Source of the DNA: an uncultured bacterium
GTDB taxonomy: Bacteria > Elusimicrobiota > Elusimicrobia > Elusimicrobiales > Elusimicrobiaceae
Length of the DNA: 64,000 bases
Assembly: GCA_949291515.1 (NCBI GenBank)
Contig: CASEVY010000010.1
Location: 186,001-250,000 of the forward strand
Reading direction: 5' to 3'
Shown: positions 1 to 64,000 of the stretch, piece by piece
Layout: each line of letters begins with the position of its first letter
Position numbering within the stretch: the stretch's first letter is position 1
The notes under the pieces: model-generated
The model's database searches: none
Seen by the model: only the letters and a program-made list of their open reading frames with translations
What the model was told of the DNA's origin: nothing
Made by a program: the position numbers and the translations under genes

Positions 1-431
1 TCGCTTTGGAAGACCGTCTTACGATAGAAGTGGTGGACGAATTCCTGCGAAACGGCAGTTACAATATTACCAACGAATCGCAGGCCAACGGCGTGTTGGC
101 GGGCGAGATATTAAGATATATCCTCGTGCCCGTCCAGTATGATACCCGCTTGGTGCCTACGGTATATCGTATGGAAGTATTGCTTAAGGTGCGCTTTATT
201 GACAAAGAGACGCAAAAAACCGTCTGGGAAGAGCCCGCTCTGCAGCAGAGATACACTTATTCCGCGTCCACTTTGCCCGGCGGTATGACGGAAGAGCAGG
301 CGCGCGAGTATTTGTGGAAAAACTTCTCCAAAATGATAGTGAAGCGTACGGTGGAGGGGTTTGGCTCCGTCGGCAGTGAAATCCGCCAAAGGGCGCAGGT
401 AAACAAAGACCAAACCACGATAACCAGATAA
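1..431 (+). CDS. lptE: LptE-like LPS assembly protein, 3' part only
   Basis: The reading frame is open from the window edge (first full codon at 3), so the N-terminus with its expected lipobox lies upstream. The visible 142 or so residues look like the LptE/LPS-assembly family: an alternation of short beta strands with the patterns 'RYILVPVQYD' and 'YRMEVLLKVRFID', then a helix rich in charged residues ('EEQAREYLWKNFSKMIVKRTVEGF'-type, split here: EEQAREYLW then KNFSKMIVKR). LptE plugs the LptD barrel and helps insert lipopolysaccharide in the outer membrane. The stop codon abuts the ATG of holA, an arrangement (lptE-holA) common in bacteria. The family is divergent in sequence, so the assignment leans on context. 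Confidence 0.7.
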   Translation, partial: ALEDRLTIEVVDEFLRNGSYNITNESQANGVLAGEILRYILVPVQYDTRLVPTVYRMEVLLKVRFIDKETQKTVWEEPALQQRYTYSASTLPGGMTEEQAREYLWKNFSKMIVKRTVEGFGSVGSEIRQRAQVNKDQTTITR

Positions 432-1442
432 ATGGGAAGAGTAACTTTTTCGCAATTTTCCAAGGATATTAAGAAAGGCGTTCTCGCGCCCGTATATTTG
501 TTTACGGGCGAGGACGTATTCCGCAAAAAAGAAGCGGCGGAAAATATCCGCAGGCTGATAGCGCCCGATGAGTTTAATTATGTAAAAGAGGACGCATCTT
601 CCTGCGATATCGGCGATTTGATAAGTCTAGCGGGAACGGCGCCCGTATTCAGCCAAAGACGTTTGATAATTTTGGACAATGCCGATAAACTTAAAAAGGC
701 GCCATTGGAAGCGTTATGCAAATATCTTTCCGATCCTTTGGATACGACTTGTTTTATCATAATGCATAATGATGCGAAAAAATTTAAAAAGGATAAAATA
801 TTGGAGGAATCCTGCTCTGAAAATTGCGTTGTGGTTTCCTTCGACGAATTAAAGAGCAATCAACTCGGCCCTTGGATAGAGGAACACTTGTCAGATAAAG
901 GTTTAAAGATAGATTCGGACGCTTTGATATTGCTGCAGGAGATAGTGGGGGCGGATCTTTCGGCTTTAAATATGGAGATAGAAAAACTATCTCTTTATTT
1001 GCTGGACAGGGCGGGGAAGACCGTCGGGCAGGAAGACGTTTTGGCTTGTGTGGGTTTAAATAAGGAGGAGAACCCTTTCGCGCTTAGCAATGCCGTATTG
1101 GACTGCAACCGCGGAGAAGCTCTTAAGCTGGCGCAGAAACTGTTGGACGGCGGTGAGGAACCCATAAGCGTTTTAAACAAGATAAGCGCCTGCGCTTTGA
1201 AGATGTTAAGGATAAAAAGGCTTAGCGAAGCCGGTCTTACTGGCGCGGCTTTGCAGCAGGCGGCGGGTTTGATGCCTTGGGAAGGGCGTTTGGCGGCAAA
1301 GGCGTATATAATGCCGTCTTCGAAGGCCTTGTGCCGCGCATTGGATAAGATAATAGAAACCGATATGGGCTTTAAGAGCGGCGCTTTGGTCGATCCGTCA
1401 ATACAGATAAAGGGCGTGATACTTGCGCTTTTAAACAGATAG
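432..1442 (+). CDS. holA: DNA polymerase III delta subunit
   Basis: 336 residues, the usual size of the clamp-loader delta subunit. N-terminal 'GVLAPVYLFTGEDVFRKKEA' fits the start of domain I, and the middle ('DPLDTTCFIIMHNDAKKFKK') matches the degenerate AAA+ fold that lacks a Walker A motif. The C-terminal part ('NPFALSNAVLDCNRGEALKL', 'GEEPISVLNKISACALKMLR') is the typical delta collar domain. The protein opens the beta clamp during loading at the replication fork. ATG at 432 follows directly on the lptE stop, indicating translational coupling. A 114-bp gap with its own promoter separates it from rpsT, a neighbour frequently found beside holA. Confidence 0.93.
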   Translation: MGRVTFSQFSKDIKKGVLAPVYLFTGEDVFRKKEAAENIRRLIAPDEFNYVKEDASSCDIGDLISLAGTAPVFSQRRLIILDNADKLKKAPLEALCKYLSDPLDTTCFIIMHNDAKKFKKDKILEESCSENCVVVSFDELKSNQLGPWIEEHLSDKGLKIDSDALILLQEIVGADLSALNMEIEKLSLYLLDRAGKTVGQEDVLACVGLNKEENPFALSNAVLDCNRGEALKLAQKLLDGGEEPISVLNKISACALKMLRIKRLSEAGLTGAALQQAAGLMPWEGRLAAKAYIMPSSKALCRALDKIIETDMGFKSGALVDPSIQIKGVILALLNR

Positions 1443-1498
1443 ATTTTTTATTTCCGAGGGCGTTTCTTAAAGAGATAGCCGAAGGGGATATTAAAGTA

Positions 1499-1527
1499 TT
1501 GCATAAAATATAACAAAAAGATAAAAT
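1499..1527 (+). promoter_or_regulatory. Promoter of rpsT
   Basis: TTGCAT (1499-1504), 17-bp spacer, TAAAAT (1522-1527), in an AT-rich gap 30 bp upstream of the rpsT ATG. Sigma-70-type match read by eye. Confidence 0.6.
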
Positions 1528-1556
1528 ATATATACTTATTTAAGAGGTAATTAAAC

Positions 1557-1820
1557 ATGGCAAAATTAAAAACTGGGCGTCACACGAGCGCGCTGAAAGC
1601 GCAGAGACAGTCCGTAAAAAGAAATTCGGCTAATACGGGTTTAAAGAAAGTCGTTCGTTTGGCTGCCAAAGAAGTGGCCAAAACCAAGACCGCCGAAAGC
1701 GTTGCGAAAGCCTCTTCCGCTTTGGATAAAGCCGCGAAGAAAGGCGTAATACACTGGAAAGCGGCCGCGAGGAAGAAATCACGCTTGGCCAAGTCCGTGA
1801 ATAAAGCCGAAAGCAAATAG
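1557..1820 (+). CDS. rpsT: 30S ribosomal protein S20
   Basis: 87 residues, very Lys/Ala-rich and helical, beginning MAKLKTGRHTSALKAQRQS with the conserved 'K.NTGLKKVVRLA' region and a C-terminal Ala/Lys helix ('AASRLAKSVNKA'-like). S20 binds 16S rRNA at the base of the 30S body. A GAGGTAA ribosome-binding site lies 7 bases before the ATG. The gene is monocistronic here: its own promoter precedes it and a strong intrinsic terminator follows 18 bp after the stop. Confidence 0.95.
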   Translation: MAKLKTGRHTSALKAQRQSVKRNSANTGLKKVVRLAAKEVAKTKTAESVAKASSALDKAAKKGVIHWKAAARKKSRLAKSVNKAESK

Positions 1821-1837
1821 TTTTTTTGGCGATAAGA

Positions 1838-1870
1838 AGCGCGGCTGCCGTTAAGCTGCCGCGCTTTTTT
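1838..1870 (+). terminator. Intrinsic terminator of rpsT
   Basis: 8-bp GC-rich stem AGCGCGGC / GCCGCGCT (1838-1845 with 1858-1865) followed by a run of six T. Confidence 0.85.
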
Positions 1871-1923
1871 GACGTTTTTAAACTTAGTGTCGTTTCCGTT
1901 TTGCCGTATAAAACTTTTTAAGT

Positions 1924-1952
1924 TTGCCCGGCGGCTTTAAAATTGTTATAAT
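1924..1952 (+). promoter_or_regulatory. Promoter of tRNA-Arg
   Basis: TTGCCC (1924-1929), 17-bp spacer and a perfect TATAAT (1947-1952), which places the start about 9 bp before the tRNA 5' end. Confidence 0.65.
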
Positions 1953-1967
1953 TTGTATATAGATTTT

Positions 1968-2043
1968 GCGCCTGTAGCTCAACTGGAAGAGCAGATCCGT
2001 CCTAAGGATAAGGTTGTAGGTTCGATTCCTATCGGGCGCGCCA
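1968..2043 (+). tRNA. tRNA-Arg (anticodon CCU)
   Basis: Complete cloverleaf: acceptor GCGCCTG (1968-1974) with CGGGCGC (2033-2039, one G.U pair), D stem GCTC/GAGC, anticodon loop GTCCTAA giving CCU, T stem GTAGG/CCTAT with loop TTCGATT, discriminator G and an encoded CCA. Two features are unusual: loop position 32 is G rather than a pyrimidine, and the 27-43 pair at the base of the anticodon stem is a G.A mismatch. No integrase or att-like repeat is visible beside it. Confidence 0.93.
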
Positions 2044-2082
2044 TTTTAAGACGATAGCGCAGTAAAAATTGCAGTAAATTTT

Positions 2083-2114
2083 AAAATCTCTACTCAAAGG
2101 TAGGGATTTTTTTA
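2083..2114 (+). terminator. Terminator after tRNA-Arg
   Basis: Stem of about 9-11 bp (AATCTCTAC paired with GTAGGGATT, one wobble) with a 6-base loop at 2094-2099, then a run of seven or more T. Confidence 0.75.
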
Positions 2115-2204
2115 TCGTAAATTCAGAGTTTAAATTTTATATGACGCGCCCAATTGGCCCGCCTTTAAAGAGGTTTTTTATTGCGACAATGTTTCCCGCC
2201 ATAA

Positions 2205-2233
2205 AAAAACAGGCGGTTTATGCCGCCTGTTTG
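2205..2233 (-). terminator. Terminator of the small lipoprotein gene
   Basis: 10-bp perfect stem AAACAGGCGG / CCGCCTGTTT (2207-2216 with 2223-2232). On the minus strand it is followed by a T run and lies 18 bp past the stop codon. Confidence 0.8.
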
Positions 2234-2250
2234 TAATCTGTCGTTTTTGC

Positions 2251-2403
2251 TTATTTGCCGCAGGGGTCTACAAGTTCGGTGATGGAAATTACGCCCAAAA
2301 GGTATTCGTTGGTGCATACTTTCTGTCCGCCGATATGTCCGCGGGTTCCGGTGCATGCCGCAAAGAATAAGCAAACGGCTATTAAAACAAACAATTTTTT
2401 CAT
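2251..2403 (-). CDS. Small lipoprotein, 50 residues, unknown function
   Basis: A 51-codon frame starting ATG at 2403 with a GGAGAG ribosome-binding site and ending TAA at 2251. The protein starts MKKLFVLIAVCLFFAACTGT, a signal peptide with the lipobox FAAC, so Cys17 should be lipidated; only about 34 mature residues remain. The mature part contains two further cysteines (30 and 48) and ends 'ITELVDPCGK'. A consensus promoter upstream and an intrinsic terminator downstream make it a complete monocistronic unit, which is why I call it real despite its length. It resembles other tiny bacterial envelope lipoproteins, but I do not recognise a family. Confidence 0.8.
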   Translation of the reverse strand: MKKLFVLIAVCLFFAACTGTRGHIGGQKVCTNEYLLGVISITELVDPCGK

Positions 2404-2481
2404 TTTACGCTCTCCATTGGTATTTTTCACAGAATTAGATAATTATTCAACACGCAAGAGTTGTATTCTGTCTATTTGATA

Positions 2482-2510
2482 ATAATATTTATTTTTATAA
2501 CTTATGTCAA
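2482..2510 (-). promoter_or_regulatory. Promoter of the small lipoprotein gene
   Basis: On the minus strand: perfect TTGACA (2505-2510), 17-bp spacer, TATTAT (2482-2487). Predicted start near 2475 gives a 5' leader of about 70 bases. The rest of 2404-2600 holds nothing else I can identify. Confidence 0.75.
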
Positions 2511-2597
2511 TCAGGCTTAATAATAGACGTAAAAAAGGGGAGATATAATATATCTGCGGGTGCGTTTTCGTTCAGGTTTCCCGGGTGTTGGTTTAGA

Positions 2598-2630
2598 TAA
2601 AAAACCCGCTTAATAAATTAAGCGGGTTTT
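2598..2630 (-). terminator. Terminator of the yajQ/TPR operon
   Basis: 12-bp perfect stem (2601-2612 with 2619-2630), loop of 6, with A/T tails on both sides; on the minus strand it follows the TPR gene stop by about 20 bp. Confidence 0.85.
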
Positions 2631-2651
2631 ATTGGAATGGAAAAATAAATT

Positions 2652-4037
2652 TTACAACTCTTCTATTATTTCGTATTCGTCATCTTCAAGCTCTTGCGGC
2701 TGCTTGGGCTGTTTTGCGGGCTGTTCGACTTTTTGAGTTTTAACCTTAGCGGTGTCCGCCGAAGGCGCGGGCGCGGATTCGAGCTGTTTTTCGACCTTAG
2801 CCATTCTCCTTTGCGCTTTTATAGCATAATCGTCGGCCGGGTGATTGACTATCAATTTTTGGTACAAATCCTTGGCTTTTTGGTATTGGTCGAGGTTTTC
2901 TGCTGTCATACCGGCTTCGTAAAGGGCTTTTGGGGTCTGTTTCGATGAAGGATATGCCGATATAATATCTTCGTAGGATTTTAACTCGCCGTAACTGTCT
3001 TTTAGTCTGCGGGCGTATATATCCGCCGCCAGGAATTTGCAGTTAATGTATTTGTTTTCGTCTTTTGCGAAAATCTGCGCCGCTTTATTTAAAGTATCTA
3101 CCGCGCCGGAATAGTCTTTAAGTTTCTTTTCCTGCAGCTGAGCTTTGTAGAGGAAAGCGTCGTAAGACTTTTCGCGCTGTCCGTTTTTAAGGTAAATTTC
3201 CGCCGCTTTGTTTATATTTTCCGCCGCGGATACGTAATCGCGCTGATTGTCGTTCATTATGGCCATATGGTTATAGGTTGTCGCTATCTCGATGGAATTG
3301 GGGAAATTTTTTATAACGCCGTTATAATAATATGCGGCTTGGCTGTAATCCCTCAATTCGCTGGCGTAGATATCACCCAACATTCTTAGGGAAGCGGCTT
3401 TGTATTTTGTGGAGGGGTAAATGTCGTATACTTTTTTATATTGCATAACCGCGGCTTGATAGTTTTTGTTAAAACGTTCCAAATCGCCGAGCATAAGTTC
3501 CATTTTGTCCTTATTCTCGTAGGTGGGGAATCTGGCGAAGAAACTTCTGTATTCGGCATTGAGCGGTTCGTAAGAGCCTTTTATTTCCAGTTGTGTCGCG
3601 GAAGAGAGAAATTCCGCCATTCTGTCGTCGGAGTTTTTCGGCACGGATTTAAGGGCATAAGCCTTTTTTAGATTTTCCCTGGTCGATTTGGGCATATTTT
3701 CTATTACGGTATTCATCAGCGATGCGGCCTGCTGGGCGTTTGCCGAATTGGGGAACTCGTATTTTTGCCTTAACAGAGTTATATACGCCGCGGGATATTT
3801 CTTCGTTCTGACTTCGATGCTGGCTTTGAGTATCAAGGCGTCGTCCGCGCCGGGCAGAGCGTAATTTTTATCCAGCCAAGCGCCAAGCTGATTATCGATG
3901 CTTTCAAGCAGTTTTTTGTCTTCGCCTTGGCTTTGCTTTTTATAGAAAGTAAGTTCCGTAGCGGCGCTTTGCGCGAAGATATTCGCGGAGCAGAAAAGTA
4001 TAGCCGATATAAGAAGGATGTATTTTGTATTTTTCAT
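2652..4037 (-). CDS. Exported TPR-repeat protein
   Basis: 461 residues. A signal peptide (MKNTKYILLISAILFCSANIFAQ) predicts export to the periplasm. The body is a chain of about 8-10 tetratricopeptide-like helical hairpins, for example 'NYQAAVMQYKKVYDIYPSTK', 'DYSQAAYYYNGVIKNFPNS' and 'QYQKAKDLYQKLIVNHPADD', spaced like those of BamD/CpoB-type proteins. The tail (from about 425) is Pro/Lys/Gln-rich and ends in an acidic stretch. I chose the ATG at 4037 rather than the in-frame TTG just upstream because the AGGTAA ribosome-binding site fits the ATG. It lies 5 bp after yajQ and is probably co-transcribed. A scaffold in envelope assembly is possible; the actual role is unknown. Confidence 0.85.
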   Translation of the reverse strand: MKNTKYILLISAILFCSANIFAQSAATELTFYKKQSQGEDKKLLESIDNQLGAWLDKNYALPGADDALILKASIEVRTKKYPAAYITLLRQKYEFPNSANAQQAASLMNTVIENMPKSTRENLKKAYALKSVPKNSDDRMAEFLSSATQLEIKGSYEPLNAEYRSFFARFPTYENKDKMELMLGDLERFNKNYQAAVMQYKKVYDIYPSTKYKAASLRMLGDIYASELRDYSQAAYYYNGVIKNFPNSIEIATTYNHMAIMNDNQRDYVSAAENINKAAEIYLKNGQREKSYDAFLYKAQLQEKKLKDYSGAVDTLNKAAQIFAKDENKYINCKFLAADIYARRLKDSYGELKSYEDIISAYPSSKQTPKALYEAGMTAENLDQYQKAKDLYQKLIVNHPADDYAIKAQRRMAKVEKQLESAPAPSADTAKVKTQKVEQPAKQPKQPQELEDDEYEIIEEL

Positions 4038-4042
4038 CAATA

Positions 4043-4537
4043 TTACCTGTAGTTAGTGAATTGCAGTTCCAGCCCGAAGTCCTTTCCTTTCAATAGGGCT
4101 ATAGTCTGCTGGAGGGCGTCTTTGGAGGCGGAGGAAACTCTAAGCTGGTCGCCCTGTATTGAAGCCGTAACTTTAAGTTTTGCTTCTTTTATGATTTTTG
4201 TCATTTCTTTGGCTTTGTCGGAAGGTATCCCCTGCTGTATTTTAACTTCCTGTTTTGCCGTTCCGCCCAAAGCGGCCTCTATTTTCTGAGGGTGGAAATT
4301 CTTTAAAGCGACGCCTTTTTTTGCGAGTCTTGTCAGCAGAATATCATACAGCGCTTTAACTTTATACTCGTCGCCGCAGCTTATTTTTATCAAATTTTCC
4401 TTTGCAAGAAGCTCTATATTGGGGTTGGAACCTTTAAAATCATATCTGTTCGTGACTTCTTTTTTTGCCACGCTTATAGCCTCTTCAATCAAATTCAAAT
4501 CCACTTTGGATACAACGTCAAAAGAAAAATCCGCCAT
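4043..4537 (-). CDS. yajQ: YajQ-family nucleotide-binding protein
   Basis: 164 residues, full length for the family, starting MADFSFDVVSKVDLNLIEEA with the hallmark 'EVTNRYDFKGS' segment and the C-terminal 'ALLKGKDFGLELQFTNYR' ending that YajQ proteins share. Family members fold as two ferredoxin-like domains and bind c-di-GMP or RNA in the cytoplasm in the cases studied. A GGAGG ribosome-binding site precedes the ATG. A TATAAT (4557-4562, minus strand) upstream is a likely -10, with no convincing -35. It shares an intergenic region with the divergently transcribed nucleoside transporter. Confidence 0.93.
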   Translation of the reverse strand: MADFSFDVVSKVDLNLIEEAISVAKKEVTNRYDFKGSNPNIELLAKENLIKISCGDEYKVKALYDILLTRLAKKGVALKNFHPQKIEAALGGTAKQEVKIQQGIPSDKAKEMTKIIKEAKLKVTASIQGDQLRVSSASKDALQQTIALLKGKDFGLELQFTNYR

Positions 4538-4609
4538 AAAAACCTCCGTTTGTTTTATTATAGTATTTTAATCCGTATTTTAACAGGCGCGCGTATTTTA
4601 TCCGTACGA

Positions 4610-4639
4610 TTGCTTTAATCGGTTTTAATAATGTAGAAT
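4610..4639 (+). promoter_or_regulatory. Promoter of the nucleoside transporter gene
   Basis: TTGCTT (4610-4615), 18-bp spacer, TAGAAT (4634-4639), 36 bp upstream of the ATG; AAGGAG ribosome-binding site follows. Confidence 0.5.
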
Positions 4640-4675
4640 GGTCTTATCAATTCATCATTATAAGGAGATTGTTCA

Positions 4676-5920
4676 ATGGCAAACATTGCTGCTTTAATCG
4701 GCGTGGTTGTTTTTATCGGTATAGGATACGCGCTAAGTACAAACAGAAAAGCTATAAACTGGCGCACGATATTGTGGGCTTTCGGTCTGCAGATAGTATT
4801 TGCGGTTTTGATATTGAAGACTTCCGTAGGCGTGACGGTCTTCAATTATTTAAATGACGCGATATTAAAAGTGCTGGACTTCCAGAAGGCCGGCGCGGAA
4901 ATGGTTTTCGGGCCTTTGGCGACGCAAGAGACTTTGGGATACATATTCGCGTTCCAAGTTATCCCGACGATTATATTTTTCTCCGCTTTGATGTCGCTTT
5001 TGTACTATTTGGGCATAATGCAGAAAGTGGTATATGTATTTGCTTTGGTATTGGGCAAGCTCTGCAAACTTTCCGGCGCGGAGAGTTTGAGCGCGGCGGC
5101 CAACATCTTTGTAGGGCAGACGGAAGCGCCTTTGCTTATTAAGCCTTATGTGGAAAAGATGACAAAGTCCGAACTTATGTGCGTAATGACTGGCGGTATG
5201 GCGACGGTAGCCGGCGGCGTACTGGCGGCGTATATAATGATGTTGAAGGATACTGTTCCCGGCATAGCGGGGCATCTTATGGCGGCCAGTGTAATGGGCG
5301 CGCCTGCTGGCGTGATGTTTTCCAAGTTATTGGTGCCGGAGACGGAAAAACCCGTTACCTTGGGCGTAGCCAAGATTGACTATAAAGACCCAAGCGCGAA
5401 TGTGCTCGACGCCATTTCCAACGGTACCACTACGGGCTTGCAGCTTGCGTTAAACGTGGCGGCCATGTTGATAGCGTTTACGGCATTGATAGCTTTGTGC
5501 AGCGGCTTTGTGGAGTGGGTTACCGGCTGGTTTATGGCGAAGGCTTTGACGATAGAGCAGATTTTCGGTTATGTATTTTCGCCTTTGGCGTGGCTGATGG
5601 GCGTTCCCGCAGACGAGATGGTGTTGGCCGGGCAGCTGGTCGGCGAAAAGACGATATTAAACGAGTTTGTGGCGTATGCCAATTTCTCCTCCATACTTAA
5701 CGGTGATATGGTGGAGATGACTTTAAGGACTAAAGTCATTTTAAGCTATGCCTTGTGCGGCTTTGCGAATTTCTCCTCCATCGGCATACAGATAGGCGGC
5801 ATAGGCGCGATTGCCCCCAGCAGAAGGGCGGATCTTTCGAGGCTGGGTTTCAGGGCTTTGATAGCGGGCTTGCTGGCCAGCTGTCTTAGAGGCATAATAG
5901 CGGGCTTGCTCGTTCACTAA
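4676..5920 (+). CDS. nupC: Concentrative nucleoside transporter (NupC/CNT family)
   Basis: 414 residues with about 8-10 hydrophobic segments. Family signatures are clear: 'FAFQVIPTIIFFSALMSLLY', the substrate-site hairpin 'IFVGQTEAPLLIKPYV', 'MTGGMATVAGGVLAAYI', and near the C-terminus 'NEFVAYANFSS' and 'ALCGFANFSSIGIQIGG', the second substrate-binding half. CNT proteins import nucleosides across the inner membrane by Na+ or H+ symport, so the gene suggests salvage of nucleosides from the habitat. Start ATG 4676 is supported by AAGGAG eight bases upstream. Monocistronic, with its own promoter and terminator. Confidence 0.95.
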   Translation: MANIAALIGVVVFIGIGYALSTNRKAINWRTILWAFGLQIVFAVLILKTSVGVTVFNYLNDAILKVLDFQKAGAEMVFGPLATQETLGYIFAFQVIPTIIFFSALMSLLYYLGIMQKVVYVFALVLGKLCKLSGAESLSAAANIFVGQTEAPLLIKPYVEKMTKSELMCVMTGGMATVAGGVLAAYIMMLKDTVPGIAGHLMAASVMGAPAGVMFSKLLVPETEKPVTLGVAKIDYKDPSANVLDAISNGTTTGLQLALNVAAMLIAFTALIALCSGFVEWVTGWFMAKALTIEQIFGYVFSPLAWLMGVPADEMVLAGQLVGEKTILNEFVAYANFSSILNGDMVEMTLRTKVILSYALCGFANFSSIGIQIGGIGAIAPSRRADLSRLGFRALIAGLLASCLRGIIAGLLVH

Positions 5921-5938
5921 GAGATATTTTAAATCTGA

Positions 5939-5969
5939 AAAAGCCCCCGCGGAGAAGCGGGGGCTTTTG
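5939..5969 (+). terminator. Terminator of nupC
   Basis: 12-bp GC-rich perfect stem (5939-5950 with 5957-5968) flanked by A and T runs; it can also act on the opposite strand. Confidence 0.85.
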
Positions 5970-5976
5970 TATTTGT

Positions 5977-6003
5977 GAAAACCCCCGGCTATGCCGGGGG
6001 TAT
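5977..6003 (-). terminator. Terminator of lpdA
   Basis: Hairpin CCCCCGG / CCGGGGG (5982-5988 with 5994-6000) with TTTT on the minus strand, placed 24 bp after the lpdA stop. Convergent with the nupC terminator. Confidence 0.75.
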
Positions 6004-6026
6004 TATTTCGTTCCCTATTGAGTGTT

Positions 6027-7379
6027 TTATTTCAGCATAGCTTCTTTCAGGCTTTCGCTTACGGTCGGGTGCGCGAAGATAAGTTCGCCAGTTTCCTTGG
6101 CTTTCATTTTGGCGGCCATGGCAATAAGGGGGATATGTATCATCTCACCCGCGCCCGCGCCTACTATCTGCGCGCCCAGTATCAGGCCCGTTTCTTCGTC
6201 CTCTATAATTTGGGCGAAGCCTTCCGTTTCCTCTTGAGTTACGGCTCTGCCGTTTGCGAGCATAAAACTTTTTTTGGCTCTGGCTTTATGGCCTTTTGCC
6301 AAGGCCTCTTTTAAAGTTAGGCCGACGCGCGCGCTTTCCGGCCAGGCGTATATGGCGGAGGGTACGAGATTGTTGTCATACTCGCGCGCTATTCCCATAA
6401 TATTGCAGGCTGCGGTTTCGCCTTGCGCGGTGGCCGCGTGCGCGAGCTGGCAGAGCCAGTTGACGTCGCCCGCGGCGTAAATATTATCTTTGACCTGCAT
6501 CGTCTTGGGGTTTACTTTTATGCCTTTTCTGTCCCATTCTACGCCCGCCGCCCGAAGATTGAGGCTTTCCAAGTCGGGCATTCTGCCAACGGCGACAAGC
6601 ACCAAATCCGCTTCCAGCGTTTGTCCGTCGGACAAAATTATTTTTTTGACGCCGTTTTCCACCGCCATATCTTTTGCTGCGGCGGCAGTTTTGATTTTTA
6701 TTCCGCGTTTTTCAAAGGAAGATTTTAACACTCTTACGGTGCCTTCATCTTCAGTGGGGAGAATGGTCGGGGCTAGTTCCACTATGGTTGTATCAACGCC
6801 GAAAGCGTTAAAGAGACAGGCGAACTCGCAGCCGATTACGCCTCCGCCGATTATTACCGCTTTTTGGGGGAGTTGTTTGATTTCGAAGATATTGGAATTG
6901 TCGTAAAGGTGTTCTTTATATTTGTCAAACGGCGGCGGATAAAACGCTTTTGTGCCGGCCGCTATTATTACGGCGTCGAAGGGAAATTCTTCCCCGTTTA
7001 TTTTTACGGAATTGGGGGAAAGAAAAGAGGCTTCGCCTTCGATATAATTTATTTTTGCGGCTTTAAATAAGGTCAAAACGCCTCTTTGCAGTTTATCCAC
7101 CGCGGCTTGCCTGCGTGCTTGGATTTTGGTAAAGTCCAAGGATTTAAAAAAATCTTCGCCCGCTTGCGGATTGGAAGATAAAGCCTCGCTTTTTCTTACT
7201 GAAGCGAAGCGGTGTGCCGCGTCCAGCAGCGATTTGGAGGGGATACAGCCGCAATTAAGGCATACTCCGCCCGCTTTGCCTTTTTCCGCCACCGTAACTT
7301 CGGCGCCCAAAGCGGCCAGTTTAAGGGCGGCGGGGTATCCCGCGGGGCCGGAACCTATAACCAAAACTTTTTTAGACAT
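6027..7379 (-). CDS. lpdA: Dihydrolipoyl dehydrogenase
   Basis: 450 residues of the pyridine nucleotide-disulfide oxidoreductase family. FAD-binding 'VLVIGSGPAGYPAALKLAAL' at the N-terminus, redox-active disulfide in 'GGVCLNCGCIPSK' (Cys40 and Cys45; Cys43 is an extra cysteine replacing the usual Val), NAD-binding 'AVIIGGGVIGCEFACLF', and the C-terminal dimer/catalytic 'FAHPTVSESLKEA' containing the His-Glu pair. The enzyme reoxidises dihydrolipoyl groups of 2-oxoacid dehydrogenase or glycine-cleavage complexes with NAD+. No E1, E2 or lipoate gene lies nearby, so its partner complex cannot be named from this window. Divergent from radC. Confidence 0.95.
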   Translation of the reverse strand: MSKKVLVIGSGPAGYPAALKLAALGAEVTVAEKGKAGGVCLNCGCIPSKSLLDAAHRFASVRKSEALSSNPQAGEDFFKSLDFTKIQARRQAAVDKLQRGVLTLFKAAKINYIEGEASFLSPNSVKINGEEFPFDAVIIAAGTKAFYPPPFDKYKEHLYDNSNIFEIKQLPQKAVIIGGGVIGCEFACLFNAFGVDTTIVELAPTILPTEDEGTVRVLKSSFEKRGIKIKTAAAAKDMAVENGVKKIILSDGQTLEADLVLVAVGRMPDLESLNLRAAGVEWDRKGIKVNPKTMQVKDNIYAAGDVNWLCQLAHAATAQGETAACNIMGIAREYDNNLVPSAIYAWPESARVGLTLKEALAKGHKARAKKSFMLANGRAVTQEETEGFAQIIEDEETGLILGAQIVGAGAGEMIHIPLIAMAAKMKAKETGELIFAHPTVSESLKEAMLK

Positions 7380-7422
7380 AAAAACTCCCGTAAGATAAGG
7401 ATAATATTTTATTATAAAAGTA

Positions 7423-7434
7423 TATAATATTTAT
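7423..7434 (+). promoter_or_regulatory. -10 box directly before radC
   Basis: TATAAT at 7423-7428 ends only six bases before the radC ATG (7435). No Shine-Dalgarno sequence and no clear -35 are visible, so radC may be read from a leaderless transcript. Confidence 0.4.
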
Positions 7435-8133
7435 ATGGAAAAACCCTCTTACAGCGGTCACAGGGCCAGACTAAAGAAGCGTTTTGAGAAAGGCGGCATC
7501 TCATCTTTTTTGGAGCATGAGATACTTGAACTTCTGCTTACCTATTGCATTACCAGGAAAGACACCAAACCGCTTGCTTGGGCTTTGCTGAGGAAATTTG
7601 GTTCGCTCGGCGGCGTACTTGAGGCTACTCCTTCGGAACTTGAAGAGGTTGAAGGCATAGGCAATAACAGCGTAGTGTTCATCAAGCTGATAAGGGAGCT
7701 TATGCGCTTTTACTTTCTGGAAGAGATAAAGAAACGCAAGGAGATAACCACTCCCGAAAACGTCGTCGATTTTTGCCGCGCCTCTTTGCAGGGCGAAGCC
7801 AATGAAATTTTTGAAGTAATATATCTTACGACAAGAAACGCAGTAATAGGAGTGGAAAGGATATCCGTCGGCACTATAGACCGCGCCAGCGTTTCTCCCA
7901 GGAAAATTATCGAACAAGCCTTAAAGCGGCGCGCTGCCGCTTTGATTTTTGTACACAATCACCCTTCGGGCGAGCCGGAGCCTTCCAAGGAAGACATCGA
8001 ACTTACCGAAACTCTTTCGCGCGTGGCCGCGCCTTTGGGCATATCGGTTTTGGACCATATAGTGGTTGGGAAAGGCAAATTTTTCAGCATAAGGGCCAAC
8101 AGCCTTATAACAATGAAAAAGGAGAAAGTATGA
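7435..8133 (+). CDS. radC: RadC-family JAB/MPN domain protein
   Basis: 232 residues, normal length. N-terminal helix-hairpin-helix region ('LEATPSELEEVEGIGNNSVV') followed by the JAMM metal-binding motif H174-N-H176-P-S-G-(x7)-S184-x2-D187, which is complete. RadC proteins are widespread and named for an old DNA-repair mutation later mapped elsewhere; their biochemical role is unresolved. The stop overlaps the start of the next gene by ATGA at 8130-8133, so the two are translationally coupled. Confidence 0.93.
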   Translation: MEKPSYSGHRARLKKRFEKGGISSFLEHEILELLLTYCITRKDTKPLAWALLRKFGSLGGVLEATPSELEEVEGIGNNSVVFIKLIRELMRFYFLEEIKKRKEITTPENVVDFCRASLQGEANEIFEVIYLTTRNAVIGVERISVGTIDRASVSPRKIIEQALKRRAAALIFVHNHPSGEPEPSKEDIELTETLSRVAAPLGISVLDHIVVGKGKFFSIRANSLITMKKEKV

Positions 8134-9407
8134 GCACTTTGTTAAAACAGGTATTAAAGCACCAGGTATATCCCGCGATGGGCTGTACGGAGCCGGTAGC
8201 AGTCGCGTTATGCGCGGCGCACGCCGCGGCTTTGCATAAAGGGGAGATAAAGAATGCCGTAGTGTGGGTCGATTCCGCCACATTCAAAAACGGTCTTGGC
8301 GTAAGAATACCTAATACCGAGGGCGAACGCGGCAATCTGTTGGCCGCGGCTTTGGGCATTTTGATTGCAAAGCCCAAGCTGGGAATGGAGATACTAAAAG
8401 GCGCTACGCCCGCTTTGCTTGCCAAAGCCAAACTGATGCTTGAGAAAAAGGCGGTGGTAATAAAGGTAAAAAGACGCAAAGATTTTTATATAGAAGTTAA
8501 TCTCCGTTATGGCGACGGATACAAAAGCAAAGCCGTCGTATGCGGCGGGCATACTTCCCTTAATTATTTGGAAGACAACGGCAAAATAATTATAGACAAA
8601 AAGCCCGAATTTGAAGACAAAGGCGATTTTAAAAAGATGTTGGCGCGTTCTTCTCTTGCCGATTTGATAAGGGAAGCGCAAAACGCCGATAAGGAAGATT
8701 TGGACTATATAAAGAAAGGCGCCTTGATGAATATGCGCGCAGCCGAGGAAGGCGCGAAATTGAAAAAAGTCGGCTTTTATTTGAGCGATTTGGTAGACAA
8801 AAAAATGTTGGACAACAATCTTATCAATTCCACCAAGATACTTGCCTCGCGTGCGGCCGACGCCAGAATGGACGGCATCGCCATACCGGTAATGAGCAGC
8901 GGCGAAAGCGGCAATCAGGGAATAGTGGCGGTATTGGTGCCCTATTATGTTGGTAAGTATCTTAAAGTTAAGGAAAAGACAATATTGCAAAGCATAGCGC
9001 TTTCGCATTTGCTTAACGGATACGTAAAAGCCTTTACAGGCGATTTGGCGCCGATATGCGGCTGCGCGATAGCCGCCGGCGTAGGCGCGAGCGCGGCGAT
9101 AGTATATCAGCAGAAAGGGGCGGACTTAAAGGCGATAACGCTGGCCATAAACAATATAATAAGCGATATCGGCGGAATGTTATGCGACGGCGCTAAGAGC
9201 GGCTGCGCTTTAAAAGTAGTCAGCTCGGTAGATTCGGCTTTGCGCGCGGCTTTTATGGGCGTAAACCACTACGGCATAACGGAAGTTGAAGGCTTTATCG
9301 GCGAGAGCGCGGAAAAGACTATACAAAATTTAAGCCGTATATCGACGGTCGGTATGGTCAAGGTGGACAATACGATAGTCGATATAATGAAGAAGAAAAG
9401 CAAATAA
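8130..9407 (+). CDS. UPF0597 / CyuA-like L-cysteine desulfidase family protein
   Basis: 425 residues, the size of E. coli YhaM (CyuA). The N-terminus has the family motif 'YPAMGCTEPVAVALCAAHAA' (Cys19), the middle 'SGESGNQGIVAVLVP', and the C-terminal half the Cys set expected for a [4Fe-4S] cluster: Cys310 and Cys312 in 'PICGCAIAAGVGASAA', Cys352 and Cys359 in 'LCDGAKSGCALK'. Related Fe-S enzymes deaminate L-serine; CyuA-type proteins cleave L-cysteine to pyruvate, ammonia and sulfide. Either reaction would feed amino acids into fermentation. GGAG ribosome-binding site; coupled to radC. Serine versus cysteine specificity cannot be settled from sequence alone. Confidence 0.85.
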   Translation: MSTLLKQVLKHQVYPAMGCTEPVAVALCAAHAAALHKGEIKNAVVWVDSATFKNGLGVRIPNTEGERGNLLAAALGILIAKPKLGMEILKGATPALLAKAKLMLEKKAVVIKVKRRKDFYIEVNLRYGDGYKSKAVVCGGHTSLNYLEDNGKIIIDKKPEFEDKGDFKKMLARSSLADLIREAQNADKEDLDYIKKGALMNMRAAEEGAKLKKVGFYLSDLVDKKMLDNNLINSTKILASRAADARMDGIAIPVMSSGESGNQGIVAVLVPYYVGKYLKVKEKTILQSIALSHLLNGYVKAFTGDLAPICGCAIAAGVGASAAIVYQQKGADLKAITLAINNIISDIGGMLCDGAKSGCALKVVSSVDSALRAAFMGVNHYGITEVEGFIGESAEKTIQNLSRISTVGMVKVDNTIVDIMKKKSK

Positions 9408-9408
9408 T

Positions 9409-10107
9409 ATGGGTATATCGATAGTATTGGTGAGGCCTCGCAATCCCCAAAACATAGGGGCGGCGGCGCGGGCGATGGGTAACTTTGGGCTGAGCGATTT
9501 GAGGGTGGTATCGCCATATGAACCCACTTGGCGCGAGGCTGTTTCCGCCGTTGGGGCGCACGAAATCCTGAAAAAAGCGAAACTTTATGATAATCTTAAA
9601 GAGGCGCTTTGCGAAGCGGACCTCGTCTTTGCCACTACCGCTTTAAAAAACCGCAAGACCGACAGACCGATAGTATCTTTGCCGTCTTTGGGCGCATATT
9701 TGGAGGAGTGCGGCAGCGAAAATACGGCGATAGTCTTCGGCTCGGAAAAGACGGGCCTTAACAAAGAGGATATAGCCCTTGCCCACTGCGTTTTGAATAT
9801 TCCGACTTCCGCCGAAGTACCTTCGATAAATCTGGCGCAGGCGGTTGTTTTATGCTGCTATGAACTTTCGAAAATAAAGCCGAAAAACAGGGGGGGATGC
9901 TTTAAAAAGCCCGATTTCAAGGAAGTTGAAATGGTTAAAGAAAATATCTTGTCAATGCTTTCCCTTTTGGATTTGCCGCCGGTATTGGGCGATAAAGTGC
10001 GCCAAAGCCGCCTTGAGGATTTGGCGGCAAGACGTATGTTGGATAAGGAAGATTTGTTTTTTGTAAACGGTATAGTCAACAGAATAATTTTAAAGATTAA
10101 GGAGTAG
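9409..10107 (+). CDS. trmJ: TrmJ-like tRNA 2'-O-methyltransferase (SpoU family)
   Basis: 232 residues. SPOUT-fold motifs in order: motif 1 'VLVRPRNPQNIGAAARAMGN', motif 2 'NTAIVFGSEKTGLNKEDIAL' and motif 3 'CVLNIPTSAEVPSINLAQAV'. These are typical of TrmJ, which methylates the ribose of residue 32 in tRNA using S-adenosylmethionine. The C-terminal ~70 residues form the charged helical extension present in TrmJ. ATG at 9409 follows the previous stop by one base. A run of seven G at 9890-9896 lies inside the gene but the frame is intact. Confidence 0.85.
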   Translation: MGISIVLVRPRNPQNIGAAARAMGNFGLSDLRVVSPYEPTWREAVSAVGAHEILKKAKLYDNLKEALCEADLVFATTALKNRKTDRPIVSLPSLGAYLEECGSENTAIVFGSEKTGLNKEDIALAHCVLNIPTSAEVPSINLAQAVVLCCYELSKIKPKNRGGCFKKPDFKEVEMVKENILSMLSLLDLPPVLGDKVRQSRLEDLAARRMLDKEDLFFVNGIVNRIILKIKE

Positions 10108-10110
10108 AAT

Positions 10111-10830
10111 ATGAAACGTCTTATATTGCCTTTATTTTTATTTTTGACGGTATTTTGTTACGCCCAAAGCGGAGCTGACGGCCCTGCGGGCAGTCCGACG
10201 GTGGCAGAAAAGGCGGAGGCTGCCCCCTTGGCGCAGGAGGCAGAGGAGAAAGAGGCGGTTTCTGTGGAAGGCGAGGCTCAAAAAGAGGCGGAATTCTCCG
10301 ATAGCGCGGCCTTAAACGCGGGGCAGATTTTGTCCGAAGAAAACAATACTCCGCAGGGGGAGGAAAAGTCGTCCGCTCCTTTAAAATCCGATTTAAATAA
10401 AGCAAATCCATCTTCGGCGGAGCCGTCTTTGGAGGACTTTTTAAAAAGACAGGAAGAACTTTGGCTTAAGGAAAAGGCGGAAGAGAAATCTGACGTGGTT
10501 GTACAAGAAAACGCCTCTCATCTGCAGCGCCCTTCGATACTTGCCGACAATGAGCCTAAAGCGGAAGAAAAAGCCGCACCTTCCAATCCCGCTCCGGCAA
10601 ATACGGCGCAAAAGACAGCCGCCAAAGTAAAAGAAAGCCCCAAACAAATCAAAGAAGAAAAAGCGGCGCCGACGACAATGAAGCAAGCGGAAATAGACGC
10701 GCTGTCTCCGGAGGAGAAAAACGAGGAGAAGCCGCCCAAAAGGCCCAATGATTGGGTCGGTTTTTTTAAGGGGATAGCTTTTGCGGCCGTTTTGGGCGCG
10801 GCGGTATGGCTCCTGTCAAAGTATCAATAA
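10111..10830 (+). CDS. Exported acidic Ala/Glu/Lys-rich protein with C-terminal membrane anchor
   Basis: 239 residues. Signal peptide (MKRLILPLFLFLTVFCYAQS), then a long low-complexity stretch rich in Glu, Ala, Lys and Pro with no recognisable fold, and finally 'NDWVGFFKGIAFAAVLGAAV', a hydrophobic segment at about residues 212-236 that could anchor the protein in the inner membrane. The topology would put the disordered region in the periplasm. Start ATG 10111 sits three bases after trmJ, behind AAGGAG, so it belongs to the same transcript. I recognise no family; the design recalls envelope-spanning linker proteins. Confidence 0.75.
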   Translation: MKRLILPLFLFLTVFCYAQSGADGPAGSPTVAEKAEAAPLAQEAEEKEAVSVEGEAQKEAEFSDSAALNAGQILSEENNTPQGEEKSSAPLKSDLNKANPSSAEPSLEDFLKRQEELWLKEKAEEKSDVVVQENASHLQRPSILADNEPKAEEKAAPSNPAPANTAQKTAAKVKESPKQIKEEKAAPTTMKQAEIDALSPEEKNEEKPPKRPNDWVGFFKGIAFAAVLGAAVWLLSKYQ

Positions 10831-10878
10831 TATGTTAAAATAAGATAAAGGAAATAAGACGTAGAAGACAGGAGCTTT

Positions 10879-11988
10879 ATGCCTAAAAACATATTAGTAA
10901 TCAATCCCGGTTCGACTTCGGACGATATCGGATTTTACCGCGGCTTGAAGCCGGTTTTTGAAGTTAAACTGGAATATACCCCTAAAGATCTTGCCCCCTA
11001 TGCCAATAAAAACGTGACCGAAATGGCCCCGATGAAGAAGGAAATCATTTTATCTTATCTTAAAAAGAACGGTATAGATTTGAAAGAAATAGACGTCGTA
11101 ATGGGAAGAGGCGGCCTTACCAAACATACTGAAGGCGGCACTTTTTACGTAAACGAGGCTATGCTTGCCGATTTAAGAAAAGGCTATTTGGGCGTACATC
11201 CGTGCAATTTGGGCGGAATACTCGCCGATATGGTAGCCAAGGAGGCAGGCTGTCCGGCCTTGATAAGCGATCCGGAAGTCGTCAACGAGATGTGGCCAGT
11301 TGCGCAGTACAGCGGAATGCCGGAACTGCCAAGAATACCTATTTTCCATGCTTTAAGCCAAAGGCGTGTTGCAATACATACGGCAAAACAGCTCGGCAAA
11401 GAGTATGATCAATGCCGATTTGTTATTATGCACGCGGGCGGAGGAGTGACGGTGGGGCTTCATATCAACGGCAAGGTGGTGGACGTAAATAACGGCCTTG
11501 ACGGGGAAGGCCCGATGACGCCTCAGCGTTCCGGCACTTTGCCTACGGGCAACTTTATGAGGCTTTGCTACAGCGGCAAATATACTTTGCAGGAAATGGC
11601 GCTTAAGGTTAAGGGGGAAGGGGGTGTATGCGCCTATTGCGGCACCCACGATATTAAAGAGATAATGGATTTTATAGAAACGGGTAAAAAAGACGAAAAC
11701 AGCCATATATCTTGCAGCAGGGAAAAAGCGAAAGAGGTTATTGACGCTATGATATATCAAATGTCCAAATATATCGCGTATATGGCGGCGCCGGCGCAAG
11801 GCAAGTTGGACGGCGTAATTCTTACGGGTGCGGTAATGTACAGCGAGTATATAAGGGAAAATTTAAAGAGCAAAACCGCTTGGCTTGCGCCCGTATTCGT
11901 CTATCCCGGCAGCGACGAGAAAGCCGCTTTGAAAGAGGCCGCGATCCGCGCTTTGGATAACCCTTCGTTAATTAAAGAGTATAAGTAA
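10879..11988 (+). CDS. buk: Butyrate kinase
   Basis: 369 residues, ASKHA superfamily. The N-terminal phosphate motif 'NILVINPGSTSDDIGFY', the substrate region 'GRGGLTKHTEGGTFYVNE', 'ISDPEVVNEMWPVAQYSG', and the ATP-binding 'IMHAGGGVTVGLHINGKVVD' and 'LDGEGPMTPQRSGTLPTG' are characteristic of butyrate kinase and branched-chain fatty acid kinase, not acetate kinase. It makes ATP from butyryl-phosphate (or isobutyryl/isovaleryl-phosphate). Good ribosome-binding site (AGGAG, 7 bases). Paired with ptb 11 bp downstream, forming the classic substrate-level phosphorylation module. Confidence 0.93.
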   Translation: MPKNILVINPGSTSDDIGFYRGLKPVFEVKLEYTPKDLAPYANKNVTEMAPMKKEIILSYLKKNGIDLKEIDVVMGRGGLTKHTEGGTFYVNEAMLADLRKGYLGVHPCNLGGILADMVAKEAGCPALISDPEVVNEMWPVAQYSGMPELPRIPIFHALSQRRVAIHTAKQLGKEYDQCRFVIMHAGGGVTVGLHINGKVVDVNNGLDGEGPMTPQRSGTLPTGNFMRLCYSGKYTLQEMALKVKGEGGVCAYCGTHDIKEIMDFIETGKKDENSHISCSREKAKEVIDAMIYQMSKYIAYMAAPAQGKLDGVILTGAVMYSEYIRENLKSKTAWLAPVFVYPGSDEKAALKEAAIRALDNPSLIKEYK

Positions 11989-11999
11989 AGGAGATAAAA

Positions 12000-12917
12000 A
12001 TGAAATTTAACAGCTTTGCTGAACTGATAGATATGGTAAAAGGCCAGTCTAACAGGGTAGTGGTGCCCGGCGCCAATAATACCGAGGCGCTTACCGCCAT
12101 CAAAATGGCCGACGATAAAGGCTTAATATCGGGCGGCGTATTGATAGGGCCGGTGGAATTGGTCAAGAAAATGATGGCCGAGATAGGGCTCGCGCAGGAT
12201 AAATTCGAGTTTATACAATGCGAAGACGTCCCAACGATGTGCAATTTGGCCGTTGAGCAGATAGTAAAAGGCAAAGGCGACTTTTTGGTAAAAGGTTTAG
12301 TCGACACCAAGTACTATATGAAAGCCATTTTGAATAAGGAAATGGGTCTGGTGCCGCAGGGCGCGCTTTTGACGCATTTTGTGTTATTCAAGACGGACAA
12401 TTACCATAAGATGTTTGCTGTAACGGATTCGGCTGTGTTAATAAGCCCCACCCTGGAGCAGAAAGCCCAGGCGATAAACAACGCCGTCAAGATTTTAAGA
12501 AAGCTCGGCATAGAAAAGCCGAAAGTGGCGGTAGTCTGCCCGGTGGAGAAAGTAAACGAGAAAATCCCTTCCACCGTAGAAGCGCAGGAGCTTGTAAAAA
12601 TGAATCAAGAAGGGAAGATAAAGGATTGCATAGTGGAAGGCCCTTATGATTTATATATAACGTTCTCAAAAGAACGCGCGGCGGAAAAGGGAATAAAAGG
12701 CGCGCAGGTCGCGGGCGACGCGGATTTGATTTTGCTGCCCGATTTGGACGCTGCCAATCCTTTATACAAAGCCTTGGCGTTTTTCGGAAAGGGAACGGAA
12801 GCGGCGACTATTTTGGCCGGCCCCAACATACCCGTAATATTGCCGTCGAGGGCGGATCACCCGATGGTAAAGCTAAACGCAATAGCGCTTTGCTCTTATT
12901 TAAAAGATCAGAAATAA
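12000..12917 (+). CDS. ptb: Phosphate butyryltransferase
   Basis: 305 residues of the phosphate acetyl/butyryltransferase family: 'VVVPGANNTEALTAIKMADD', 'KGLVDTKYYMKAILNKEMGL', 'AGDADLILLPDLDAANPLYK' and 'GPNIPVILPSRADHPMVKLN'. The enzyme exchanges CoA for phosphate on butyryl-CoA or branched acyl-CoA; the product is the buk substrate. The order here is buk-ptb, the reverse of the ptb-buk order known from clostridia. GGAG ribosome-binding site. Thiolase, 3-hydroxybutyryl-CoA dehydrogenase and crotonase genes are not in this window, so de novo butyrate synthesis is unproven; acyl-CoAs from amino acid breakdown are an alternative source. Confidence 0.92.
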   Translation: MKFNSFAELIDMVKGQSNRVVVPGANNTEALTAIKMADDKGLISGGVLIGPVELVKKMMAEIGLAQDKFEFIQCEDVPTMCNLAVEQIVKGKGDFLVKGLVDTKYYMKAILNKEMGLVPQGALLTHFVLFKTDNYHKMFAVTDSAVLISPTLEQKAQAINNAVKILRKLGIEKPKVAVVCPVEKVNEKIPSTVEAQELVKMNQEGKIKDCIVEGPYDLYITFSKERAAEKGIKGAQVAGDADLILLPDLDAANPLYKALAFFGKGTEAATILAGPNIPVILPSRADHPMVKLNAIALCSYLKDQK

Positions 12918-12921
12918 AGAT

Positions 12922-12951
12922 TAAGGGGGCAAAAAACATTTTGCCCCCTTA
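12922..12951 (+). terminator. Hairpin after ptb
   Basis: 13-bp perfect stem (12922-12934 with 12939-12951) just after the ptb stop. The T residues are within the stem and no U tract follows, so termination may be partial. Confidence 0.55.
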
Positions 12952-12968
12952 CTCCGTCTTGGAAAGAA

Positions 12969-14219
12969 ATGTCAAATATTTTTAATAAAGCGATCAGATA
13001 TATAAAAAGACACCCCGTATTTAGGGATTTTATTATGTACGTACCCGTATTCGTATTGGTATGTCTGTTTGTGGCATACGGGATACAGCGTCACAATGCG
13101 GTTGTGGAAGCGTCGCGCCAAAGTCAAGAAATTATATTTAAGAAATACGAGGGCAATTTAAAACAGCATATTTCCATACCTTTGCAGGAAGCCGGCCTAT
13201 CCAGGGAAAAGGCCGCGCAAGTGGTTAATAAACTCGATACCGTTTTGAGAATGAACCGTCTGGCTCCGCGCGACAGGTATTTGCTTACTTTAGACGAAGA
13301 AGGCAATTTCAAGATGTTGGTGGTAACGAAGGATTTTTCGCGCTACTATGTCGCCCAAAACGGCGACGAACTGGTTGCGGGCATTATGGATATATCGGTC
13401 GAGACTAGGGAGCGTTTTGCCAAGGGCGATATAGATTATACTCTGTTTACGTCCATGCAGGCGCAAGGTTTAAAGCCGACTTTCATTTTGGATTTTACCG
13501 ATATATTTTCTTGGGCGGTGGACTTTAACACCGAAACCAGAAACGGCGATAAATTCGCGATATTGTGGGAGGAGGACTATACCAAAAGCGGAGATACTTT
13601 AAACGAACGCATATTGGCCGCCTATTATGACGGAGGAGTATCGGGCAAGAATTACGCCATACGCTTCGAGGACGAGTTCTATGACGAGAACGGCAAATTC
13701 ACTAAGAAAATGTTTTTAAAATCGCCGATAAGCGTAAGGGGCGTAAGGATATCGTCCAGATTTTCCAGAGGCCGTATGCATCCGATACTGAGGATAAGGC
13801 GTCCGCATTTGGGCATAGATTATGCCGCGCCCGCCGGGACGCCGGTAGAGGCCGTCGCGGACGGCGTAGTTCGCTCAAAGGGGTGGAAGGGCGGCTTCGG
13901 CAACTATATGGAAGTCCACCATCCTAACAATTACGTAACTTGCTACGGGCATTTGAAAGGTTATGCCAAGGGTATAGCCAACGGTGTAAAAGTAAAGCAG
14001 GGGCAGACGATAGCCTATGTCGGTTCGACGGGTCTTTCCACGGGTCCGCATTTGGACTTCAGGATAAGGCAGAACGGCAAGTATTTTGACTTTTTGACAA
14101 CCAAGAACAGAAGTTCGGCGTCAAAAGAAATCCCTGCCTCAAAGCGGGAAGAATTTAATAAAATAAGAGATAAGTATTTAGCCGTTTTGGAAAGCAAAGA
14201 GCAGGAAGAAACAAAGTAA
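12969..14219 (+). CDS. Membrane-anchored M23 (LytM) peptidase family protein
   Basis: 416 residues: N-terminal anchor (about 20-43, 'FIMYVPVFVLVCLFVAYG'), a periplasmic spacer, and a C-terminal LytM domain (about 255-385). The metal motif H280-L-G-I-D284 is present. The second motif reads G-P-H361-L-D363-F, where most M23 enzymes have H-x-H, so the last zinc ligand is Asp instead of His. That variant occurs in other M23 proteins; activity is plausible but unproven. M23 enzymes cut peptidoglycan cross-bridges or serve as amidase activators. No strong ribosome-binding site beyond GGAAAG. Likely co-transcribed with the next two genes. Confidence 0.85.
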   Translation: MSNIFNKAIRYIKRHPVFRDFIMYVPVFVLVCLFVAYGIQRHNAVVEASRQSQEIIFKKYEGNLKQHISIPLQEAGLSREKAAQVVNKLDTVLRMNRLAPRDRYLLTLDEEGNFKMLVVTKDFSRYYVAQNGDELVAGIMDISVETRERFAKGDIDYTLFTSMQAQGLKPTFILDFTDIFSWAVDFNTETRNGDKFAILWEEDYTKSGDTLNERILAAYYDGGVSGKNYAIRFEDEFYDENGKFTKKMFLKSPISVRGVRISSRFSRGRMHPILRIRRPHLGIDYAAPAGTPVEAVADGVVRSKGWKGGFGNYMEVHHPNNYVTCYGHLKGYAKGIANGVKVKQGQTIAYVGSTGLSTGPHLDFRIRQNGKYFDFLTTKNRSSASKEIPASKREEFNKIRDKYLAVLESKEQEETK

Positions 14220-14249
14220 ATTTAAAAATTTAATAGTAAGGGAACGGAT

Positions 14250-14822
14250 ATGAAAAAAGTTGTACTTACCGGCGGGCCGGCAAGCGGAAAGACTACGGCG
14301 CTTTCGATATTGAAGGAAGAATACGGCACTGATATAGAAGTGGCCGTAGAAGCTGCGACATTGGTATACGGGGGCGGATTTCCTCGCAACGATAAGAGCC
14401 CGCGCCATACCTATCATGCCCAGCGCATAATATATACCACGACAAAAGAGCTGGAGGCTTTGGCCGAAGAAGTAAACCAAGGCGCTAAAATAGTGCTCTG
14501 CGACAGGGGTTCTTTAGACGGTGCGGTATATTGGCCTTACGGCGAGGAAGATTTCCTAAAAACGATGAAAACCAGTATTAAAGAAGAGTATGAAAACTAT
14601 TACGCCGTAATCCATATGTCGCCGCCCAAAGAAGCCAAATACTACCAAAATACAAGCGTAAGGACGGAAACTTTGGAAAGGGCTTTGGAAGTGGACGAGG
14701 CTATATTGAAGCTATGGTCCGGCCATCCGCGCCATATCGTCATACCCGAAAGCAACGACTATGTAAAAAAGGCTTTGATAGTACGCAAAGCGATAAGAAA
14801 GATAATTAACGGAGAAATATAA
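14250..14822 (+). CDS. P-loop NTPase, AAA_28/kinase-like
   Basis: 190 residues. Walker A is GGPASGKTT (8-16); a following '[15 protein letters not shown]' and '[20 protein letters not shown]' (near 82-100) match small ATP-binding proteins of the NadR-kinase/AAA_28 group that act on unknown small substrates. '[20 protein letters not shown]' fits a lid region. The protein is cytoplasmic. The gene lies 30 bp after the M23 peptidase, with GGGA as its ribosome-binding site. Substrate unknown: a nucleoside/nucleotide kinase is possible. Confidence 0.75.
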
Positions 14823-14824
14823 GT

Positions 14825-15268
14825 ATGGTGTTCGATTTTTTGTTTAAGAAGAAAAAGGAAGAAGAGGAAAAACAAACTTCCGCGGCAGTTAAAGAAGTAG
14901 CAGCCAAGACTGACAAAGAGGCAAAGGCCTCGGATAAGAAAGAAGACGCGAAAGCCGGCAAAAAGAAGGAAAGTATAGAAGAACGCATAGAGCGCGAAAT
15001 GCAGGCTTTGCCTTCTTTTATAAAAAATAAGATAAAGGATCCGTCCATCAAACAGAAGTTTATCGAGCTTGCCAAAAGAATGGAGAAAGACGGTGTGGAT
15101 ATGAACTCGCCCAGACAGATGAAGAAATGGGTAAAGGACCACGAGAAAGAACTTAAAGCGGAGCAGAACGGCAAAGTGGAAACCGTAGTCAAAGGCGAGG
15201 AGCCCGGCCGCAACGACCCTTGCCCGTGCGGCAGCGGCAAGAAGTACAAAAAATGCTGTGGCAGATAG
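14825..15268 (+). CDS. SEC-C zinc-motif protein
   Basis: 147 residues. The last 20 residues contain the SEC-C motif ([17 protein letters not shown]), which binds zinc and is otherwise found at the SecA C-terminus where it contacts SecB and ribosomes. The N-terminal 60 residues are Lys/Glu/Ala-rich, and the centre ('[20 protein letters not shown]') is helical. It starts two bases after the previous stop, so it ends this operon, and an intrinsic terminator follows. Function unknown. Confidence 0.8.
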
Positions 15269-15291
15269 AGTTGAATATTTTGTAACTGCTC

Positions 15292-15322
15292 AAAATCCCC
15301 CTTATGCTAGGGGGATTTTTTA
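15292..15322 (+). terminator. Terminator after the SEC-C gene
   Basis: 11-bp stem (15292-15302 with 15309-15319) followed by T run. The rest of 15323-15530 shows no gene or clear motif. Confidence 0.85.
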
Positions 15323-15518
15323 TGGCCTTGTATGAAAGATAATGCATAGGATTTTCATTGGGGCTGGCGCAATAAGGTTGAGGCTTAATTATGCTTTTAA
15401 TCAGATTAGATGGAGGATATTTTAAGGGAAAGTCAATTTAAGGCTTTATGAAAAGAGGGGGTAAAAAGTGCGATTGAGCTTTCAGAATAAGGATTGTCGT
15501 ATGTGGAAAGTTTTCCGA

Positions 15519-15560
15519 CAGTCAAAAAACGCTTGACTGTTTTTTTTTTTTTGATAAATT
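15519..15560 (+). promoter_or_regulatory. Poly-T promoter element, copy 1
   Basis: TTGACT (15533-15538), G, then 13 T (15540-15552), then GATAAATT with TAAATT at 15555-15560 as -10. The spacer is 16 bp and is almost entirely the T tract. 104 bp downstream is the ATG of a Cys-rich secreted protein. The 5' flank ACAGTCAA can pair with TTGACTGT, giving a hairpin followed by U, so terminator function is an alternative reading. Copies 2 and 3 of this element are at 20320-20347 and 34586-34612. Confidence 0.7.
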
Positions 15561-15570
15561 TTCTCTGTCG

Positions 15571-15648
15571 ATTGGCGGTAAAAGCCAAATAGTTGGTATT
15601 TATTTTTTAATTGTGTTCAATTCTGTTTTTTGGCTTTTAGACCGCAAT
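15571..15648 (+). other. Imperfect inverted repeat in the 5' leader
   Basis: Left arm 15571-15589 pairs with right arm 15629-15648 (18 pairs with a one-base and a two-base bulge), enclosing about 39 bases and ending six bases before the GGAGG ribosome-binding site of the Cys-rich gene. Confidence 0.6.
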
Positions 15649-15664
15649 TTAACGGAGGAACTTT

Positions 15665-16279
15665 ATGAAAGAAACAAGCAGCTGTTTTAAATTGTTTTTA
15701 TTTGTATTATTTATATTTTCCGTTGTTTCAGCGTATGCGGAAAGTTGTTCAAGCGTAGGATCTACTCAAAATAAATATACCGCCAGCGGCTGCAGCTATA
15801 CTACACAAACGAGAACTTGCTGCGCAAACGGCAGTTGGAGCAGTTGGGATAAAGCGTGCACCGGAAAGGAGAACTGTACTTCAAGCCAATGCTGGAATGG
15901 AAGCAAATGCGAGGATAAAGGCAGCACCAGCAGATCTTGTTCGGGCAATGTATCCAATGCCAGCGGCGGTACTCAAACCCGTACGGCCACATGCGGAAGC
16001 GGAGGTTGGCAATACGGCTCTTGGACCGGCACCTGTACTTGCAAAAGCGGGTATGTATGGAGCGGCGGCGCTTGCATATTAAGCGCGCCGAAAGAATATG
16101 TATGGGATAACGGAAAAGGCAATTATATAAGTTTTTGCGATGACGAACCCAATTGCGTTTCGAAAAGTATAGCCGGGACAAAATGCACTTCTTTGTGGTC
16201 GGAAAAAAGCGTATGTATAACGGAAGGTTACAGTAACGGTATGTGCATAGTCAAAGATTTTACATGCGTTGAGAAATAA
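15665..16279 (+). CDS. Cys-rich secreted protein, cassette 1
   Basis: 204 residues. Signal peptide with cleavage after SAYA, mature start ESCSSVG, which recurs exactly in the protein at 34703. More than 20 cysteines follow, arranged in short modules of the type [GTQT-R-T-x-x-C ... G-x-W-x-x-W/G-x-C], for example 'TQTRTCCANGSWSSW' and 'GGTQTRTATCGSGGWQYGSW'. This spacing is reminiscent of thrombospondin type 1 repeats. The last 70 residues lack the repeats. The protein is predicted to be exported and disulfide-bonded, hence a surface or secreted factor. GGAGG ribosome-binding site. It carries a poly-T promoter upstream and a terminator block shared with cassette 3. Function unknown. Confidence 0.85.
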   Translation: MKETSSCFKLFLFVLFIFSVVSAYAESCSSVGSTQNKYTASGCSYTTQTRTCCANGSWSSWDKACTGKENCTSSQCWNGSKCEDKGSTSRSCSGNVSNASGGTQTRTATCGSGGWQYGSWTGTCTCKSGYVWSGGACILSAPKEYVWDNGKGNYISFCDDEPNCVSKSIAGTKCTSLWSEKSVCITEGYSNGMCIVKDFTCVEK

Positions 16280-16311
16280 AGATTTGATTTTTTGAGGGGC
16301 ATCTCCTCTCT

Positions 16312-16350
16312 TAAACTAACCGCCCCGCCGCTAAAACGGCGGGGTTTTTT
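16312..16350 (+). terminator. Terminator of cassette 1 (shared block)
   Basis: Stem CCCCGCCG / CGGCGGGG (16323-16330 with 16337-16344) and six T. Bases 16312-16349 are identical to 35354-35391 downstream of cassette 3. Confidence 0.9.
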
Positions 16351-16417
16351 AGTGTTACTTTGCCGCTTTGGCGCGATTTCGGTATCTCTTAAAATTATTC
16401 CGCTTATTTGGCAAAAT

Positions 16418-16448
16418 AAAACCCCGTCTTTCGGAACGGGGTTTTTGT
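16418..16448 (-). terminator. Terminator of acd-etfB-etfA
   Basis: 10-bp stem AAAACCCCGT / ACGGGGTTTT (16418-16427 with 16436-16445), 20 bp past the etfA stop on the minus strand. Confidence 0.8.
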
Positions 16449-16466
16449 TAAGAAAAACTTTTAAAG

Positions 16467-17660
16467 TTATTTCTTGGCTTTCTTGATGCCTTCAAGCACT
16501 TTTGGCAATATCTGGTGGACATCGCCTACAATGCCGTATTTGCAGAAGTTAAATATAGGCGCGGAAGCGTCTTTATTTATCGCGATTATTATGTCGCTGT
16601 CCTGCATACCTACGGTGTGTTGTATCGCGCCGGAAATGCCGCAAGCCATATAGAGCTTCGGTTTTACCGTTACGCCGCTCTGGCCGACCTGATGGTTTTT
16701 AGGCTTCCAGCCCGCGTCGATAGCGGCGCGCGAAGCGCCTACCGCTCCGCCAAGCTCGGCCGCGATTTCGTTTAATATCTCGAACTGCTCCGCCGTTTTA
16801 AGCCCTCTTCCGCCCGATATTACTATCTTGGCCTCGTCGAGCTTTTCCACCTCTTGGTTCTGTTCGATTTCCTTGCTGATAATTCTTACTTTCGCCGCTT
16901 TCGGGCTTAAAGCTATGGGCTCGTTTATAACCTGAGCCGTTTTGCCCGGCGCCGTTACCTGCTTGGGCATTACGTTCGGCCTTACCGTCGCCATTTGCGG
17001 GCGGTGGTTGGGACATTTGATGTCGGCCATAATATTGCCGCCGAAAGCGGGTCTGGTTTGTATCAGATTGCCTTCTTTTATGGATAAGCCCGTGCAGTCC
17101 GCCGTCAAACCGACGAATATTTCCGCCGATATTCTGGGCGATAAGTCGCGCCCGACATAAGTCGACGGGAATAATACTATGCTGGGTTTATATTTATTGA
17201 TTAAGGTAATCATCGCGTTGGCGTAAGCCTCGGTGTTGTAGTCGGCATAGCCGGGTCCTTCGACATTGTAAATTTTGTCCGCGCCGTAAGAGGCCAACTC
17301 GGCAAAGTACGCGCTGTTGCTCTTGCCGATTACCACCGCGCAAAGATCTTCCTTAAGTTCATTGGCAAGTTCTCTACCTTTGGTCAACAGTTCCAAGCTG
17401 ACCGAGCGTGGGGCCAAAACGCCTTTTTCTTCCAAAAGTTCGACAAATACCCATACTCCTTTATAGGCGGATAAGTCTTTAACGGCAGCAGTACTTTGCG
17501 GCAGGCTTAAAGCCTTTACGGGGCACTGGCTCACGCAGGCGCCGCACATCGTGCAGGCCGAGCTGGCTACCGCTTTTCTGTTGACTAAACTTAAAGCACC
17601 GAACGGGCATACGCTTACGCATTTGCCGCAACCTACGCAGTTTGATGAAATCTGTATCAT
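16467..17660 (-). CDS. etfA: Electron-transfer flavoprotein alpha subunit with N-terminal 2x[4Fe-4S] ferredoxin domain
   Basis: 397 residues, longer than a plain EtfA (about 320) because of a bacterial-type ferredoxin domain: C8-x2-C11-x2-C14-x3-C18-P and C36-x2-C39-x2-C42-x3-C46-P. The EtfA part follows from about residue 65, with the C-terminal FAD-binding region 'VGQSGVTVKPKLYMACGISG' and 'AINKDASAPIFNFCKYGIVG'. Ferredoxin-fused EtfA proteins are known from electron-bifurcating acyl-CoA dehydrogenase and caffeyl-CoA reductase complexes, so a link between NADH oxidation, acyl-CoA reduction and ferredoxin reduction is a reasonable inference. The ATG overlaps the etfB stop by one base (TAATG). 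Confidence 0.92.
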   Translation of the reverse strand: MIQISSNCVGCGKCVSVCPFGALSLVNRKAVASSACTMCGACVSQCPVKALSLPQSTAAVKDLSAYKGVWVFVELLEEKGVLAPRSVSLELLTKGRELANELKEDLCAVVIGKSNSAYFAELASYGADKIYNVEGPGYADYNTEAYANAMITLINKYKPSIVLFPSTYVGRDLSPRISAEIFVGLTADCTGLSIKEGNLIQTRPAFGGNIMADIKCPNHRPQMATVRPNVMPKQVTAPGKTAQVINEPIALSPKAAKVRIISKEIEQNQEVEKLDEAKIVISGGRGLKTAEQFEILNEIAAELGGAVGASRAAIDAGWKPKNHQVGQSGVTVKPKLYMACGISGAIQHTVGMQDSDIIIAINKDASAPIFNFCKYGIVGDVHQILPKVLEGIKKAKK

Positions 17661-18445
17661 TAGATTATTTCCTCCTTGGCTAAAATCTCAAGCACTTTGT
17701 CGGCCAATTCAGACGCGCCCGCGTTGAATATTTGGCCTTTTGGCCTGGCCGGCGGGGGGAATATTCTGTCTACTCTGGTAGGAGAGCCGTCTAAACCGAT
17801 TTTCTTGGGATCGGCGCCGATATCGGCCGCGCTCCAAGTCATAGTGGGTTTGTTCTGCGCGTGGAAAGCGCCCAAGAACGAAGGGTAAGAAGCCACATAA
17901 TCAAACGGCATAGTCATAGTGACGAGCGCGGGCAAATCCGCTTCCATAATTTGGTGCCCGCCGTCTATTATTTTGCGTACCACCGCTTTGCCTTGCGCTA
18001 CGTCTATATTATCGCAGAAAGTTATTTGCGGTATACCCAAGTGATAGGCGATGCCCGGGCCAGTCTGGGCGGTATCGCCGTCGATGGCCATTTGCCCGCA
18101 CATTATCAAATCGAATGCGCCTATTTTCTTTATCGCGGTAGCCAAAGCGTAAGAAGTTGCCCAAGTATCGGATCCGGCTAAAGCTCTGTCGGCAAGTAAA
18201 ATGCCTTTATCGGCGCCCAAAGCCAAAGCCAGCCTTATTACGCTTTGCGCCTGATTGGGCCCCATCGATAAGACCGTTACCGTCGCGCCTGTTTTCTGCT
18301 TGATTTTGAGCGCTTGGCACAGAGCGAAATGATCGTATGGATTTAATATGCTCGGCACTCCCGCGCGCACTAAGGTGGAGGTCTTCGGATCCACCTTTAC
18401 CCTTGAGGAATCGGGTACTTGTTTTATGCAAACTATAATATTCAT
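17660..18445 (-). CDS. etfB: Electron-transfer flavoprotein beta subunit
   Basis: 261 residues, standard length. Begins MNIIVCIKQVPDSSRVKVDP, with the AMP/FAD site 'DTWATSYALATAIKKIGAFD' and 'DLIMCGQMAIDGDTAQTGPG' and the family signature 'LPALVTMTMPFDYVASYPSF'. Forms the heterodimer with EtfA. It begins 14 bp after the acyl-CoA dehydrogenase stop, with GGAG as ribosome-binding site. In bifurcating EtfB proteins this subunit holds the extra FAD that receives NADH; whether this one does cannot be read with certainty by eye. Confidence 0.94.
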   Translation of the reverse strand: MNIIVCIKQVPDSSRVKVDPKTSTLVRAGVPSILNPYDHFALCQALKIKQKTGATVTVLSMGPNQAQSVIRLALALGADKGILLADRALAGSDTWATSYALATAIKKIGAFDLIMCGQMAIDGDTAQTGPGIAYHLGIPQITFCDNIDVAQGKAVVRKIIDGGHQIMEADLPALVTMTMPFDYVASYPSFLGAFHAQNKPTMTWSAADIGADPKKIGLDGSPTRVDRIFPPPARPKGQIFNAGASELADKVLEILAKEEII

Positions 18446-18459
18446 ATAAATTGGAGCTC

Positions 18460-20100
18460 CTATTTCTTAAATATCTCTCTGAGTTTGGCCGATACTTTAT
18501 CGGAATCTTCGATAGAGCCGTGCATATTGGCCTCTATCTGGACGAGATGCGTCGCGTTAAGCAAAGCCGCCGCGTCGGCCGTACCCGCGCTGAGTACCAG
18601 TTTCGCGCCTCTTGTGGCGATGTCGTATGCCGTTTCCTTGGCGTTTACGCGGCACATCGCTTTTAAAGTATCCATATCAAATTTGCAGCCTTCCACTATC
18701 TTGCCGTTGCCTATGGCGCGGCAGAACGCGGCGGCCACTTCTGCGTTGGCGATAAGTTCGCCCAATTTAAAGGTGATATATTGATGTCTGGTCAAGCGCT
18801 GGACTCTGCATTCTTCCAATACCGCGGCCAGGGCTCTTAAGCCCAAGGCTATCGCGTTGGCGCCGACTTCGGGATTCTTTGCGTGTATGGCGTCCATTTC
18901 GTCGGCGATATTGGTGTAGTAAGCGCCCCTGCTCTTTAAATGTTCCTGCCAGCGGCCTCTGTAAATGGTCATTTCCATTACTTCGTTGGTGCCTTCGTAG
19001 ATGCAGGTTATTTTGACGTCGCGTTTTATCTTTTCGACAGCGAACTCTTTGGTGTAGCCGAATCCGCCCAAGGCCTGTATGGCGTCTTCCGCGGCTTTGT
19101 TGCCCGCTTCGGTGGCGTAGTATTTGGCGATGGAACCTTCCGTCGCTTGGCCGTGGTTGTTTACGTCGAGTTTCTTTGCGGTTTCGTCGATGAAAGCCCT
19201 CGCCGCTTCAAATTTGATGTAATGCGGCGTTATCAGTTTTAGCATATAGCCCTGCTTCTCGGAAAGCGGTCCGCCGGCCTGTATGCGGTGGTTGGCGTAA
19301 TCTATGGCGGTTTCTATCGCTTCTTCGCCGGCGCCCAATCCGAAAGCCGCCACCATAAGCCTGGTGTAGCCGAATACCGCCTGCGCCTGCAGCAAACCTT
19401 TGCCTTCCACTCCGCCGATTAGGTTTTCGGCCGGGACGTAGACCTCGTCAAAAGAGAGGCCAGCCGTATTGGAAAGGCGTATGCCGTGTTTGTCTTCGTG
19501 TTTATCCTGCGTAAAGCCCGGCGTGCCCTTTTCCACAAGGAACCAGCTCGGCCCGCCCGGCGCCAAGGCCAGTACGGTATATAAATCCGCCACCGCGCCA
19601 CTGGATATCCACATCTTGCTGCCGGTGATTTTATAGCCTTTGATTTTGCCGTTTTCGATTACGTGTTCGGCTCTTGTCCTTAAAGATACGAGGTCGCTTC
19701 CCGCGTCGGCTTCCGTCGCGCCGTAAGCTACCATTAAACTTTCTTTCGCCATTCTGTTAAACCAATGGGCTTTTTGTTCGGGCGTGCCGCCTACCGAAAG
19801 AGGGTCGCTGCCCAAGAATGTGGCGAATACCGATGTCGCTATACCCAAATCTACGCGGGCCAAAGCCTCGCATATGCGGTAAATGTCAGTGGTTGTGCCG
19901 CCAAGTCCGCCGTATTCTTCCGGTATAAGCAAAAGGTTTACTCCTAATACGTCGCTTTTGTACATATCTTTGATAAGTTCGGCCGGAAATTCGTTTTTGG
20001 CGTCGTGTTCGCGAATGAACTCAAAGGGGATTTTAGTTTTTGCGTAATGCTTTAAACTGTCAAGCATCAGCTCTCTGGATACTGCATCAATTTTTGACAT
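18460..20100 (-). CDS. Acyl-CoA dehydrogenase with C-terminal extension
   Basis: 546 residues, about 165 longer than butyryl-CoA dehydrogenases. The core (1-385) has the FAD/substrate signature 'YGATEADAGSDLVSLRTRA', 'KITGSKMWISSGAVADLY', 'IQALGGFGYTKEFAVEKIKR' and 'CIYEGTNEVMEMTIYRGR' with Glu369 in the catalytic base position of short-chain enzymes. The remaining segment (about 390-546) is helical ('GLRALAAVLEECRVQRLTRH'), as in the long ACAD subgroup. First gene of an operon with etfB and etfA, so EtfAB is its redox partner. Probably reduces or oxidises a short-chain acyl-CoA; in combination with buk/ptb in this window a fermentative role fits. GGAG ribosome-binding site before ATG 20100. 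Confidence 0.92.
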   Translation of the reverse strand: MSKIDAVSRELMLDSLKHYAKTKIPFEFIREHDAKNEFPAELIKDMYKSDVLGVNLLLIPEEYGGLGGTTTDIYRICEALARVDLGIATSVFATFLGSDPLSVGGTPEQKAHWFNRMAKESLMVAYGATEADAGSDLVSLRTRAEHVIENGKIKGYKITGSKMWISSGAVADLYTVLALAPGGPSWFLVEKGTPGFTQDKHEDKHGIRLSNTAGLSFDEVYVPAENLIGGVEGKGLLQAQAVFGYTRLMVAAFGLGAGEEAIETAIDYANHRIQAGGPLSEKQGYMLKLITPHYIKFEAARAFIDETAKKLDVNNHGQATEGSIAKYYATEAGNKAAEDAIQALGGFGYTKEFAVEKIKRDVKITCIYEGTNEVMEMTIYRGRWQEHLKSRGAYYTNIADEMDAIHAKNPEVGANAIALGLRALAAVLEECRVQRLTRHQYITFKLGELIANAEVAAAFCRAIGNGKIVEGCKFDMDTLKAMCRVNAKETAYDIATRGAKLVLSAGTADAAALLNATHLVQIEANMHGSIEDSDKVSAKLREIFKK

Positions 20101-20127
20101 AGTTATCTCCTAAAAAAGATTACTTAT

Positions 20128-20156
20128 ATAATACCATTTTGGCAATACAATCTCAA
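20128..20156 (-). promoter_or_regulatory. Promoter of acd-etfBA
   Basis: Minus strand: TTGAGA (20151-20156), 17-bp spacer, TATTAT (20128-20133), 28 bp before the ATG. Between this and the poly-T element at 20320 (20157-20319) I see no gene or convincing signal. Confidence 0.65.
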
Positions 20157-20319
20157 ATTGGCGGACAGAATTTTTGCCCTCTTTCAAAATGGGTGTTCAT
20201 ATTATTTATCCAGTTTGGTGATTTGCTCTTTTTTGATTAATCGGCTTGTCTTTATAATTAAAAAATCGATTCTAAAGTTCTATAGGTCAGCTCTTGCAGA
20301 ATAAAAACTGTCGAGCGGC

Positions 20320-20347
20320 TTGACTGTTTTTTTTTTTTTGATAAATT
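20320..20347 (+). promoter_or_regulatory. Poly-T promoter element, copy 2
   Basis: TTGACT (20320-20325), G, 13 T (20327-20339), GATAAATT with TAAATT at 20342-20347; spacer 16 bp. Identical to copy 1 across the 28 bases. The ATG of the prepilin-like gene is 89 bp downstream. Confidence 0.7.
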
Positions 20348-20436
20348 GAGGCTATATTTTTGTCTGCGGTTTTTAATTCTCCAGATAATAAACCAGGTTT
20401 GCTTGTATTTAACTTTTTACGTGCGGGAGGTTTTAA

Positions 20437-21933
20437 ATGAAAGATAAAACAAAAAGTCGGAAAGGTTTTACCCTTATGGAAGTTTTGGTAACGGTGCTTA
20501 TCGTTGGAGTATTGGCCGCGATAAGTTATCCTGTATATAAGAAATCGGTTACGAAAGCAAGAGCGGTAGAGGCGGTAAATTTGATAGAGCTGGTTAAGAA
20601 TAAACAAATACAAAATTTTGCGCAAAACGGAGGATATTTCGACGATTTTTCCAATATAGACAGATTGACTCTCGGCAAGGAAGAAAAATCGGGGGCTCAG
20701 CTTATAGTAAACGAAGATTATTCCTTATATTTAAACGCCGCCAAATCTTGTGTCAGCGCGTACTATAAGAAGGGTACTCCTTCCGAATTTAGCTTTTCCG
20801 CCGGCTATGAAGACGACGGTTTGGGGTGCAGCGGCGCGGTATGTTCAAGTTTTGGGAACATCATAGGCGATACCAAAAGCGTGTGCAACTGCGGAAATAA
20901 GAGCTGCGGCAACGGATATACTCTTAATGAAGAAACCTGCTCATGCGAATGTTTGCAAGGCTGTGAAAGCGGCGGAAGCTGTTATACGCCTTATGGAGGC
21001 GGACAAAGCAGGCCTTGCGCGAGCGGGTGCGGCACTCAGACCAGTACAAGCACATGCAGCGGCCCCAGCTGGAGCGGTGCTTGCGGAAGTCCAAGTCAAA
21101 CTAAACCCACAAGCCAAAAATGCGGCCGCGCCAATTCCGGTACTCAGACAAGGACTTGCACCGCAGACTGTAATGGCGGGACCTGCGGCGCCTGGGGGCC
21201 TTGTCAAGGCCAAACCTGTGACACTGCTTCCAAACCGATATTATCACAAAAATGCGGCAACTGCGGTACGCAAAGCAGAACCGTAACCTGCAATACCAAT
21301 ACAGGTAATTGGAATACCCCCTCCGCTTGGGGAACTTGTATTAATCAAGGGGTATGTTCGCCTAACGCCACGAAAGAGTGCGGCGGCGGAAACGGCAAAA
21401 TACTCTGCTCCAATACTTGTTCTTGGGGAACTTGCCAATGCAATAAAGATTATGTGATGGTTGACGGGACTTGCCAGCCGGATTGTTCCATACATTCCGT
21501 AAAGATCGCAAACAGAGATTATTGCTGCGCCTCGGCTCCAAAAACTGACAACGACTGCTATAAAGATTGTCAAAAGACTGGCGTTAAATATATTACGAAG
21601 CATTATGTCGACAGAAGTACGAAGAAAACAGTTAGAGGCTCTTCTTCCCAACAATACATAAGATGTTCGGGCGGTGGATATTACAGCGGTTCGGGATCAT
21701 ATCTGCCAAGCAATTGCAGCTGGGGATATTTTCAGACCTGCGATAGCATTCCTTTTGACTCTCTCTCCAACAACGGGCAGTGTTTTACTTCCACTTGTAT
21801 AGATAAGGCTTCAATACGATGGGCTGTTTCTGGAAGTTCGCCCACTTCAAGTTATATTGAATTTAATGAAGTTTCTTACAGATGCGTTACGGAAAGCTCA
21901 AGCTATACTTATACCGACAGATGTAAGATTTAA
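20437..21933 (+). CDS. Type IV pilin-like protein with long Cys-rich repeat domain, cassette 2
   Basis: 498 residues. The class III leader is clear: MKDKTKSRKG / FTLMEVLVTVLIVGVLAAI, with cleavage after Gly10 and the conserved Glu at mature position 5, followed by a pilin-like helix and a short globular part to about 130. Residues 130-350 are a Cys-rich array with at least four modules of the type 'CGTQTSTSTC', 'GTQTRTCTADCNGGTCGAW', 'CGTQSRTVTCN...W...WGTC'. The C-terminal 150 residues are also Cys-containing but not repetitive. Typical major pilins are 120-180 residues, so this is a pilin-like surface display protein or minor (tip) pseudopilin. GGAGG ribosome-binding site. No pilus assembly gene is in the window. 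Confidence 0.87.
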   Translation: MKDKTKSRKGFTLMEVLVTVLIVGVLAAISYPVYKKSVTKARAVEAVNLIELVKNKQIQNFAQNGGYFDDFSNIDRLTLGKEEKSGAQLIVNEDYSLYLNAAKSCVSAYYKKGTPSEFSFSAGYEDDGLGCSGAVCSSFGNIIGDTKSVCNCGNKSCGNGYTLNEETCSCECLQGCESGGSCYTPYGGGQSRPCASGCGTQTSTSTCSGPSWSGACGSPSQTKPTSQKCGRANSGTQTRTCTADCNGGTCGAWGPCQGQTCDTASKPILSQKCGNCGTQSRTVTCNTNTGNWNTPSAWGTCINQGVCSPNATKECGGGNGKILCSNTCSWGTCQCNKDYVMVDGTCQPDCSIHSVKIANRDYCCASAPKTDNDCYKDCQKTGVKYITKHYVDRSTKKTVRGSSSQQYIRCSGGGYYSGSGSYLPSNCSWGYFQTCDSIPFDSLSNNGQCFTSTCIDKASIRWAVSGSSPTSSYIEFNEVSYRCVTESSSYTYTDRCKI

Positions 21934-21952
21934 GCCTATGCTTAATACCCGT

Positions 21953-21977
21953 CCCCCCGCATTTCAAATGCGGGGGG
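21953..21977 (+). terminator. Hairpin after the pilin-like gene
   Basis: 10-bp GC-rich stem (21953-21962 with 21968-21977), 20 bp after the stop; no U tract follows, so it may be a weak terminator or an RNA 3' stabiliser. Confidence 0.6.
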
Positions 21978-22084
21978 TATAATGAAAAAAAAAGGTTCTC
22001 AGCTTCTTTTTGAAAAAGACGTGAAAATATAACTGCCGTATATGCGGCGCGGCTTATGTCTGTGAGTTTTTTGTTTTTTAAATA

Positions 22085-22109
22085 AAAACCCCGAATTTAT
22101 CGGGGTTTT
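22085..22109 (-). terminator. Terminator of the BI-1 family gene
   Basis: Stem AAAACCCCGA / TCGGGGTTTT (22085-22094 with 22100-22109), about 25 bp past the stop on the minus strand; it could also stop plus-strand transcripts. Nothing else is visible in 21978-22084. Confidence 0.8.
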
Positions 22110-22134
22110 ATTTCTTTATGTCAAAACTTTTTAC

Positions 22135-22791
22135 TTAGTTGTTTGACGATCCGCTTAACAGGCTTATCAGATTTATCAGCAGGTTGATAATATCCAAATA
22201 TATGTTTACGGCGAAATCCAAAGCCGTAGACCAGTTATTGGCCGCCGCCACGTTTTTGAGTTTTGCCAAATTGTTAAAGTCAAACAGCAAATATCCCGTG
22301 AATATCAATACCGCCGCGGCCGATATCAGCCTGTTTAAGCCGCTTTTCATTTTGACAAACAGCCCTATAACGCTTATTACTATCACCGCCAAAAGCGCAA
22401 AGAACAATATCTTTCCCAGCCAGGAGAAGTCTATTCCAGAATAGCTCGCTATCAAACCGGTAATTAAAGTCGTCAAAGCGGTTATCGCCGTAGCTTTTTG
22501 TACCGCTTCGGGGTTTGTCAAAGTGTATATTCCAAGCGTAAACCCGCTTGAAAGCGTAAATGCAAACATAAATACGAAGCTCAAAAGCAAGTTGCTTTTG
22601 AAAAACACCAACAGCAAAAACGCTATTATGTTGACTATTAAAGCAGTCCACATCGTGGTTTTTATCTTTTCCGGATTGCCCATCTGCAAAGCGCGCTGAA
22701 ATATCCCCGAAGATATTCTGCTGCCGATATAGGCCATAAAAAGCGAACCCGCCAATATGACGCTGGTTTTTAAAAATAAAGTTTGAAACAT
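22135..22791 (-). CDS. Bax inhibitor-1 (YccA/YbhL) family membrane protein
   Basis: 218 residues with seven hydrophobic helices. Family features: 'FVFMFAFTLSSGFTLGIYT' (the helix 3-4 region), 'LLFDFNNLAKLKN' with the conserved Asp pair in the last helices, and 'DFAVNIYLDIINLLINLISLL', which matches the BI-1 C-terminal signature. Bacterial members are inner-membrane proteins; some act as pH-sensitive Ca2+ leak channels and E. coli YccA modulates FtsH. Start ATG at 22791 with AGGAG upstream. Monocistronic. Confidence 0.92.
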   Translation of the reverse strand: MFQTLFLKTSVILAGSLFMAYIGSRISSGIFQRALQMGNPEKIKTTMWTALIVNIIAFLLLVFFKSNLLLSFVFMFAFTLSSGFTLGIYTLTNPEAVQKATAITALTTLITGLIASYSGIDFSWLGKILFFALLAVIVISVIGLFVKMKSGLNRLISAAAVLIFTGYLLFDFNNLAKLKNVAAANNWSTALDFAVNIYLDIINLLINLISLLSGSSNN

Positions 22792-22821
22792 ATTTCTCCT
22801 TTCAGATTTTTAATTCGCGGT

Positions 22822-22855
22822 TTAAAAAACGGCACGCTTTTTGGCGTGCCGTTTT
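22822..22855 (-). terminator. Terminator of tRNA-Gln
   Basis: 12-bp stem (22826-22837 with 22844-22855) with the T run on the minus strand, ten bases past the tRNA 3' end. Confidence 0.85.
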
Positions 22856-22864
22856 AAATCCGAG

Positions 22865-22935
22865 CTTCCGGGCTAGGGATCGAACCTAGGATTTCTCCTC
22901 CAAAGGGAGACGTGTTACCGCTACACCACCCGGAA
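22865..22935 (-). tRNA. tRNA-Gln (anticodon UUG)
   Basis: Minus strand cloverleaf: acceptor TTCCGGG / CCCGGAA, D arm GTGT/ACAC, anticodon loop CTTTGGA giving UUG, T stem CTAGG/CCTAG with loop TTCGATC, discriminator G. The next bases are CTC, so CCA is not encoded and must be added after transcription, unlike the tRNA-Arg at 1968. Confidence 0.93.
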
Positions 22936-22985
22936 ATGCGTTACAATGTTAAAGGCTTAATCCCAGCCGATACATATATTATATT

Positions 22986-23321
22986 TTATTTGTCTTCGGA
23001 CGGCAAATCCGCCTCTTCCGCGGCGGGTGCGGCCTCGTCGGATTTAGGCGATACACCGCTTGGATTTTTTGCCAATTCCTCTTGATAGGCTTTCAGTATA
23101 TTTTCTTCCAAATATTTCCTGAATTCCTGATTTATCGGGTGAACCATATCTTTATGGGAGCCGTCCGGCAATTTCCGTGAAGGCATACACAAAAATACCC
23201 CTTTGGCGCCTTCAACGATCTTCATATTCCTGACTACGAAAGAATCGTCAAAAGTAACGCTCGCAAACGCTTTTAGGCGTTCTTCGCCCATGAGATGAAT
23301 TCTTATCTCCGTGATTTTCAT
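22986..23321 (-). CDS. spoVG: SpoVG family regulator
   Basis: 111 residues. The protein starts MKITEIRIHLMGEERLKAFA and contains 'VTFDDSFVVRNMKIVEGAKG' and 'LCMPSRKLPDGSHKDMVHPI', the canonical SpoVG core; a Pro/Ala/Glu-rich tail of about 25 residues follows. SpoVG proteins bind DNA and RNA and act as global regulators even in non-sporulating bacteria. I use ATG 23321 because GGAGG lies eight bases upstream; it overlaps the ispE stop by ATGA. SpoVG next to ispE is a conserved pair in many bacteria. Confidence 0.94.
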   Translation of the reverse strand: MKITEIRIHLMGEERLKAFASVTFDDSFVVRNMKIVEGAKGVFLCMPSRKLPDGSHKDMVHPINQEFRKYLEENILKAYQEELAKNPSGVSPKSDEAAPAAEEADLPSEDK

Positions 23322-24232
23322 AATTGAGTCCTCCAAAAGTGCGTTAAGAAAACTGTTCTGCTATCTCCCTCTATTTCCTTAACGATTCCCTTTGCCTTTT
23401 GTTCATCTTGGACTAGCGCGAATACGCATGATCCCGATCCTGACATTAAGGCATATTGCGCGCCTAAGCCTATCAGTTCCTGCTTCAGCCGAGCTACGCT
23501 TCCCTTGTACGTGAGAACAGAGTCCTCCAGCTTATTGTAAATCAAATGGGCGTAATCTTGCAGGGGACTTCCATTTTCAATACTATATACAAGTTTATTA
23601 AGATTGGAGATATGTGTCAAGATTTTTTCTTGCGGGTTTATAGTTAATTTTGTATAGGCTTCTTTAGTGTCCGAGCTTTCGTTGGGATAGGCTATTATCA
23701 CCCATGGCGATTTTATCTTGTTTTTGACGGGCGTCAATACTTCCCCTATTCCTTCTGCCTTAAAGAATGTTTCGGGATAGAGAAACACCGGCACGTCCGC
23801 GCCCAGCTTGGCCGCTATTTGCACCAAATCTTTCATTCTTTTGGCGTTCAGTTCTATATTAAACAGCTGGCACAGCGCGGTTATTACCGCGGCCGCGTCG
23901 GAAGAGCCCGCCCCCAGGCCCGAACCCAGCGGCATATTCTTTTCCAGACGAATATCACAGCGCGCTTTTATGCCGAAATACTCAAAAAAAGCGCTTGCTG
24001 CTTTGTATGCCAAATTGCTTTTGTCGCCTTTCAAGTTTGCGCCGAACGGCCCTTTGACTTTCAGGTTTATTTCGGTTTTATCGGCTTTTTGGGCGCAGAT
24101 TTTGATGTCGTCGCCTATGGCCAGCTTGGCAAAAAGAGTGGCCAAGTTGTGATAGCCGTTTTCTCTTTTGCCGGTAACTTCGAGAAACAAATTTATTTTC
24201 GCAGGCGCGAATACCGATATCTCGCCGCTCAT
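23318..24232 (-). CDS. ispE: 4-diphosphocytidyl-2-C-methyl-D-erythritol kinase
   Basis: 304 residues. GHMP kinase signatures: 'FAPAKINLFLEVTGKRENGY' at the start, the ATP-binding 'MPLGSGLGAGSSDAAAVITA' near residue 100, and the C-terminal 'GAQYALMSGSGSCVFALVQD'. Catalyses the ATP-dependent step of the non-mevalonate isoprenoid pathway; ispD and ispF of the same pathway are at the far end of the window. ATGA overlaps both upstream (MORN protein) and downstream (spoVG) indicate a tightly coupled operon. Confidence 0.95.
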   Translation of the reverse strand: MSGEISVFAPAKINLFLEVTGKRENGYHNLATLFAKLAIGDDIKICAQKADKTEINLKVKGPFGANLKGDKSNLAYKAASAFFEYFGIKARCDIRLEKNMPLGSGLGAGSSDAAAVITALCQLFNIELNAKRMKDLVQIAAKLGADVPVFLYPETFFKAEGIGEVLTPVKNKIKSPWVIIAYPNESSDTKEAYTKLTINPQEKILTHISNLNKLVYSIENGSPLQDYAHLIYNKLEDSVLTYKGSVARLKQELIGLGAQYALMSGSGSCVFALVQDEQKAKGIVKEIEGDSRTVFLTHFWRTQL

Positions 24233-25239
24233 TTGTTTTCCTCCCCTAAGCGCTTGCCGTCTTCGTATACTTCAATTTTGCTTGGCTTTCCCTCCGCGTT
24301 ATAGAATATTTTTTTGCCGTTGAGCAAATTATTTTTATAGTTCTCTACTATAAGCAAGGCGCCGTTCTTGGCGAAAGTTTTTCGTTCGCCTTCCAGCAGT
24401 CCGTTATTGAAATTTTCCTCATGCATAGGCGTGCCCGTTTCATAATAGAAAATCCTTTTTCCGTGTTTTTTGCCGTTTTTGTAAAACGCTTTGACTTCTA
24501 TTACTCCTTCGCTGTTAAAAAGTTCGATTTTGCCGTTTCTTTTTCCGTCTTTATATTCTTCCGACATCAACAATTTCCCGGACGGGCTGAACACTTTTCT
24601 CGGCCCGTTTAAAAGCCCACCTTTATAAAAGATTTCTTCTTCGGTGGGGATATTATGAATAAAATTGAAGCGTTTGGCTTTGCCTTCTTTAACTCCGTTT
24701 TTATACTCTTCCGAGGCTATCAATCTGCCTTGTTTGTCATAAGTTTTTACGGTGCCTTGCGGTATTCCGTTTTTGAAGAAGGCTTCCATTTTTACGCTGC
24801 CGTTGGGATAAAATTCTTTGGCTTCGCCGCTGAATGCTTCGCCTTGGCTGGAAACTACTTCACCCGCTTCGTTTAGTTCCTGCAGAGCCGTTTGTTTGCC
24901 GTTGATGAAGAATATCCTTTGGTGTATGCTTCTCAAGAAAGTCTTTCCTTCTTGCGCGGGCGCCACGGTTTGGTCTTTTCCGCCGGCGTTTTCGAATAGG
25001 CTTCTGGTCGAAGATCTTTCCGTTCTGCCGGTTAGGGTAAGCGAACTTTTCAATTTCCCGTCCTTATACGTTTTTTCCATACACAAATCGGCATAGTATT
25101 CTTTTACTTTGCCGTCGGGTATTTCTTCCAGCTCGGAGGTACTCTGAGTGGAGGCGTCCCTAATGGAAATCAAAGAGGCCTTAAAGAAAAATTTTTTATT
25201 TCCGAAGATTATCGCTATTATTTGATCTTTCGTATCCAT
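24229..25239 (-). CDS. MORN_2 (YwqK-like) repeat protein
   Basis: 336 residues. The second half consists of about eight consecutive repeats of the type 'G-x-x-x-x-F/Y-Y-x-N-G-x-x-x-x-E-x-x-Y-K-(N/D)-G-x-x-x-G', for example 'KEFYPNGSVKMEAFFKNGIP' and 'KVFSPSGKLLMSEEYKDGKR', which are MORN_2-type beta hairpins. No signal peptide with the chosen start; ATG 25239 (MDTKDQIIAIIF) is preferred over an in-frame TTG 45 bases upstream that has no ribosome-binding site. Some YwqK proteins are annotated as antitoxins, but no toxin gene is adjacent. Function unknown. First gene of the operon with ispE and spoVG. Confidence 0.82.
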   Translation of the reverse strand: MDTKDQIIAIIFGNKKFFFKASLISIRDASTQSTSELEEIPDGKVKEYYADLCMEKTYKDGKLKSSLTLTGRTERSSTRSLFENAGGKDQTVAPAQEGKTFLRSIHQRIFFINGKQTALQELNEAGEVVSSQGEAFSGEAKEFYPNGSVKMEAFFKNGIPQGTVKTYDKQGRLIASEEYKNGVKEGKAKRFNFIHNIPTEEEIFYKGGLLNGPRKVFSPSGKLLMSEEYKDGKRNGKIELFNSEGVIEVKAFYKNGKKHGKRIFYYETGTPMHEENFNNGLLEGERKTFAKNGALLIVENYKNNLLNGKKIFYNAEGKPSKIEVYEDGKRLGEENK

Positions 25240-25313
25240 AGACAATCCGTTCCGCAAAAAATTAAAAATCGACGCTCGAATCAAACTTCAAAGCGCGGCG
25301 CGCCGTTTAGGGT

Positions 25314-25341
25314 ATTATACTTTTTTATAAGTTATTGACAA
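25314..25341 (-). promoter_or_regulatory. Promoter of the MORN-ispE-spoVG operon
   Basis: Minus strand: TTGTCA (25336-25341), 16-bp spacer, TATAAT (25314-25319); leader of about 68 bases. Its -35 overlaps the -35 of the opposite trxA promoter. Confidence 0.65.
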
Positions 25342-25363
25342 CATTTAAGTAATGATATATCCT
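25335..25363 (+). promoter_or_regulatory. Promoter of trxA
   Basis: Perfect TTGACA (25335-25340), 17-bp spacer, TATCCT (25358-25363), about 42 bp before the ATG. Confidence 0.55.
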
Positions 25364-25404
25364 TAACATAAGGGAGAAACAGATTCACTACAGGGGTGTT
25401 TATC

Positions 25405-25725
25405 ATGAGCGAAATACATCTTAACGACGCTAATTTCGATAAGGAAGTTTTAGAATATAAAGGAGTGGCGCTTGTGGACTTTTGGGCGCCGTGGTGCGGG
25501 CCGTGCAGAATGCTGGGCCCCGTGATAGAGGAAATCGCGGCCGAATATGAAGGTAAAGCCAAGATCTGCAAAGTCAATACGGACGACGCCGCTGAAAAAA
25601 GCGCGCAGTACCGCATAGCTTCCATTCCTACGATTCTCTTGTTCAAAGACGGAGAATTGAAAGGGCAGATGGTCGGCCTTCAGAGCAAGGAAGAGTTAAA
25701 GAAACATCTTGATGCTCTTTTGTAA
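25405..25725 (+). CDS. trxA: Thioredoxin
   Basis: 106 residues, typical thioredoxin: 'GVALVDFWAPWCGPCRMLGP' with the redox pair Cys31-Gly-Pro-Cys34, cis-Pro in 'RIASIPTILLFKDGE' and the terminal helix. Reduces protein disulfides in the cytoplasm. ATG 25405 (MSEIHLND) is chosen over an in-frame GTG three codons earlier because the AGGGG ribosome-binding site is eight bases from this ATG. Divergent from the MORN/ispE operon. Confidence 0.95.
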   Translation: MSEIHLNDANFDKEVLEYKGVALVDFWAPWCGPCRMLGPVIEEIAAEYEGKAKICKVNTDDAAEKSAQYRIASIPTILLFKDGELKGQMVGLQSKEELKKHLDALL

Positions 25726-25753
25726 AAATTTATAACATAAATCTTACCAAAAG

Positions 25754-25785
25754 ATCTTTGCCCGCCGAAATGGGCGGGCAAAGAT
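25754..25785 (+). terminator. Hairpin after trxA
   Basis: 13-bp perfect stem (25754-25766 with 25773-25785), 28 bp past the trxA stop, without a following U tract; probably partial termination before polA. Confidence 0.55.
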
Positions 25786-25863
25786 AAAATCCTACAATTT
25801 GGGAGTTCCCTATCCGATCAAGGCGTTTATCATACGCCCAGTACGCTGTAAAAAAACGGTATT

Positions 25864-28527
25864 ATGCCATTTTCGAAAGAATTTTTTATCATAGACGCGC
25901 ACGGGTTCCTGCACAGGAACTATCACGCTTTGCCTAAATTGAGGACTTCTCAGGGCGAGGAAGCGGGCGCTTTATACGGTTTTGTAAATTGGCTGATAAA
26001 ATTTTTGAAAGAAAAGAAGCCTGAGCATGTCGCCGTTTGCTTTGATTCGAAGGGCCCCACTTTCCGCCATGAGCTTTACGAGGCTTATAAAGCCAACCGC
26101 CCCAAACCCGACGAGGAGCTTGTAAGCCAGCTAAAAATCGCGCGGGATTTGGTGTCGGCTATGGGCCTAAAGACGGTGGCTTTGCCCGGCGCGGAGGCGG
26201 ACGATTTAATGGCGACTTTGGCCGAATACGGCAAGAGCAAAGGCGAGGAAGTCGTCATAGTAACCGCGGATAAGGATATATATCAGGCCGTTGGCAAAGG
26301 GGTAAAGATATGGTCGGGCGTAGCCAAAGACGGCTACAAAAGCGGGGAAGCCTGCCTTGCCAAGTTTAACGTACCGTGCGAGTATATGACGGACTATCTT
26401 TCGATAGTGGGCGATACTTCCGACAATGTCCCCGGCGCGCAAGGCATAGGGCCGAAAACGGCGGCGGAGCTTATAAATAAATTCGGGCATATAAAGGATA
26501 TATATGCGGCGGCCAAAAGCGGGGACTCGCAGATAAAACCCGGCGTTATAAAGAAACTTTTGGACTCGGAAGAGCAGGTTCTTTTATCGGAAAAGCTGGT
26601 GGTTTTGAAGAGGGATTTGCCTTTGGGCTTGTCTTTTGAGGATTTCAAAGTCAGAGAGCCGTTTAGACAAGAGCTGGAAATATTTGCCAAACGTTTTGAG
26701 TTTAGGAATTTGTTTGCTTTCTTGGATTCTTTTAAGCAAGAGGAAGCGCCCGTCAAAAGCGAGCCTGTGCAAGGGGAGCTGTTTGATTTCTTAGACGACG
26801 GGATAAAGCCGTCTTCGGATATCGGCGCGGCGAAAGAGGCTGGCTTGCCGCAAGACGCGTTTATATCTTTTGACGAGGTTTTGAAAAGGGCTTTGATAAG
26901 CGGGGAGCTTTTCGTTTACGTAGAGGAAGACGCGCTGATTTTGTCTTCCGCTCGCGGCAGCGCCGCCTTTTTGGAGGCGGGCGGCTTGGGCGAAGAGCAG
27001 GAACGCGCCTTGTTTGATATTTTTGACGACGATTCCGTTTTAAAAATAGGGCACGACGTTAAATATGCCTTTAGGGTATTGGGTTATGAGCCTAAGGCGG
27101 GTAAATTCATAAATTGTTTTGACGTCGCATTGGCGCGGTATTGTCTGGATCCTTCGGGCGAGTTTAGTTTGCTTGGCGCTTTGACGGTAAATTTGGGGAT
27201 AATGCTTTCTTTGGGCGCCGGCCTGAAGGAAAGAATGTCTTTTTATGCGGACAATATTTGGCTTTTGAAAGAGAAATTGGAATCTCTTTTAAAGGAGAAG
27301 GGTGCCTTCAAAGTTTATTCGGATATGGAAATCCCGCTTATGAGCGTGCTTTTGAATATGGAAAACAACGGGATAATGGTAAACACGTCTTGGCTTAAGA
27401 CCTTGGCCATACTTCTTGATAAGGAAATGCAAACGGAGCAGAAGGAAATAAATCAGATTGCGGGCTATGACGTTAACATAAATTCGCCCAAGCAGCTGGG
27501 CGCGCTGTTATTTGAAAGGCTGGGGCTTCCCTCGGCCAGAAAGACCAAGACGGGCTATTCCACCGACGAAGAAACATTGCAGTTTTTAAAGAACATACAC
27601 CCAGTGGCGGATCATATATTAAAATACCGCGAAAGCGCAAAGCTGAAAAGCACCTATGTCGATTCTTTGCTTAATTTGGCTGGCCCGCAGACGCACAGGG
27701 TGCATACCAATTTCAATCAGACGGGTACGGCTACGGGGCGTTTGTCCAGTTTCAGCCCGAATTTGCAAAATATTCCCGTCCGCAGTGAAAAGGGTAAGCT
27801 GATAAGGCAGGCTTTCATAGCGGGCGAGGGGAAAGTTCTGCTGTCGGTGGATTATTCCCAAATAGATTTGCGGGTCTTGGCGCACGAATCGGGCGACGAG
27901 GCTCTGATAAACGCCTTTAAAAACGCGGCCGACATACACAGCCAAACGGCTTCGGAAGTGTTTAACGTCAAGCCGGAAGACGTAACCAAAGAGATGCGTT
28001 CCGGCGCCAAGGCGATAAACTTCGGGATAGTATACGGGCAGGGGCCTTTGGCTCTATCGCAGAATTTAGGGATATCAATGACGGAAGCCAAAGACTATAT
28101 AGACGCGTATTTTAAGAGATATGCCACTGTTAAGGCTTGGATAAACGAAACGGCGGAGCAAGCTCGCAAAGCGGGTTATGTTAAGACTTTGTTTGGGCAT
28201 ATAAGGTATATACCGGAATTTGAGGCGGGTTCCGCCAGGCTTAGCAGTTTTGCCAATCGCGCGGCGGTAAACACGGTGGTGCAGGGCGGATCTTCGGATA
28301 TAATCAAGAAGGCGATGATAGATATTTTTTCTTCTTCGGAACTTGGGCAGTCGCTTTTGCTTCTGCAAGTGCACGACGAATTGATTTTTGAAGTGCCCGA
28401 AGGGCAAATCCGCCAGACGGCTCAATGGGTAAAGGAAAAGATGGAAAATGCCGTAAAGCTGAAAGTTCCTCTGCTGGCGCAGGCCAAAGCGGGGCGCAAC
28501 TGGAACGAAATGGGCAAGGTAATATAA
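25864..28527 (+). CDS. polA: DNA polymerase I, proofreading site apparently lost
   Basis: 887 residues with three regions: 5'-3' exonuclease (about 1-290, 'FFIIDAHGFLHRNYHALPKL', 'GAEADDLMATLAEYG', 'GDTSDNVPGAQGIGPKTA'), a 3'-5' exonuclease-like fold (about 330-480), and polymerase (about 490-887) with motif A 'VDYSQIDLRVLAHESGD', motif B 'RSGAKAINFGIVYGQG' and motif C 'QVHDELIFEVPEG' intact. The proofreading Exo I motif, normally D-x-E, reads 'LFVYVEEDALIL', and the other exo acids are poorly kept, so proofreading is probably absent, as in Taq-type enzymes. Fills gaps in repair and Okazaki processing. The stop overlaps coaE (TAATG). Confidence 0.94.
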   Translation: MPFSKEFFIIDAHGFLHRNYHALPKLRTSQGEEAGALYGFVNWLIKFLKEKKPEHVAVCFDSKGPTFRHELYEAYKANRPKPDEELVSQLKIARDLVSAMGLKTVALPGAEADDLMATLAEYGKSKGEEVVIVTADKDIYQAVGKGVKIWSGVAKDGYKSGEACLAKFNVPCEYMTDYLSIVGDTSDNVPGAQGIGPKTAAELINKFGHIKDIYAAAKSGDSQIKPGVIKKLLDSEEQVLLSEKLVVLKRDLPLGLSFEDFKVREPFRQELEIFAKRFEFRNLFAFLDSFKQEEAPVKSEPVQGELFDFLDDGIKPSSDIGAAKEAGLPQDAFISFDEVLKRALISGELFVYVEEDALILSSARGSAAFLEAGGLGEEQERALFDIFDDDSVLKIGHDVKYAFRVLGYEPKAGKFINCFDVALARYCLDPSGEFSLLGALTVNLGIMLSLGAGLKERMSFYADNIWLLKEKLESLLKEKGAFKVYSDMEIPLMSVLLNMENNGIMVNTSWLKTLAILLDKEMQTEQKEINQIAGYDVNINSPKQLGALLFERLGLPSARKTKTGYSTDEETLQFLKNIHPVADHILKYRESAKLKSTYVDSLLNLAGPQTHRVHTNFNQTGTATGRLSSFSPNLQNIPVRSEKGKLIRQAFIAGEGKVLLSVDYSQIDLRVLAHESGDEALINAFKNAADIHSQTASEVFNVKPEDVTKEMRSGAKAINFGIVYGQGPLALSQNLGISMTEAKDYIDAYFKRYATVKAWINETAEQARKAGYVKTLFGHIRYIPEFEAGSARLSSFANRAAVNTVVQGGSSDIIKKAMIDIFSSSELGQSLLLLQVHDELIFEVPEGQIRQTAQWVKEKMENAVKLKVPLLAQAKAGRNWNEMGKVI

Positions 28528-29102
28528 TGGATTTTAGGATTAAAGGGAAAAAAGTTATAGGCCTTACGGGCGGGATATCTTCGGGCAAAAGTACGGTTTT
28601 GGAGATATTCGGAGAGCTGGGCGCGGAAACGATATGCGCCGACAAACTGAGCAAGAAGTATTTTGAAATTTTAAAAGACCGCATAGCCGAAACTTTCAAT
28701 ACCGACGACAGGGGCAAAATCGCGTCATTGGTATTTAAAGACGACGCCAAGCGCAAATGGCTGGAGCATTTGCTGCACCCGATGATACTTTCCGAGGCGC
28801 GCGAGATAATGGCAAGCACGGATAAGAGTATAATAATTTTTGATTTGCCGCTTCTTTTTGAAGCGGGCCTTGAAGGCGGATTTGATTTGACGCTCTGCGT
28901 ATGGGCGGAGTGGAAAGAGCGTTTGGCAAGGGCTTTGGCCAAAGGTTTTGATAAGGAAGATTTCAAACGCAGGGATTTAAAGCAGTACGGCTTGGAGCAG
29001 AAAGCCGACAAGGCCGACATCGTGATATACAATAACGGCGACAGGAAGAGCCTGAGGGAAAAGACGGTAAGGATTTTCAATATTATAAAAGGAAACCAAT
29101 GA
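28527..29102 (+). CDS. coaE: Dephospho-CoA kinase
   Basis: 191 residues. Walker A in '[20 protein letters not shown]', then '[16 protein letters not shown]' where most CoaE proteins have I-D-A-D, the helper '[15 protein letters not shown]' and '[20 protein letters not shown]' matching the family 'vPLLfE...D' signature. Phosphorylates dephospho-CoA in the last CoA step. The ATG at 28527 shares a base with the polA stop (TAATG), a better start than in-frame codons inside polA. The pair polA-coaE (then rho) is a widespread order. Confidence 0.92.
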
Positions 29103-29109
29103 GGTAACT

Positions 29110-30615
29110 ATGGAAACTAAAGAAGTCAAAGACGGCAAAGAAAATTTGAAAGAGAAAAGCACGCTTCGCAAAAGCGGCGCGCGTACTCAAATCCAAAGCG
29201 CGGGCGATAAATCCGCGCCGGAAAAAAATACGGCTGCGGCGTCCGCCGCGCCCGCCGCGAACGACAGAAACGACAAAAACGGCGGCAGGAACGGATTTTC
29301 GCGCGGCGCGCAGGATCAGAACAATAACTATCAGCCCAAGGCCAACGGCGCCAAGCCGATGGACGCGAGAGCTTTGGCAAAACTCAGCGTGGCGGAACTT
29401 ACCAAATTGGCTTTAAATTACAATGTGGAAGACATTTCCGGCTTAAGGAAACAGCAGTTAATCGGCAAGATAATAGCGGTGCAGGCCAAACAGAACGGAT
29501 CCGTATACGGCGGGGGGGTATTGGAGATATTGCCCGACGGTTTCGGGTTCTTAAGATCGGAGGAGAACAACTATCTGGCCGGCGGCGAAGATATTTACGT
29601 GTCGCCTTCCCAGATAAAGCGTCTGGGTTTAAGGAAAGGCGATAAGATAGAAGGTTTAATCCGTCCGCCTAAAGACAATGAAAGGTTTTTCGCGATGCTG
29701 CAAGTGCAGAAAGTGAATGATATTGACGCCGATAAAGTATACCGCAGGCCTTTGTTTGAGAACCTTACTCCGCTTCACCCCGACAGCCGCTTCACTTTGG
29801 AAGTGGACAAAAAAGATCTGACGCAAAGAGTGATAGATTTAATGGCGCCGATAGGCAAAGGTCAGAGGGCTTTGATAGTCGCCGCGCCCAAGACGGGCAA
29901 GACGGTAATGCTTAAGAGCATAGCCAATTCTCTGACGACGAACCACAAAGACATTGAACTTTTGGTGCTGCTGATAGACGAACGTCCGGAAGAGGTAACG
30001 GATATGAGCCGCAGCGTCAACGGCGAGGTTATAGCTTCCACTTTTGACGAGCCGGCCGAGCGCCACGTGCAAGTGGCGGAAATGGTGCTTGAAAAAGCCA
30101 AACGCGGCGTGGAGAACGGCAAAGATGTAGTAATATTGCTCGATTCCATTACCCGCTTGGCGCGCGCTTACAATACGGTAACGCCTGCCAGCGGGCGCGT
30201 ATTGACGGGCGGATTGGAGGCGACTTCTCTTCAGCGTCCCAAAAGGTTTTTTGGCGCGGCTCGCAATATAGAGGAAGGCGGCTCTTTAACGATAATAGCG
30301 ACGGCGTTGGTGGAAACGGGCAGCAGAATGGACGAGATTATCTTTGAGGAATTTAAAGGTACGGGCAACTGCGAAATCTGCCTTGACCGCAAACTGGCCG
30401 ACAGGCGCATCTTCCCCGCGATAGACATCAACCGTTCCTCTACCAGAAAGGAAGATTTGCTTTTGACGGAAGAGGAGCTGAACAAATCTTGGATAATGAG
30501 GAAGATCCTTTCGCCTTTAAGCTCGGTAGACGCGATGACTCTGCTTTTGGAAAAGCTGTCGGCGACGAAATCGAACAAGGACTTTTTAAAGCAAATGGAA
30601 GTGAGCAGTTTTTAA
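29110..30615 (+). CDS. rho: Transcription termination factor Rho with disordered N-terminal extension
   Basis: 501 residues, about 80 more than E. coli Rho. Residues 1-78 are a Lys/Arg/Asn/Ala-rich low-complexity extension. Then come the Rho_N helices ('[20 protein letters not shown]', about 92-125), the RNA-binding cold-shock-like fold ('[20 protein letters not shown]'), and the hexameric ATPase with Walker A '[16 protein letters not shown]', Walker B '[14 protein letters not shown]' and the Q/R-loop '[20 protein letters not shown]'. N-terminal insertions of this kind occur in Rho from several phyla and can add RNA contacts. GGTAAC precedes the ATG. It lies seven bases after coaE. Confidence 0.96.
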
Positions 30616-30633
30616 AGAGCGATAATGAAAACA

Positions 30634-30672
30634 AGCCAAGCCCGAAGCCGCTTTTTTGCGGCTTTGGGCTTA
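30634..30672 (+). terminator. Hairpin after rho
   Basis: 14-bp stem with one wobble (30638-30651 with 30658-30671), loop TTTTTT. No U tract after the stem, so it may protect the 3' end rather than terminate by the intrinsic route. Confidence 0.55.
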
Positions 30673-30705
30673 GGCGGGGAATAGAAAAAACGCGATAAAT
30701 TATAG

Positions 30706-30711
30706 TATAAT
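30706..30711 (+). promoter_or_regulatory. -10 box upstream of rpmE
   Basis: TATAAT at 30706-30711, 33 bp before the ATG; no good -35 can be seen. Confidence 0.4.
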
Positions 30712-30743
30712 ATAAAGGAAATAAATTTTTGAGGTAATTTGAA

Positions 30744-31088
30744 ATGAAAGAAAATATTCACCCTAAATACGAAGTAGTGGAAGTGGTCTGCGCCTGCGGC
30801 GCGAAATTCAAGACTCGCTCCACGATGAAAGCCGTCAAATTGGACATCTGCTCGGCGTGCCATCCGTTTTTTACCGGCAAGCAGAAGATGCTCGATACCG
30901 AAGGCCGCGTAGAGAAATTTAACAAGAAATTCGCTTCCACTCAAGGCAAAATGGTGGTAAGAAAGCCTAAAACGGAAGTAAAGACGAAAAGAGGCACGGT
31001 AAAGAAAATCGCTTTAAGCACAACCCCCGTAAAAGCGGCGAAGAAAACCGCCAAAGCGGAAAAAGCGGACAAAAAAGAAGCGAAATAG
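30744..31088 (+). CDS. rpmE: 50S ribosomal protein L31, with Lys-rich C-terminal extension
   Basis: 114 residues against the usual 65-90. The L31 core is residues 1-70: '[20 protein letters not shown]' and '[20 protein letters not shown]', with the zinc-type Cys16, Cys18, Cys36 and Cys39. Residues 71-114 are a Lys/Ala-rich tail ('[18 protein letters not shown]') typical of disordered rRNA- or RNA-binding extensions. Found just before prfA as in many genomes. GAGGTAA ribosome-binding site; own -10 box and terminator. Confidence 0.94.
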
Positions 31089-31105
31089 CTTTAAGTGACG
31101 GTAGA

Positions 31106-31139
31106 AGCAGCCCCTCTGAAAAGGTGGGGCTGCTTTTTA
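31106..31139 (+). terminator. Terminator of rpmE
   Basis: 9-bp stem AGCAGCCCC / GGGGCTGCT (31106-31114 with 31126-31134) and five T. Confidence 0.85.
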
Positions 31140-31160
31140 TAGCGGTAAAAAAGAGGACGT

Positions 31161-32219
31161 ATGGACATAAGTAAATTTAAGGAAGAGTTTGAACAGATAG
31201 AGGCGGAACTTTCCGCGGGCAGCATAACGCCCGAACATTTCAAGGAAAAGACCAAACGCCACGCCTTTTTAAAGCCGATAATAGAGAAGGCGGAAGAACT
31301 GAAAAAAGTGGAAGAGGCTATAAAGGCCGACCGCGAGATGATAGAAAACGGCGGCGACAAGGAAATGGCGGCCTTGGCCGCTGAGGAGCTTGCGGAGCTT
31401 GAAGGCAAACCCGACCAACTGTTAAAGGAACTTAGGGTGCTTATTATCCCGCCCGATCCCAACGATTCTAAGAATATATATTTGGAAATACGGCCCGGCG
31501 CCGGCGGCGACGAGAGCGCGATATTCGCGGCGGAACTTTTGAGAGTGTATCAGCATTTCGCGCAGAACAGGGGCTGGAAGACGGAACTTTTGGAATATAC
31601 GCCTACCGGCCTTAAAGGGTGCAAATACGTAAGTATGTTTATCAAAGGCGAGGGCGCCTATTCTTGGCTCCGCGACGAAGCGGGAACGCACAGGGTGCAG
31701 CGCGTGCCGGATACGGAAACTTCGGGCAGGGTCCACACCTCTACGGTAACGGTTGCGATAATGCCCGAGGCCGAGGATATCGACATACAAATCAATCCCG
31801 CGGATATAGAAATGGAAACTTGCCGCGCGGGCGGAGCTGGCGGCCAGAACGTCAACAAGGTGGAAACCGCCGTCAGACTGATCCACAAACCCACGGGCGT
31901 GGTGGTAAGCTGCCGCGAGGAGCGCACGCAGGGCGCCAACCGCGAAAAGGCGATGAGAATGTTGAAATCTAAACTTTATCAAATGGAAGAAGCCAAGCAG
32001 AACAAAGAGATTTACGACGCCAGAAAAGCGCAGGTGGGTACGGGCGACCGTTCGGAGAAGATAAGAACTTATAACTTCCCGCAGAGCAGGGTTACGGACC
32101 ACCGCCTTAACGAAAACTTCCACAATATTACCGAGATAATGCAAGGCAATATAGAGGAGATACTCGACCATTTGAGGAAACTCCGCACCGAAGAGAAGTT
32201 GAAGGCGATGTCGGTATAG
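31161..32219 (+). CDS. prfA: Peptide chain release factor 1
   Basis: 352 residues. The peptidyl-tRNA hydrolysis motif GGQ is in '[20 protein letters not shown]', and the codon-recognition region contains '[19 protein letters not shown]' with the P-x-T motif variant of RF1 (recognises UAA and UAG). N-terminal coiled helices (1-100) fit domain 1. The ATG follows GAGGACGT. Two bases before prmC, which modifies the Gln of the GGQ motif, so substrate and modifying enzyme are in one operon. Confidence 0.95.
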
Positions 32220-32221
32220 TT

Positions 32222-33067
32222 ATGATAACGATACAGCAAATGGTGGACGGGGCGAAGGAACGCTTCGACGAGAAGGGCATAGACGAGCCTTTGGCGCACG
32301 CGGAGCTTATAGCGGCGTTCGTTTTGAACAAGAGCCGCACTTATATAAGGGCGTACAGGCAGAACGTTATTTACGAGAAAGAAGAAAACCTGTTCAACAA
32401 GATAGTGGAGGAGAAACTTTCCGGCAAGCCTTTGGCTCACATTATAGGCGAGGCGGAGTTTATGGGGCGGCTGTTCAGCGTCGGCCCGACGGTACTGATA
32501 CCGCGTCCAGAGACGGAAGAGCTGGTGGAGGAAACTGTCAAAAATCTTACCGGCGCGCAGCCTTCAAGGATACTTGACCTGTGCAGCGGATCGGGCTGTA
32601 TAGCGATAAGTTTGGCCTTTATGTTTCCCGCGGCGGAAGTGATAGGGGGCGACATCTCCCCGCAAGCCTTGGAAGTGGCGCGCAAAAACGCGGCCAATAT
32701 GAATTTGGGCAAACGCGTGAAGTTTGTACAAAGCGATTTGTTTGAAAATATAGAAGGCGAGTTCGATTTTATTATATCTAATCCGCCCTATATTCCCACC
32801 GACATAATAGAAACCTTATCGCCGGAAGTCCGAAACGAGCCGCGCCTTGCCTTGGACGGCGGGCCCGACGGCTTGGATATTATAAGGAAGATAATCGCCA
32901 ATGCCTGCGCCCATTTGAAAGCGGGCGGCCTTTTGGCTTTGGAAATAGGGTGCGCGCAAAGCGAAAAAGTGTTAAAATTCTTTAAAGGCGAAGAGTGGGA
33001 AACTCCTTTCAGCGCCAAGGATTTTGCCGGCATAGAGAGATTTATATTCGCGCGCAAGAAGCGCTGA
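32222..33067 (+). CDS. prmC: Release factor glutamine methyltransferase
   Basis: 281 residues. N-terminal helical RF-binding domain, 'VLIPRPETEELVEETV', the SAM-binding 'ILDLCSGSGCIAISLAFMFP' and the catalytic NPPY motif in 'FDFIISNPPYIPTDII'. Methylates Gln in the GGQ loop of RF1/RF2 with S-adenosylmethionine. Two bases after prfA; no independent promoter visible. Confidence 0.95.
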   Translation: MITIQQMVDGAKERFDEKGIDEPLAHAELIAAFVLNKSRTYIRAYRQNVIYEKEENLFNKIVEEKLSGKPLAHIIGEAEFMGRLFSVGPTVLIPRPETEELVEETVKNLTGAQPSRILDLCSGSGCIAISLAFMFPAAEVIGGDISPQALEVARKNAANMNLGKRVKFVQSDLFENIEGEFDFIISNPPYIPTDIIETLSPEVRNEPRLALDGGPDGLDIIRKIIANACAHLKAGGLLALEIGCAQSEKVLKFFKGEEWETPFSAKDFAGIERFIFARKKR

Positions 33068-33085
33068 GCCGAACTGGAGCTTAAA

Positions 33086-34351
33086 ATGGACAAATTTATA
33101 ATACACGGCGGACGGAAACTTAAAGGAACGGTAGAAATAGGCGGAAGCAAGAACGCGGCTCTGCCTATACTTATGGCCACTTTGCTTACCGACGAGCCGT
33201 GCATAATCAACCGCGTGCCCGATCTTAGGGACATAAGAACCACAATAAAAATCTTGCAGGAGTTGGGCAAGAAAGTGGAATATGACGCCGGCACTTTAAT
33301 AGTTAAAGCGGGGCGAAAATTAAAGACGGAAGTGCCTTACGATTTGGTAAAGCAGATGCGGGCGAGTTTTTGGGTGGCGGGCCCGCTTTTGGCTAGGTTT
33401 AAAAAAGCGGTTATACCTTTGCCGGGCGGCTGCGCGATAGGAGTGCGGCCCGTAGATATTCACCTAAAGGGTTTTGAGAAGATGGGCGCCAAGGTTTTGG
33501 TGCAGAACGGAAATGTGATATTAAAGACCAGGAAGCTCAATCCCGCTAAAATAATTTTAAGTTTCCCCAGCGTAGGGGCTACGCAGAATTTGATGATGTG
33601 CGCCTGCCTGGTAAAAGGGCGGACGGTGCTGGAAAACGTGGCGCGCGAGCCTGAAGTCGCCGATTTGATAAAGGCGCTTAAATCTATGGGCGCGGAGATA
33701 ACGCAAGACGCGAAGGGCCGTATAATAATAGAGGGCAAAAGCGAGCTTGGCGGTATGGAACATACCGTCGCGGCCGATAGGATACAGACTGGAACCTATA
33801 TCATAGCGGGCGCGGTAACGCGCGGCGACGTTACGGTAAAGGACTGTATACCTGAAGACAATGAAATCCTTTTGGATTATCTTAAAGAGGCGGGTTTTGA
33901 TTTGCAGGTCGGCGAAGATTGGATAAGAATAAAGCCGAAATGCAAGAAGATAAAGCCCGTAAATATCAAGACGGCTCCTTTCCCAGGGTTCGCTACGGAT
34001 TTGCAGGCTCCGTTTATGACATTGATGTGCCTTTGCGGCGGGCAGAGCGAGATAAGCGAAGATATTTTCGAAAATCGTTTTATGCATGCGCCGGAACTTG
34101 TCCGTATGGGCGCGAACATAACGATAGAGCGCAATACGGCCAAGATTACCGGCGTTAAGAACTTCAGTCCCGCGGTGGTGATGTCATCCGATTTAAGGGG
34201 CGGCGCGGCTTTGGTTTTGGCCGGCTTGTGCGCTAAAGGCGTAAGTGAGGTTGAGCGTATTTACCACATAGACAGAGGCTATGAACATTTTGAGGATAAC
34301 TTGACCAAACTGGGCGCCAAAATAAAGAGGGTCAATCCCGTAACTCAGTGA
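33086..34351 (+). CDS. murA: UDP-N-acetylglucosamine 1-carboxyvinyltransferase
   Basis: 421 residues, full length. 'IEIGGSKNAALPILMATLLT'-type N-terminus (MDKFIIHGGRKLKGTVEIGG), 'LPGGCAIGVRPVDIHLKGFE' with the catalytic Cys116 (the fosfomycin target), and C-terminal 'DLRGGAALVLAGLCAKGVSE' with 'HIDRGYEHFEDNLTKLGA'. First committed step of peptidoglycan synthesis: transfer of enolpyruvyl from PEP. GGAGC ribosome-binding site 18 bp after prmC, so probably co-transcribed with prfA-prmC. Confidence 0.96.
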   Translation: MDKFIIHGGRKLKGTVEIGGSKNAALPILMATLLTDEPCIINRVPDLRDIRTTIKILQELGKKVEYDAGTLIVKAGRKLKTEVPYDLVKQMRASFWVAGPLLARFKKAVIPLPGGCAIGVRPVDIHLKGFEKMGAKVLVQNGNVILKTRKLNPAKIILSFPSVGATQNLMMCACLVKGRTVLENVAREPEVADLIKALKSMGAEITQDAKGRIIIEGKSELGGMEHTVAADRIQTGTYIIAGAVTRGDVTVKDCIPEDNEILLDYLKEAGFDLQVGEDWIRIKPKCKKIKPVNIKTAPFPGFATDLQAPFMTLMCLCGGQSEISEDIFENRFMHAPELVRMGANITIERNTAKITGVKNFSPAVVMSSDLRGGAALVLAGLCAKGVSEVERIYHIDRGYEHFEDNLTKLGAKIKRVNPVTQ

Positions 34352-34400
34352 TTTGACTTTTTAGAGTGCGCTGCGCGCGCCAAGATAATGGCTTTAATTT

Positions 34401-34433
34401 AAAATCCATACGCTTTTTGCGTATGGATTTTTG
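34401..34433 (+). terminator. Terminator of prfA-prmC-murA
   Basis: 13-bp perfect stem (34401-34413 with 34419-34431) and T run. Between here and 34581 no gene or clear motif is seen. Confidence 0.85.
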
Positions 34434-34585
34434 TTTTTGCGGATATGGCGTTTCGCAGCTTTGTCTGTTTGCTTTGCAAGTTGAAACGGCGGTATTTTTT
34501 TGAATATTGGTTTGCGGCGGGCTATTGTTTTATGCGGGAAAACATACAGCCGTACGTCGAGGTATTTTCTAAAAGCAAAAACAGC

Positions 34586-34612
34586 TTGACTGTTTTTTTT
34601 TTTTGATAAATT
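34586..34612 (+). promoter_or_regulatory. Poly-T promoter element, copy 3
   Basis: TTGACT (34586-34591), G, 12 T (34593-34604), GATAAATT with TAAATT at 34607-34612; spacer 15 bp, one T shorter than copies 1 and 2. The ATG of the Cys-rich gene is 90 bp downstream. The flank AAAAACAG can pair with CTGTTTTT around the TTGA, a hairpin alternative. Confidence 0.68.
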
Positions 34613-34702
34613 TTCCCTAGTTTCAGGCCGGGCATAATGAACGGTTAGTCTTGAGGTCATATTTTAGACAGGTCTGGATATATCAAAAAAAGAGGAAAAT
34701 TT

Positions 34703-35323
34703 ATGCAAAAAATAAAAATATGTTTAAAGGCGTTTTTATTTATGTTTTTTGTTTCCTTCTCGGCTCTTGGTTTTGCCGAAAGCTGTTCAAGTGTTGGTGT
34801 CGTGCAATATAAGCCTAAAGGAAGTTGTGATACGTCATCGCGAACTTGTTGCCCTAATAAAATCTGGTCTGGCTGGGGTGAGGATTGCCCGAAAACCTGC
34901 GACCCGGCGACGAAACCCGCCACTACGGGCAGCTGTGGTGAAGACGGCAGCGGCACATGGAGCAGAACGGTAACTTGCGATACTTCCACCCTGACGTGGA
35001 AAACAGGCAGTTGGGGTATTTGCAGTTATTGTACCCCTGGCGCTACCAATTTGACTCGTTGCACTTTTCCGCAAAGGGGAGTATGCAATTCGATGGGGAC
35101 GGCATGGGTTTGCGATTGCCCCAATGACAATGAAAGGAAAAACTGTATGCAGGGTGGGGTTTCAGGACAGGCAAGGATGTGGTCTTCTAAAATGTGTCGT
35201 TGTATTTGTTGCCCGGAAGGGGCTGCTCCGAGGCCTACTGTTGATGGAGGGATCACGTGTTGGAAAAATAATCGTCAAGTGCCTCTAACAAGGTGTCTTA
35301 TAGGAGGAGCCGGTATAAAGTAA
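34703..35323 (+). CDS. Cys-rich secreted protein, cassette 3
   Basis: 206 residues. Signal peptide (cleavage after GFA), mature N-terminus ESCSSVG identical to cassette 1, then 'SSRTCCPNKIWSGWGEDC' aligned with 'QTRTCCANGSWSSWDKAC' of cassette 1. A second module 'GTWSRTVTCDTSTLTWKTGS' has the W...R.C...W pattern also present in the pilin-like protein. The C-terminal 95 residues are Cys-rich ('CRCICCPEGAAPRP') but unrelated to cassette 1. Predicted to be exported and disulfide-bonded. GAGGAAAA ribosome-binding site. Function unknown. Confidence 0.85.
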   Translation: MQKIKICLKAFLFMFFVSFSALGFAESCSSVGVVQYKPKGSCDTSSRTCCPNKIWSGWGEDCPKTCDPATKPATTGSCGEDGSGTWSRTVTCDTSTLTWKTGSWGICSYCTPGATNLTRCTFPQRGVCNSMGTAWVCDCPNDNERKNCMQGGVSGQARMWSSKMCRCICCPEGAAPRPTVDGGITCWKNNRQVPLTRCLIGGAGIK

Positions 35324-35353
35324 AAATTTGTATATAGAGAGAGAACCCCTCTC

Positions 35354-35391
35354 TAAACTAACCGCCCCGCCGCTAAAACGGCGGGGTTTTT
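35354..35391 (+). terminator. Terminator of cassette 3 (shared block)
   Basis: Stem CCCCGCCG / CGGCGGGG (35365-35372 with 35379-35386) and five T; 38 bases identical to 16312-16349. Confidence 0.9.
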
Positions 35392-35457
35392 GTCGTGCAA
35401 TGTCAGAAACGTAGAAATAAAGTTTATATAATTTAAATATATTTCTTTGGCGGTATT

Positions 35458-36678
35458 ATGAATTTTGAACAAACCGTTAAATTCCTGTTCGGCAGACAAA
35501 ACGGCAAAAAAAGCAGTTTGGCTTTGGTGAAAAAAACGGCGGAGAATATGGGGCTTTTTCCGCTTGGTTTTAAAGCCGTCCATATAGCCGGTACAAACGG
35601 GAAGGGCACCGCTGCCTGCGCGCTGGGCGCAATATTAAAAGATGCTGGTTTTAAGACCGGCGTCTTTACTTCCCCTCATATTGAGACCCCGCTTGAAAGA
35701 ATAAAAATAAACGGCGATTTAATAAGTAAGAGAGATTTTGCCAAGGCGGTTTCTCTAGTAAAAGAGAAACAGGCGGGGGAACTTAATTTTTTTGAAACTA
35801 TTACCCTTGCGGCTCTTTCCCATTTTAAAAATAAAAAAGTAGATATTGCCGTATTGGAGTGCGGTATCGGCGGACTTTTGGACAGCACCAATATAGTCGA
35901 CGCAGATATTTGTCTTATAACTTCCGTCGATTTGGATCATTGTTCAATGTTGGGCGCCAGTTTAAGGGAGATAGCTTTCCAAAAAAGCGGGATAATAAAG
36001 AAAAACTCCTCCGTAATATGCGGTGCCCTCGCAAAAGAGGCTTTAGAAACGGTTAAAAAATCGGCTCGTCAAGCAGGAGCCTTGCTCATCAAAACGGGGC
36101 GAATAAAAAATCTTAGACAGAACTTTAAAAAACTTGAAAGTTCTTTTGATTTTGAAGGGGAAAAATTCCGCACAAAAATTATGGGCGCAGCCCAAAACGG
36201 GAATATAGCTTTGGCGTTTAAAACGGCCAGCCTGTTGGGTATAAATGCGGAAACAGCCAAATCCGCTTTGGCAAAGTTCACTATGCCTTGCCGTTTTGAG
36301 GTTATAAAAGTTAAACGGGGCAAATATCTAATTAAAGACGGAGCTCATAACCCCGCCGCTTTTAGGGAATTAGTAAAAACTTATAAAAACAGCCTCTTTT
36401 ATAAACCGGACAATACTTTGATTTTAGCCTGCTCCAAAGGACACGATTATAAAAGCCTTTGCGCCATAGCCGAAAGGAGTTTTAAAAATATTCTCCTTGT
36501 CTGCCCCGACAAAAACCGAAATATCGAAACGGAAATCTTGCTTAAATGCTTTAATAAAAATATAAAAATATCGGTTTTAAGGGATATTTCTTCTTTTAAT
36601 CCGGATCGTTTCCGCGGCAATATAATAGCCGCGGGGAGCTTCTATTTGGCTTCAGCGCTACGAAAGCAATTCTCTTGA
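35458..36678 (+). CDS. folC: Folylpolyglutamate synthase / dihydrofolate synthase
   Basis: 406 residues. Mur-ligase-like P-loop in 'VHIAGTNGKGTAACALGAIL', then 'TGVFTSPHIETPLERIKING', 'IAVLECGIGGLLDSTNIVDA' and 'LITSVDLDHCSMLGASLREI', and the C-terminal 'IKDGAHNPAAFRELVKTYKN' with the H-N-P of this family. Adds glutamate to (dihydro)folates; one bifunctional enzyme is usual in bacteria. The start region has a TATAAT (35427-35432) but only a weak ribosome-binding site. Codon usage looks more AT-rich (AAA, TTT, ATT) than in the flanking genes. Confidence 0.9.
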   Translation: MNFEQTVKFLFGRQNGKKSSLALVKKTAENMGLFPLGFKAVHIAGTNGKGTAACALGAILKDAGFKTGVFTSPHIETPLERIKINGDLISKRDFAKAVSLVKEKQAGELNFFETITLAALSHFKNKKVDIAVLECGIGGLLDSTNIVDADICLITSVDLDHCSMLGASLREIAFQKSGIIKKNSSVICGALAKEALETVKKSARQAGALLIKTGRIKNLRQNFKKLESSFDFEGEKFRTKIMGAAQNGNIALAFKTASLLGINAETAKSALAKFTMPCRFEVIKVKRGKYLIKDGAHNPAAFRELVKTYKNSLFYKPDNTLILACSKGHDYKSLCAIAERSFKNILLVCPDKNRNIETEILLKCFNKNIKISVLRDISSFNPDRFRGNIIAAGSFYLASALRKQFS

Positions 36679-36701
36679 CGGTATTACCGTGTAATAATTT
36701 C

Positions 36702-36730
36702 TTGACAGTAGTGCTTATTTCTGCTTAAAT
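36702..36730 (+). promoter_or_regulatory. Promoter of the giant coiled-coil gene
   Basis: Perfect TTGACA (36702-36707), 17-bp spacer, TTAAAT (36725-36730), 46 bp before the ATG; GAGGAAAT ribosome-binding site. Confidence 0.65.
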
Positions 36731-36776
36731 TTTATATGGCGTATTATATATTTATATATAACATTTAAGAGGAAAT

Positions 36777-39700
36777 ATGTCTTTAGATAACAACGATAAG
36801 AACAATCAGGAATTTAATGAGTTTCTGCAGTCTTTGCAAGACGAAGTAAACGAGAACGAAGTTTCGGCTTCAAACGGTAAGGAAGAACCTTTTCCCTTTT
36901 CCGACAGTTTTGATATAGACTCTTTTGTCAAAGAGAACGCTATTCCCTCGGCGCAGGCCTCGCTCGAGGCCCAATCCGCGGGCGAGCCTCTTGCGAGTTC
37001 GGAAGAAAGCGCGGACGCAAAGAGAGAGGAACCCTCGTCAGAAAACTATCCCGAACTTCCCCAGTCCGAATATAAGCCCGATTACAGTACGCAAGAGCCC
37101 TCTTATCGTTATAATGAAGCTAATGCTAATGAAGACTTTTCCTATCAAGACGAGTTTGACGCCCCCTCTTACGCCAATTCCTCTTTTGAGAGCGGGCAGT
37201 CTTTGAAACATTTGGAACAGAAAATTTCCGAATTGGAATCGAGTTTCGTCGACGTAAATAAGGAAAAAGCGTATTATAACGGCCTTCAGCGCGAGATAGA
37301 GGGCATAGACTTGGAAGACAAAAACTCTTTTAAGCCCGGCGACGAGTTCTACAAAAATATGTCTGCCACGATAGAAACGCTTAAAGGCAGTTTAAAAGCA
37401 ATTTCCAGCGCTAACAGGACAAGCGTATTAAACGATATTTCCGTTTTAAGGGGCAGTATCGACAATATAGTAAACGCCAGGCTTCAGTACGAAGAGAACC
37501 TTATCAATCAGGACCAAACTTTGATTAACCGCCTGAGAGAAAAGACCAACCGCCTCAAATCGATAAACTTGGCTTTGAACAGCGAAGTCAAGAGAGCCAA
37601 AAACGAAAAATTGGAATCTTTAAGGAAGTCGGCCGAGCAAACCAAGGAACTGCTTTCATTAAGGGTACAGCTTAATAAGGTTGAGGAAAAGGCCCGCCAC
37701 GGCGATTTTAAACTTTCGAGAATGGAACAGCATTTGTCGATTTTAAATCAAGAGAAGCTGGCCTTGGACGAGGAAATTCGCAAAGTAAGGGAAGAGAAAC
37801 TATCTTCCATAAGGAAATCTTCGGAACAGGCAAAAGAGATAATGTCGCTTCGTTTGGCTTTGAGCAAGACGGAAGAAAAATTTAAACAGGAAGAGATACA
37901 AAACTCCTTTTTAAGGGAGCAGCTTACCGGTTTGGAATCGGCGAAAGCGGCTTTGGATCAGGAAGTATATTCAACCAGGGCCGAGCGCGAGGCGGCCAAA
38001 AGGGAAGCCTCTCAGCAGATAATCGAGATAGATAAACTTAAGAGGAGTATACAGCAGTCGCAGGACCTTTTGAACGCCAGCGCCAAAGAGGCGGGCGGGC
38101 TTAGGGAGCAGATATTGTCTTTGGAGACGAAACTCCAGCAGATGCACGGGGAGAACGCGGCGCTTTCCTTAAGGACGGAAGACAATATCCGCCAGTTGGA
38201 AGCCGCCCGCGCGCAGCATGAGCGCGACATCGCCGCGCTTAAAGCCGAGCAGATGCGGGAGATTGAACTTTTAAAGAACCAAAAAGCGCAGGAAGCGCAG
38301 AGCATTACCTTGGAGCTTCGCCGCGCGGAAGACAAATATCGTCAGGAAGAGACTTTTGTCAATACTTTAAAGCTGCAGATAGAGTCTTTAAGAAACGACG
38401 TAAAGACACTCGACGACCAAAAACGCGGACTGGAAGGCAAGTCGGCTGATTTGGCGCGGGAAATAGATTTTATAAAAGAGGGTCACGAGCGGGAAATAGA
38501 ATCATTGAAACAGGAGCTTGCCTCCGCCGGCGAGAAATTAACCCGAGAGCAGAACCAATACCAATCTTTAAAGGAAACGCTTTCCTCGCTGGAGACGGAA
38601 AAGGCGTCCCTGAATGAAGAAATCCGCAGGATTTTATCGGCAAAAGACGAGGCTTTGGCCGCCAATGAACGTTATATCAAAGACATAGAAAATTTAAAGG
38701 CGGAGCATTCTTCTTTGGAGGCTTCCTTAAAGAGCGAGTTGGAAAAAATGACCGCCCGCCACGAAAGAGATTTGGCGGAATACAATGAGCTGAAAGAAAA
38801 AGAATCCGCCTTAAGGCGCGACAATGCCGGTTATGAAAGCCGCATAAGCGAACTTAGCGCGCGTGAAGAGGGGTACAAGAGAGCCGGCGCTGATTATGAA
38901 GCCAGAATAAAAGAACTTCAGGCCAAAGAAGAGGCGGCCCGCAGAACCAACGAGGAGTACGGCGCAAAGATAGCGGAGCTTGAAGGCAAGAAAGAGCAGC
39001 TCTTGAGGGAGAAGGAAACTTTTGAGCGCGAGCTGAAGAGCAAAGAGGAAAACTACTCCAAGGAACTTTCCAATTACAAGACCAAGATACTGGCTTTGGA
39101 TACGGAACAGAAGGCGGCTGTTTCCAACTTGACGATAGAGATAGAAAATCTTAAGCGCGAGCATGAGGGTGCGGTAAGCTCTTTAAGCAAAGAGAGTTCA
39201 AGCCTTAGGGAAGAGAAGAAAGGCCTTTTGGCGGAGATAGACTCCTTGCGATCGGCTTTGGGCGGCCGCGACGAAGAAAGCCGGAAACTGCGCGGCGAGT
39301 TGGACGGCCTTAAAGCGGGAATAGCCGCAGGCAACGAAGAAAAACTGCGTCTTGGCAAGGAGATAGAAACCTTAATGCGCGACATAACCTCGCGCAATGA
39401 CGAAAAACAAAGCCTTTTGGCGCAGGTGGAGGCTTTAAAAAGGGATCTTGCAGCCCGGGACGAAGCCGCAGGCAGAGCCGCACGCGAGGCCGCAAGCGAG
39501 ATAGAAAATTTAAAGCGTGATATAGCTGCGCGCGAAGAGAACGCCGTAAAACTCAACGGCGAAATAGAGAGTTTAAGGAACAATGCCGCTCAGAGTGAGC
39601 AAAAAGTGGCTCAGCTTGGCGCGGAAATAGAGAAATTAAAGGCCGAGCTGGAAGAATCCCGCCGCTTGAACGAAGAGACGAAAGCTCGCTATGAAGAAGC

Positions 39701-41897
39701 GCAGCGCGCCAACGACAAACGTATAAGCGAGATGGAAGCGGCCTTAAACGAAAAGAACGAGTACGCCGCCAGAATAACGGAAATAAGCTCGGCCCTGGCA
39801 AGGGCGGAGTCTTCCGTAAAAGAGAACGAGAATATCATCAATATGCTTAAGGGCGAAGTCGCCGCGGCAAACAGTCAAAAGGTTCTGATAGACGAGGAAT
39901 TGAAAAAAGCCGGCAACGAGAAATACGAGATATTAAAACAGCTGGAAGAAAAAACAAAGGCTTTGGACGAATTCCAAAAGCGCTATGAAGAAGAAGTGAC
40001 GGCTCTGAAAGACGCCCGCAGCAAAGAGTCCGCCGACTACGAAGAAAAATTGAAAGCCGCTCAGGAAAGGCTTAATCAGGAGACGGAAACGGTCAACTCT
40101 CTAAAGAGCCAAATAGTGGTGCTGGAGCAGGAGAAATCAAATCTGAATATGAAACTGTCCGGCGCGGACTTGAAGGCAAGCAAGATAGTGGAACAGACCG
40201 ATGAGATAGTCAGCTTAAAATCAAAGCTGGCTAAAGCTGAAAGCAGATTTTTGCAGGATACGGTATTGGTCGAGCAGTTAAAAGAACAGTACACGCAAAG
40301 CCGCGAAACTATTGCTAAGCTGGAAGAAGAGATCTTATCCTTGCGCAAGGAAAACGCGAAAGTCAAGGAAGAACTTGCCGGAAAAGAAGCCGAAATTAAA
40401 CGTCTGAGCGAGGCTTTGGCGCAGAGCGAGGCGCAGGTAAAGGAAGGACAGTCCGCGGTAAAACAGCTGCAGGTGCATACTTCCCAGCTAAAAGCGGTAA
40501 ACGCGGCTTTGGACGCCGAGGTCAAGAAAGCGCAGGGCGAGAAACTGGAGGCTTTGCGCAAATCTGCCGATCAAGCCAAAGAAATATTGATGTTAAAGCA
40601 GCAGCTTTCGGAGGCTGAAAGCAAATTCAGCACTTTGGACTTTGAAAACGGCATAGTATCCGTCCGCAAGGAATATGAGGCGAAAGTCGAAAAACTCGAA
40701 AGCGAACTTAAAGACGCGTCGGCGTTATGCGCGCGGCAGGTAAAAGAGCTTGAGGAGTTAAAGACCGACAACAGCCGCTTAAAGAGCGCCGAAGAGGAAA
40801 AGGTAAAACTGCAGAGCAGTTATGACGTCCTTTCCGAAAAAGCGCAAAGTTTGGAAAACGAGCTCGCGGCTTATAAGCAGAAAGAGGCCCGCGCTTCCAC
40901 TTTAGCCAAGGCCAAAGCTGCCGCTTTAAGCGCGCAAATAGCTAAGATAAACAAAGAAAAAGCTGGCCTTAAAGAACAGTTGGACAATGCGATGAAAGAG
41001 ATAGAGCGTCTTACCGCCAAAGAGAAGGAAACGGCGGAAGCCCTCAATACTCTGAAAGCCAAAATAAGCGACAATGACGTGGTAATAGAAAAACTGAAGA
41101 AAGAAATCGTAGTCTTAACGGCCGAGAACCGCGAGTTGAAGCAAAACGCGGAAGTCACTTTAAGAAAGGAAAAGGCCTTGGCCAGCAAAATAAACGAGAT
41201 TGAAAAGGAGAATAAAAATCTTGTTACCTCTCTTAATTTGGCCAGGGAAGACGCGGCCAAGACGGAGCTTACGCTGAACAAGCTGAAAGCGGAACGCACT
41301 CAGTTAAAGACGCGGCCTTCAATGCCTAAGCCGCCGCAGACTGCCGCGCAGCAGAGCCAAGCGCAAAAGGAAAGCGTCAAAATGCCTTCGGAAACGGGGG
41401 AAAATACGACGCCGTCTCTCAAGACCAAAACGTCCGTGGTAAATCCGAACGTTTTGCCTTCTGCGACTGAGCGGGATATGGCCTACCGGGACGATTCCGC
41501 CGACGCCATAGCCGCATTCGGCGAGCCCGTACAGGAGTTGGAAGAGGTGGAAGTCGAAGGCAATGAGATGGATTTGAGTATGATATTCGGCGACAGCGAC
41601 GTCAGCTTTAAGGACGAAAATACCGACAGTATGGCTACGGCTACGAACCCTGATATAGAACAGGTCAAAGCCACTACGATAAATCAGCCGGTAAAGGCGG
41701 TGGCCAATATGCAGAGCGGCGGTCCTTATGAGGATATGGAAGTAACAGACCATTCGATAAAAGCGCACGGCGGAGTAAGCAGAAAGCCCGTAGGCAGGCT
41801 TCCGCCCACCTACAGAGGCAGCGAGGCTTATTCCGATTTTCTTAAGAAGACGAAGAGTGTGTTCTACAGAATAAAATGGTCGCTTTTTAAGGAGTAA
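36777..41897 (+). CDS. Giant coiled-coil protein, 1706 residues
   Basis: No signal peptide or membrane segment, so probably cytoplasmic. Residues 1-145 are acidic and disordered. Residues about 145-1510 are almost continuous heptad-patterned coiled coil rich in Glu, Lys, Leu, Ala, Ser. An internal repeat of about 48 residues, 'ALNSEVKRAKNEKLESLRKS' followed by A-(E/D)-Q-x-K-E-x-x-x-L, occurs near 252-300, 321-372, more loosely 387-427, and again near 1238-1284. Residues 1515-1706 are Pro/Ser/Thr- and acid-rich, ending in a short conserved-looking basic segment 'RIKWSLFKE'. Such lengths suggest a cytoskeletal, chromosome- or cell-pole-organising filament. Not a classic SMC: no Walker A was seen. 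It precedes ddl by 14 bp. Confidence 0.85.
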   Translation: MSLDNNDKNNQEFNEFLQSLQDEVNENEVSASNGKEEPFPFSDSFDIDSFVKENAIPSAQASLEAQSAGEPLASSEESADAKREEPSSENYPELPQSEYKPDYSTQEPSYRYNEANANEDFSYQDEFDAPSYANSSFESGQSLKHLEQKISELESSFVDVNKEKAYYNGLQREIEGIDLEDKNSFKPGDEFYKNMSATIETLKGSLKAISSANRTSVLNDISVLRGSIDNIVNARLQYEENLINQDQTLINRLREKTNRLKSINLALNSEVKRAKNEKLESLRKSAEQTKELLSLRVQLNKVEEKARHGDFKLSRMEQHLSILNQEKLALDEEIRKVREEKLSSIRKSSEQAKEIMSLRLALSKTEEKFKQEEIQNSFLREQLTGLESAKAALDQEVYSTRAEREAAKREASQQIIEIDKLKRSIQQSQDLLNASAKEAGGLREQILSLETKLQQMHGENAALSLRTEDNIRQLEAARAQHERDIAALKAEQMREIELLKNQKAQEAQSITLELRRAEDKYRQEETFVNTLKLQIESLRNDVKTLDDQKRGLEGKSADLAREIDFIKEGHEREIESLKQELASAGEKLTREQNQYQSLKETLSSLETEKASLNEEIRRILSAKDEALAANERYIKDIENLKAEHSSLEASLKSELEKMTARHERDLAEYNELKEKESALRRDNAGYESRISELSAREEGYKRAGADYEARIKELQAKEEAARRTNEEYGAKIAELEGKKEQLLREKETFERELKSKEENYSKELSNYKTKILALDTEQKAAVSNLTIEIENLKREHEGAVSSLSKESSSLREEKKGLLAEIDSLRSALGGRDEESRKLRGELDGLKAGIAAGNEEKLRLGKEIETLMRDITSRNDEKQSLLAQVEALKRDLAARDEAAGRAAREAASEIENLKRDIAAREENAVKLNGEIESLRNNAAQSEQKVAQLGAEIEKLKAELEESRRLNEETKARYEEAQRANDKRISEMEAALNEKNEYAARITEISSALARAESSVKENENIINMLKGEVAAANSQKVLIDEELKKAGNEKYEILKQLEEKTKALDEFQKRYEEEVTALKDARSKESADYEEKLKAAQERLNQETETVNSLKSQIVVLEQEKSNLNMKLSGADLKASKIVEQTDEIVSLKSKLAKAESRFLQDTVLVEQLKEQYTQSRETIAKLEEEILSLRKENAKVKEELAGKEAEIKRLSEALAQSEAQVKEGQSAVKQLQVHTSQLKAVNAALDAEVKKAQGEKLEALRKSADQAKEILMLKQQLSEAESKFSTLDFENGIVSVRKEYEAKVEKLESELKDASALCARQVKELEELKTDNSRLKSAEEEKVKLQSSYDVLSEKAQSLENELAAYKQKEARASTLAKAKAAALSAQIAKINKEKAGLKEQLDNAMKEIERLTAKEKETAEALNTLKAKISDNDVVIEKLKKEIVVLTAENRELKQNAEVTLRKEKALASKINEIEKENKNLVTSLNLAREDAAKTELTLNKLKAERTQLKTRPSMPKPPQTAAQQSQAQKESVKMPSETGENTTPSLKTKTSVVNPNVLPSATERDMAYRDDSADAIAAFGEPVQELEEVEVEGNEMDLSMIFGDSDVSFKDENTDSMATATNPDIEQVKATTINQPVKAVANMQSGGPYEDMEVTDHSIKAHGGVSRKPVGRLPPTYRGSEAYSDFLKKTKSVFYRIKWSLFKE

Positions 41898-41911
41898 GTC
41901 GAGATTTAAAG

Positions 41912-42973
41912 ATGAAAGACATAACTATTGGAGTAATATACGGCGGGAAAAGCACGGAGCACGAAGTCTCCGTGCATTCCGCGGGCTATGTATGCGATTT
42001 GTTGGAAAAGAAGTATAAACTTGTAAAGATATACATTTCGCGCGAGGGCAAGTGGTACGTTCAGGAGAAATGCGGATATCTTCAGGCGGGCGACAAGGAA
42101 ATTTCGCCCGTAATAAACGGGAGTTATAATCTGTATTCTTTGGACGGAAAGACTTATAAGGCGGACGTCTTTTTCCCGGTTCTGCACGGCGCTATGGGCG
42201 AAGACGGCACAATACAAGGCCTTTTTGAGATAATGGGGGTTCCTTATGTCGGCTGCGGTGTTCTTACCGACGCTTTGGGAATGGATAAAGAATTATGCAA
42301 GCTGCTGGCCTCGTTTTACGGCATTAAGATAGCGCCTTATATTAAATTGGAGAAAACGGGCAAGTACGATATGGGGCATCTTGAAGCGGCCGTAAAGGGT
42401 TTGGGTTATCCGGTATTTGTCAAACCGATGAGTTTGGGTTCTTCCGTAGGAGTAACGCGCGTAGATGGCGGCGCGGAACTGCCTGCCGCTATCGAAAAGG
42501 CTTTTAAGTATGAGGGCAATATTTTGGTGGAAAAGGGCATAGACAAAGCCCGTGAAGTATTTTGCGCGGTAATAGGGGACGGCAAAGAGATACACACTTC
42601 TCTTTGCGGAGAGTTAAAAACTATCAACAGCGCGTTTTTTGATTACAAAGCCAAGTATGAAGATCCGCACGGCTGCGATATGAATATTCCCGCGGAGATA
42701 CCCGAAGGTATGCAGGAGGAAATGCGCAAAGCGTCGGCTACGATATTTAAGGTATTGAGGGGGAAGGGCTTTGCGAGGATTGATTTTCTTTTGGGGCAGG
42801 ACGGACAGTTTTACTTTTCGGAGATAAACACTTTGCCGGGTATGTCGGCCACGAGTTTGTTTCCGCAGCTATGGGAAGCGAGCGGGAAGAAGTATGAAGA
42901 CGTTTTGGATATTCTCATAAAGACTGCCTTTGACAGGAAGAACGAAAATGACGCCTACAGCATCGAGAGGTAA
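41912..42973 (+). CDS. ddl: D-alanine-D-alanine ligase
   Basis: 353 residues of the ATP-grasp family. 'IGVIYGGKSTEHEVSVHSAG' at the N-terminus, 'PVLHGAMGEDGTIQGLFEIM', 'YPVFVKPMSLGSSVGVTRVD', and the C-terminal metal site 'FARIDFLLGQDGQFYFSEIN' followed by 'TLPGMSATSLFPQLWEASG'. Makes the D-Ala-D-Ala dipeptide of peptidoglycan; alanine racemase is encoded at 56314. The downstream gene overlaps its last 26 bases. Confidence 0.95.
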   Translation: MKDITIGVIYGGKSTEHEVSVHSAGYVCDLLEKKYKLVKIYISREGKWYVQEKCGYLQAGDKEISPVINGSYNLYSLDGKTYKADVFFPVLHGAMGEDGTIQGLFEIMGVPYVGCGVLTDALGMDKELCKLLASFYGIKIAPYIKLEKTGKYDMGHLEAAVKGLGYPVFVKPMSLGSSVGVTRVDGGAELPAAIEKAFKYEGNILVEKGIDKAREVFCAVIGDGKEIHTSLCGELKTINSAFFDYKAKYEDPHGCDMNIPAEIPEGMQEEMRKASATIFKVLRGKGFARIDFLLGQDGQFYFSEINTLPGMSATSLFPQLWEASGKKYEDVLDILIKTAFDRKNENDAYSIER

Positions 42974-43457
42974 AAGAGCGGCCGCCTATTTCGGGGCGAT
43001 AGACCCCGTATTGTATTTGATATTATTTTTTTGTATTGCCGGGCTGCTGCGAAATATGTTGGCATTGTCATTTCACGGGTTTGACTATACCACCATATCG
43101 ACCAGAGTATTTTTGGCGATGAGCGTAATATATTTCGCGCAGATAGTATTGATACTTTTAAGAGAGAGAAACGCCTGGATAGTATCTGCTTTGCAGGCGT
43201 TTTTCTGTTTTTACGTTTATGAGGATTTTACGGCCTTGCCTTTTGCCAATCTATTTAAGATGACGTTTGGGGCTGGGATAATAAATCTGGATTACGGGTG
43301 GATATACTTTATAAATATGGCGATAATTTCTGCCATGTTCAGTTTGGAGTTGTTAAAGACATATCTTATATACGTTTTGACGGTTCCGGCTTTCGCGAAG
43401 AAGAAGAAACCCGCGGTTAAGAAAGAGAAATCCGAAGTGGAAGAGACTGTTTTATGA
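42948..43457 (+). CDS. Small integral membrane protein, unknown
   Basis: 169 residues with four hydrophobic helices: 'PVLYLILFFCIAGLLRNMLA', 'RVFLAMSVIYFAQIVLILLR', 'AWIVSALQAFFCFYVY' and 'YGWIYFINMAIISAMFSLEL', then a Lys-rich cytoplasmic tail. ATG 42948 is chosen because GGAAG lies seven bases upstream; an in-frame TTG earlier lacks a site. The start lies inside the 3' end of ddl, and the stop overlaps rlmN by ATGA, so it is coupled to both neighbours. No family recognised. Confidence 0.78.
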   Translation: MTPTASRGKRAAAYFGAIDPVLYLILFFCIAGLLRNMLALSFHGFDYTTISTRVFLAMSVIYFAQIVLILLRERNAWIVSALQAFFCFYVYEDFTALPFANLFKMTFGAGIINLDYGWIYFINMAIISAMFSLELLKTYLIYVLTVPAFAKKKKPAVKKEKSEVEETVL

Positions 43458-44491
43458 TATTCGATAAAGTAAAAGAATTTGTTAAGGAGAAAGGTTTGCC
43501 TTTATATCGCATAGGGCAGATAAGGCAGGCGGTTTACGAGAAGGGAATATCCGATTGGGACGAGGCGACGAACCTTCCCGCCGATTTACGCCAAGAGTTA
43601 AAGAAGAAAGTTAAGCTGCTGAGTTTTGACGTCGTTAAAGTGGAGCAGTCCCGGCGCGATATGGTGTATAAAGCCTTATTCAGGCTTGGCGACGGCAACA
43701 AGATAGAGAGCGTATTGATGAAGCCGGGCAAGACTTGGAGCGTATGCGTATCTTCACAGGCGGGCTGTCCGCTGGGCTGCGCGTTTTGCGCTACGGGCAA
43801 ATTGGGTTTTAAACGCCATCTTACCGAAGAAGAAATAAGCGACCAGGTATTGTTTTGGTATCAGTTTTTAAGGAAGAACAATTTGGGCGAACGCGTTTCC
43901 AATATAGTTTTTATGGGAATGGGGGAGCCTTTGCTCAACTACGTAAACGTAGTAAAAGCGATAGAGAATTTATCCTGTGCGGATTATCTTAACATAGGGC
44001 AGCGGCACATATCGGTATCGACTTCCGGCATAGCGGACAAATTTTACAATTTGGCGCAGGATTTGCCGCAGGTCAATTTGGCGCTTTCTTTGCATAACGC
44101 CGACAATGAAGAACGCACCCGTTTAATGCCGATAAACCGCAAATACGATTTGGATACTCTTAAAGAGAAGCTGGAGGAGTATATCGCGCGCACCGGTCGG
44201 GAAGTATTTATAGAATACACCGTAATAGAGGGTGAGAATAATTCTCCCGCGCATGTGCGGAAATTGGGCAAGTGGATAAATTCGATTAAGGACAATTACC
44301 TGCTGCACGTCAACCTGATAGCGTGTAATGAAGCTGTCGGCAAAGCCGTAGCGACGCAGGAAAGCAGCGTAAAGAAATTTGCCGCCGCTCTTAAAGCGAT
44401 GAATATAAACGTCAGCATAAGAAAGAGTTTGGGTTCAGACATATCCGCGGCGTGCGGACAGCTTGCTGCAAAGGAGGGAAAACGAAAATGA
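43454..44491 (+). CDS. rlmN: 23S rRNA (A2503-C2)/tRNA (A37-C2) methyltransferase
   Basis: 345 residues, radical-SAM enzyme. The cluster motif C105-P-L-G-C109-A-F-C112 is in 'SSQAGCPLGCAFCATGKLGF'; 'NIVFMGMGEPLLNY' and 'ALSLHNADNEERTRLMPINR' are RlmN signatures, and the second catalytic Cys is in 'GSDISAACGQLAAKEG' at the C-terminus. Methylates adenosine in the peptidyl transferase centre and in some tRNAs. ATGA overlaps at both ends (43454 and 44488). Confidence 0.95.
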   Translation: MIFDKVKEFVKEKGLPLYRIGQIRQAVYEKGISDWDEATNLPADLRQELKKKVKLLSFDVVKVEQSRRDMVYKALFRLGDGNKIESVLMKPGKTWSVCVSSQAGCPLGCAFCATGKLGFKRHLTEEEISDQVLFWYQFLRKNNLGERVSNIVFMGMGEPLLNYVNVVKAIENLSCADYLNIGQRHISVSTSGIADKFYNLAQDLPQVNLALSLHNADNEERTRLMPINRKYDLDTLKEKLEEYIARTGREVFIEYTVIEGENNSPAHVRKLGKWINSIKDNYLLHVNLIACNEAVGKAVATQESSVKKFAAALKAMNINVSIRKSLGSDISAACGQLAAKEGKRK

Positions 44492-44928
44492 AGCAAATAA
44501 TTTTAACGCTTTTCGCGGCGTGCGTGATAACGGGCTGCGCTAGCGTCGTGACGAATACCGATTATATACCTATGGGGCCAGACGGCCTTTCCGTACAGAT
44601 AACCGACGCGTCGAAGATGCCCGTATTTACGTATTTAAAGGACATAAAGGAGCCCTGGGCGCCTATAGGAATGTATCGCGTGAAGGCTTTGCCCGACAAT
44701 GACGAAGTTATAAAAAGCGAGATATCAAAAATAAAGAAAGCGGCAGCGGCCAAAGGCGCAAACGCGATAATATTAAATCAATTTTATGACGACGCCGCCG
44801 CGCAGGACGGCCACCCGATAACTTTGGCGGCTTATTTTGTAAAATACGCCAGCGCGGTTACGGAAGCCGACAAAGCGAAGATACAAGAATACGCGGAATT
44901 GGAGAAACTGAGAAATGCCAACAATTAA
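44488..44928 (+). CDS. Lipoprotein, unknown
   Basis: 146 residues. MKQIILTLFAACVITGC gives a lipoprotein signal with lipobox V-I-T-G-C17; the mature domain has alternating hydrophobic strands and a helix 'EISKIKKAAAAKGANAIILN' typical of small alpha/beta periplasmic lipoproteins (dodecin-like or YdgH-like folds, not proven). ATG 44488 follows AAGGAGG and overlaps the rlmN stop by ATGA. It overlaps queC by 14 bases. Function unknown. Confidence 0.8.
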   Translation: MKQIILTLFAACVITGCASVVTNTDYIPMGPDGLSVQITDASKMPVFTYLKDIKEPWAPIGMYRVKALPDNDEVIKSEISKIKKAAAAKGANAIILNQFYDDAAAQDGHPITLAAYFVKYASAVTEADKAKIQEYAELEKLRNANN

Positions 44929-45613
44929 GAAAAATCCCGCCAAGAAAGAAAAGAAAGCGGTAGTATTATTTTCCGGCGGTTTGGACAGCACGACTTGCCT
45001 GTATTGGGCTTTGGATAAAGGTTACAAATGTTACGCGCTTAACGTAAAATACGGGCAAAAGCACAGCCGCGAGGCTTTAAGCGCGCGCGCCATATGTAAG
45101 AAACTGGGCGTGGAACTTACTGAAATCAAGTTGAATTTCCCTTGGCTTGAGCAGGCGACTTCACTGGTAGGCAAAGGTGAAATACCGGACGAGTCTTTGG
45201 AAGCGATAAAAGACAAAAACAGAATACCTTCAACTTATGTGCCGGCGCGCAATTTGGTTTTTGTGGCGATAGCGGCGAGCTTGGCCGATTCGATAAACGC
45301 AGAAGCGATAATAGCGGGCCCCAACGCGATAGACTATTCCGGCTATCCCGATTGCCGTCCGGAGTTCTACGAACCTTTGGCTAAGGCGGTAAAAGAGGGG
45401 ACCAGAAAGGGCGTGAAAGACGGGAAGATAAAAATAGTTACTCCGCTTTTAAAACTGAGCAAAGCGCAAATAGCCAAGCTGGGCAAGAAATTAAAAGTGC
45501 CCTTTGCGATGACCTGGAGCTGTTACCGCGGCGGCAAGAAGCCGTGCGGCAAATGCGACGCCTGCAAACTTAGAGCCGAGGGCTTTAAGGCGGCGGGCAT
45601 AAAAGACGAGTAG
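44915..45613 (+). CDS. queC: 7-cyano-7-deazaguanine synthase
   Basis: 232 residues. PP-loop 'AVVLFSGGLDSTTCLYWALD' (about 16-35), 'YALNVKYGQKHSREALSARA', 'RIPSTYVPARNLVFVAIAAS' and the C-terminal zinc cluster 'SCYRGGKKPCGKCDACKLRA' with four Cys. Converts 7-carboxy-7-deazaguanine to preQ0 with ATP and ammonia. No other queuosine gene is in the window. The start overlaps the upstream lipoprotein by 14 bases, and a 14-residue basic N-terminal tail precedes the PP-loop. Confidence 0.94.
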   Translation: MPTIKKNPAKKEKKAVVLFSGGLDSTTCLYWALDKGYKCYALNVKYGQKHSREALSARAICKKLGVELTEIKLNFPWLEQATSLVGKGEIPDESLEAIKDKNRIPSTYVPARNLVFVAIAASLADSINAEAIIAGPNAIDYSGYPDCRPEFYEPLAKAVKEGTRKGVKDGKIKIVTPLLKLSKAQIAKLGKKLKVPFAMTWSCYRGGKKPCGKCDACKLRAEGFKAAGIKDE

Positions 45614-45620
45614 AGGATTT

Positions 45621-46076
45621 ATGAAATATTTTCTTATTTTGGCTTTAACTTTAAGCGTAAGCGGAACTTTAGCCTTTGCGCAAGACAAAACCGCGCTTAG
45701 CGAGGCGGCGGCGAAATATTCTTTAAAGCAGGTGCAGCGCGATGTGCTGCAAGAAGAGGAAAGCACCAAAAGCCTGATACTGAAATATGATGCGGCCCAG
45801 CCCGCGCAAAAGCAGGCGGTAAAAAAAGAAATCGAAAAGAAAGAGCAGCAGCGCGAGCAGGAACGCATTGACAAACAGAAACAGCGCATCAAGAGGCAGG
45901 AAGAGCAGATAAAAATATTAAAACAGAAGCTGGCCGAGCGCGAGAAGAATAAAGCCGAAACCGTCAAAAAGCGGGTTGAATATTTAATAAGCGACGAGTC
46001 CGTGGAAAAGATAAGAAACGAATCCAAGAGTAAAAAAGTAATAGACAAAATCAAGACTAAAGCGAAACGGAAATGA
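45621..46076 (+). CDS. Exported coiled-coil protein, unknown
   Basis: 151 residues. A signal peptide (cleavage near LAFAQ) leads a strongly charged single helix, 'KEIEKKEQQREQERIDKQKQ' and 'RIKRQEEQIKILKQKLAERE', i.e. one long Lys/Glu/Gln coiled coil. Predicted periplasmic. GAGGATTT is a weak ribosome-binding site. The stop overlaps the sensor kinase start by ATGA (46073-46076), so it could be a periplasmic partner of the sensor domain of that kinase; this is inference. Confidence 0.75.
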   Translation: MKYFLILALTLSVSGTLAFAQDKTALSEAAAKYSLKQVQRDVLQEEESTKSLILKYDAAQPAQKQAVKKEIEKKEQQREQERIDKQKQRIKRQEEQIKILKQKLAEREKNKAETVKKRVEYLISDESVEKIRNESKSKKVIDKIKTKAKRK

Positions 46077-48136
46077 CATTGTTTTCAAGGCTGTTCAAAC
46101 TGTTTATATCGGTAATAATAACGCCGTTGTTTGTGACGGGCGTATTTTTGTTTTATTATCAAAACCACAGTAAGACGGCGATACTTGAAAACTATTTTAA
46201 CTTGGCCGATATATCGGCTTCATACATTAAGCGCAATATAGGCGACAGCGCGGCACGGCTGGACTTCTTGGGGCAAGCCTCCTATTCCTACGAAGGCCAA
46301 GACGCAATATTTAGGAATATATTAAACGACAGCGTAAACTCCAACCCGGAGATAGTTTTCGCCGCGCTTTTGGGCAAAGACGGCAAAGAACTTTTCAGAA
46401 GCGAAGTCAATGACGCGTCCCGTATTTTGGAAAAGATAGACATCTCGCTTGATCCTTCCTTCGGCTCAATAGACGACAAAGATATATCAATAAGCTACGT
46501 CGATTACACTTTGGACAGGCCGTTTGTGGAGATTATTTATCCTTTGGCGAACGGCAATTATATTTTTGCCGTTTTGGATTTGAGCGGCGTTTGGTACTCT
46601 GTGGGAATGCAGCGTTTGGGTGTGACGGGCGGGCTGTATTTGGCTTCGGATAACGGCTTTTTGGATTTTAACATTTTGCCGGTTCCCAAAATAAGCGGTG
46701 CGGCTTTGTCGGAAGTTTTAAATAAGGGCAACGGCCTGATAACCGAAGTAAGGACCGAACAGGGCGATAAATTTGTCGGCGCTTACTCGCAGACCATATT
46801 GCCTGGCGTATACGTGCTGGCTTTGCAATACGGCAAAGAGGCATTCTACACCATTACGCTGACCAGCTGGATAATAGCGTTTTTCATATTGGCGACTACA
46901 ACTCTTTCGTATTTTGCGGCGTATAACTTTTCCAAAGAGATAAGCGAACCGGTGGAGCGCCTTACTGCGGGCGCCAAGGAAATATCCGCGGGTAATTTTG
47001 ACGTTTCTTTGGACGCTTCGGACAGTTGGGGCGAATTTGAAATACTTATAAATACTTTTAACGAGATGGCCTCGCGTTTGAGCATATATCAGGCCGTTCA
47101 GCTGGATAAACTTTTGGACGAGAAGAAAAAGATAGATATGCTGGCCGGGCTTATGCGCGACGGCCTTGTAATGTGTACTTTGCAAGGGCGGCTACTTTTT
47201 GCGAACGCTACGGCAAACAAAATATTGGAAAGCGATGCTTTATGCGGCGATTTGGAGTGCACTCTTTACGGGACTATGGAGCGCCCCGGCCTTAAGGAAC
47301 TGGTGGGCATAAAGAGCGGTACGGTATTTGCTTACGATAGCGAGGGGAAAAAGACTTATTTCGAAATTGTAAACGAACTTTTCCGCCCCGCCAATGAGGA
47401 AGCGGTATCGATAATAATATTCCGCGATATAACGGCCGAACATGAAATACGCTCGATGAAGAACGATATTTTCAATGCCGTAGCGCACGATTTGCGCGCG
47501 CCTATAATGGGCTTGCAGGCCTATATAATGATTTTAAAAGAAGGCAATTTGGACGAGGAAAAAAGACGCAAAATGCTTGAGGCGATGGACAATTCTTCTA
47601 ATATGCTCGGCTCTTTGGTGGAAAACATTTTGGACATATCTCGTTTTGAGAAGGGCCTTTTAACGCTGAATAAAGAGGATTTTAGTGTGGCGGACTCTTT
47701 AAATTCGGTGATAACTTCTCTAAAGCCATTGGCGGATTCTAAAGGGATATACATACATTCTTCCGTTCCGGCGGACCTGAAAATAAACGGCGACAAGGGT
47801 TTGCTGGAGAGAGTGTTTTCGAATTTGATTTCCAATTCTGTAAAATTTACCGAACGCGGCGGAATTGACATAAGTTACGATTATTTATCCGAAGAAGGCT
47901 CTTCTGCCCGCCATCAATTTAAGGTAAAGGACAGCGGCTGCGGAATAAGCAAAGATGAGCTGCCCAAGATATTTGAGAAATATCATCGCGCGGACAGGAG
48001 CGAAAAAGGTTACGGCCTGGGCTTGAGCATAGTGCGCCAAACGGTTTTGGCGCACGGCGGCGAAATAGATGCGTATTCAGAAGAGGGCAAAGGCTGCGAA
48101 ATAGTGTTTACATTGCCTGCCTTGGAGGTTAAATGA
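46073..48136 (+). CDS. Membrane sensor histidine kinase (Cache-HAMP-PAS-HisKA-HATPase)
   Basis: 687 residues. Transmembrane helix 1 (about 9-30), a periplasmic dCache-like domain (about 35-255), helix 2 (about 262-285, 'LTSWIIAFFILATTTLSYFA'), HAMP ('SEPVERLTAGAKEISAGNFD'), a PAS-like segment (about 345-455), then HisKA with phospho-acceptor H472 in 'FNAVAHDLRAPIMGLQAYI'. The ATP-binding domain has the N box 'RVFSNLISNSVKFTERGG', 'KDSGCGISKDELPKIFEKYH' and 'KGYGLGLSIVRQTVLAHGGE'. No response regulator gene lies within the window, so it is an orphan kinase. Both ends overlap neighbours by ATGA. Confidence 0.93.
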   Translation: MTLFSRLFKLFISVIITPLFVTGVFLFYYQNHSKTAILENYFNLADISASYIKRNIGDSAARLDFLGQASYSYEGQDAIFRNILNDSVNSNPEIVFAALLGKDGKELFRSEVNDASRILEKIDISLDPSFGSIDDKDISISYVDYTLDRPFVEIIYPLANGNYIFAVLDLSGVWYSVGMQRLGVTGGLYLASDNGFLDFNILPVPKISGAALSEVLNKGNGLITEVRTEQGDKFVGAYSQTILPGVYVLALQYGKEAFYTITLTSWIIAFFILATTTLSYFAAYNFSKEISEPVERLTAGAKEISAGNFDVSLDASDSWGEFEILINTFNEMASRLSIYQAVQLDKLLDEKKKIDMLAGLMRDGLVMCTLQGRLLFANATANKILESDALCGDLECTLYGTMERPGLKELVGIKSGTVFAYDSEGKKTYFEIVNELFRPANEEAVSIIIFRDITAEHEIRSMKNDIFNAVAHDLRAPIMGLQAYIMILKEGNLDEEKRRKMLEAMDNSSNMLGSLVENILDISRFEKGLLTLNKEDFSVADSLNSVITSLKPLADSKGIYIHSSVPADLKINGDKGLLERVFSNLISNSVKFTERGGIDISYDYLSEEGSSARHQFKVKDSGCGISKDELPKIFEKYHRADRSEKGYGLGLSIVRQTVLAHGGEIDAYSEEGKGCEIVFTLPALEVK

Positions 48137-48837
48137 CGGTTTTTTGGTATCTTTTGTTAGGGCATTTGCTGGCTGATTTTGTTTTTAAGGGCAAAGGCGG
48201 GTATTACGGCAGTAGCGTCAAATATTGTATTTGGCGCGGTTTTGTGTATTTTGCGCTGTTGAGTATATGCTGTTATAAGTATTTGCCGCTTCCTTGGATA
48301 GACTTTGCTGGGGTGGAACTTAACGGTTTGTTTGCTTTGGGTTTGGCTGGTCTGGCTTATTTTGCTTACGCTCTTTTGGAGCGCAAAAACGAGCGCGGAC
48401 GAAAGGCTTTATTTTTATTTGTCGGCCGCCAGTTTATACTGCTCAGCGTACTTTTTATAATAATGCCGGTAATTCCCTTCGACGGCGATTTTTTGCATTA
48501 CATATACGGTCCGGATTTGCTGTTCGTGATAAACGGCAGTTTGATTGCGGGGTATTTCATTTCGGAATTATTGATAAACTTGTCTTTGACGATAGATAAG
48601 CCGATAGACGGCAGAAGTCTTTTTGATCAGCGTTTCCACAATATGCTTTTGAGGGTGGTGTTGTTTCTGCTGATAATAATACCGGGCTGGTTTGGCGTTG
48701 TCGTCGCGCTTGTTTTGACGGCGTTTCTTATAAAGCACGGGATTTTTAAAGACGACAAATTTTACTTTTATATAGGCTGCGCGCTGACTTTGGTTTTCGG
48801 GCTGGTATGCAAGGGGATATTTCACGGGATATGCTAG
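48133..48837 (+). CDS. DUF3307-like integral membrane protein
   Basis: 234 residues, six or seven hydrophobic helices. The first residues 'WYLLLGHLLADFVFKGKGGY' match the DUF3307 opening (H-x-L-x-D-F-x-x-Q/K), and 'DKPIDGRSLFDQRFHNMLLR' may be a cytoplasmic loop. Start overlaps the histidine kinase stop (ATGA), so the two may function together at the inner membrane. Its stop lies within the first codons of the exonuclease gene. Function unknown. Confidence 0.72.
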   Translation: MTVFWYLLLGHLLADFVFKGKGGYYGSSVKYCIWRGFVYFALLSICCYKYLPLPWIDFAGVELNGLFALGLAGLAYFAYALLERKNERGRKALFLFVGRQFILLSVLFIIMPVIPFDGDFLHYIYGPDLLFVINGSLIAGYFISELLINLSLTIDKPIDGRSLFDQRFHNMLLRVVLFLLIIIPGWFGVVVALVLTAFLIKHGIFKDDKFYFYIGCALTLVFGLVCKGIFHGIC

Positions 48838-49436
48838 ATAAGAAAATAGAGGAAGTAAAATTTATATGTTTGGATACGGAAACTACGGGTCTTGACCCTG
48901 TAAGCGGCGGGCGGATTTGCGAAGTGGCTATGCTGGGCAGCCGGGGGGGCGAGCGTTCGGGTGCATACTGCACATTGTTAAACCCGCAAATATATATATC
49001 GCCCGAAGTTACCGCGATACACGGCATCACCAACGAGATGGTAAAAGACTCGCCGAAATTTGGCGATATAGCGTTTAATCTGATAGATTTTTTGCAGGGA
49101 AATGTCCTTATATGCCACAATGCCGATTTTGACGTTTCTTTTCTAAAAAAGGAATTTGAGCTTTTGGGGCTTAGTATGCCGCAGGTGGTGATTTTGGATA
49201 CGCTTAAATTTGCGCGGACGCACGGCCATTTTTCCAGGAACCGTTTGGGGATAATAGCGCAGGAGCTGGGTTTTTCCAGCGAGGGCTGGCACAGGGCCAT
49301 GGCCGATACGATAATGACGGAGAAGATATTTTATTATTTTGTGGCCAAATTTAAGGAAATGAGTGCAAGCACTTTGGGCGATCTTGTTGCCTTGCAAAGC
49401 AAGAAAGTGATAGGATTTAATAAACAGGAGATATAA
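48831..49436 (+). CDS. DnaQ-like 3'-5' exonuclease
   Basis: 201 residues, DEDDh nuclease: Exo I 'FICLDTETTGLDPVSGGRIC', Exo II 'NVLICHNADFDVSFLKKEFE', Exo III 'HRAMADTIMTEKIFYYFV' with the H-x4-D pair. All acidic residues are kept, so it should be active; the size suggests an epsilon-subunit-like proofreading or RNase T/repair exonuclease. Start is uncertain: ATG 48831, overlapping the previous gene, or an in-frame ATG at 48807 (eight residues longer); neither has a clear ribosome-binding site. Confidence 0.88.
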   Translation: MLDKKIEEVKFICLDTETTGLDPVSGGRICEVAMLGSRGGERSGAYCTLLNPQIYISPEVTAIHGITNEMVKDSPKFGDIAFNLIDFLQGNVLICHNADFDVSFLKKEFELLGLSMPQVVILDTLKFARTHGHFSRNRLGIIAQELGFSSEGWHRAMADTIMTEKIFYYFVAKFKEMSASTLGDLVALQSKKVIGFNKQEI

Positions 49437-49439
49437 AAT

Positions 49440-50987
49440 ATGAGCAAAGTTGTTTTATTGATAAGAGACGGCTGGGGCGTGAGGGCGAGCAAGGAACATA
49501 ATGCGGTAAAAGGCGCCAAGACCCCCAATATAGACAAATATTTAAAGGAGTATCCGCACACTTTGATAGAAGCCTCGGGCGAACTTGTCGGTTTGCCGGC
49601 GGGGTATATGGGCTCTTCCGAAGTGGGCCATTTGAATATGGGCGCGGGCAGAATAGTGGTACAGGAGTTGAAGAGGCTAAAAGACGCTTTTGAAGACGGC
49701 TCGATATACAAAGCGCCGGCATTTAAAGCGGTAATCGACAATTGCGTCGAGAATTCTTCGGCTCTGCACCTTATGGGGCTTGTACAGGACGAAGGCGTCC
49801 ACGCACATCAGGACCATTTATACGCGATAATCAAACATGCGGCGCAGAAGGGTATAAAGACGGTATGGGTGCATTTCTTTGCCGACGGGCGCGACACTCC
49901 GCCGCACAGCGCTTTGGGATATTTGAAGATGCTAGAAGGCAAGATGAGCGAGTATGGCGTTGGCAAGGTAGCCACGATAATGGGGCGCTACTACGCTATG
50001 GACAGGAATGAAACTTGGGAACTTACTTCCGAGGCTTACGATTTGATAGTTGACGCCAAAGGGCGCCATTGCGCCAGCGCGCAGGAAGCGATAGAAAATT
50101 CCTACAAGAACGACAAAACGCCCGACGGCGGCGAGATGGTGGACGAGTATATTCCGCCCACTGTGATAGGCGATTATAAAGGCGTAAACGACGGCGACGG
50201 CATAATATTCTTCAACTTCCGTCAAGACAGAGCCATACAGCTTACCCGCGCTTTTGTCGAGGACGATTACAGTGGCGTCAGAAATCGCCGCCCCAAGATA
50301 ACTTATTGCGGGCTTACCAAGTATTACGACAGCTTTAAGTATAATGCCTTGTCGCCGATGACCGAAGGCGGCGGAATGAACAATTTGCTTGGCGAGGTTA
50401 TCAGCGCGGCGGGTTTGACGCAGCTTAGAATAGCGGAAACGCAAAAATTCAAGCACGTTACGTCTTTTTTCAACGGCAAGCTGATAAAACCTTTTGCCGG
50501 CGAAGAAAGAATAGAGATAAAAGGCTCTTTTGACCCTGCCACATTCGCCGAACATCCGGAAATGGACGCTCAGCGCGTAGCCGACAGAGCGGTAGAGGAA
50601 ATCGGCAAGAACAAATATGATTTTGTGGTTATCAATTTCGCCAACTGCGATATGGTGGGGCATACCGGGAGTTATGAGGCGGCGGTAAAAGCGACGGAAG
50701 TGGTTGATAAATGCTCCGGCGAAGTTACCGAAGCGGCGTTAAAGGCGGGCTATACGGTGCTTATTACGGCAGACCACGGCAACGCGGAGGAGATGTGGGA
50801 CGACAAAATCAATATGCCCAAGACGGCGCATACCACCAATCCCGTTGAGTTTATTTATGTTTCCAAAGAGGGCAAAGGCATTGAGCTTAAAGAAGGCGGC
50901 AAGCTTGCCGATATAGCTCCTACGGTCCTTCAGGTGCTTGGCGTAGCGATACCCAAGGAAATGACGGCCGAAACATTGATAAAATAG
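49440..50987 (+). CDS. gpmI: 2,3-bisphosphoglycerate-independent phosphoglycerate mutase
   Basis: 515 residues, alkaline-phosphatase superfamily. 'VVLLIRDGWGVRASKEHNAV' (first metal-binding Asp), 'GYMGSSEVGHLNMGAGRIVV' with the catalytic Ser60, 'FRQDRAIQLTRAFVEDD', and C-terminal metal motifs 'VVINFANCDMVGHTGSYEAA' and 'LITADHGNAEEMWDDKINMP'. Glycolytic interconversion of 3- and 2-phosphoglycerate. It starts three bases after the exonuclease stop, last gene of the long coupled block. Confidence 0.96.
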   Translation: MSKVVLLIRDGWGVRASKEHNAVKGAKTPNIDKYLKEYPHTLIEASGELVGLPAGYMGSSEVGHLNMGAGRIVVQELKRLKDAFEDGSIYKAPAFKAVIDNCVENSSALHLMGLVQDEGVHAHQDHLYAIIKHAAQKGIKTVWVHFFADGRDTPPHSALGYLKMLEGKMSEYGVGKVATIMGRYYAMDRNETWELTSEAYDLIVDAKGRHCASAQEAIENSYKNDKTPDGGEMVDEYIPPTVIGDYKGVNDGDGIIFFNFRQDRAIQLTRAFVEDDYSGVRNRRPKITYCGLTKYYDSFKYNALSPMTEGGGMNNLLGEVISAAGLTQLRIAETQKFKHVTSFFNGKLIKPFAGEERIEIKGSFDPATFAEHPEMDAQRVADRAVEEIGKNKYDFVVINFANCDMVGHTGSYEAAVKATEVVDKCSGEVTEAALKAGYTVLITADHGNAEEMWDDKINMPKTAHTTNPVEFIYVSKEGKGIELKEGGKLADIAPTVLQVLGVAIPKEMTAETLIK

Positions 50988-51005
50988 CTTCTGTTTTTAC
51001 AGGCA

Positions 51006-51036
51006 AAACGCTCCGCTTTTTTGCGGGGCGTTTTTG
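51006..51036 (+). terminator. Terminator of gpmI
   Basis: Stem AAAACGCTCCGC / GCGGGGCGTTTT (51006-51017 with 51024-51035, one wobble) and T run. Confidence 0.85.
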
Positions 51037-51148
51037 CGTTTGGGGAACGATATGGAGACGTGCGGATTTAATACTAGGCTGCTTGTATATTGGCGGCACA
51101 TATCCGCGGATAGGACATAAGGTCCGCACAACATAGGTCTTAAGTTCC

Positions 51149-51177
51149 TTGTAAAGAAGAGCTTTATTTATTAAATT
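51149..51177 (+). promoter_or_regulatory. Promoter of the secreted metalloprotease-like gene
   Basis: TTGTAA (51149-51154), 17-bp spacer, TAAATT (51172-51177), 31 bp before the ATG. The -10 sequence is the same as in the poly-T elements. Confidence 0.5.
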
Positions 51178-51208
51178 ATTATGTATATACGAGTATTGGA
51201 GAGTGAAT

Positions 51209-52621
51209 ATGATTAGGAAATTTTTACTTTTTATTTTTATGGTTGTATTCTCCTTGCCTTGTTCGGCCTGGGTATTCCTTACGGCAGTCGCCGAAGGGGG
51301 AAACGCTCCGTTGTTGACTTATAATATCGTAAATAATAAACCCATACGCGTTTGTATCGATTTTGTAGAAACTTCTTTTGACCGTTCAAACCGCAAAATA
51401 ACGCGCAATTATATTCCTGCCGGCGAAAAGCGCGACAGATATTACAAGCAAGTTTCTTCGGAAATTACTTTAGCTTTAAGGAAATATGTAGATAATGCCA
51501 GAAAATATATTGAGCAATCGGGCCGTGCCGAAGAGTTTGAAGATTTAAAGCCATATCTCAATGATCCGCGCGTGGTATACATAAACGGCGGGCGCGACGC
51601 TAAAACGTGCGAGTCTTTCCCGCATGATAATTCCGCAATGGATTTAAGGGTAATATTGGAAACGAATGACGAGCTGCGCAGTTATTTGCAAGGGCATAAA
51701 GGTTCGGCCTGGCAGGGTGATAGAAATTTTATGAAACTCTTTTTCCATCCAGATTATATAGATGACAGATGGATAGATATCTTCTATTATAAATATGAAG
51801 ATTTGCCATCTTCGGAGCAATCATCTAAAGCGAGAAGCATACTGTTGGAGCCTACCATAAGGCACGAAATCGGCCACACGCTGGGCCTTGGCGATCAGTA
51901 TATGCTTGACGATATAAACCAAAGCAAAGAGTACGGATTGTCGCATATAATGCCGCTTACGGCCATAAATTCCGTAATGGGCGGGCGCGACAAGAACGGG
52001 GAGATACAGGCTTTGTCGTGTGACGACGCGGAAGGCATTATAAATTTGGTCGATTTTTATTCTAAGGACGTATCTTCAAAGCGCAGAACTGAGGGTTGGG
52101 CGTCATTATGTTGGAAGAATATAATGTATGAAGAATGTTTCGCCAGCAAAATAAGCGATGCGGAATATCAAGCCCAGCTTTCTTATGCGAGGAGCGGTTA
52201 TTCTTCGCCTCGTCCGGATCATATAAGCAGGATAAAGCAGGAGCGGCGCGAGCGCTACGCGTCAGCCGCTGCGGCGCAGAATGCTCAGCAAGAGGCGGAA
52301 GAAGCCAAACGCCGCGCTGAGGCCGCCGCCAGAGAGGCGGAATACAAACAGAAGTTAAAGGACCTCTTGAGCAAAGAGGCAGAGTACGGATATTGCCCGC
52401 TCTGCAAACAACCGCTTTTAAACACCGATTTTAACAATATGCGCAGGGTTAAAATACTTTCCGCGCCCCGCCAAAAGGTAACTCAGGGCGATAAAGTGTT
52501 TTACAGGTATCCTTACGGACAATGTAAGGTGAAGATCCATTCCGACTGTTACGAAGCCCTAAAGAGCAAAGGGGGGAAGCTCCCCTGGGCGCAGTGGTGC
52601 GCGCAAAGCAAAAAGCAATAG
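51209..52621 (+). CDS. Secreted metzincin-like zinc protease with C-terminal zinc-ribbon-like tail
   Basis: 470 residues. Signal peptide (cleavage after CSA, about residue 21). The catalytic motif is H219-E220-I-G-H223-T-L-G226-L-G-D229, i.e. HExxHxxGxxD with Asp as third zinc ligand as in snapalysin-like metzincins; 'INSVMGGRDKNG' 30 residues later may be the Met-turn. Residues 340-390 are an Ala/Glu/Arg-rich helix. The C-terminal 90 residues contain 'YGYCPLCKQPLLNTDF' with CPLC and a later 'DCYEALKSKGGKLPWAQWCA', so a small zinc-binding module. No known family could be named with confidence. ATG 51209 fits the GGAG site; own promoter. Confidence 0.82.
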   Translation: MIRKFLLFIFMVVFSLPCSAWVFLTAVAEGGNAPLLTYNIVNNKPIRVCIDFVETSFDRSNRKITRNYIPAGEKRDRYYKQVSSEITLALRKYVDNARKYIEQSGRAEEFEDLKPYLNDPRVVYINGGRDAKTCESFPHDNSAMDLRVILETNDELRSYLQGHKGSAWQGDRNFMKLFFHPDYIDDRWIDIFYYKYEDLPSSEQSSKARSILLEPTIRHEIGHTLGLGDQYMLDDINQSKEYGLSHIMPLTAINSVMGGRDKNGEIQALSCDDAEGIINLVDFYSKDVSSKRRTEGWASLCWKNIMYEECFASKISDAEYQAQLSYARSGYSSPRPDHISRIKQERRERYASAAAAQNAQQEAEEAKRRAEAAAREAEYKQKLKDLLSKEAEYGYCPLCKQPLLNTDFNNMRRVKILSAPRQKVTQGDKVFYRYPYGQCKVKIHSDCYEALKSKGGKLPWAQWCAQSKKQ

Positions 52622-52638
52622 CTGCCAAGGTAAATAAT

Positions 52639-52857
52639 GTGTATATAAAGGTAAAAGTCCACGCGGGGGAAAAGAAGAACGATTTAAAACAAAAGAGCCA
52701 AGACGCTTTTGAAATATGGGTAAAAGCGCCGGCGGAGCGCGGCCTTGCCAATGACGCGGTAAGGACGGTATTAGCCTCCCATTTGGGGCTAGAAGCAAAA
52801 AAACTGCATTTGATAAAAGGGGCGACGAGCCCTGCGAAAATATTTGAAATCAAATAA
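52639..52857 (+). CDS. YggU/DUF167 family protein
   Basis: 72 residues: 'VYIKVKVHAGEKKNDLKQKS', 'EIWVKAPAERGLANDAVRTV' and 'LHLIKGATSPAKIFEIK' give the DUF167 fold (E. coli YggU), usually 70-100 residues. Start GTG 52639 is preferred since AAGG lies eight bases before it; an in-frame GTG at 52594 would extend it 15 residues into the preceding gene. Cytoplasmic, function unknown. It lies downstream of the metalloprotease-like gene on the same strand. Confidence 0.8.
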   Translation: MYIKVKVHAGEKKNDLKQKSQDAFEIWVKAPAERGLANDAVRTVLASHLGLEAKKLHLIKGATSPAKIFEIK

Positions 52858-52948
52858 ACGGTCTTTTCCCGCTTGGTGTTTTTTCGGCGCGAAAGGTAAA
52901 GCCAAGCAGTCTATTGTGCGGGTATCCGGCGAGCATTTAAGAAAAGAC

Positions 52949-52978
52949 TTGCCAAAACGGGCTGAATGATAGTATAAT
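52949..52978 (+). promoter_or_regulatory. Promoter of the rpsF operon
   Basis: TTGCCA (52949-52954), 18-bp spacer, perfect TATAAT (52973-52978). Predicted start near 52985 leaves a leader of about 103 bases before rpsF. Confidence 0.65.
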
Positions 52979-52984
52979 ATTTGT

Positions 52985-53087
52985 GGATAAGATATTCCAT
53001 GGCGCAAGGTGAAAAGCCAAAAAATATCTAGGTGAAAGCGGGGTAAAGAGTACCCCGTGAGTCTTTATTTATCAAAAAAACAGGAAT
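52985..53087 (+). ncRNA. Probable structured 5' leader of rpsF (autoregulatory candidate)
   Basis: Two helices are visible: AGATATT (52990-52996) pairs with AATATCT (53023-53029), enclosing a small GGC/GCC hairpin; then CGGGGTA (53039-53045) pairs with TACCCCG (53051-53057) around the loop AAGAG, followed by TGAG. S6:S18 is known to bind the rpsF leader in many bacteria at a bulged CCG, and C-C-G is present at 53055-53057, but I cannot show that this leader has the known fold. Confidence 0.45.
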
Positions 53088-53420
53088 ATGAAAACTTACG
53101 AAACAGTAACAATATTAAAACCGCAGCTCACCGACGGTGAAGTTGCAGCTTTCGTAGAAAAGGCGAAGGCGTTTATCTCCTCTTCGGGCGGGGAAGTGGT
53201 GTCAGAAGAGAAGCTGGGCCGGAGAAGATTCTCCCACGATATAGCTAAGAACCGCGAAGGTTTTTATCTTTACCTGAAGTTCAAAGCGCAGGGCGACTTT
53301 GTAAAGAAGTGGACCGATACCATGCGTCTTAACCAGAACGTGTTAAGGACGATGGTAATGAGCGCAGCTGAACGCAAAATCAAACCGGCGAAGCAAGCCA
53401 AGACGCCGGCGGCCGCTTAG
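53088..53420 (+). CDS. rpsF: 30S ribosomal protein S6
   Basis: 110 residues: 'MKTYETVTILKPQLTDGEVA', 'EKLGRRRFSHDIAKNREGFY' and 'LRTMVMSAAERKIKPAKQ', with a short Ala/Pro tail. S6 pairs with S18 in the 30S platform. AGGA ribosome-binding site. First gene of the canonical rpsF-ssb-rpsR-rplI order. Confidence 0.95.
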   Translation: MKTYETVTILKPQLTDGEVAAFVEKAKAFISSSGGEVVSEEKLGRRRFSHDIAKNREGFYLYLKFKAQGDFVKKWTDTMRLNQNVLRTMVMSAAERKIKPAKQAKTPAAA

Positions 53421-53423
53421 TTT

Positions 53424-53855
53424 ATGGCAGGGCAGATCCGCTTACCGGAAATGAACCTGGTATTTCTTACCGGGCGTTTGACGCGCGATCCAGACAACAG
53501 AATGACTCAGCGCGGCCAAGCGATATGCGGCTTTGACATTGCGGTAAACCGCAGGTATATGGATAATGCTTCGGGCGAATGGAAGGACGAAGTAACCTAT
53601 GTGCCGGTGACGGTTTTCGGCGATGCGGCCGAGCGCGCTAAGGACAGACTCAAGAAGGGCATTCCCGTATTGGTAGAGGGGCGTCTTACGATGAGTGAGT
53701 TTGTCGACAAGAGCGGCCAGAACAGGAAGATACTTCGCGTGACGGGAAGGCGCGTGCAGATACTGCAGAGCGCGGACTCTTTGAATCACGAAGATTCCGA
53801 TATGGCCCAAGCGCAGGACGCTTCCGAAGTGGCGGAAGACGATGTGCCGTTTTAA
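53424..53855 (+). CDS. ssb: Single-stranded DNA-binding protein
   Basis: 143 residues. OB-fold with 'IRLPEMNLVFLTGRLTRDPD', 'FDIAVNRRYMDNASGEWKDE', 'VLVEGRLTMSEFVDKSGQNR'. The acidic C-terminal tip 'VAEDDVPF' ends in the D-D-x-P-F motif that recruits replication and repair partners. Start 53424 keeps the I-R-L-P-x-x-N opening that SSB proteins share; the ribosome-binding site is weak, so coupling to rpsF is likely. Confidence 0.95.
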   Translation: MAGQIRLPEMNLVFLTGRLTRDPDNRMTQRGQAICGFDIAVNRRYMDNASGEWKDEVTYVPVTVFGDAAERAKDRLKKGIPVLVEGRLTMSEFVDKSGQNRKILRVTGRRVQILQSADSLNHEDSDMAQAQDASEVAEDDVPF

Positions 53856-53898
53856 ACTTTAAGCCTTAAGAGGCGGAATTTTAGAGGAAAGATAAAAT

Positions 53899-54219
53899 AT
53901 GTCAGAAGAAAAAATAGTCAAAACAGAAAATACCGAAGCGAAAGCTCCCGCGGCGGCGGCCGAAGCGCGCCCGCAAAGGACTTTTGTTCCCAGAAAACGC
54001 TTTGAATCCAGAAGAAAAGTTTGCAAATTCTGTGCCGAAAAGATAGATCATATCGATTATAAGAATATCCAGTTGGTAAAGAGTTTCACTATGGACAGCG
54101 GTAAAATCTTATCCAGAAGGATAACGGGCACCTGCGCGAAGCATCAGCGCCAGGTAACCCAAGCCGTCAAGAGGGACAGAAATTTGGCTTTCTTGGCCTA
54201 TTGCTTACCGAAGAAATAA
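53899..54219 (+). CDS. rpsR: 30S ribosomal protein S18
   Basis: 106 residues; the core (from about 40) has 'KVCKFCAEKIDHIDYKNIQL', 'SGKILSRRITGTCAKHQRQV' and 'TQAVKRDRNLAFLAYCLPKK'. The N-terminal 38 residues are an Ala/Glu-rich extension compared with the usual 75-residue S18. The Cys residues in C-x2-C and C-x-K-H could bind zinc. GAGGAAAG ribosome-binding site. Confidence 0.95.
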   Translation: MSEEKIVKTENTEAKAPAAAAEARPQRTFVPRKRFESRRKVCKFCAEKIDHIDYKNIQLVKSFTMDSGKILSRRITGTCAKHQRQVTQAVKRDRNLAFLAYCLPKK

Positions 54220-54240
54220 AAAATTTACAGGAGTTTTAAA

Positions 54241-54705
54241 ATGAAAGTTATTTTAAGAGAAGACGTAAAACATCTTGGTACGGTGGGCGAAATCGTAGAC
54301 GTTAAACCCGGCTACGCCAGGAATTTCCTTCTGCCCAAGAAATTGGTGGAATTAGCCACCCCGGCCGCCATAAAGAATTGGGAGCTCGGCGCTGAAAGAA
54401 GACAGAAAAAGATAGAAGCCGAACTCGCCAAAGCCAAAGAAGAGGCAGCCAAACTCAACGGCATAACGCTAAACTATACCAGAACGGTAAATATAGAGGG
54501 CGTGGTATTCGGTTCCGTAACTAAGGCCGACGTACAGAAGAGCTTGGCCGAGCTCGGTCATAAAGTATCGAAGAACAATATCGATATTTTTACCCCGATC
54601 AAGAAAATCGGCGATACCGAAGTATCCATCTACTTCAAACCTACGGTATATGCTACCATTACCGTAAAGATAGAAGCTGTGGAAGACGAAAAGAACGCCA
54701 AATAA
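54241..54705 (+). CDS. rplI: 50S ribosomal protein L9
   Basis: 154 residues. N-terminal RNA-binding domain 'MKVILREDVKHLGTVGEIVD' and 'GYARNFLLPKKLVELATPAA', connecting helix ('RRQKKIEAELAKAKEEAAKL') and C-terminal domain with 'FGSVTKADVQKSLAELGHKV'. Last ribosomal gene of the operon. AGGAG ribosome-binding site. Confidence 0.95.
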   Translation: MKVILREDVKHLGTVGEIVDVKPGYARNFLLPKKLVELATPAAIKNWELGAERRQKKIEAELAKAKEEAAKLNGITLNYTRTVNIEGVVFGSVTKADVQKSLAELGHKVSKNNIDIFTPIKKIGDTEVSIYFKPTVYATITVKIEAVEDEKNAK

Positions 54706-54717
54706 GCGTATTTAAAA

Positions 54718-54755
54718 GATCCCCCCGTCCGAATTTCGGGCGGGGGGATTTTTTA
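54718..54755 (+). terminator. Terminator of rpsF-ssb-rpsR-rplI
   Basis: Stem of about 13 pairs with one wobble (54718-54731 with 54736-54749) and a run of six or seven T. No gene or convincing motif in 54756-54931, although an AT-rich stretch near 54890-54920 may hold the dnaB promoter. Confidence 0.85.
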
Positions 54756-54931
54756 TCTTAAGAAGAGGGTTTTATTGGTTAAAGGCCGCGGGAAAAGAGA
54801 GGATTTTTCTTGGGTAAAATATGAAAGGCGGTTGTTTTGGAATTATCGTCTTTGGAAGCGGTAAGGCAAACGCCTTTAAGAATAGATTTTAAATTGCTAG
54901 AATGGTAGTAATATATTAAGGAGTAAAATTT

Positions 54932-56317
54932 ATGGCACTTAACGATAAACTGCCGCCCCAGGCGCTGGACGCGGAGATGGCCGTTTTAGGCTCTATGATG
55001 ATAGAGGCCGAGGCATTGGAAAGAGCTTTCAATATATTAAAAGCCGAGCATTTTTATAAGAGCGCCCATCAGAAGATTTATAAAGCGATGGCGGCTTTAT
55101 CTGAACGCGGCCAGGCGGTGGATTTGATTACTCTTACCGAGGAACTGAAGAAAGAGGGTTTCTTGGCCGAGATTGGCGGGGAACGGTATCTTTCGGAACT
55201 GATGGGGAAGGTATCTACCGCGGCGCATGTTGAGCATTACGCCAAGATGGTCTATGAGGCGGCTTTGGTGAGAGAACTTATCAATATTTCCACGGCCACG
55301 GTGGAAGAGTGCTATAAGAATCAGGACGATCCCACTTCATTGATAGACGAAGCGCAGGCGAAACTTTTCCAACTAAACCAAAAGAGGGAGCTTAAAGGGT
55401 TTGTATCTTCCAAGGAGATGTCTGGCGAAGTAATGCAGATGATAGAAACTTTGGTTAAGGACAAGAACCCGATAAAAGGCGTTCCGACCGGTTTTACGAA
55501 GTTCGATTTAAAGACGGGCGGATTAAGAAAGTCCGATTTGATAATATTGGCGGCGCGGCCTTCGCAGGGCAAGACGGCGATGGCGCTGAATATAGCGCAT
55601 TACGCTGCCGTGCATGCCAAGATACCGGTTGCCATATTTTCTTTGGAGATGAACCGCCATTCGATATATCAAAGAATGGTCTGTTCGGCGGCGATGGCGG
55701 ATTTGCATCAGGTCAGTACGGGCACATTTAAGAGGGAACGCTGGCGCGAATTGGTGCGGGAGATACAAAGACTGGGCGAGGCTCCTTTGTATATAGACGA
55801 TACGCCCGCATTGACTATTACGGATATAAGGGTCAGATCGAGGCGTCTTGCCAGCGAATTAAAGAAGCAGGGCAAGGAGCTCGGTCTTATAATGATAGAC
55901 TATATCGGTTTGATAAGAGGCAGCGGCAAGCGTGTGGAATCCCGTCAGCAGGAAGTATCGGAAATATCGAGAATGCTGAAGGAACTGGCAAGGAACTTGG
56001 AAGTGCCGGTATTGGCATTGTCGCAGTTAAACAGGAAGACGGAAGACAAATCCCGTACGGACAACAAGCCTCAGCTTTCGGATCTGAGGGAGTCGGGCTC
56101 TATAGAGCAAGACGCGGACGTGGTTGCATTGATACATAGGGAAGGTTACTATAAGCGTGACGATCCCAGTTTGGAGCGCGACGCCACTTTGATAATAGCA
56201 AAACAGCGCAACGGACCGGTGGGCAACGTAAAGCTGAATTGGTACAGCGAATACACTTTATTTGCCAATCCCGCGCCTGAAAATGTTGACGTGGCGGTGG
56301 AGGCGGCGCCGGTATGA
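54932..56317 (+). CDS. dnaB: Replicative DNA helicase
   Basis: 461 residues. N-terminal DnaB domain ('PPQALDAEMAVLGSMMIEAE'), linker, and RecA-like C-terminal domain with Walker A 'LIILAARPSQGKTAMALNIA', 'VPVAIFSLEMNRHSIYQRMV', Walker B 'LGLIMIDYIGLIRGSG', 'VPVLALSQLNRKTEDKSRTD' and the arginine-finger region 'DLRESGSIEQDADVVALIHR'. Unwinds DNA at the fork. AAGGAG ribosome-binding site. It overlaps alr by ATGA (56314-56317). Confidence 0.96.
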   Translation: MALNDKLPPQALDAEMAVLGSMMIEAEALERAFNILKAEHFYKSAHQKIYKAMAALSERGQAVDLITLTEELKKEGFLAEIGGERYLSELMGKVSTAAHVEHYAKMVYEAALVRELINISTATVEECYKNQDDPTSLIDEAQAKLFQLNQKRELKGFVSSKEMSGEVMQMIETLVKDKNPIKGVPTGFTKFDLKTGGLRKSDLIILAARPSQGKTAMALNIAHYAAVHAKIPVAIFSLEMNRHSIYQRMVCSAAMADLHQVSTGTFKRERWRELVREIQRLGEAPLYIDDTPALTITDIRVRSRRLASELKKQGKELGLIMIDYIGLIRGSGKRVESRQQEVSEISRMLKELARNLEVPVLALSQLNRKTEDKSRTDNKPQLSDLRESGSIEQDADVVALIHREGYYKRDDPSLERDATLIIAKQRNGPVGNVKLNWYSEYTLFANPAPENVDVAVEAAPV

Positions 56318-57435
56318 GCGAGATGCCGTTTTTGCGGCCCACATATGCGGGTATAAATTTGAGGGCATTGTCGGACAATTTGGGCAAGGCGCGCCGCGAG
56401 CTTGAGGCGCGCGGTCGTGGCGACTGTAAGATATTGCTGCTTGTAAAGGCGAACGCCTACGGGCACGGCGCCGCGTTGATAGCTTGCTATGCGCAGACGG
56501 AGAAACTTTGCGATGCTTTCGGAGTAGCCTCCATAGAAGAAGGCATAGAGTTAAGGCAAAACGGTATAGTCTTGCCGATATTGGTTCTTGGGAGCATTTT
56601 CCCTTTTGATTGTTTCGAATACGGTTTAAGATACGGTCTTTCTTTGACGGTGGCGAGCGTAAGGGCGGCGAAATATATAGCCGAACTGGCCGAGAAGTTA
56701 AAGATAAAAGCCAAATGCCACGTTAAGCAGGAAACGGGTATGGGCAGGATAGGCAGCCGCCGTCCCGCGGCCTTGGAAATACTTAGGATATTAAACAAGA
56801 GCGAGTATGTGAAAGTGGAGGGGGTATTCAGCCATTTTTCCAGCGCGGACGAGAGCGAGCAATATACTCAAATGCAGCTTGGCTATTTTAAGGATTTGTT
56901 GTCCGAGGCTTGCGCCGAAGGTTTGGAAACGGGTTTGGCGCATATATCGGCCAGCAGCGGTTTTATGAACTATAAAGACGCCTGCTTTGATATGGTAAGA
57001 CTGGGCCATTTGGCTTACGGTTTGGAAGATGGGTATAAGCCGGTATTGTCGCTTAAATCGAAAATAGTTTTTATAAAGGACGTACGGGAAGGCGCGTGTA
57101 TAAGTTACGGGCGCACATTTAAATGCGCGCGTCCTTCCAAGATAGCGACCATACCTTTAGGCTACGGCGACGGTTACCACAGGGTGCTTTCAAATAAGGC
57201 CGAGGTTTTGATAGAGGGGCGGCGCTGTCCGCTGATAGGCAATATAACTATGGATATGTTAATGGCCGATATTACGGAACTGGGCGATATAGCAGTAGGA
57301 AGCGAGGCGGTATTTATCGGGCGGCAAGGCGGCGCGGAAATAAAGGCGCGCGATGTTGCGGCTTTAGCCGGTACGATAGATTATGAGATTTTGACGGGCC
57401 TTACGGCAAGGGTTCCGCGCAGGGTGGAAGATTAA
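56314..57435 (+). CDS. alr: Alanine racemase
   Basis: 373 residues, PLP enzyme. 'CKILLLVKANAYGHGAALIA' contains the PLP-binding Lys, 'HVKQETGMGRIGSRR', 'HISASSGFMNYKDACFDMVR' and the catalytic Tyr region 'CISYGRTFKCARPSKIATIP' with 'LGYGDGYHRVLSNKAEVLIE'. Supplies D-Ala for ddl. Start ATG overlaps dnaB. The stop overlaps the mlaE start (TAATG). Confidence 0.95.
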   Translation: MSEMPFLRPTYAGINLRALSDNLGKARRELEARGRGDCKILLLVKANAYGHGAALIACYAQTEKLCDAFGVASIEEGIELRQNGIVLPILVLGSIFPFDCFEYGLRYGLSLTVASVRAAKYIAELAEKLKIKAKCHVKQETGMGRIGSRRPAALEILRILNKSEYVKVEGVFSHFSSADESEQYTQMQLGYFKDLLSEACAEGLETGLAHISASSGFMNYKDACFDMVRLGHLAYGLEDGYKPVLSLKSKIVFIKDVREGACISYGRTFKCARPSKIATIPLGYGDGYHRVLSNKAEVLIEGRRCPLIGNITMDMLMADITELGDIAVGSEAVFIGRQGGAEIKARDVAALAGTIDYEILTGLTARVPRRVED

Positions 57436-58211
57436 TGTTCAAGGGTTTGGGCAGGTTAATAATAAGGGGATTGACGCAGATCGGCCAGGCTTCGAGCATG
57501 GTGTATTCGTGCTTGTTTTGGCTTGTGAAATCGCCTTTGGAATTTAACCAAACTATGCAGCAGACGGTAAAGATAGGGGTGGAGTCTATGGTAGTAGCCA
57601 CATTGACGAGCCTTTTTACCGGAATGGTATTGGCCTTGCAGGCGGGTACCACTATGCAGAGCATATTAAGCGAACCTATATATATAGGTACTTTGGTGGG
57701 CTTTGCTCTGGTAAGAGAGTTGGGGCCGGTATTGACGGCGTTTGTCGTGGCGGGGCGTGCGGGCGCGGCGGTAACTGCGGAGATAGGCACCATGCGCGTG
57801 ACCGAGCAGATAGACGCTCTGCATACCTTGGGCACCGATCCGATAAGGTATCTTGTGATACCGCGCCTTATAGCTTTTACTTTGTCCATACCGATACTTA
57901 CATTATTTGCCAACGTTACGGGAATGTTCGGCGGTTTTTTGGTCAGCGTATACAGTTTGGGGGTGCCTTCCAATACTTATGTCGAGGACATAACGACCTT
58001 TATCGGCGTGGACGATTTAATGCACGGTTTTATAAAGTCGATATTTTTTGCTTTTATGATAGGCGTCGTATGCTGTTACAGAGGGCTCTACACCAGGGGC
58101 GGTGCGGAAGGGGTCGGCAAGTCGACCACGAAGGCCGTGGTAACGAGTATGGTGCTGATATTGGTATTGGATTATTTCCTTACGGCGATATTAAATTCTT
58201 TGGGTATATAA
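57435..58211 (+). CDS. mlaE: MlaE-type ABC transporter permease
   Basis: 258 residues with five to six membrane helices. 'TLTSLFTGMVLALQAGTTMQ', 'LVGFALVRELGPVLTAFVVA', 'GRAGAAVTAEIGTMRVTEQI' and 'DALHTLGTDPIRYLVIPRLI' are the MlaE/YrbE signature. Permease of the phospholipid transport system linking inner and outer membrane. Start overlaps the alr stop, and it ends immediately before mlaF. Confidence 0.95.
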   Translation: MFKGLGRLIIRGLTQIGQASSMVYSCLFWLVKSPLEFNQTMQQTVKIGVESMVVATLTSLFTGMVLALQAGTTMQSILSEPIYIGTLVGFALVRELGPVLTAFVVAGRAGAAVTAEIGTMRVTEQIDALHTLGTDPIRYLVIPRLIAFTLSIPILTLFANVTGMFGGFLVSVYSLGVPSNTYVEDITTFIGVDDLMHGFIKSIFFAFMIGVVCCYRGLYTRGGAEGVGKSTTKAVVTSMVLILVLDYFLTAILNSLGI

Positions 58212-58970
58212 ATGATAGAGATAAAAGAACTTCGCAAAAGTTTTGGCGACAAGCATATACTTAGAGGCGTGAACCTGAATATAAAAGAGGGAGAGGTTAC
58301 CACAATAATCGGGGGCAGCGGCACGGGCAAAAGCACTTTAATCAAGTGTATAATCCGTCTGCTGGAACCGGAAAGCGGCTCTATCGTGGTAAACGGGGAA
58401 GACATTACCCATATAAAGAGCGAGATGGCCTTGGCGAAAGTGAGGCGGAACTTCGGATATCTGTTTCAGGAGGGCGCGCTGTTCGACTCTTTGACGGTGG
58501 GCGAGAACGTCACTTTTGGCCTTAAATATCTTACCGATGCCCCCAAATCGGAATACGCCAAAATCGCGAAAGAGAAATTGGCCTTGGTGGGGCTTAAAGA
58601 TATAGAGCATTTAAAGCCGTCGGAACTTTCGGGCGGAATGAAGAAGAGGGTATCTTTGGCGCGCGTGTTGGCCACGGAGCCGAAAGTTATTTTGTATGAC
58701 GAGCCGACCAGCGGGCTAGACCCGATAATGTCGGAGATAATAAGCGAGCTCATTTTGGGTTTGAAAAAGAAGCTGGGTGTAACGTCGATAGTGATAACGC
58801 ACGATATGAAATCGGCCTTTGAAATATCCGACACTATGGCGATGCTCTATGAAGGGCACGTGGAACTTGCCGCCGGCGTAAAAGAATTTAAGAAGAGCAA
58901 TAATCCTTACGTAAAGCAATTTATAGAAGGCAGCAGTAAAGGGCCGATACAAATGCAGATAAGGAATTGA
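58212..58970 (+). CDS. mlaF: MlaF-type ABC transporter ATP-binding protein
   Basis: 252 residues. Walker A 'TTIIGGSGTGKSTLIKCIIR', Q-loop 'FGYLFQEGALFDSLTVGENV' (the 'FQ.GALFDSLTV' sequence is typical of MlaF), ABC signature 'LSGGMKKRVSLARVL', Walker B 'VILYDEPTSGLDPIMSE' and 'SIVITHDMKSAFEISDTMAM'. Energises MlaE. ATG directly after the mlaE stop. Confidence 0.95.
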   Translation: MIEIKELRKSFGDKHILRGVNLNIKEGEVTTIIGGSGTGKSTLIKCIIRLLEPESGSIVVNGEDITHIKSEMALAKVRRNFGYLFQEGALFDSLTVGENVTFGLKYLTDAPKSEYAKIAKEKLALVGLKDIEHLKPSELSGGMKKRVSLARVLATEPKVILYDEPTSGLDPIMSEIISELILGLKKKLGVTSIVITHDMKSAFEISDTMAMLYEGHVELAAGVKEFKKSNNPYVKQFIEGSSKGPIQMQIRN

Positions 58971-59006
58971 CGGGTAATAAACTAGTATAAAAGGTATAAT
59001 GGATAT

Positions 59007-60293
59007 ATGACATCGGAAACAAAAGTAGGCCTGTTTACATTTTTCGGATTGGCGCTGTTGGGCTTTTCCATATTTATGCTTGGCAATTTTACGGTATCGA
59101 AGGGTTTTGACATCAACGTATATTTTAAGAACGTATCGGGATTGCCGGCCAAGTCGGTGGTAAGATTAAACGGCGTTGAAGTCGGTAAAGTTAAGGAGCT
59201 GCGCATAGACGGTGCGCGGGTCTTGGCGGTGGTGCGGATAAACGAAGGCGTTATTATATATAAGGATTCGCGCTTTGCCATAGCGGCTACCAGTTTAATC
59301 GGCACCAATTATTTGCAGATAGACCAAGGCACGCCGGCAAGCGGGATATTGGAAGCGGGCGACAGCGTTGAGGGTTTGAGCCTTCCTTCCGTAACTGATA
59401 TGGTGGCCGATACGATGTCTACGATAAACAATTTGGCCTCCAGCATAGCCGATAACGGCAAATTCGCGAGCGATTTAAGCGCGACTTTGGAAAATTTGAG
59501 AATGCTTTCGGGCAACTTAAACGAGCTGGTCTTTTCTTTAAGGCCGTATTTGTCGTCTTCTATGCAGGACGTAAGCGAACTGACGAAAGCCTCCAAACAG
59601 CTTATGGATAAGCTGGATTCGGGCGACGGCCTTTTTACCGCCTTGGTGGAAGATAAACAGATGAAAGAGGACGTGCAAAGCACCTTGGCCAATGTCAGGC
59701 AGGTGAGCGAGGACGCCAAGAAGTTTATCGGCCAAATGGCGCAGTTTAGAATATTCTGGGAATATGACGCGCGTTACCAGCCCGACGGCAATTTGACGGA
59801 ATCGGACTTGGCGATAAAATTTGTCCCGGCCAACGGGTTCTCTTATTACAGATTCGGCATATCGGATATGGGCAACAGGGACAATGCGCCCAAGAACGAT
59901 AAGGATTTCAGGGGCAAGCCCAATCAGATAGACGCGCGTTTGGGCCTGTACAACAAATGGGCTGACTTGCAAGTCGGTTTGATAAGGGGCGCGGGCGGCG
60001 GAGTGCTTTCCTTGAGGCCTTTCTATAAAGCTGAGGCTTTGCCTTTAAAGACCTTCAGCGTATACGGCGAGGGCACCGATTTCGGACGCAACCGCGTGAT
60101 AAACAATAAACTTTTCGACAAGCCTAAAGTGGCGGTAGGCGCCAGGACGATGATAACCAAGAACGTAGGCGTCGGCATAAGATACAACGAACTTATGGAA
60201 AAGGAAGCCCGCGCGGTGCAAATTACGGGTAATTTGTCCTTTGAAGACAAAGAGCTTGCGTCGCTTTTGGGTATAGCCAAACTGGCGAACTGA
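59007..60293 (+). CDS. mlaD: MCE (MlaD-like) protein with beta-rich C-terminal domain
   Basis: 428 residues against about 180 for E. coli MlaD. N-terminal membrane helix (about 8-28, 'GLFTFFGLALLGFSIFMLGN'), one MCE domain (about 36-120, 'NVYFKNVSGLPAKSVVRLNG', 'RFAIAATSLIGTNYLQIDQG'), a helical/coiled section (about 125-245), and a C-terminal segment (about 250-428) of alternating polar and aromatic residues with repeated 'FGISDMGNRDNAP', 'DARLGLYNKWADLQVGLIRG', 'VGARTMITKNVGVGIRYNEL', which looks like amphipathic beta strands. This suggests a periplasm-spanning helix and an outer-membrane-type or beta-sandwich domain. Gap of 36 bp after mlaF, with TATAAT at 58995-59000 just before the ATG and only AAAGG as a distant ribosome site. 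Confidence 0.88.
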   Translation: MTSETKVGLFTFFGLALLGFSIFMLGNFTVSKGFDINVYFKNVSGLPAKSVVRLNGVEVGKVKELRIDGARVLAVVRINEGVIIYKDSRFAIAATSLIGTNYLQIDQGTPASGILEAGDSVEGLSLPSVTDMVADTMSTINNLASSIADNGKFASDLSATLENLRMLSGNLNELVFSLRPYLSSSMQDVSELTKASKQLMDKLDSGDGLFTALVEDKQMKEDVQSTLANVRQVSEDAKKFIGQMAQFRIFWEYDARYQPDGNLTESDLAIKFVPANGFSYYRFGISDMGNRDNAPKNDKDFRGKPNQIDARLGLYNKWADLQVGLIRGAGGGVLSLRPFYKAEALPLKTFSVYGEGTDFGRNRVINNKLFDKPKVAVGARTMITKNVGVGIRYNELMEKEARAVQITGNLSFEDKELASLLGIAKLAN

Positions 60294-60294
60294 T

Positions 60295-61650
60295 ATGAAA
60301 TTTAAAACTGTCTACACTTGCCAAAAATGCGGGTTTACTTCTGCCAAATGGCTGGGCCAATGCCCGGATTGCTCCGCGTGGAACACTATGACGGAAGAAG
60401 TTGTACAGGAAGAGAGCAAATCGGCAAAGGTAGAGCGCAAGTCTTTTACGGATTTTTCTTCCGAGATGACAAAACTCAAAGACGCCCAAAGCCTGGAACT
60501 GGCCCGCATACCCACGGGTATAAAGGAGTTTGACCGTCTTACCAGCGGCGGCTTGGTGGAGGGGCAGATTATACTTTTGGCGGGCGCGCCCGGTATAGGC
60601 AAAAGCACTTTAATGCTTCAGCTGGCGGGCAGTTTGGCGCGCGAAAGGGCGGTTTTATATGTTTCGGGCGAGGAGTCTTCCTCTCAGATAGCGGGGCGGG
60701 CCGCACGATTAAAAGTGCAGGACGACAATATTACGCTGCTTTCGGAAACCAATATCGAAAATATCATCAATGCAGCCAAAACCGCCAAGCCGCAGGTACT
60801 TATAATAGATTCCATTCAGACGATATACCACCCTCAGTTCAATTCTTCGGCGGGTACTATAGCGCAAGTAAGGGAATGCGCTGGCGAGATACTCAGATAC
60901 GCCAAACCCAAAGGGATAATAGTATTCATTTTGGGGCACGTGACCAAAGACGGCGCTTTGGCGGGCCCGAAAGTATTGGAGCATATGGTCGATACGGTTT
61001 TGTATTTCGATACGGAGCGCGACAATATTTTAAGAATGTTGAGGGCGCACAAAAACAGATTTGGCGCCACTTCGGAAACGGCTTTGTTTAAGATGGGCTC
61101 TTTGGGGTTGGAAGACGTGGAAGACGCCAGCGCCTATTTTTCGCAGACTTCAAGAACAAAAGCGATGACGGGCCGCGCGTTCAGCGTGGCAACGGAAGGC
61201 ACAAGGCCGATCCTTACGGAAGTGCAGGCCTTGGTCAGCCCGACTCATTATCCCTTCCCAAGACGCATAGCTACGGGTATAGACTTAAACAGATGCCAAA
61301 TGCTCTTGGCCGCTTTGGAAAAGCACGTAAACGTCAATTTGGAAAACAGGGACGTCTACATCAGCTTGGCGGGCGGTGCAAAAATATCGGATCCGGCTTT
61401 GGATATGGCGGTTTGCGCCGCAGTAATAAGTTCGGCGCGTGATAAAGCGCTGGAGGGTACAAGCGTATTTATGGGAGAAATAGGCATATTGGGGCAGGCC
61501 GCGCCCGCTTATATGATGGACAGGCGCATAGAAGAAGCTCTTCGCTTGGGAATGAAGAAGATTTTTGTCCCGCCGATGAGGGAAAAAACAGCCAAGGGCG
61601 GGCTTGTGTATATTGAGGATTTGTATTCTCTATCTCTGCAAATAAAGTAA
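60295..61650 (+). CDS. radA: DNA repair protein RadA
   Basis: 451 residues. N-terminal zinc finger 'YTCQKCGFTSAKWLGQCPDC', Walker A 'ILLAGAPGIGKSTLMLQLAG', the RadA motif 'LRAHKNRFGATSETALFKMG' and a C-terminal Lon-like domain ('NLENRDVYISLAGGAKISDP'). Acts in recombination branch migration. It starts two bases after mlaD. Confidence 0.96.
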   Translation: MKFKTVYTCQKCGFTSAKWLGQCPDCSAWNTMTEEVVQEESKSAKVERKSFTDFSSEMTKLKDAQSLELARIPTGIKEFDRLTSGGLVEGQIILLAGAPGIGKSTLMLQLAGSLARERAVLYVSGEESSSQIAGRAARLKVQDDNITLLSETNIENIINAAKTAKPQVLIIDSIQTIYHPQFNSSAGTIAQVRECAGEILRYAKPKGIIVFILGHVTKDGALAGPKVLEHMVDTVLYFDTERDNILRMLRAHKNRFGATSETALFKMGSLGLEDVEDASAYFSQTSRTKAMTGRAFSVATEGTRPILTEVQALVSPTHYPFPRRIATGIDLNRCQMLLAALEKHVNVNLENRDVYISLAGGAKISDPALDMAVCAAVISSARDKALEGTSVFMGEIGILGQAAPAYMMDRRIEEALRLGMKKIFVPPMREKTAKGGLVYIEDLYSLSLQIK

Positions 61651-61843
61651 AAGGGCGAAACGCGTTTTCCCTTTTATGATTCTTACCCGAAACAAAAACA
61701 CATCTTGCGGGGCGCAAAAAGCCCGAGCTTTAATCGTTATAGACGAAAAGCGGTCTAAAAAATAGTAGAATATAGGTGTATACCCTTACGGCTTATAGAG
61801 AGGGGCCGTAAAGGGGATTTAAACTCTCTAAGGAGATAAATTT

Positions 61844-62797
61844 ATGCCGGTGTGGATATTTAGGGTGTCGGCTTTGGTCGGCTGCCCGTTCCTGATGTAC
61901 GCATTGATATCCAAAGACGCACACAGCGTATTTATGGGATTTCTGTGCGGAGTAATATTGGTGTGTGCCGAATATTTCTTAAGGAGCTTGAGGTTCTTGA
62001 GCATAATGATAGGGATATTCGGGGCTTTGGTCGGTTTTATTTTGTATATGCTTATGGACTACAGCGTATACCGAATGAATGTCCCCGACATTATAGACTT
62101 TTGGACCAAGTACCACAGCGTTTTTGCCGGGGTTCTTACTGTATTGGGCGGTTTCTTAAGCATAATACGCGCTACGGAGCTTGAAGGTCTGGCCAAAAAA
62201 GGGCGCCATATCAAGATAGTGGATATGAGCGCTTTGATAGACGGGCGCATAGTGGATTTGTGCGAGACGGGCTTTTTGAGCGGTACGATAGTGATACCTC
62301 AGTTTGTGCTGGAAAAGTTAAATGCGGTATCCTCTTCCAAAGATCCTTTGCAGAAAGCCAAGGGGCGCAGAGGCTTGGATATAATAACCCGCCTTAAAGA
62401 ACTGAATACCGTCCCCGTAAAAGTTACCACTAAGACTGCGCAGGGCGCCAGCACGCCGGAGAAACTCGTCTTTTTGGCTAAATATTTCAGGGGCGAGATA
62501 GTTACCATAGATTTTAACGTAAACAAAGAGGCGGTTATAGACAATATACCCGTACTTAACATTTGTGATTTGACCACCGCTTTAAAGCCGGTGGTATTGC
62601 CCGGCGAGAATATGTCGCTTTTCGTAATGAAAGAAGGCAAAGAGAAGGAACAGGGCATAGCCTACTTGGACGACGGCACAATGGTTGTAGTGGAAGACGG
62701 CCGCAAATGGATAGGCAAGCGAGCGGAAGTGGCGGTATATTCGATATTGCAGACGTCCGCGGGCAGAATGATATTTGCCAAGATAAAGCAGAACTGA
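61844..62797 (+). CDS. Membrane PIN/TRAM domain protein (YacL-like)
   Basis: 317 residues: three to four N-terminal membrane helices (1-110), a PIN nuclease-like domain (about 125-240, 'IKIVDMSALIDGRIVDLCET', 'IVIPQFVLEKLNAVSSSKDP', 'VTIDFNVNKEAVID' with conserved acids), and a C-terminal TRAM domain (about 255-317, RNA-binding fold). AAGGAG ribosome-binding site. The 193-bp upstream gap contains a hairpin-capable sequence CCCTTACGGC / GCCGTAAAGGG (61783-61816) but no clear promoter. The gene is the first of a short operon with ispD and ispF, a conserved order. Confidence 0.9.
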   Translation: MPVWIFRVSALVGCPFLMYALISKDAHSVFMGFLCGVILVCAEYFLRSLRFLSIMIGIFGALVGFILYMLMDYSVYRMNVPDIIDFWTKYHSVFAGVLTVLGGFLSIIRATELEGLAKKGRHIKIVDMSALIDGRIVDLCETGFLSGTIVIPQFVLEKLNAVSSSKDPLQKAKGRRGLDIITRLKELNTVPVKVTTKTAQGASTPEKLVFLAKYFRGEIVTIDFNVNKEAVIDNIPVLNICDLTTALKPVVLPGENMSLFVMKEGKEKEQGIAYLDDGTMVVVEDGRKWIGKRAEVAVYSILQTSAGRMIFAKIKQN

Positions 62798-62798
62798 T

Positions 62799-63455
62799 AT
62801 GAAGACTATTGCGGCGCTTATTTTAGCCGGCGGACAGGGCAGCCGAATGGGCAGGCCCAAACAGATGCTGAAGATAAGCGGCAAGGCGGTATTGGTGCGC
62901 AGTATAGAGGCATTTAAAGCCTCTAAATCGGTAAACAAGATTATAGTGGTTACTACGCCGGAAAATTTTAAAGAGGTGTCGGCCTTATTGCCCGATATAT
63001 CTTATGCGCCGGCGGGATCAAGCAGAATAGAATCTTTGCAGAACGGCCTTGCGGCGTTGGGTGCGGCCGATTTGATAGCGGTGCACGACGGCGCCAGACC
63101 GCTGGTAAAGACGGAATATATAGATAACTGCCTTGCCGAGGCCGAAAAGTACGGCGCGGCCGTTTTATGCGTGCCGGTAAAGGACACCATAAAGCAGGTA
63201 AAAGACGGTTTTATAGAACGCACTTTGGACAGGAACGTCCTTTGGGCGGCGCAAACGCCGCAGTGCTATAAATGGGCACTGCTTAAAGAAGCGATGGAGA
63301 AATACGGCTCCTTGAAAGACGCCACCGACGAATCCCAACTGGTGGAAAAACTTGGGGTAAAAGTGCGGGCGGTAAAATCGGGCTATGAGAATTTAAAAAT
63401 AACTACACCCGAAGATTTGACAATGGCAGAGGCATTATTATGCAAACAAGAGTAA
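62799..63455 (+). CDS. ispD: 2-C-methyl-D-erythritol 4-phosphate cytidylyltransferase
   Basis: 218 residues. 'AALILAGGQGSRMGRPKQML' nucleotidyltransferase signature, 'LIAVHDGARPLVKTEYIDNC' and 'VLWAAQTPQCYKWALLKEAM', then 'ATDESQLVEKLGVKVRAVKS'. Third step of the MEP isoprenoid pathway. It starts one base after the PIN/TRAM stop and overlaps ispF by 16 bases. Confidence 0.95.
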   Translation: MKTIAALILAGGQGSRMGRPKQMLKISGKAVLVRSIEAFKASKSVNKIIVVTTPENFKEVSALLPDISYAPAGSSRIESLQNGLAALGAADLIAVHDGARPLVKTEYIDNCLAEAEKYGAAVLCVPVKDTIKQVKDGFIERTLDRNVLWAAQTPQCYKWALLKEAMEKYGSLKDATDESQLVEKLGVKVRAVKSGYENLKITTPEDLTMAEALLCKQE

Positions 63456-63928
63456 AAGTGGGATTTGGTTTTGACATACACAGATTGGTCGAAGGCCGCA
63501 AATTGATAATGGGCGGCATTGAAATCAAACATAGTAAAGGCCTTTTGGGGCACAGCGACGGCGATGTGGTGCTCCATGCGGTATGCGACGCGGCGTTGGG
63601 CGCGGTGGCCGCGGGCGAGATAGGAGTATTCTATCCGCCGACGGATATATCCATAGCGGGCATTTCAAGCGTGGTTATAGCGCAGAGAGTTATCGAAGTG
63701 CTTAAAGAGAAGAAAGCCGATATAACCCATATGGATATTACGGTAGTGGCCGAAGAGCCTAAAATGCGTGTCCATTACGACTCGATCAGGAAATCTCTTG
63801 ACGGGATTTTCGGCATCGGGCTGGATAATATCAGTTTTAAAGCCAAGAGCCACGAAGGCCTTGGAGAAATAGGCCGCGGCGAGGCTATCGCCTGCTACGC
63901 GGCGGTAACGGTAAACTTAAGGAGCTAA
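63440..63928 (+). CDS. ispF: 2-C-methyl-D-erythritol 2,4-cyclodiphosphate synthase
   Basis: 162 residues. 'VGFGFDIHRLVEGRKLIMGG' with the metal-binding D-x-H, 'GLLGHSDGDVVLHAVCDAAL' and 'FKAKSHEGLGEIGRGEAIAC'. Forms the cyclic diphosphate intermediate. ATG 63440 lies inside the 3' end of ispD; a short reading overlap suggests coupled translation. Confidence 0.95.
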   Translation: MQTRVKVGFGFDIHRLVEGRKLIMGGIEIKHSKGLLGHSDGDVVLHAVCDAALGAVAAGEIGVFYPPTDISIAGISSVVIAQRVIEVLKEKKADITHMDITVVAEEPKMRVHYDSIRKSLDGIFGIGLDNISFKAKSHEGLGEIGRGEAIACYAAVTVNLRS

Positions 63929-63934
63929 GAAAAA

Positions 63935-64000
63935 ATGAGCAAGACAATACTTTCCATACTCTGCGCGACGGTGCTTTTGGGCGCGTGTACGAGTTATAAT
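63935..64000 (+). CDS. Start of a lipoprotein gene, cut by the window end
   Basis: 22 codons are visible: MSKTILSILCATVLLGAC then TSYN. This is a lipoprotein signal peptide with lipobox L-G-A-C18. GGAG lies ten bases before the ATG. The rest of the gene and its function are outside the window. It follows ispF by six bases and may share its transcript. Confidence 0.75.
   Translation, partial: MSKTILSILCATVLLGACTSYN

What the first reader, a model, noticed from the sequence alone, without database searches (positions are those of the whole stretch)
20437..21933. Pilin-like protein fused to a long Cys-rich repeat domain
The N-terminus is a clean class III prepilin leader (G/FTLMEV), but instead of a 130-residue pilin there is a 498-residue protein whose C-terminal two thirds is Cys-rich with W...C-x-R-x-C modules. 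The same kind of module follows ordinary signal peptides in cassettes 1 and 3, so one adhesin-like module appears to be delivered by two different export routes under one promoter type.
Basis: partly seen in the sequence, partly recalled or inferred. Interest (0 to 1): 0.65.

Follow-up and report, generated by a model that had tools for sequence, protein, structure and literature searches.

The report
Cys-rich modular pilin, poly-T promoter
In a gut-type bacterium of the family Elusimicrobiaceae, a pilus subunit carries a long cysteine-rich tail and is driven by a promoter whose spacer is a run of 13 T bases, a promoter repeated in front of about two dozen pilin and cysteine-rich surface genes and possibly able to switch them on and off by gaining or losing a T.

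Summary
ORF 20437-21933 encodes a 498-aa class III prepilin: a complete pilin domain (about residues 1-130) followed by a tail with 43 of its 44 cysteines. The tail shares W/R/C modules with the signal-peptide proteins at 15665 and 34703. Such 'modular pilins' are a known kind, and hits in long pilin frames (up to about 2,300 aa) occur throughout this genus, so the fusion is a new member, not a new class. No structure of the tail could be modelled, and adhesion is inferred.

The 'one promoter type' is the larger result. All three genes have TTGACT-G-T(12-13)-GA-TAAATT. Every T run of 11 or more in the 1.5-Mb genome (23 of 23) lies in this promoter: 19 before Cys-rich secreted proteins, 3 before plain pilins, 1 before this gene. 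Versions occur in at least 30 of 90 family genomes, with none in reversed-pattern controls. In promoter pairs with near-identical flanks the tract length differs in 20 of 25 (pairs not independent). This makes slipped-strand switching of a pilus/surface-protein regulon the best explanation (inferred, not shown). Against it, lengths cluster at a 15-16-bp spacer. The 2-kb cassette is absent from the same site in four relatives.

The parts
20320..20347 (+). Promoter of the fusion gene: -35 TTGACT (20320-20325), G, T13 tract (20327-20339), GA, -10 TAAATT (20342-20347); spacer 16 bp
   Evidence: consensus supported by TTGACGG-T14/15-C-TATAAT and TTGACA-T14-C-TACAAT/TAAAAT before pilins in G010, G014, G004
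20425..20430 (+). Shine-Dalgarno GGGAGG
   Evidence: sequence
20437..21933 (+). Modular type IV pilin, 498 aa
20437..20826 (+). Class III leader and pilin domain (about residues 1-130)
   Evidence: PF07963; AF2 helix 13-64 and strands 83-123; weak Foldseek match to gonococcal pilin 1ay2, probability 1.00, E 8e-3
20827..21477 (+). Cys-rich tail with GTQ.R..C...W..WG.C-type modules, centred on about residues 190-216, 225-261, 263-302 and 304-335
   Evidence: exact boundaries read by eye
21478..21930 (+). C-terminal region, residues about 348-498, without a detected relative beyond the modules
   Evidence: no alignment beyond residue 380 in relatives; no Pfam match
20160..22080 (+). Approximate limits of the cassette absent from the same site in G001, G011, G017 and G005
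15533..15560 (+). Poly-T promoter of cassette 1 (T13, spacer 16)
15665..16279 (+). Cassette 1: Cys-rich secreted protein, 204 aa, Sec signal peptide
   Evidence: absent from the same site in G001 and G011
34586..34612 (+). Poly-T promoter of cassette 3 (T12, spacer 15)
34703..35323 (+). Cassette 3: Cys-rich secreted protein, 206 aa, Sec signal peptide; 69% identical protein at the same place in G001

Best explanation
The gene encodes a modular type IV pilin. It is inserted and processed as a prepilin and polymerised into (or capping) a type IV pilus, so that its disulfide-rich tail is displayed outside the cell as a binding or coat module. Related modules are exported by the Sec pathway as free secreted proteins. 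All are transcribed from one promoter family whose -35/-10 spacer is almost entirely a T run of 10-16. Slipped-strand gain or loss of a T changes the spacer (13-19 bp, mode 16) and so tunes or switches each gene independently, making a mixed population of surface states. Shown: the ORF and its pilin domain, module relatedness, the promoter sequence family and its genome-wide restriction to these genes, tract-length differences between near-identical promoters, cassette gain/loss between species. Inferred: promoter activity, switching, surface location, adhesion.
For: Pilin domain. Four PF00437 secretion/pilus ATPases in the genome, one about 1.3 kb before a cluster of five pilin-like genes; a plain pilin under the poly-T promoter lies about 3 kb further on, at the contig end. 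Module relation. Promoter family: 23/23 T runs of at least 11 in the genome are in it, all before Cys-rich or pilin genes; only one run of exactly 10 T exists; window T runs jump from 7 to 12-13. Near-consensus versions TTGACA/TTGACGG...TATAAT/TACAAT show that the T tract is the spacer. Instability: identical 58-bp flanks with T12 in G000 and T14 in G001; three near-identical G001 pilin promoters with T14, T10, T12; 20 of 25 near-identical pairs differ in length. Family-wide: 30 of 90 genomes, controls 0. Published precedent for repeat-length control of -35/-10 spacing: porA, fetA, hifA/hifB (PMC5320596, PMC3899988), and for a homopolymeric tract in the promoters of a surface-gene family: vlp (PMC10502178). 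Modular pilins as pilus-borne adhesins: PMC8179133.
Against: Tract lengths are peaked, not broad: spacer 16 in 32 and 15 in 23 of the 69 assigned of 70 promoters, and one genome has T12 in 28 of 36 listed copies (counted by eye). Some orthologues keep the same length across species (12/12, 12/12, 13/13), and in one pair GG+T13 against G+T14 keeps spacer 17, which suggests selection for a set spacing. No strain-level or read-level data were available. Lengths come from assembled genomes (the two named relatives are MAGs), where homopolymer errors are possible. The tail could not be modelled, so an adhesive role rests on analogy.
Confidence: 0.58

Rival explanations
1. The poly-T spacer is a fixed structural feature of a co-regulated promoter class (a rigid A-tract spacer favoured by a sigma factor or bound by a regulator), so the regulon is coordinated and not phase variable; tract differences are tolerated noise.
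For: Peaked length distribution and compensating GG/T changes that keep the spacing; an upstream TCGTACGTCGAGG-like element recurs in many copies of G000 and G001 and could be a regulator site.
Against: Lengths range from T8 to T14 in G000 and G001 alone, and differ between promoters with identical flanks; a T42 run occurs in another genus. The upstream element is lacking in the promoter of the finding itself.
Confidence: 0.3
2. The protein is a pseudopilin of a type II-like system, or a non-assembled membrane-anchored protein; the N-terminal helix only anchors the Cys-rich tail in the inner membrane.
For: The leader matches GspG/GspH models weakly, all far below their cut-offs; tails of up to about 2,000 residues in relatives would be hard to pack along a filament.
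Against: Complete pilin domain; pilus-type ATPases are present; the same promoter drives ordinary pilins; known modular pilins are tip-located, where size is tolerated (PMC8179133).
Confidence: 0.1
3. The T run is the U-tract of an intrinsic terminator between upstream genes and the cassette.
For: Some copies have an inverted repeat AGTCAA...TTGACT directly before the T run.
Against: Only 2 of 33 copies in G000 and G001 can form a hairpin of -5 kcal/mol or better ending at the tract; relatives have an intact TATAAT or TACAAT right after the tract.
Confidence: 0.02

Closest known systems
Modular type IV pilins (Streptococcus sanguinis PilB with vWA, PilC with lectin-like module; PMC8179133)
   Same: Class III leader, small pilin module, extra C-terminal module grafted on; more than 1,200 such proteins and 264 architectures reported there
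   Different: The extra module here is a long disulfide-type repeat region without any Pfam family, with relatives exported as free secreted proteins from the same promoter family
Mycoplasma hyorhinis vlp genes (poly-A tract in the promoter of every family member; Citti and Wise 1995, as reviewed in PMC10502178)
   Same: A multigene surface-protein family in which every member has a homopolymeric tract in its promoter
   Different: Different phylum and cell envelope; members include pilins and Cys-rich secreted proteins at scattered loci; switching has not been demonstrated here
Neisseria porA/fetA and Haemophilus hifA/hifB promoters (PMC5320596, PMC3899988)
   Same: Repeat tract placed between -35 and -10, so that slippage changes the spacing
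   Different: Those are single loci with poly-G, poly-C or TA repeats; here poly-T fills the spacer at 23 loci of one genome

Membership tests
Type IV pilin (class III signal peptide) | Short basic leader, G|F cleavage site, Glu at +5, hydrophobic helix | tested here: met
   PF07963 30.4 bits (cut-off 21.2), TIGR02532 31 bits (cut-off 16.3)
Type IV pilin (class III signal peptide) | Long alpha-1 helix followed by an antiparallel beta sheet | tested here: met
   AF2 model, helix 13-64, strands 83-123, moderate confidence; weak Foldseek match to 1ay2
[quoted passage not shown]
   the extra region has no recognised family
Modular type IV pilin | Incorporated in a pilus, usually at the tip | not testable with these tools
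   needs microscopy or pilus purification
Thrombospondin type 1 / EGF repeats | Match to a curated repeat family or fold | tested here: not met
   No TSP1 or EGF match for P0001; only a sub-threshold cEGF hit (E 0.27) in the 15665 protein; no significant fold match (low-confidence models)
Slipped-strand phase-variable promoter | Long simple-sequence tract between -35 and -10 | tested here: met
Slipped-strand phase-variable promoter | Tract length varies faster than its surroundings | tested here: met
   20 of 25 near-identical pairs differ in length; between paralogues and species, not within a strain; pairs not independent
Slipped-strand phase-variable promoter | Reversible within-population variation with expression change | not testable with these tools
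   no reads, isolates or transcript data

The most novel reading that the evidence does not exclude
Much of the family Elusimicrobiaceae runs a combinatorial, phase-variable surface regulon: one poly-T-spacer promoter copied in front of dozens of type IV pilins, modular pilins and Cys-rich secreted proteins, moved as single-gene cassettes between housekeeping operons, so that each cell displays a random subset of pili and coat modules.
Probability: 0.5. Interest if true: 0.78.

Novelty: new variant of a known kind. Interest (0 to 1): 0.62.

Why it matters
Elusimicrobiaceae are poorly cultured, and no report of phase variation in them was found in the held papers. If the poly-T promoter switches, it would explain why these small genomes hold so many pilin genes, give a simple sequence marker for their switchable surface genes in any metagenome, and offer a case where T4P subunits themselves are switched one by one at the promoter. 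The modular pilin shows one tail type being traded between pilus-borne and free secreted forms within one regulon.

Tried and rejected
A short regex for the module and hmmsearch with its bias correction on gave no cross-hits; with the correction off and reversed/shuffled controls added, moderate hits appeared, so per-domain bits against controls are quoted rather than E-values. The terminator reading of the T run was rejected (2 of 33 hairpins). No tandem DNA repeat was found in the gene. The first family-wide pattern, with two free bases before the tract, missed G011 and G017; the three-base form recovered them.

Full report
Where it is. The window is G000:C10:186001-250000 of a 1.5-Mb genome. 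Two related genomes of the same genus are titled 'uncultured Elusimicrobiales bacterium'. The genome's own lineage is not named by the tools; Elusimicrobiaceae is inferred from that title and from the relatives' family grouping.

The gene. ORF 20437-21933 is exact. It begins with a 10-residue leader and FTLMEV; PF07963 and TIGR02532 score above their cut-offs. The first about 130 residues are a whole pilin: AF2 gives helix 13-64 and five short strands at 83-123, Foldseek places gonococcal pilin first though weakly (1ay2, probability 1.00, E 8e-3), and short pilins of the same genome align through residue 160. 43 of 44 cysteines come after residue 130. So it is a pilin plus a tail, not a pilin replaced by a tail.

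Not alone. In one search all 18 genomes of the genus, this one included, show a pilin match in an open frame of more than 300 aa, up to 2,290 aa; the proteins read are Cys-rich. G000 itself has five pilins with tails (498, 340, 503, 1,866 and about 312 aa). The nearest relatives of P0001 (55% over residues 7-295) are in G012, not in the closest genome G001. The kind is known: modular pilins are widespread (PMC8179133).

The modules. The tail has repeats of the form GTQ.R..C......W...WG.C, which also occur in the signal-peptide proteins at 15665 and 34703. BLASTP gives E 8e-4 and 1e-7 for these two proteins respectively. Profiles built from one set find the other: P0001 13.9 bits (best control in that search 9.7), the 15665 protein 22.1 bits (best control 11.1), the 34703 protein 13.4 bits (marginal). 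No Pfam, NCBIfam or PDB family covers the tail. Its structure remains unknown.

The promoter. Each of the three genes is preceded by TTGACT-G-T(12 or 13)-GA-TAAATT, 3 matches against 0.07 expected. The genome has 21 copies in a strict form, and all 23 T runs of 11 or more in 1.5 Mb lie in this context; about 1.2 such runs would be expected from base composition alone. Downstream genes of the 23 are 19 Cys-rich secreted proteins, 3 plain pilins and the fusion gene. One further copy, with T8, also precedes a Cys-rich protein. Among the five tailed pilins only P0001 carries this promoter. G010 has an independent case, a 401-aa, 30-Cys pilin behind TTGACGG-T15-C-TATAAT.

The T run is the spacer. 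Relatives show the same layout with clearer boxes: TTGACA-T14-C-TAAAAT or TACAAT in G014, TTGACGG-T14/15-C-TATAAT in G010. In G011, G017, G075 and G014 the T runs examined stand before pilins or Cys-rich genes in nearly every case where a gene could be assigned; one G017 copy has an unclassified 158-aa frame. Two pattern forms find it in 19 and 30 of 90 family genomes, with no match to the reversed patterns.

Does it switch? For: promoters with identical 58-bp flanks differ in length (T12 in G000, T14 in G001), three near-identical G001 pilin promoters have T14, T10 and T12, and 20 of 25 near-identical pairs differ. These pairs are not independent. Against: lengths peak at spacer 16 (32 of 69 assigned) and 15 (23), one genome has T12 in 28 of 36 listed copies, some orthologues keep their length, and one pair keeps spacer 17 by exchanging G for T. 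A set point near the optimum with single-base excursions fits both, but a non-switching promoter class is a serious rival. Control by repeat-length changes in the promoter spacer is established for porA, fetA and hif, and vlp genes have homopolymeric promoter tracts.

Cassette movement. Between the acyl-CoA dehydrogenase gene and the next gene, G001, G011, G017 and G005 have only about 130-230 bp and no pilin, although the dehydrogenase is 93-99% identical. Cassette 1 is likewise absent from G001 and G011, while cassette 3 is present in G001 with a 69% identical protein between conserved neighbours. Gain in the G000 lineage is the simplest reading; no target-site duplication was seen.

Judgement. 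The fusion is a new member of a known kind. The lineage-wide poly-T promoter on pilins and Cys-rich surface proteins is a new variant of a known regulatory kind and the more interesting result. Promoter activity, switching, pilus display and adhesion are inferred.

Noticed in passing
L111 (G040:C4:192221-192237 region): A 42-base T run follows TTGAC before a pilin gene; it may be a real extreme tract or an assembly artefact.
   Followed up: no
G000 contigs C2 and C10 ends (L048, L056): Both contigs end about 100 bp after the same poly-T promoter, inside near-identical pilin genes, so repeated pilin copies probably broke the assembly; the true number of copies may be higher.
   Followed up: partly
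L180, L181, L187 (G011): Tandem arrays of paralogous pilin genes about 620 bp apart, each with its own poly-T promoter of differing length (T11, T12, T13).
   Followed up: partly
upstream of many poly-T promoters, e.g. window 34550-34570, L048, L055: A recurring TCGTACGTCGAGG-like element about 30 bp before the -35 box in many G000 and G001 copies, absent before the fusion gene; possible regulator site or recombination seed.
   Followed up: no
L060 and L104 (G000 C12, G001 C2): Giant pilins of about 1,866 and 2,290 aa with many repeated TNKPVGKYWSGHGGTSATC-type units; the overall length differs between the two species.
   Followed up: no
L183 second copy (G011 C6): A T16 promoter copy in which the bases after the tract (the -10 region) differ from the other copies, near a contig end.
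   Followed up: no
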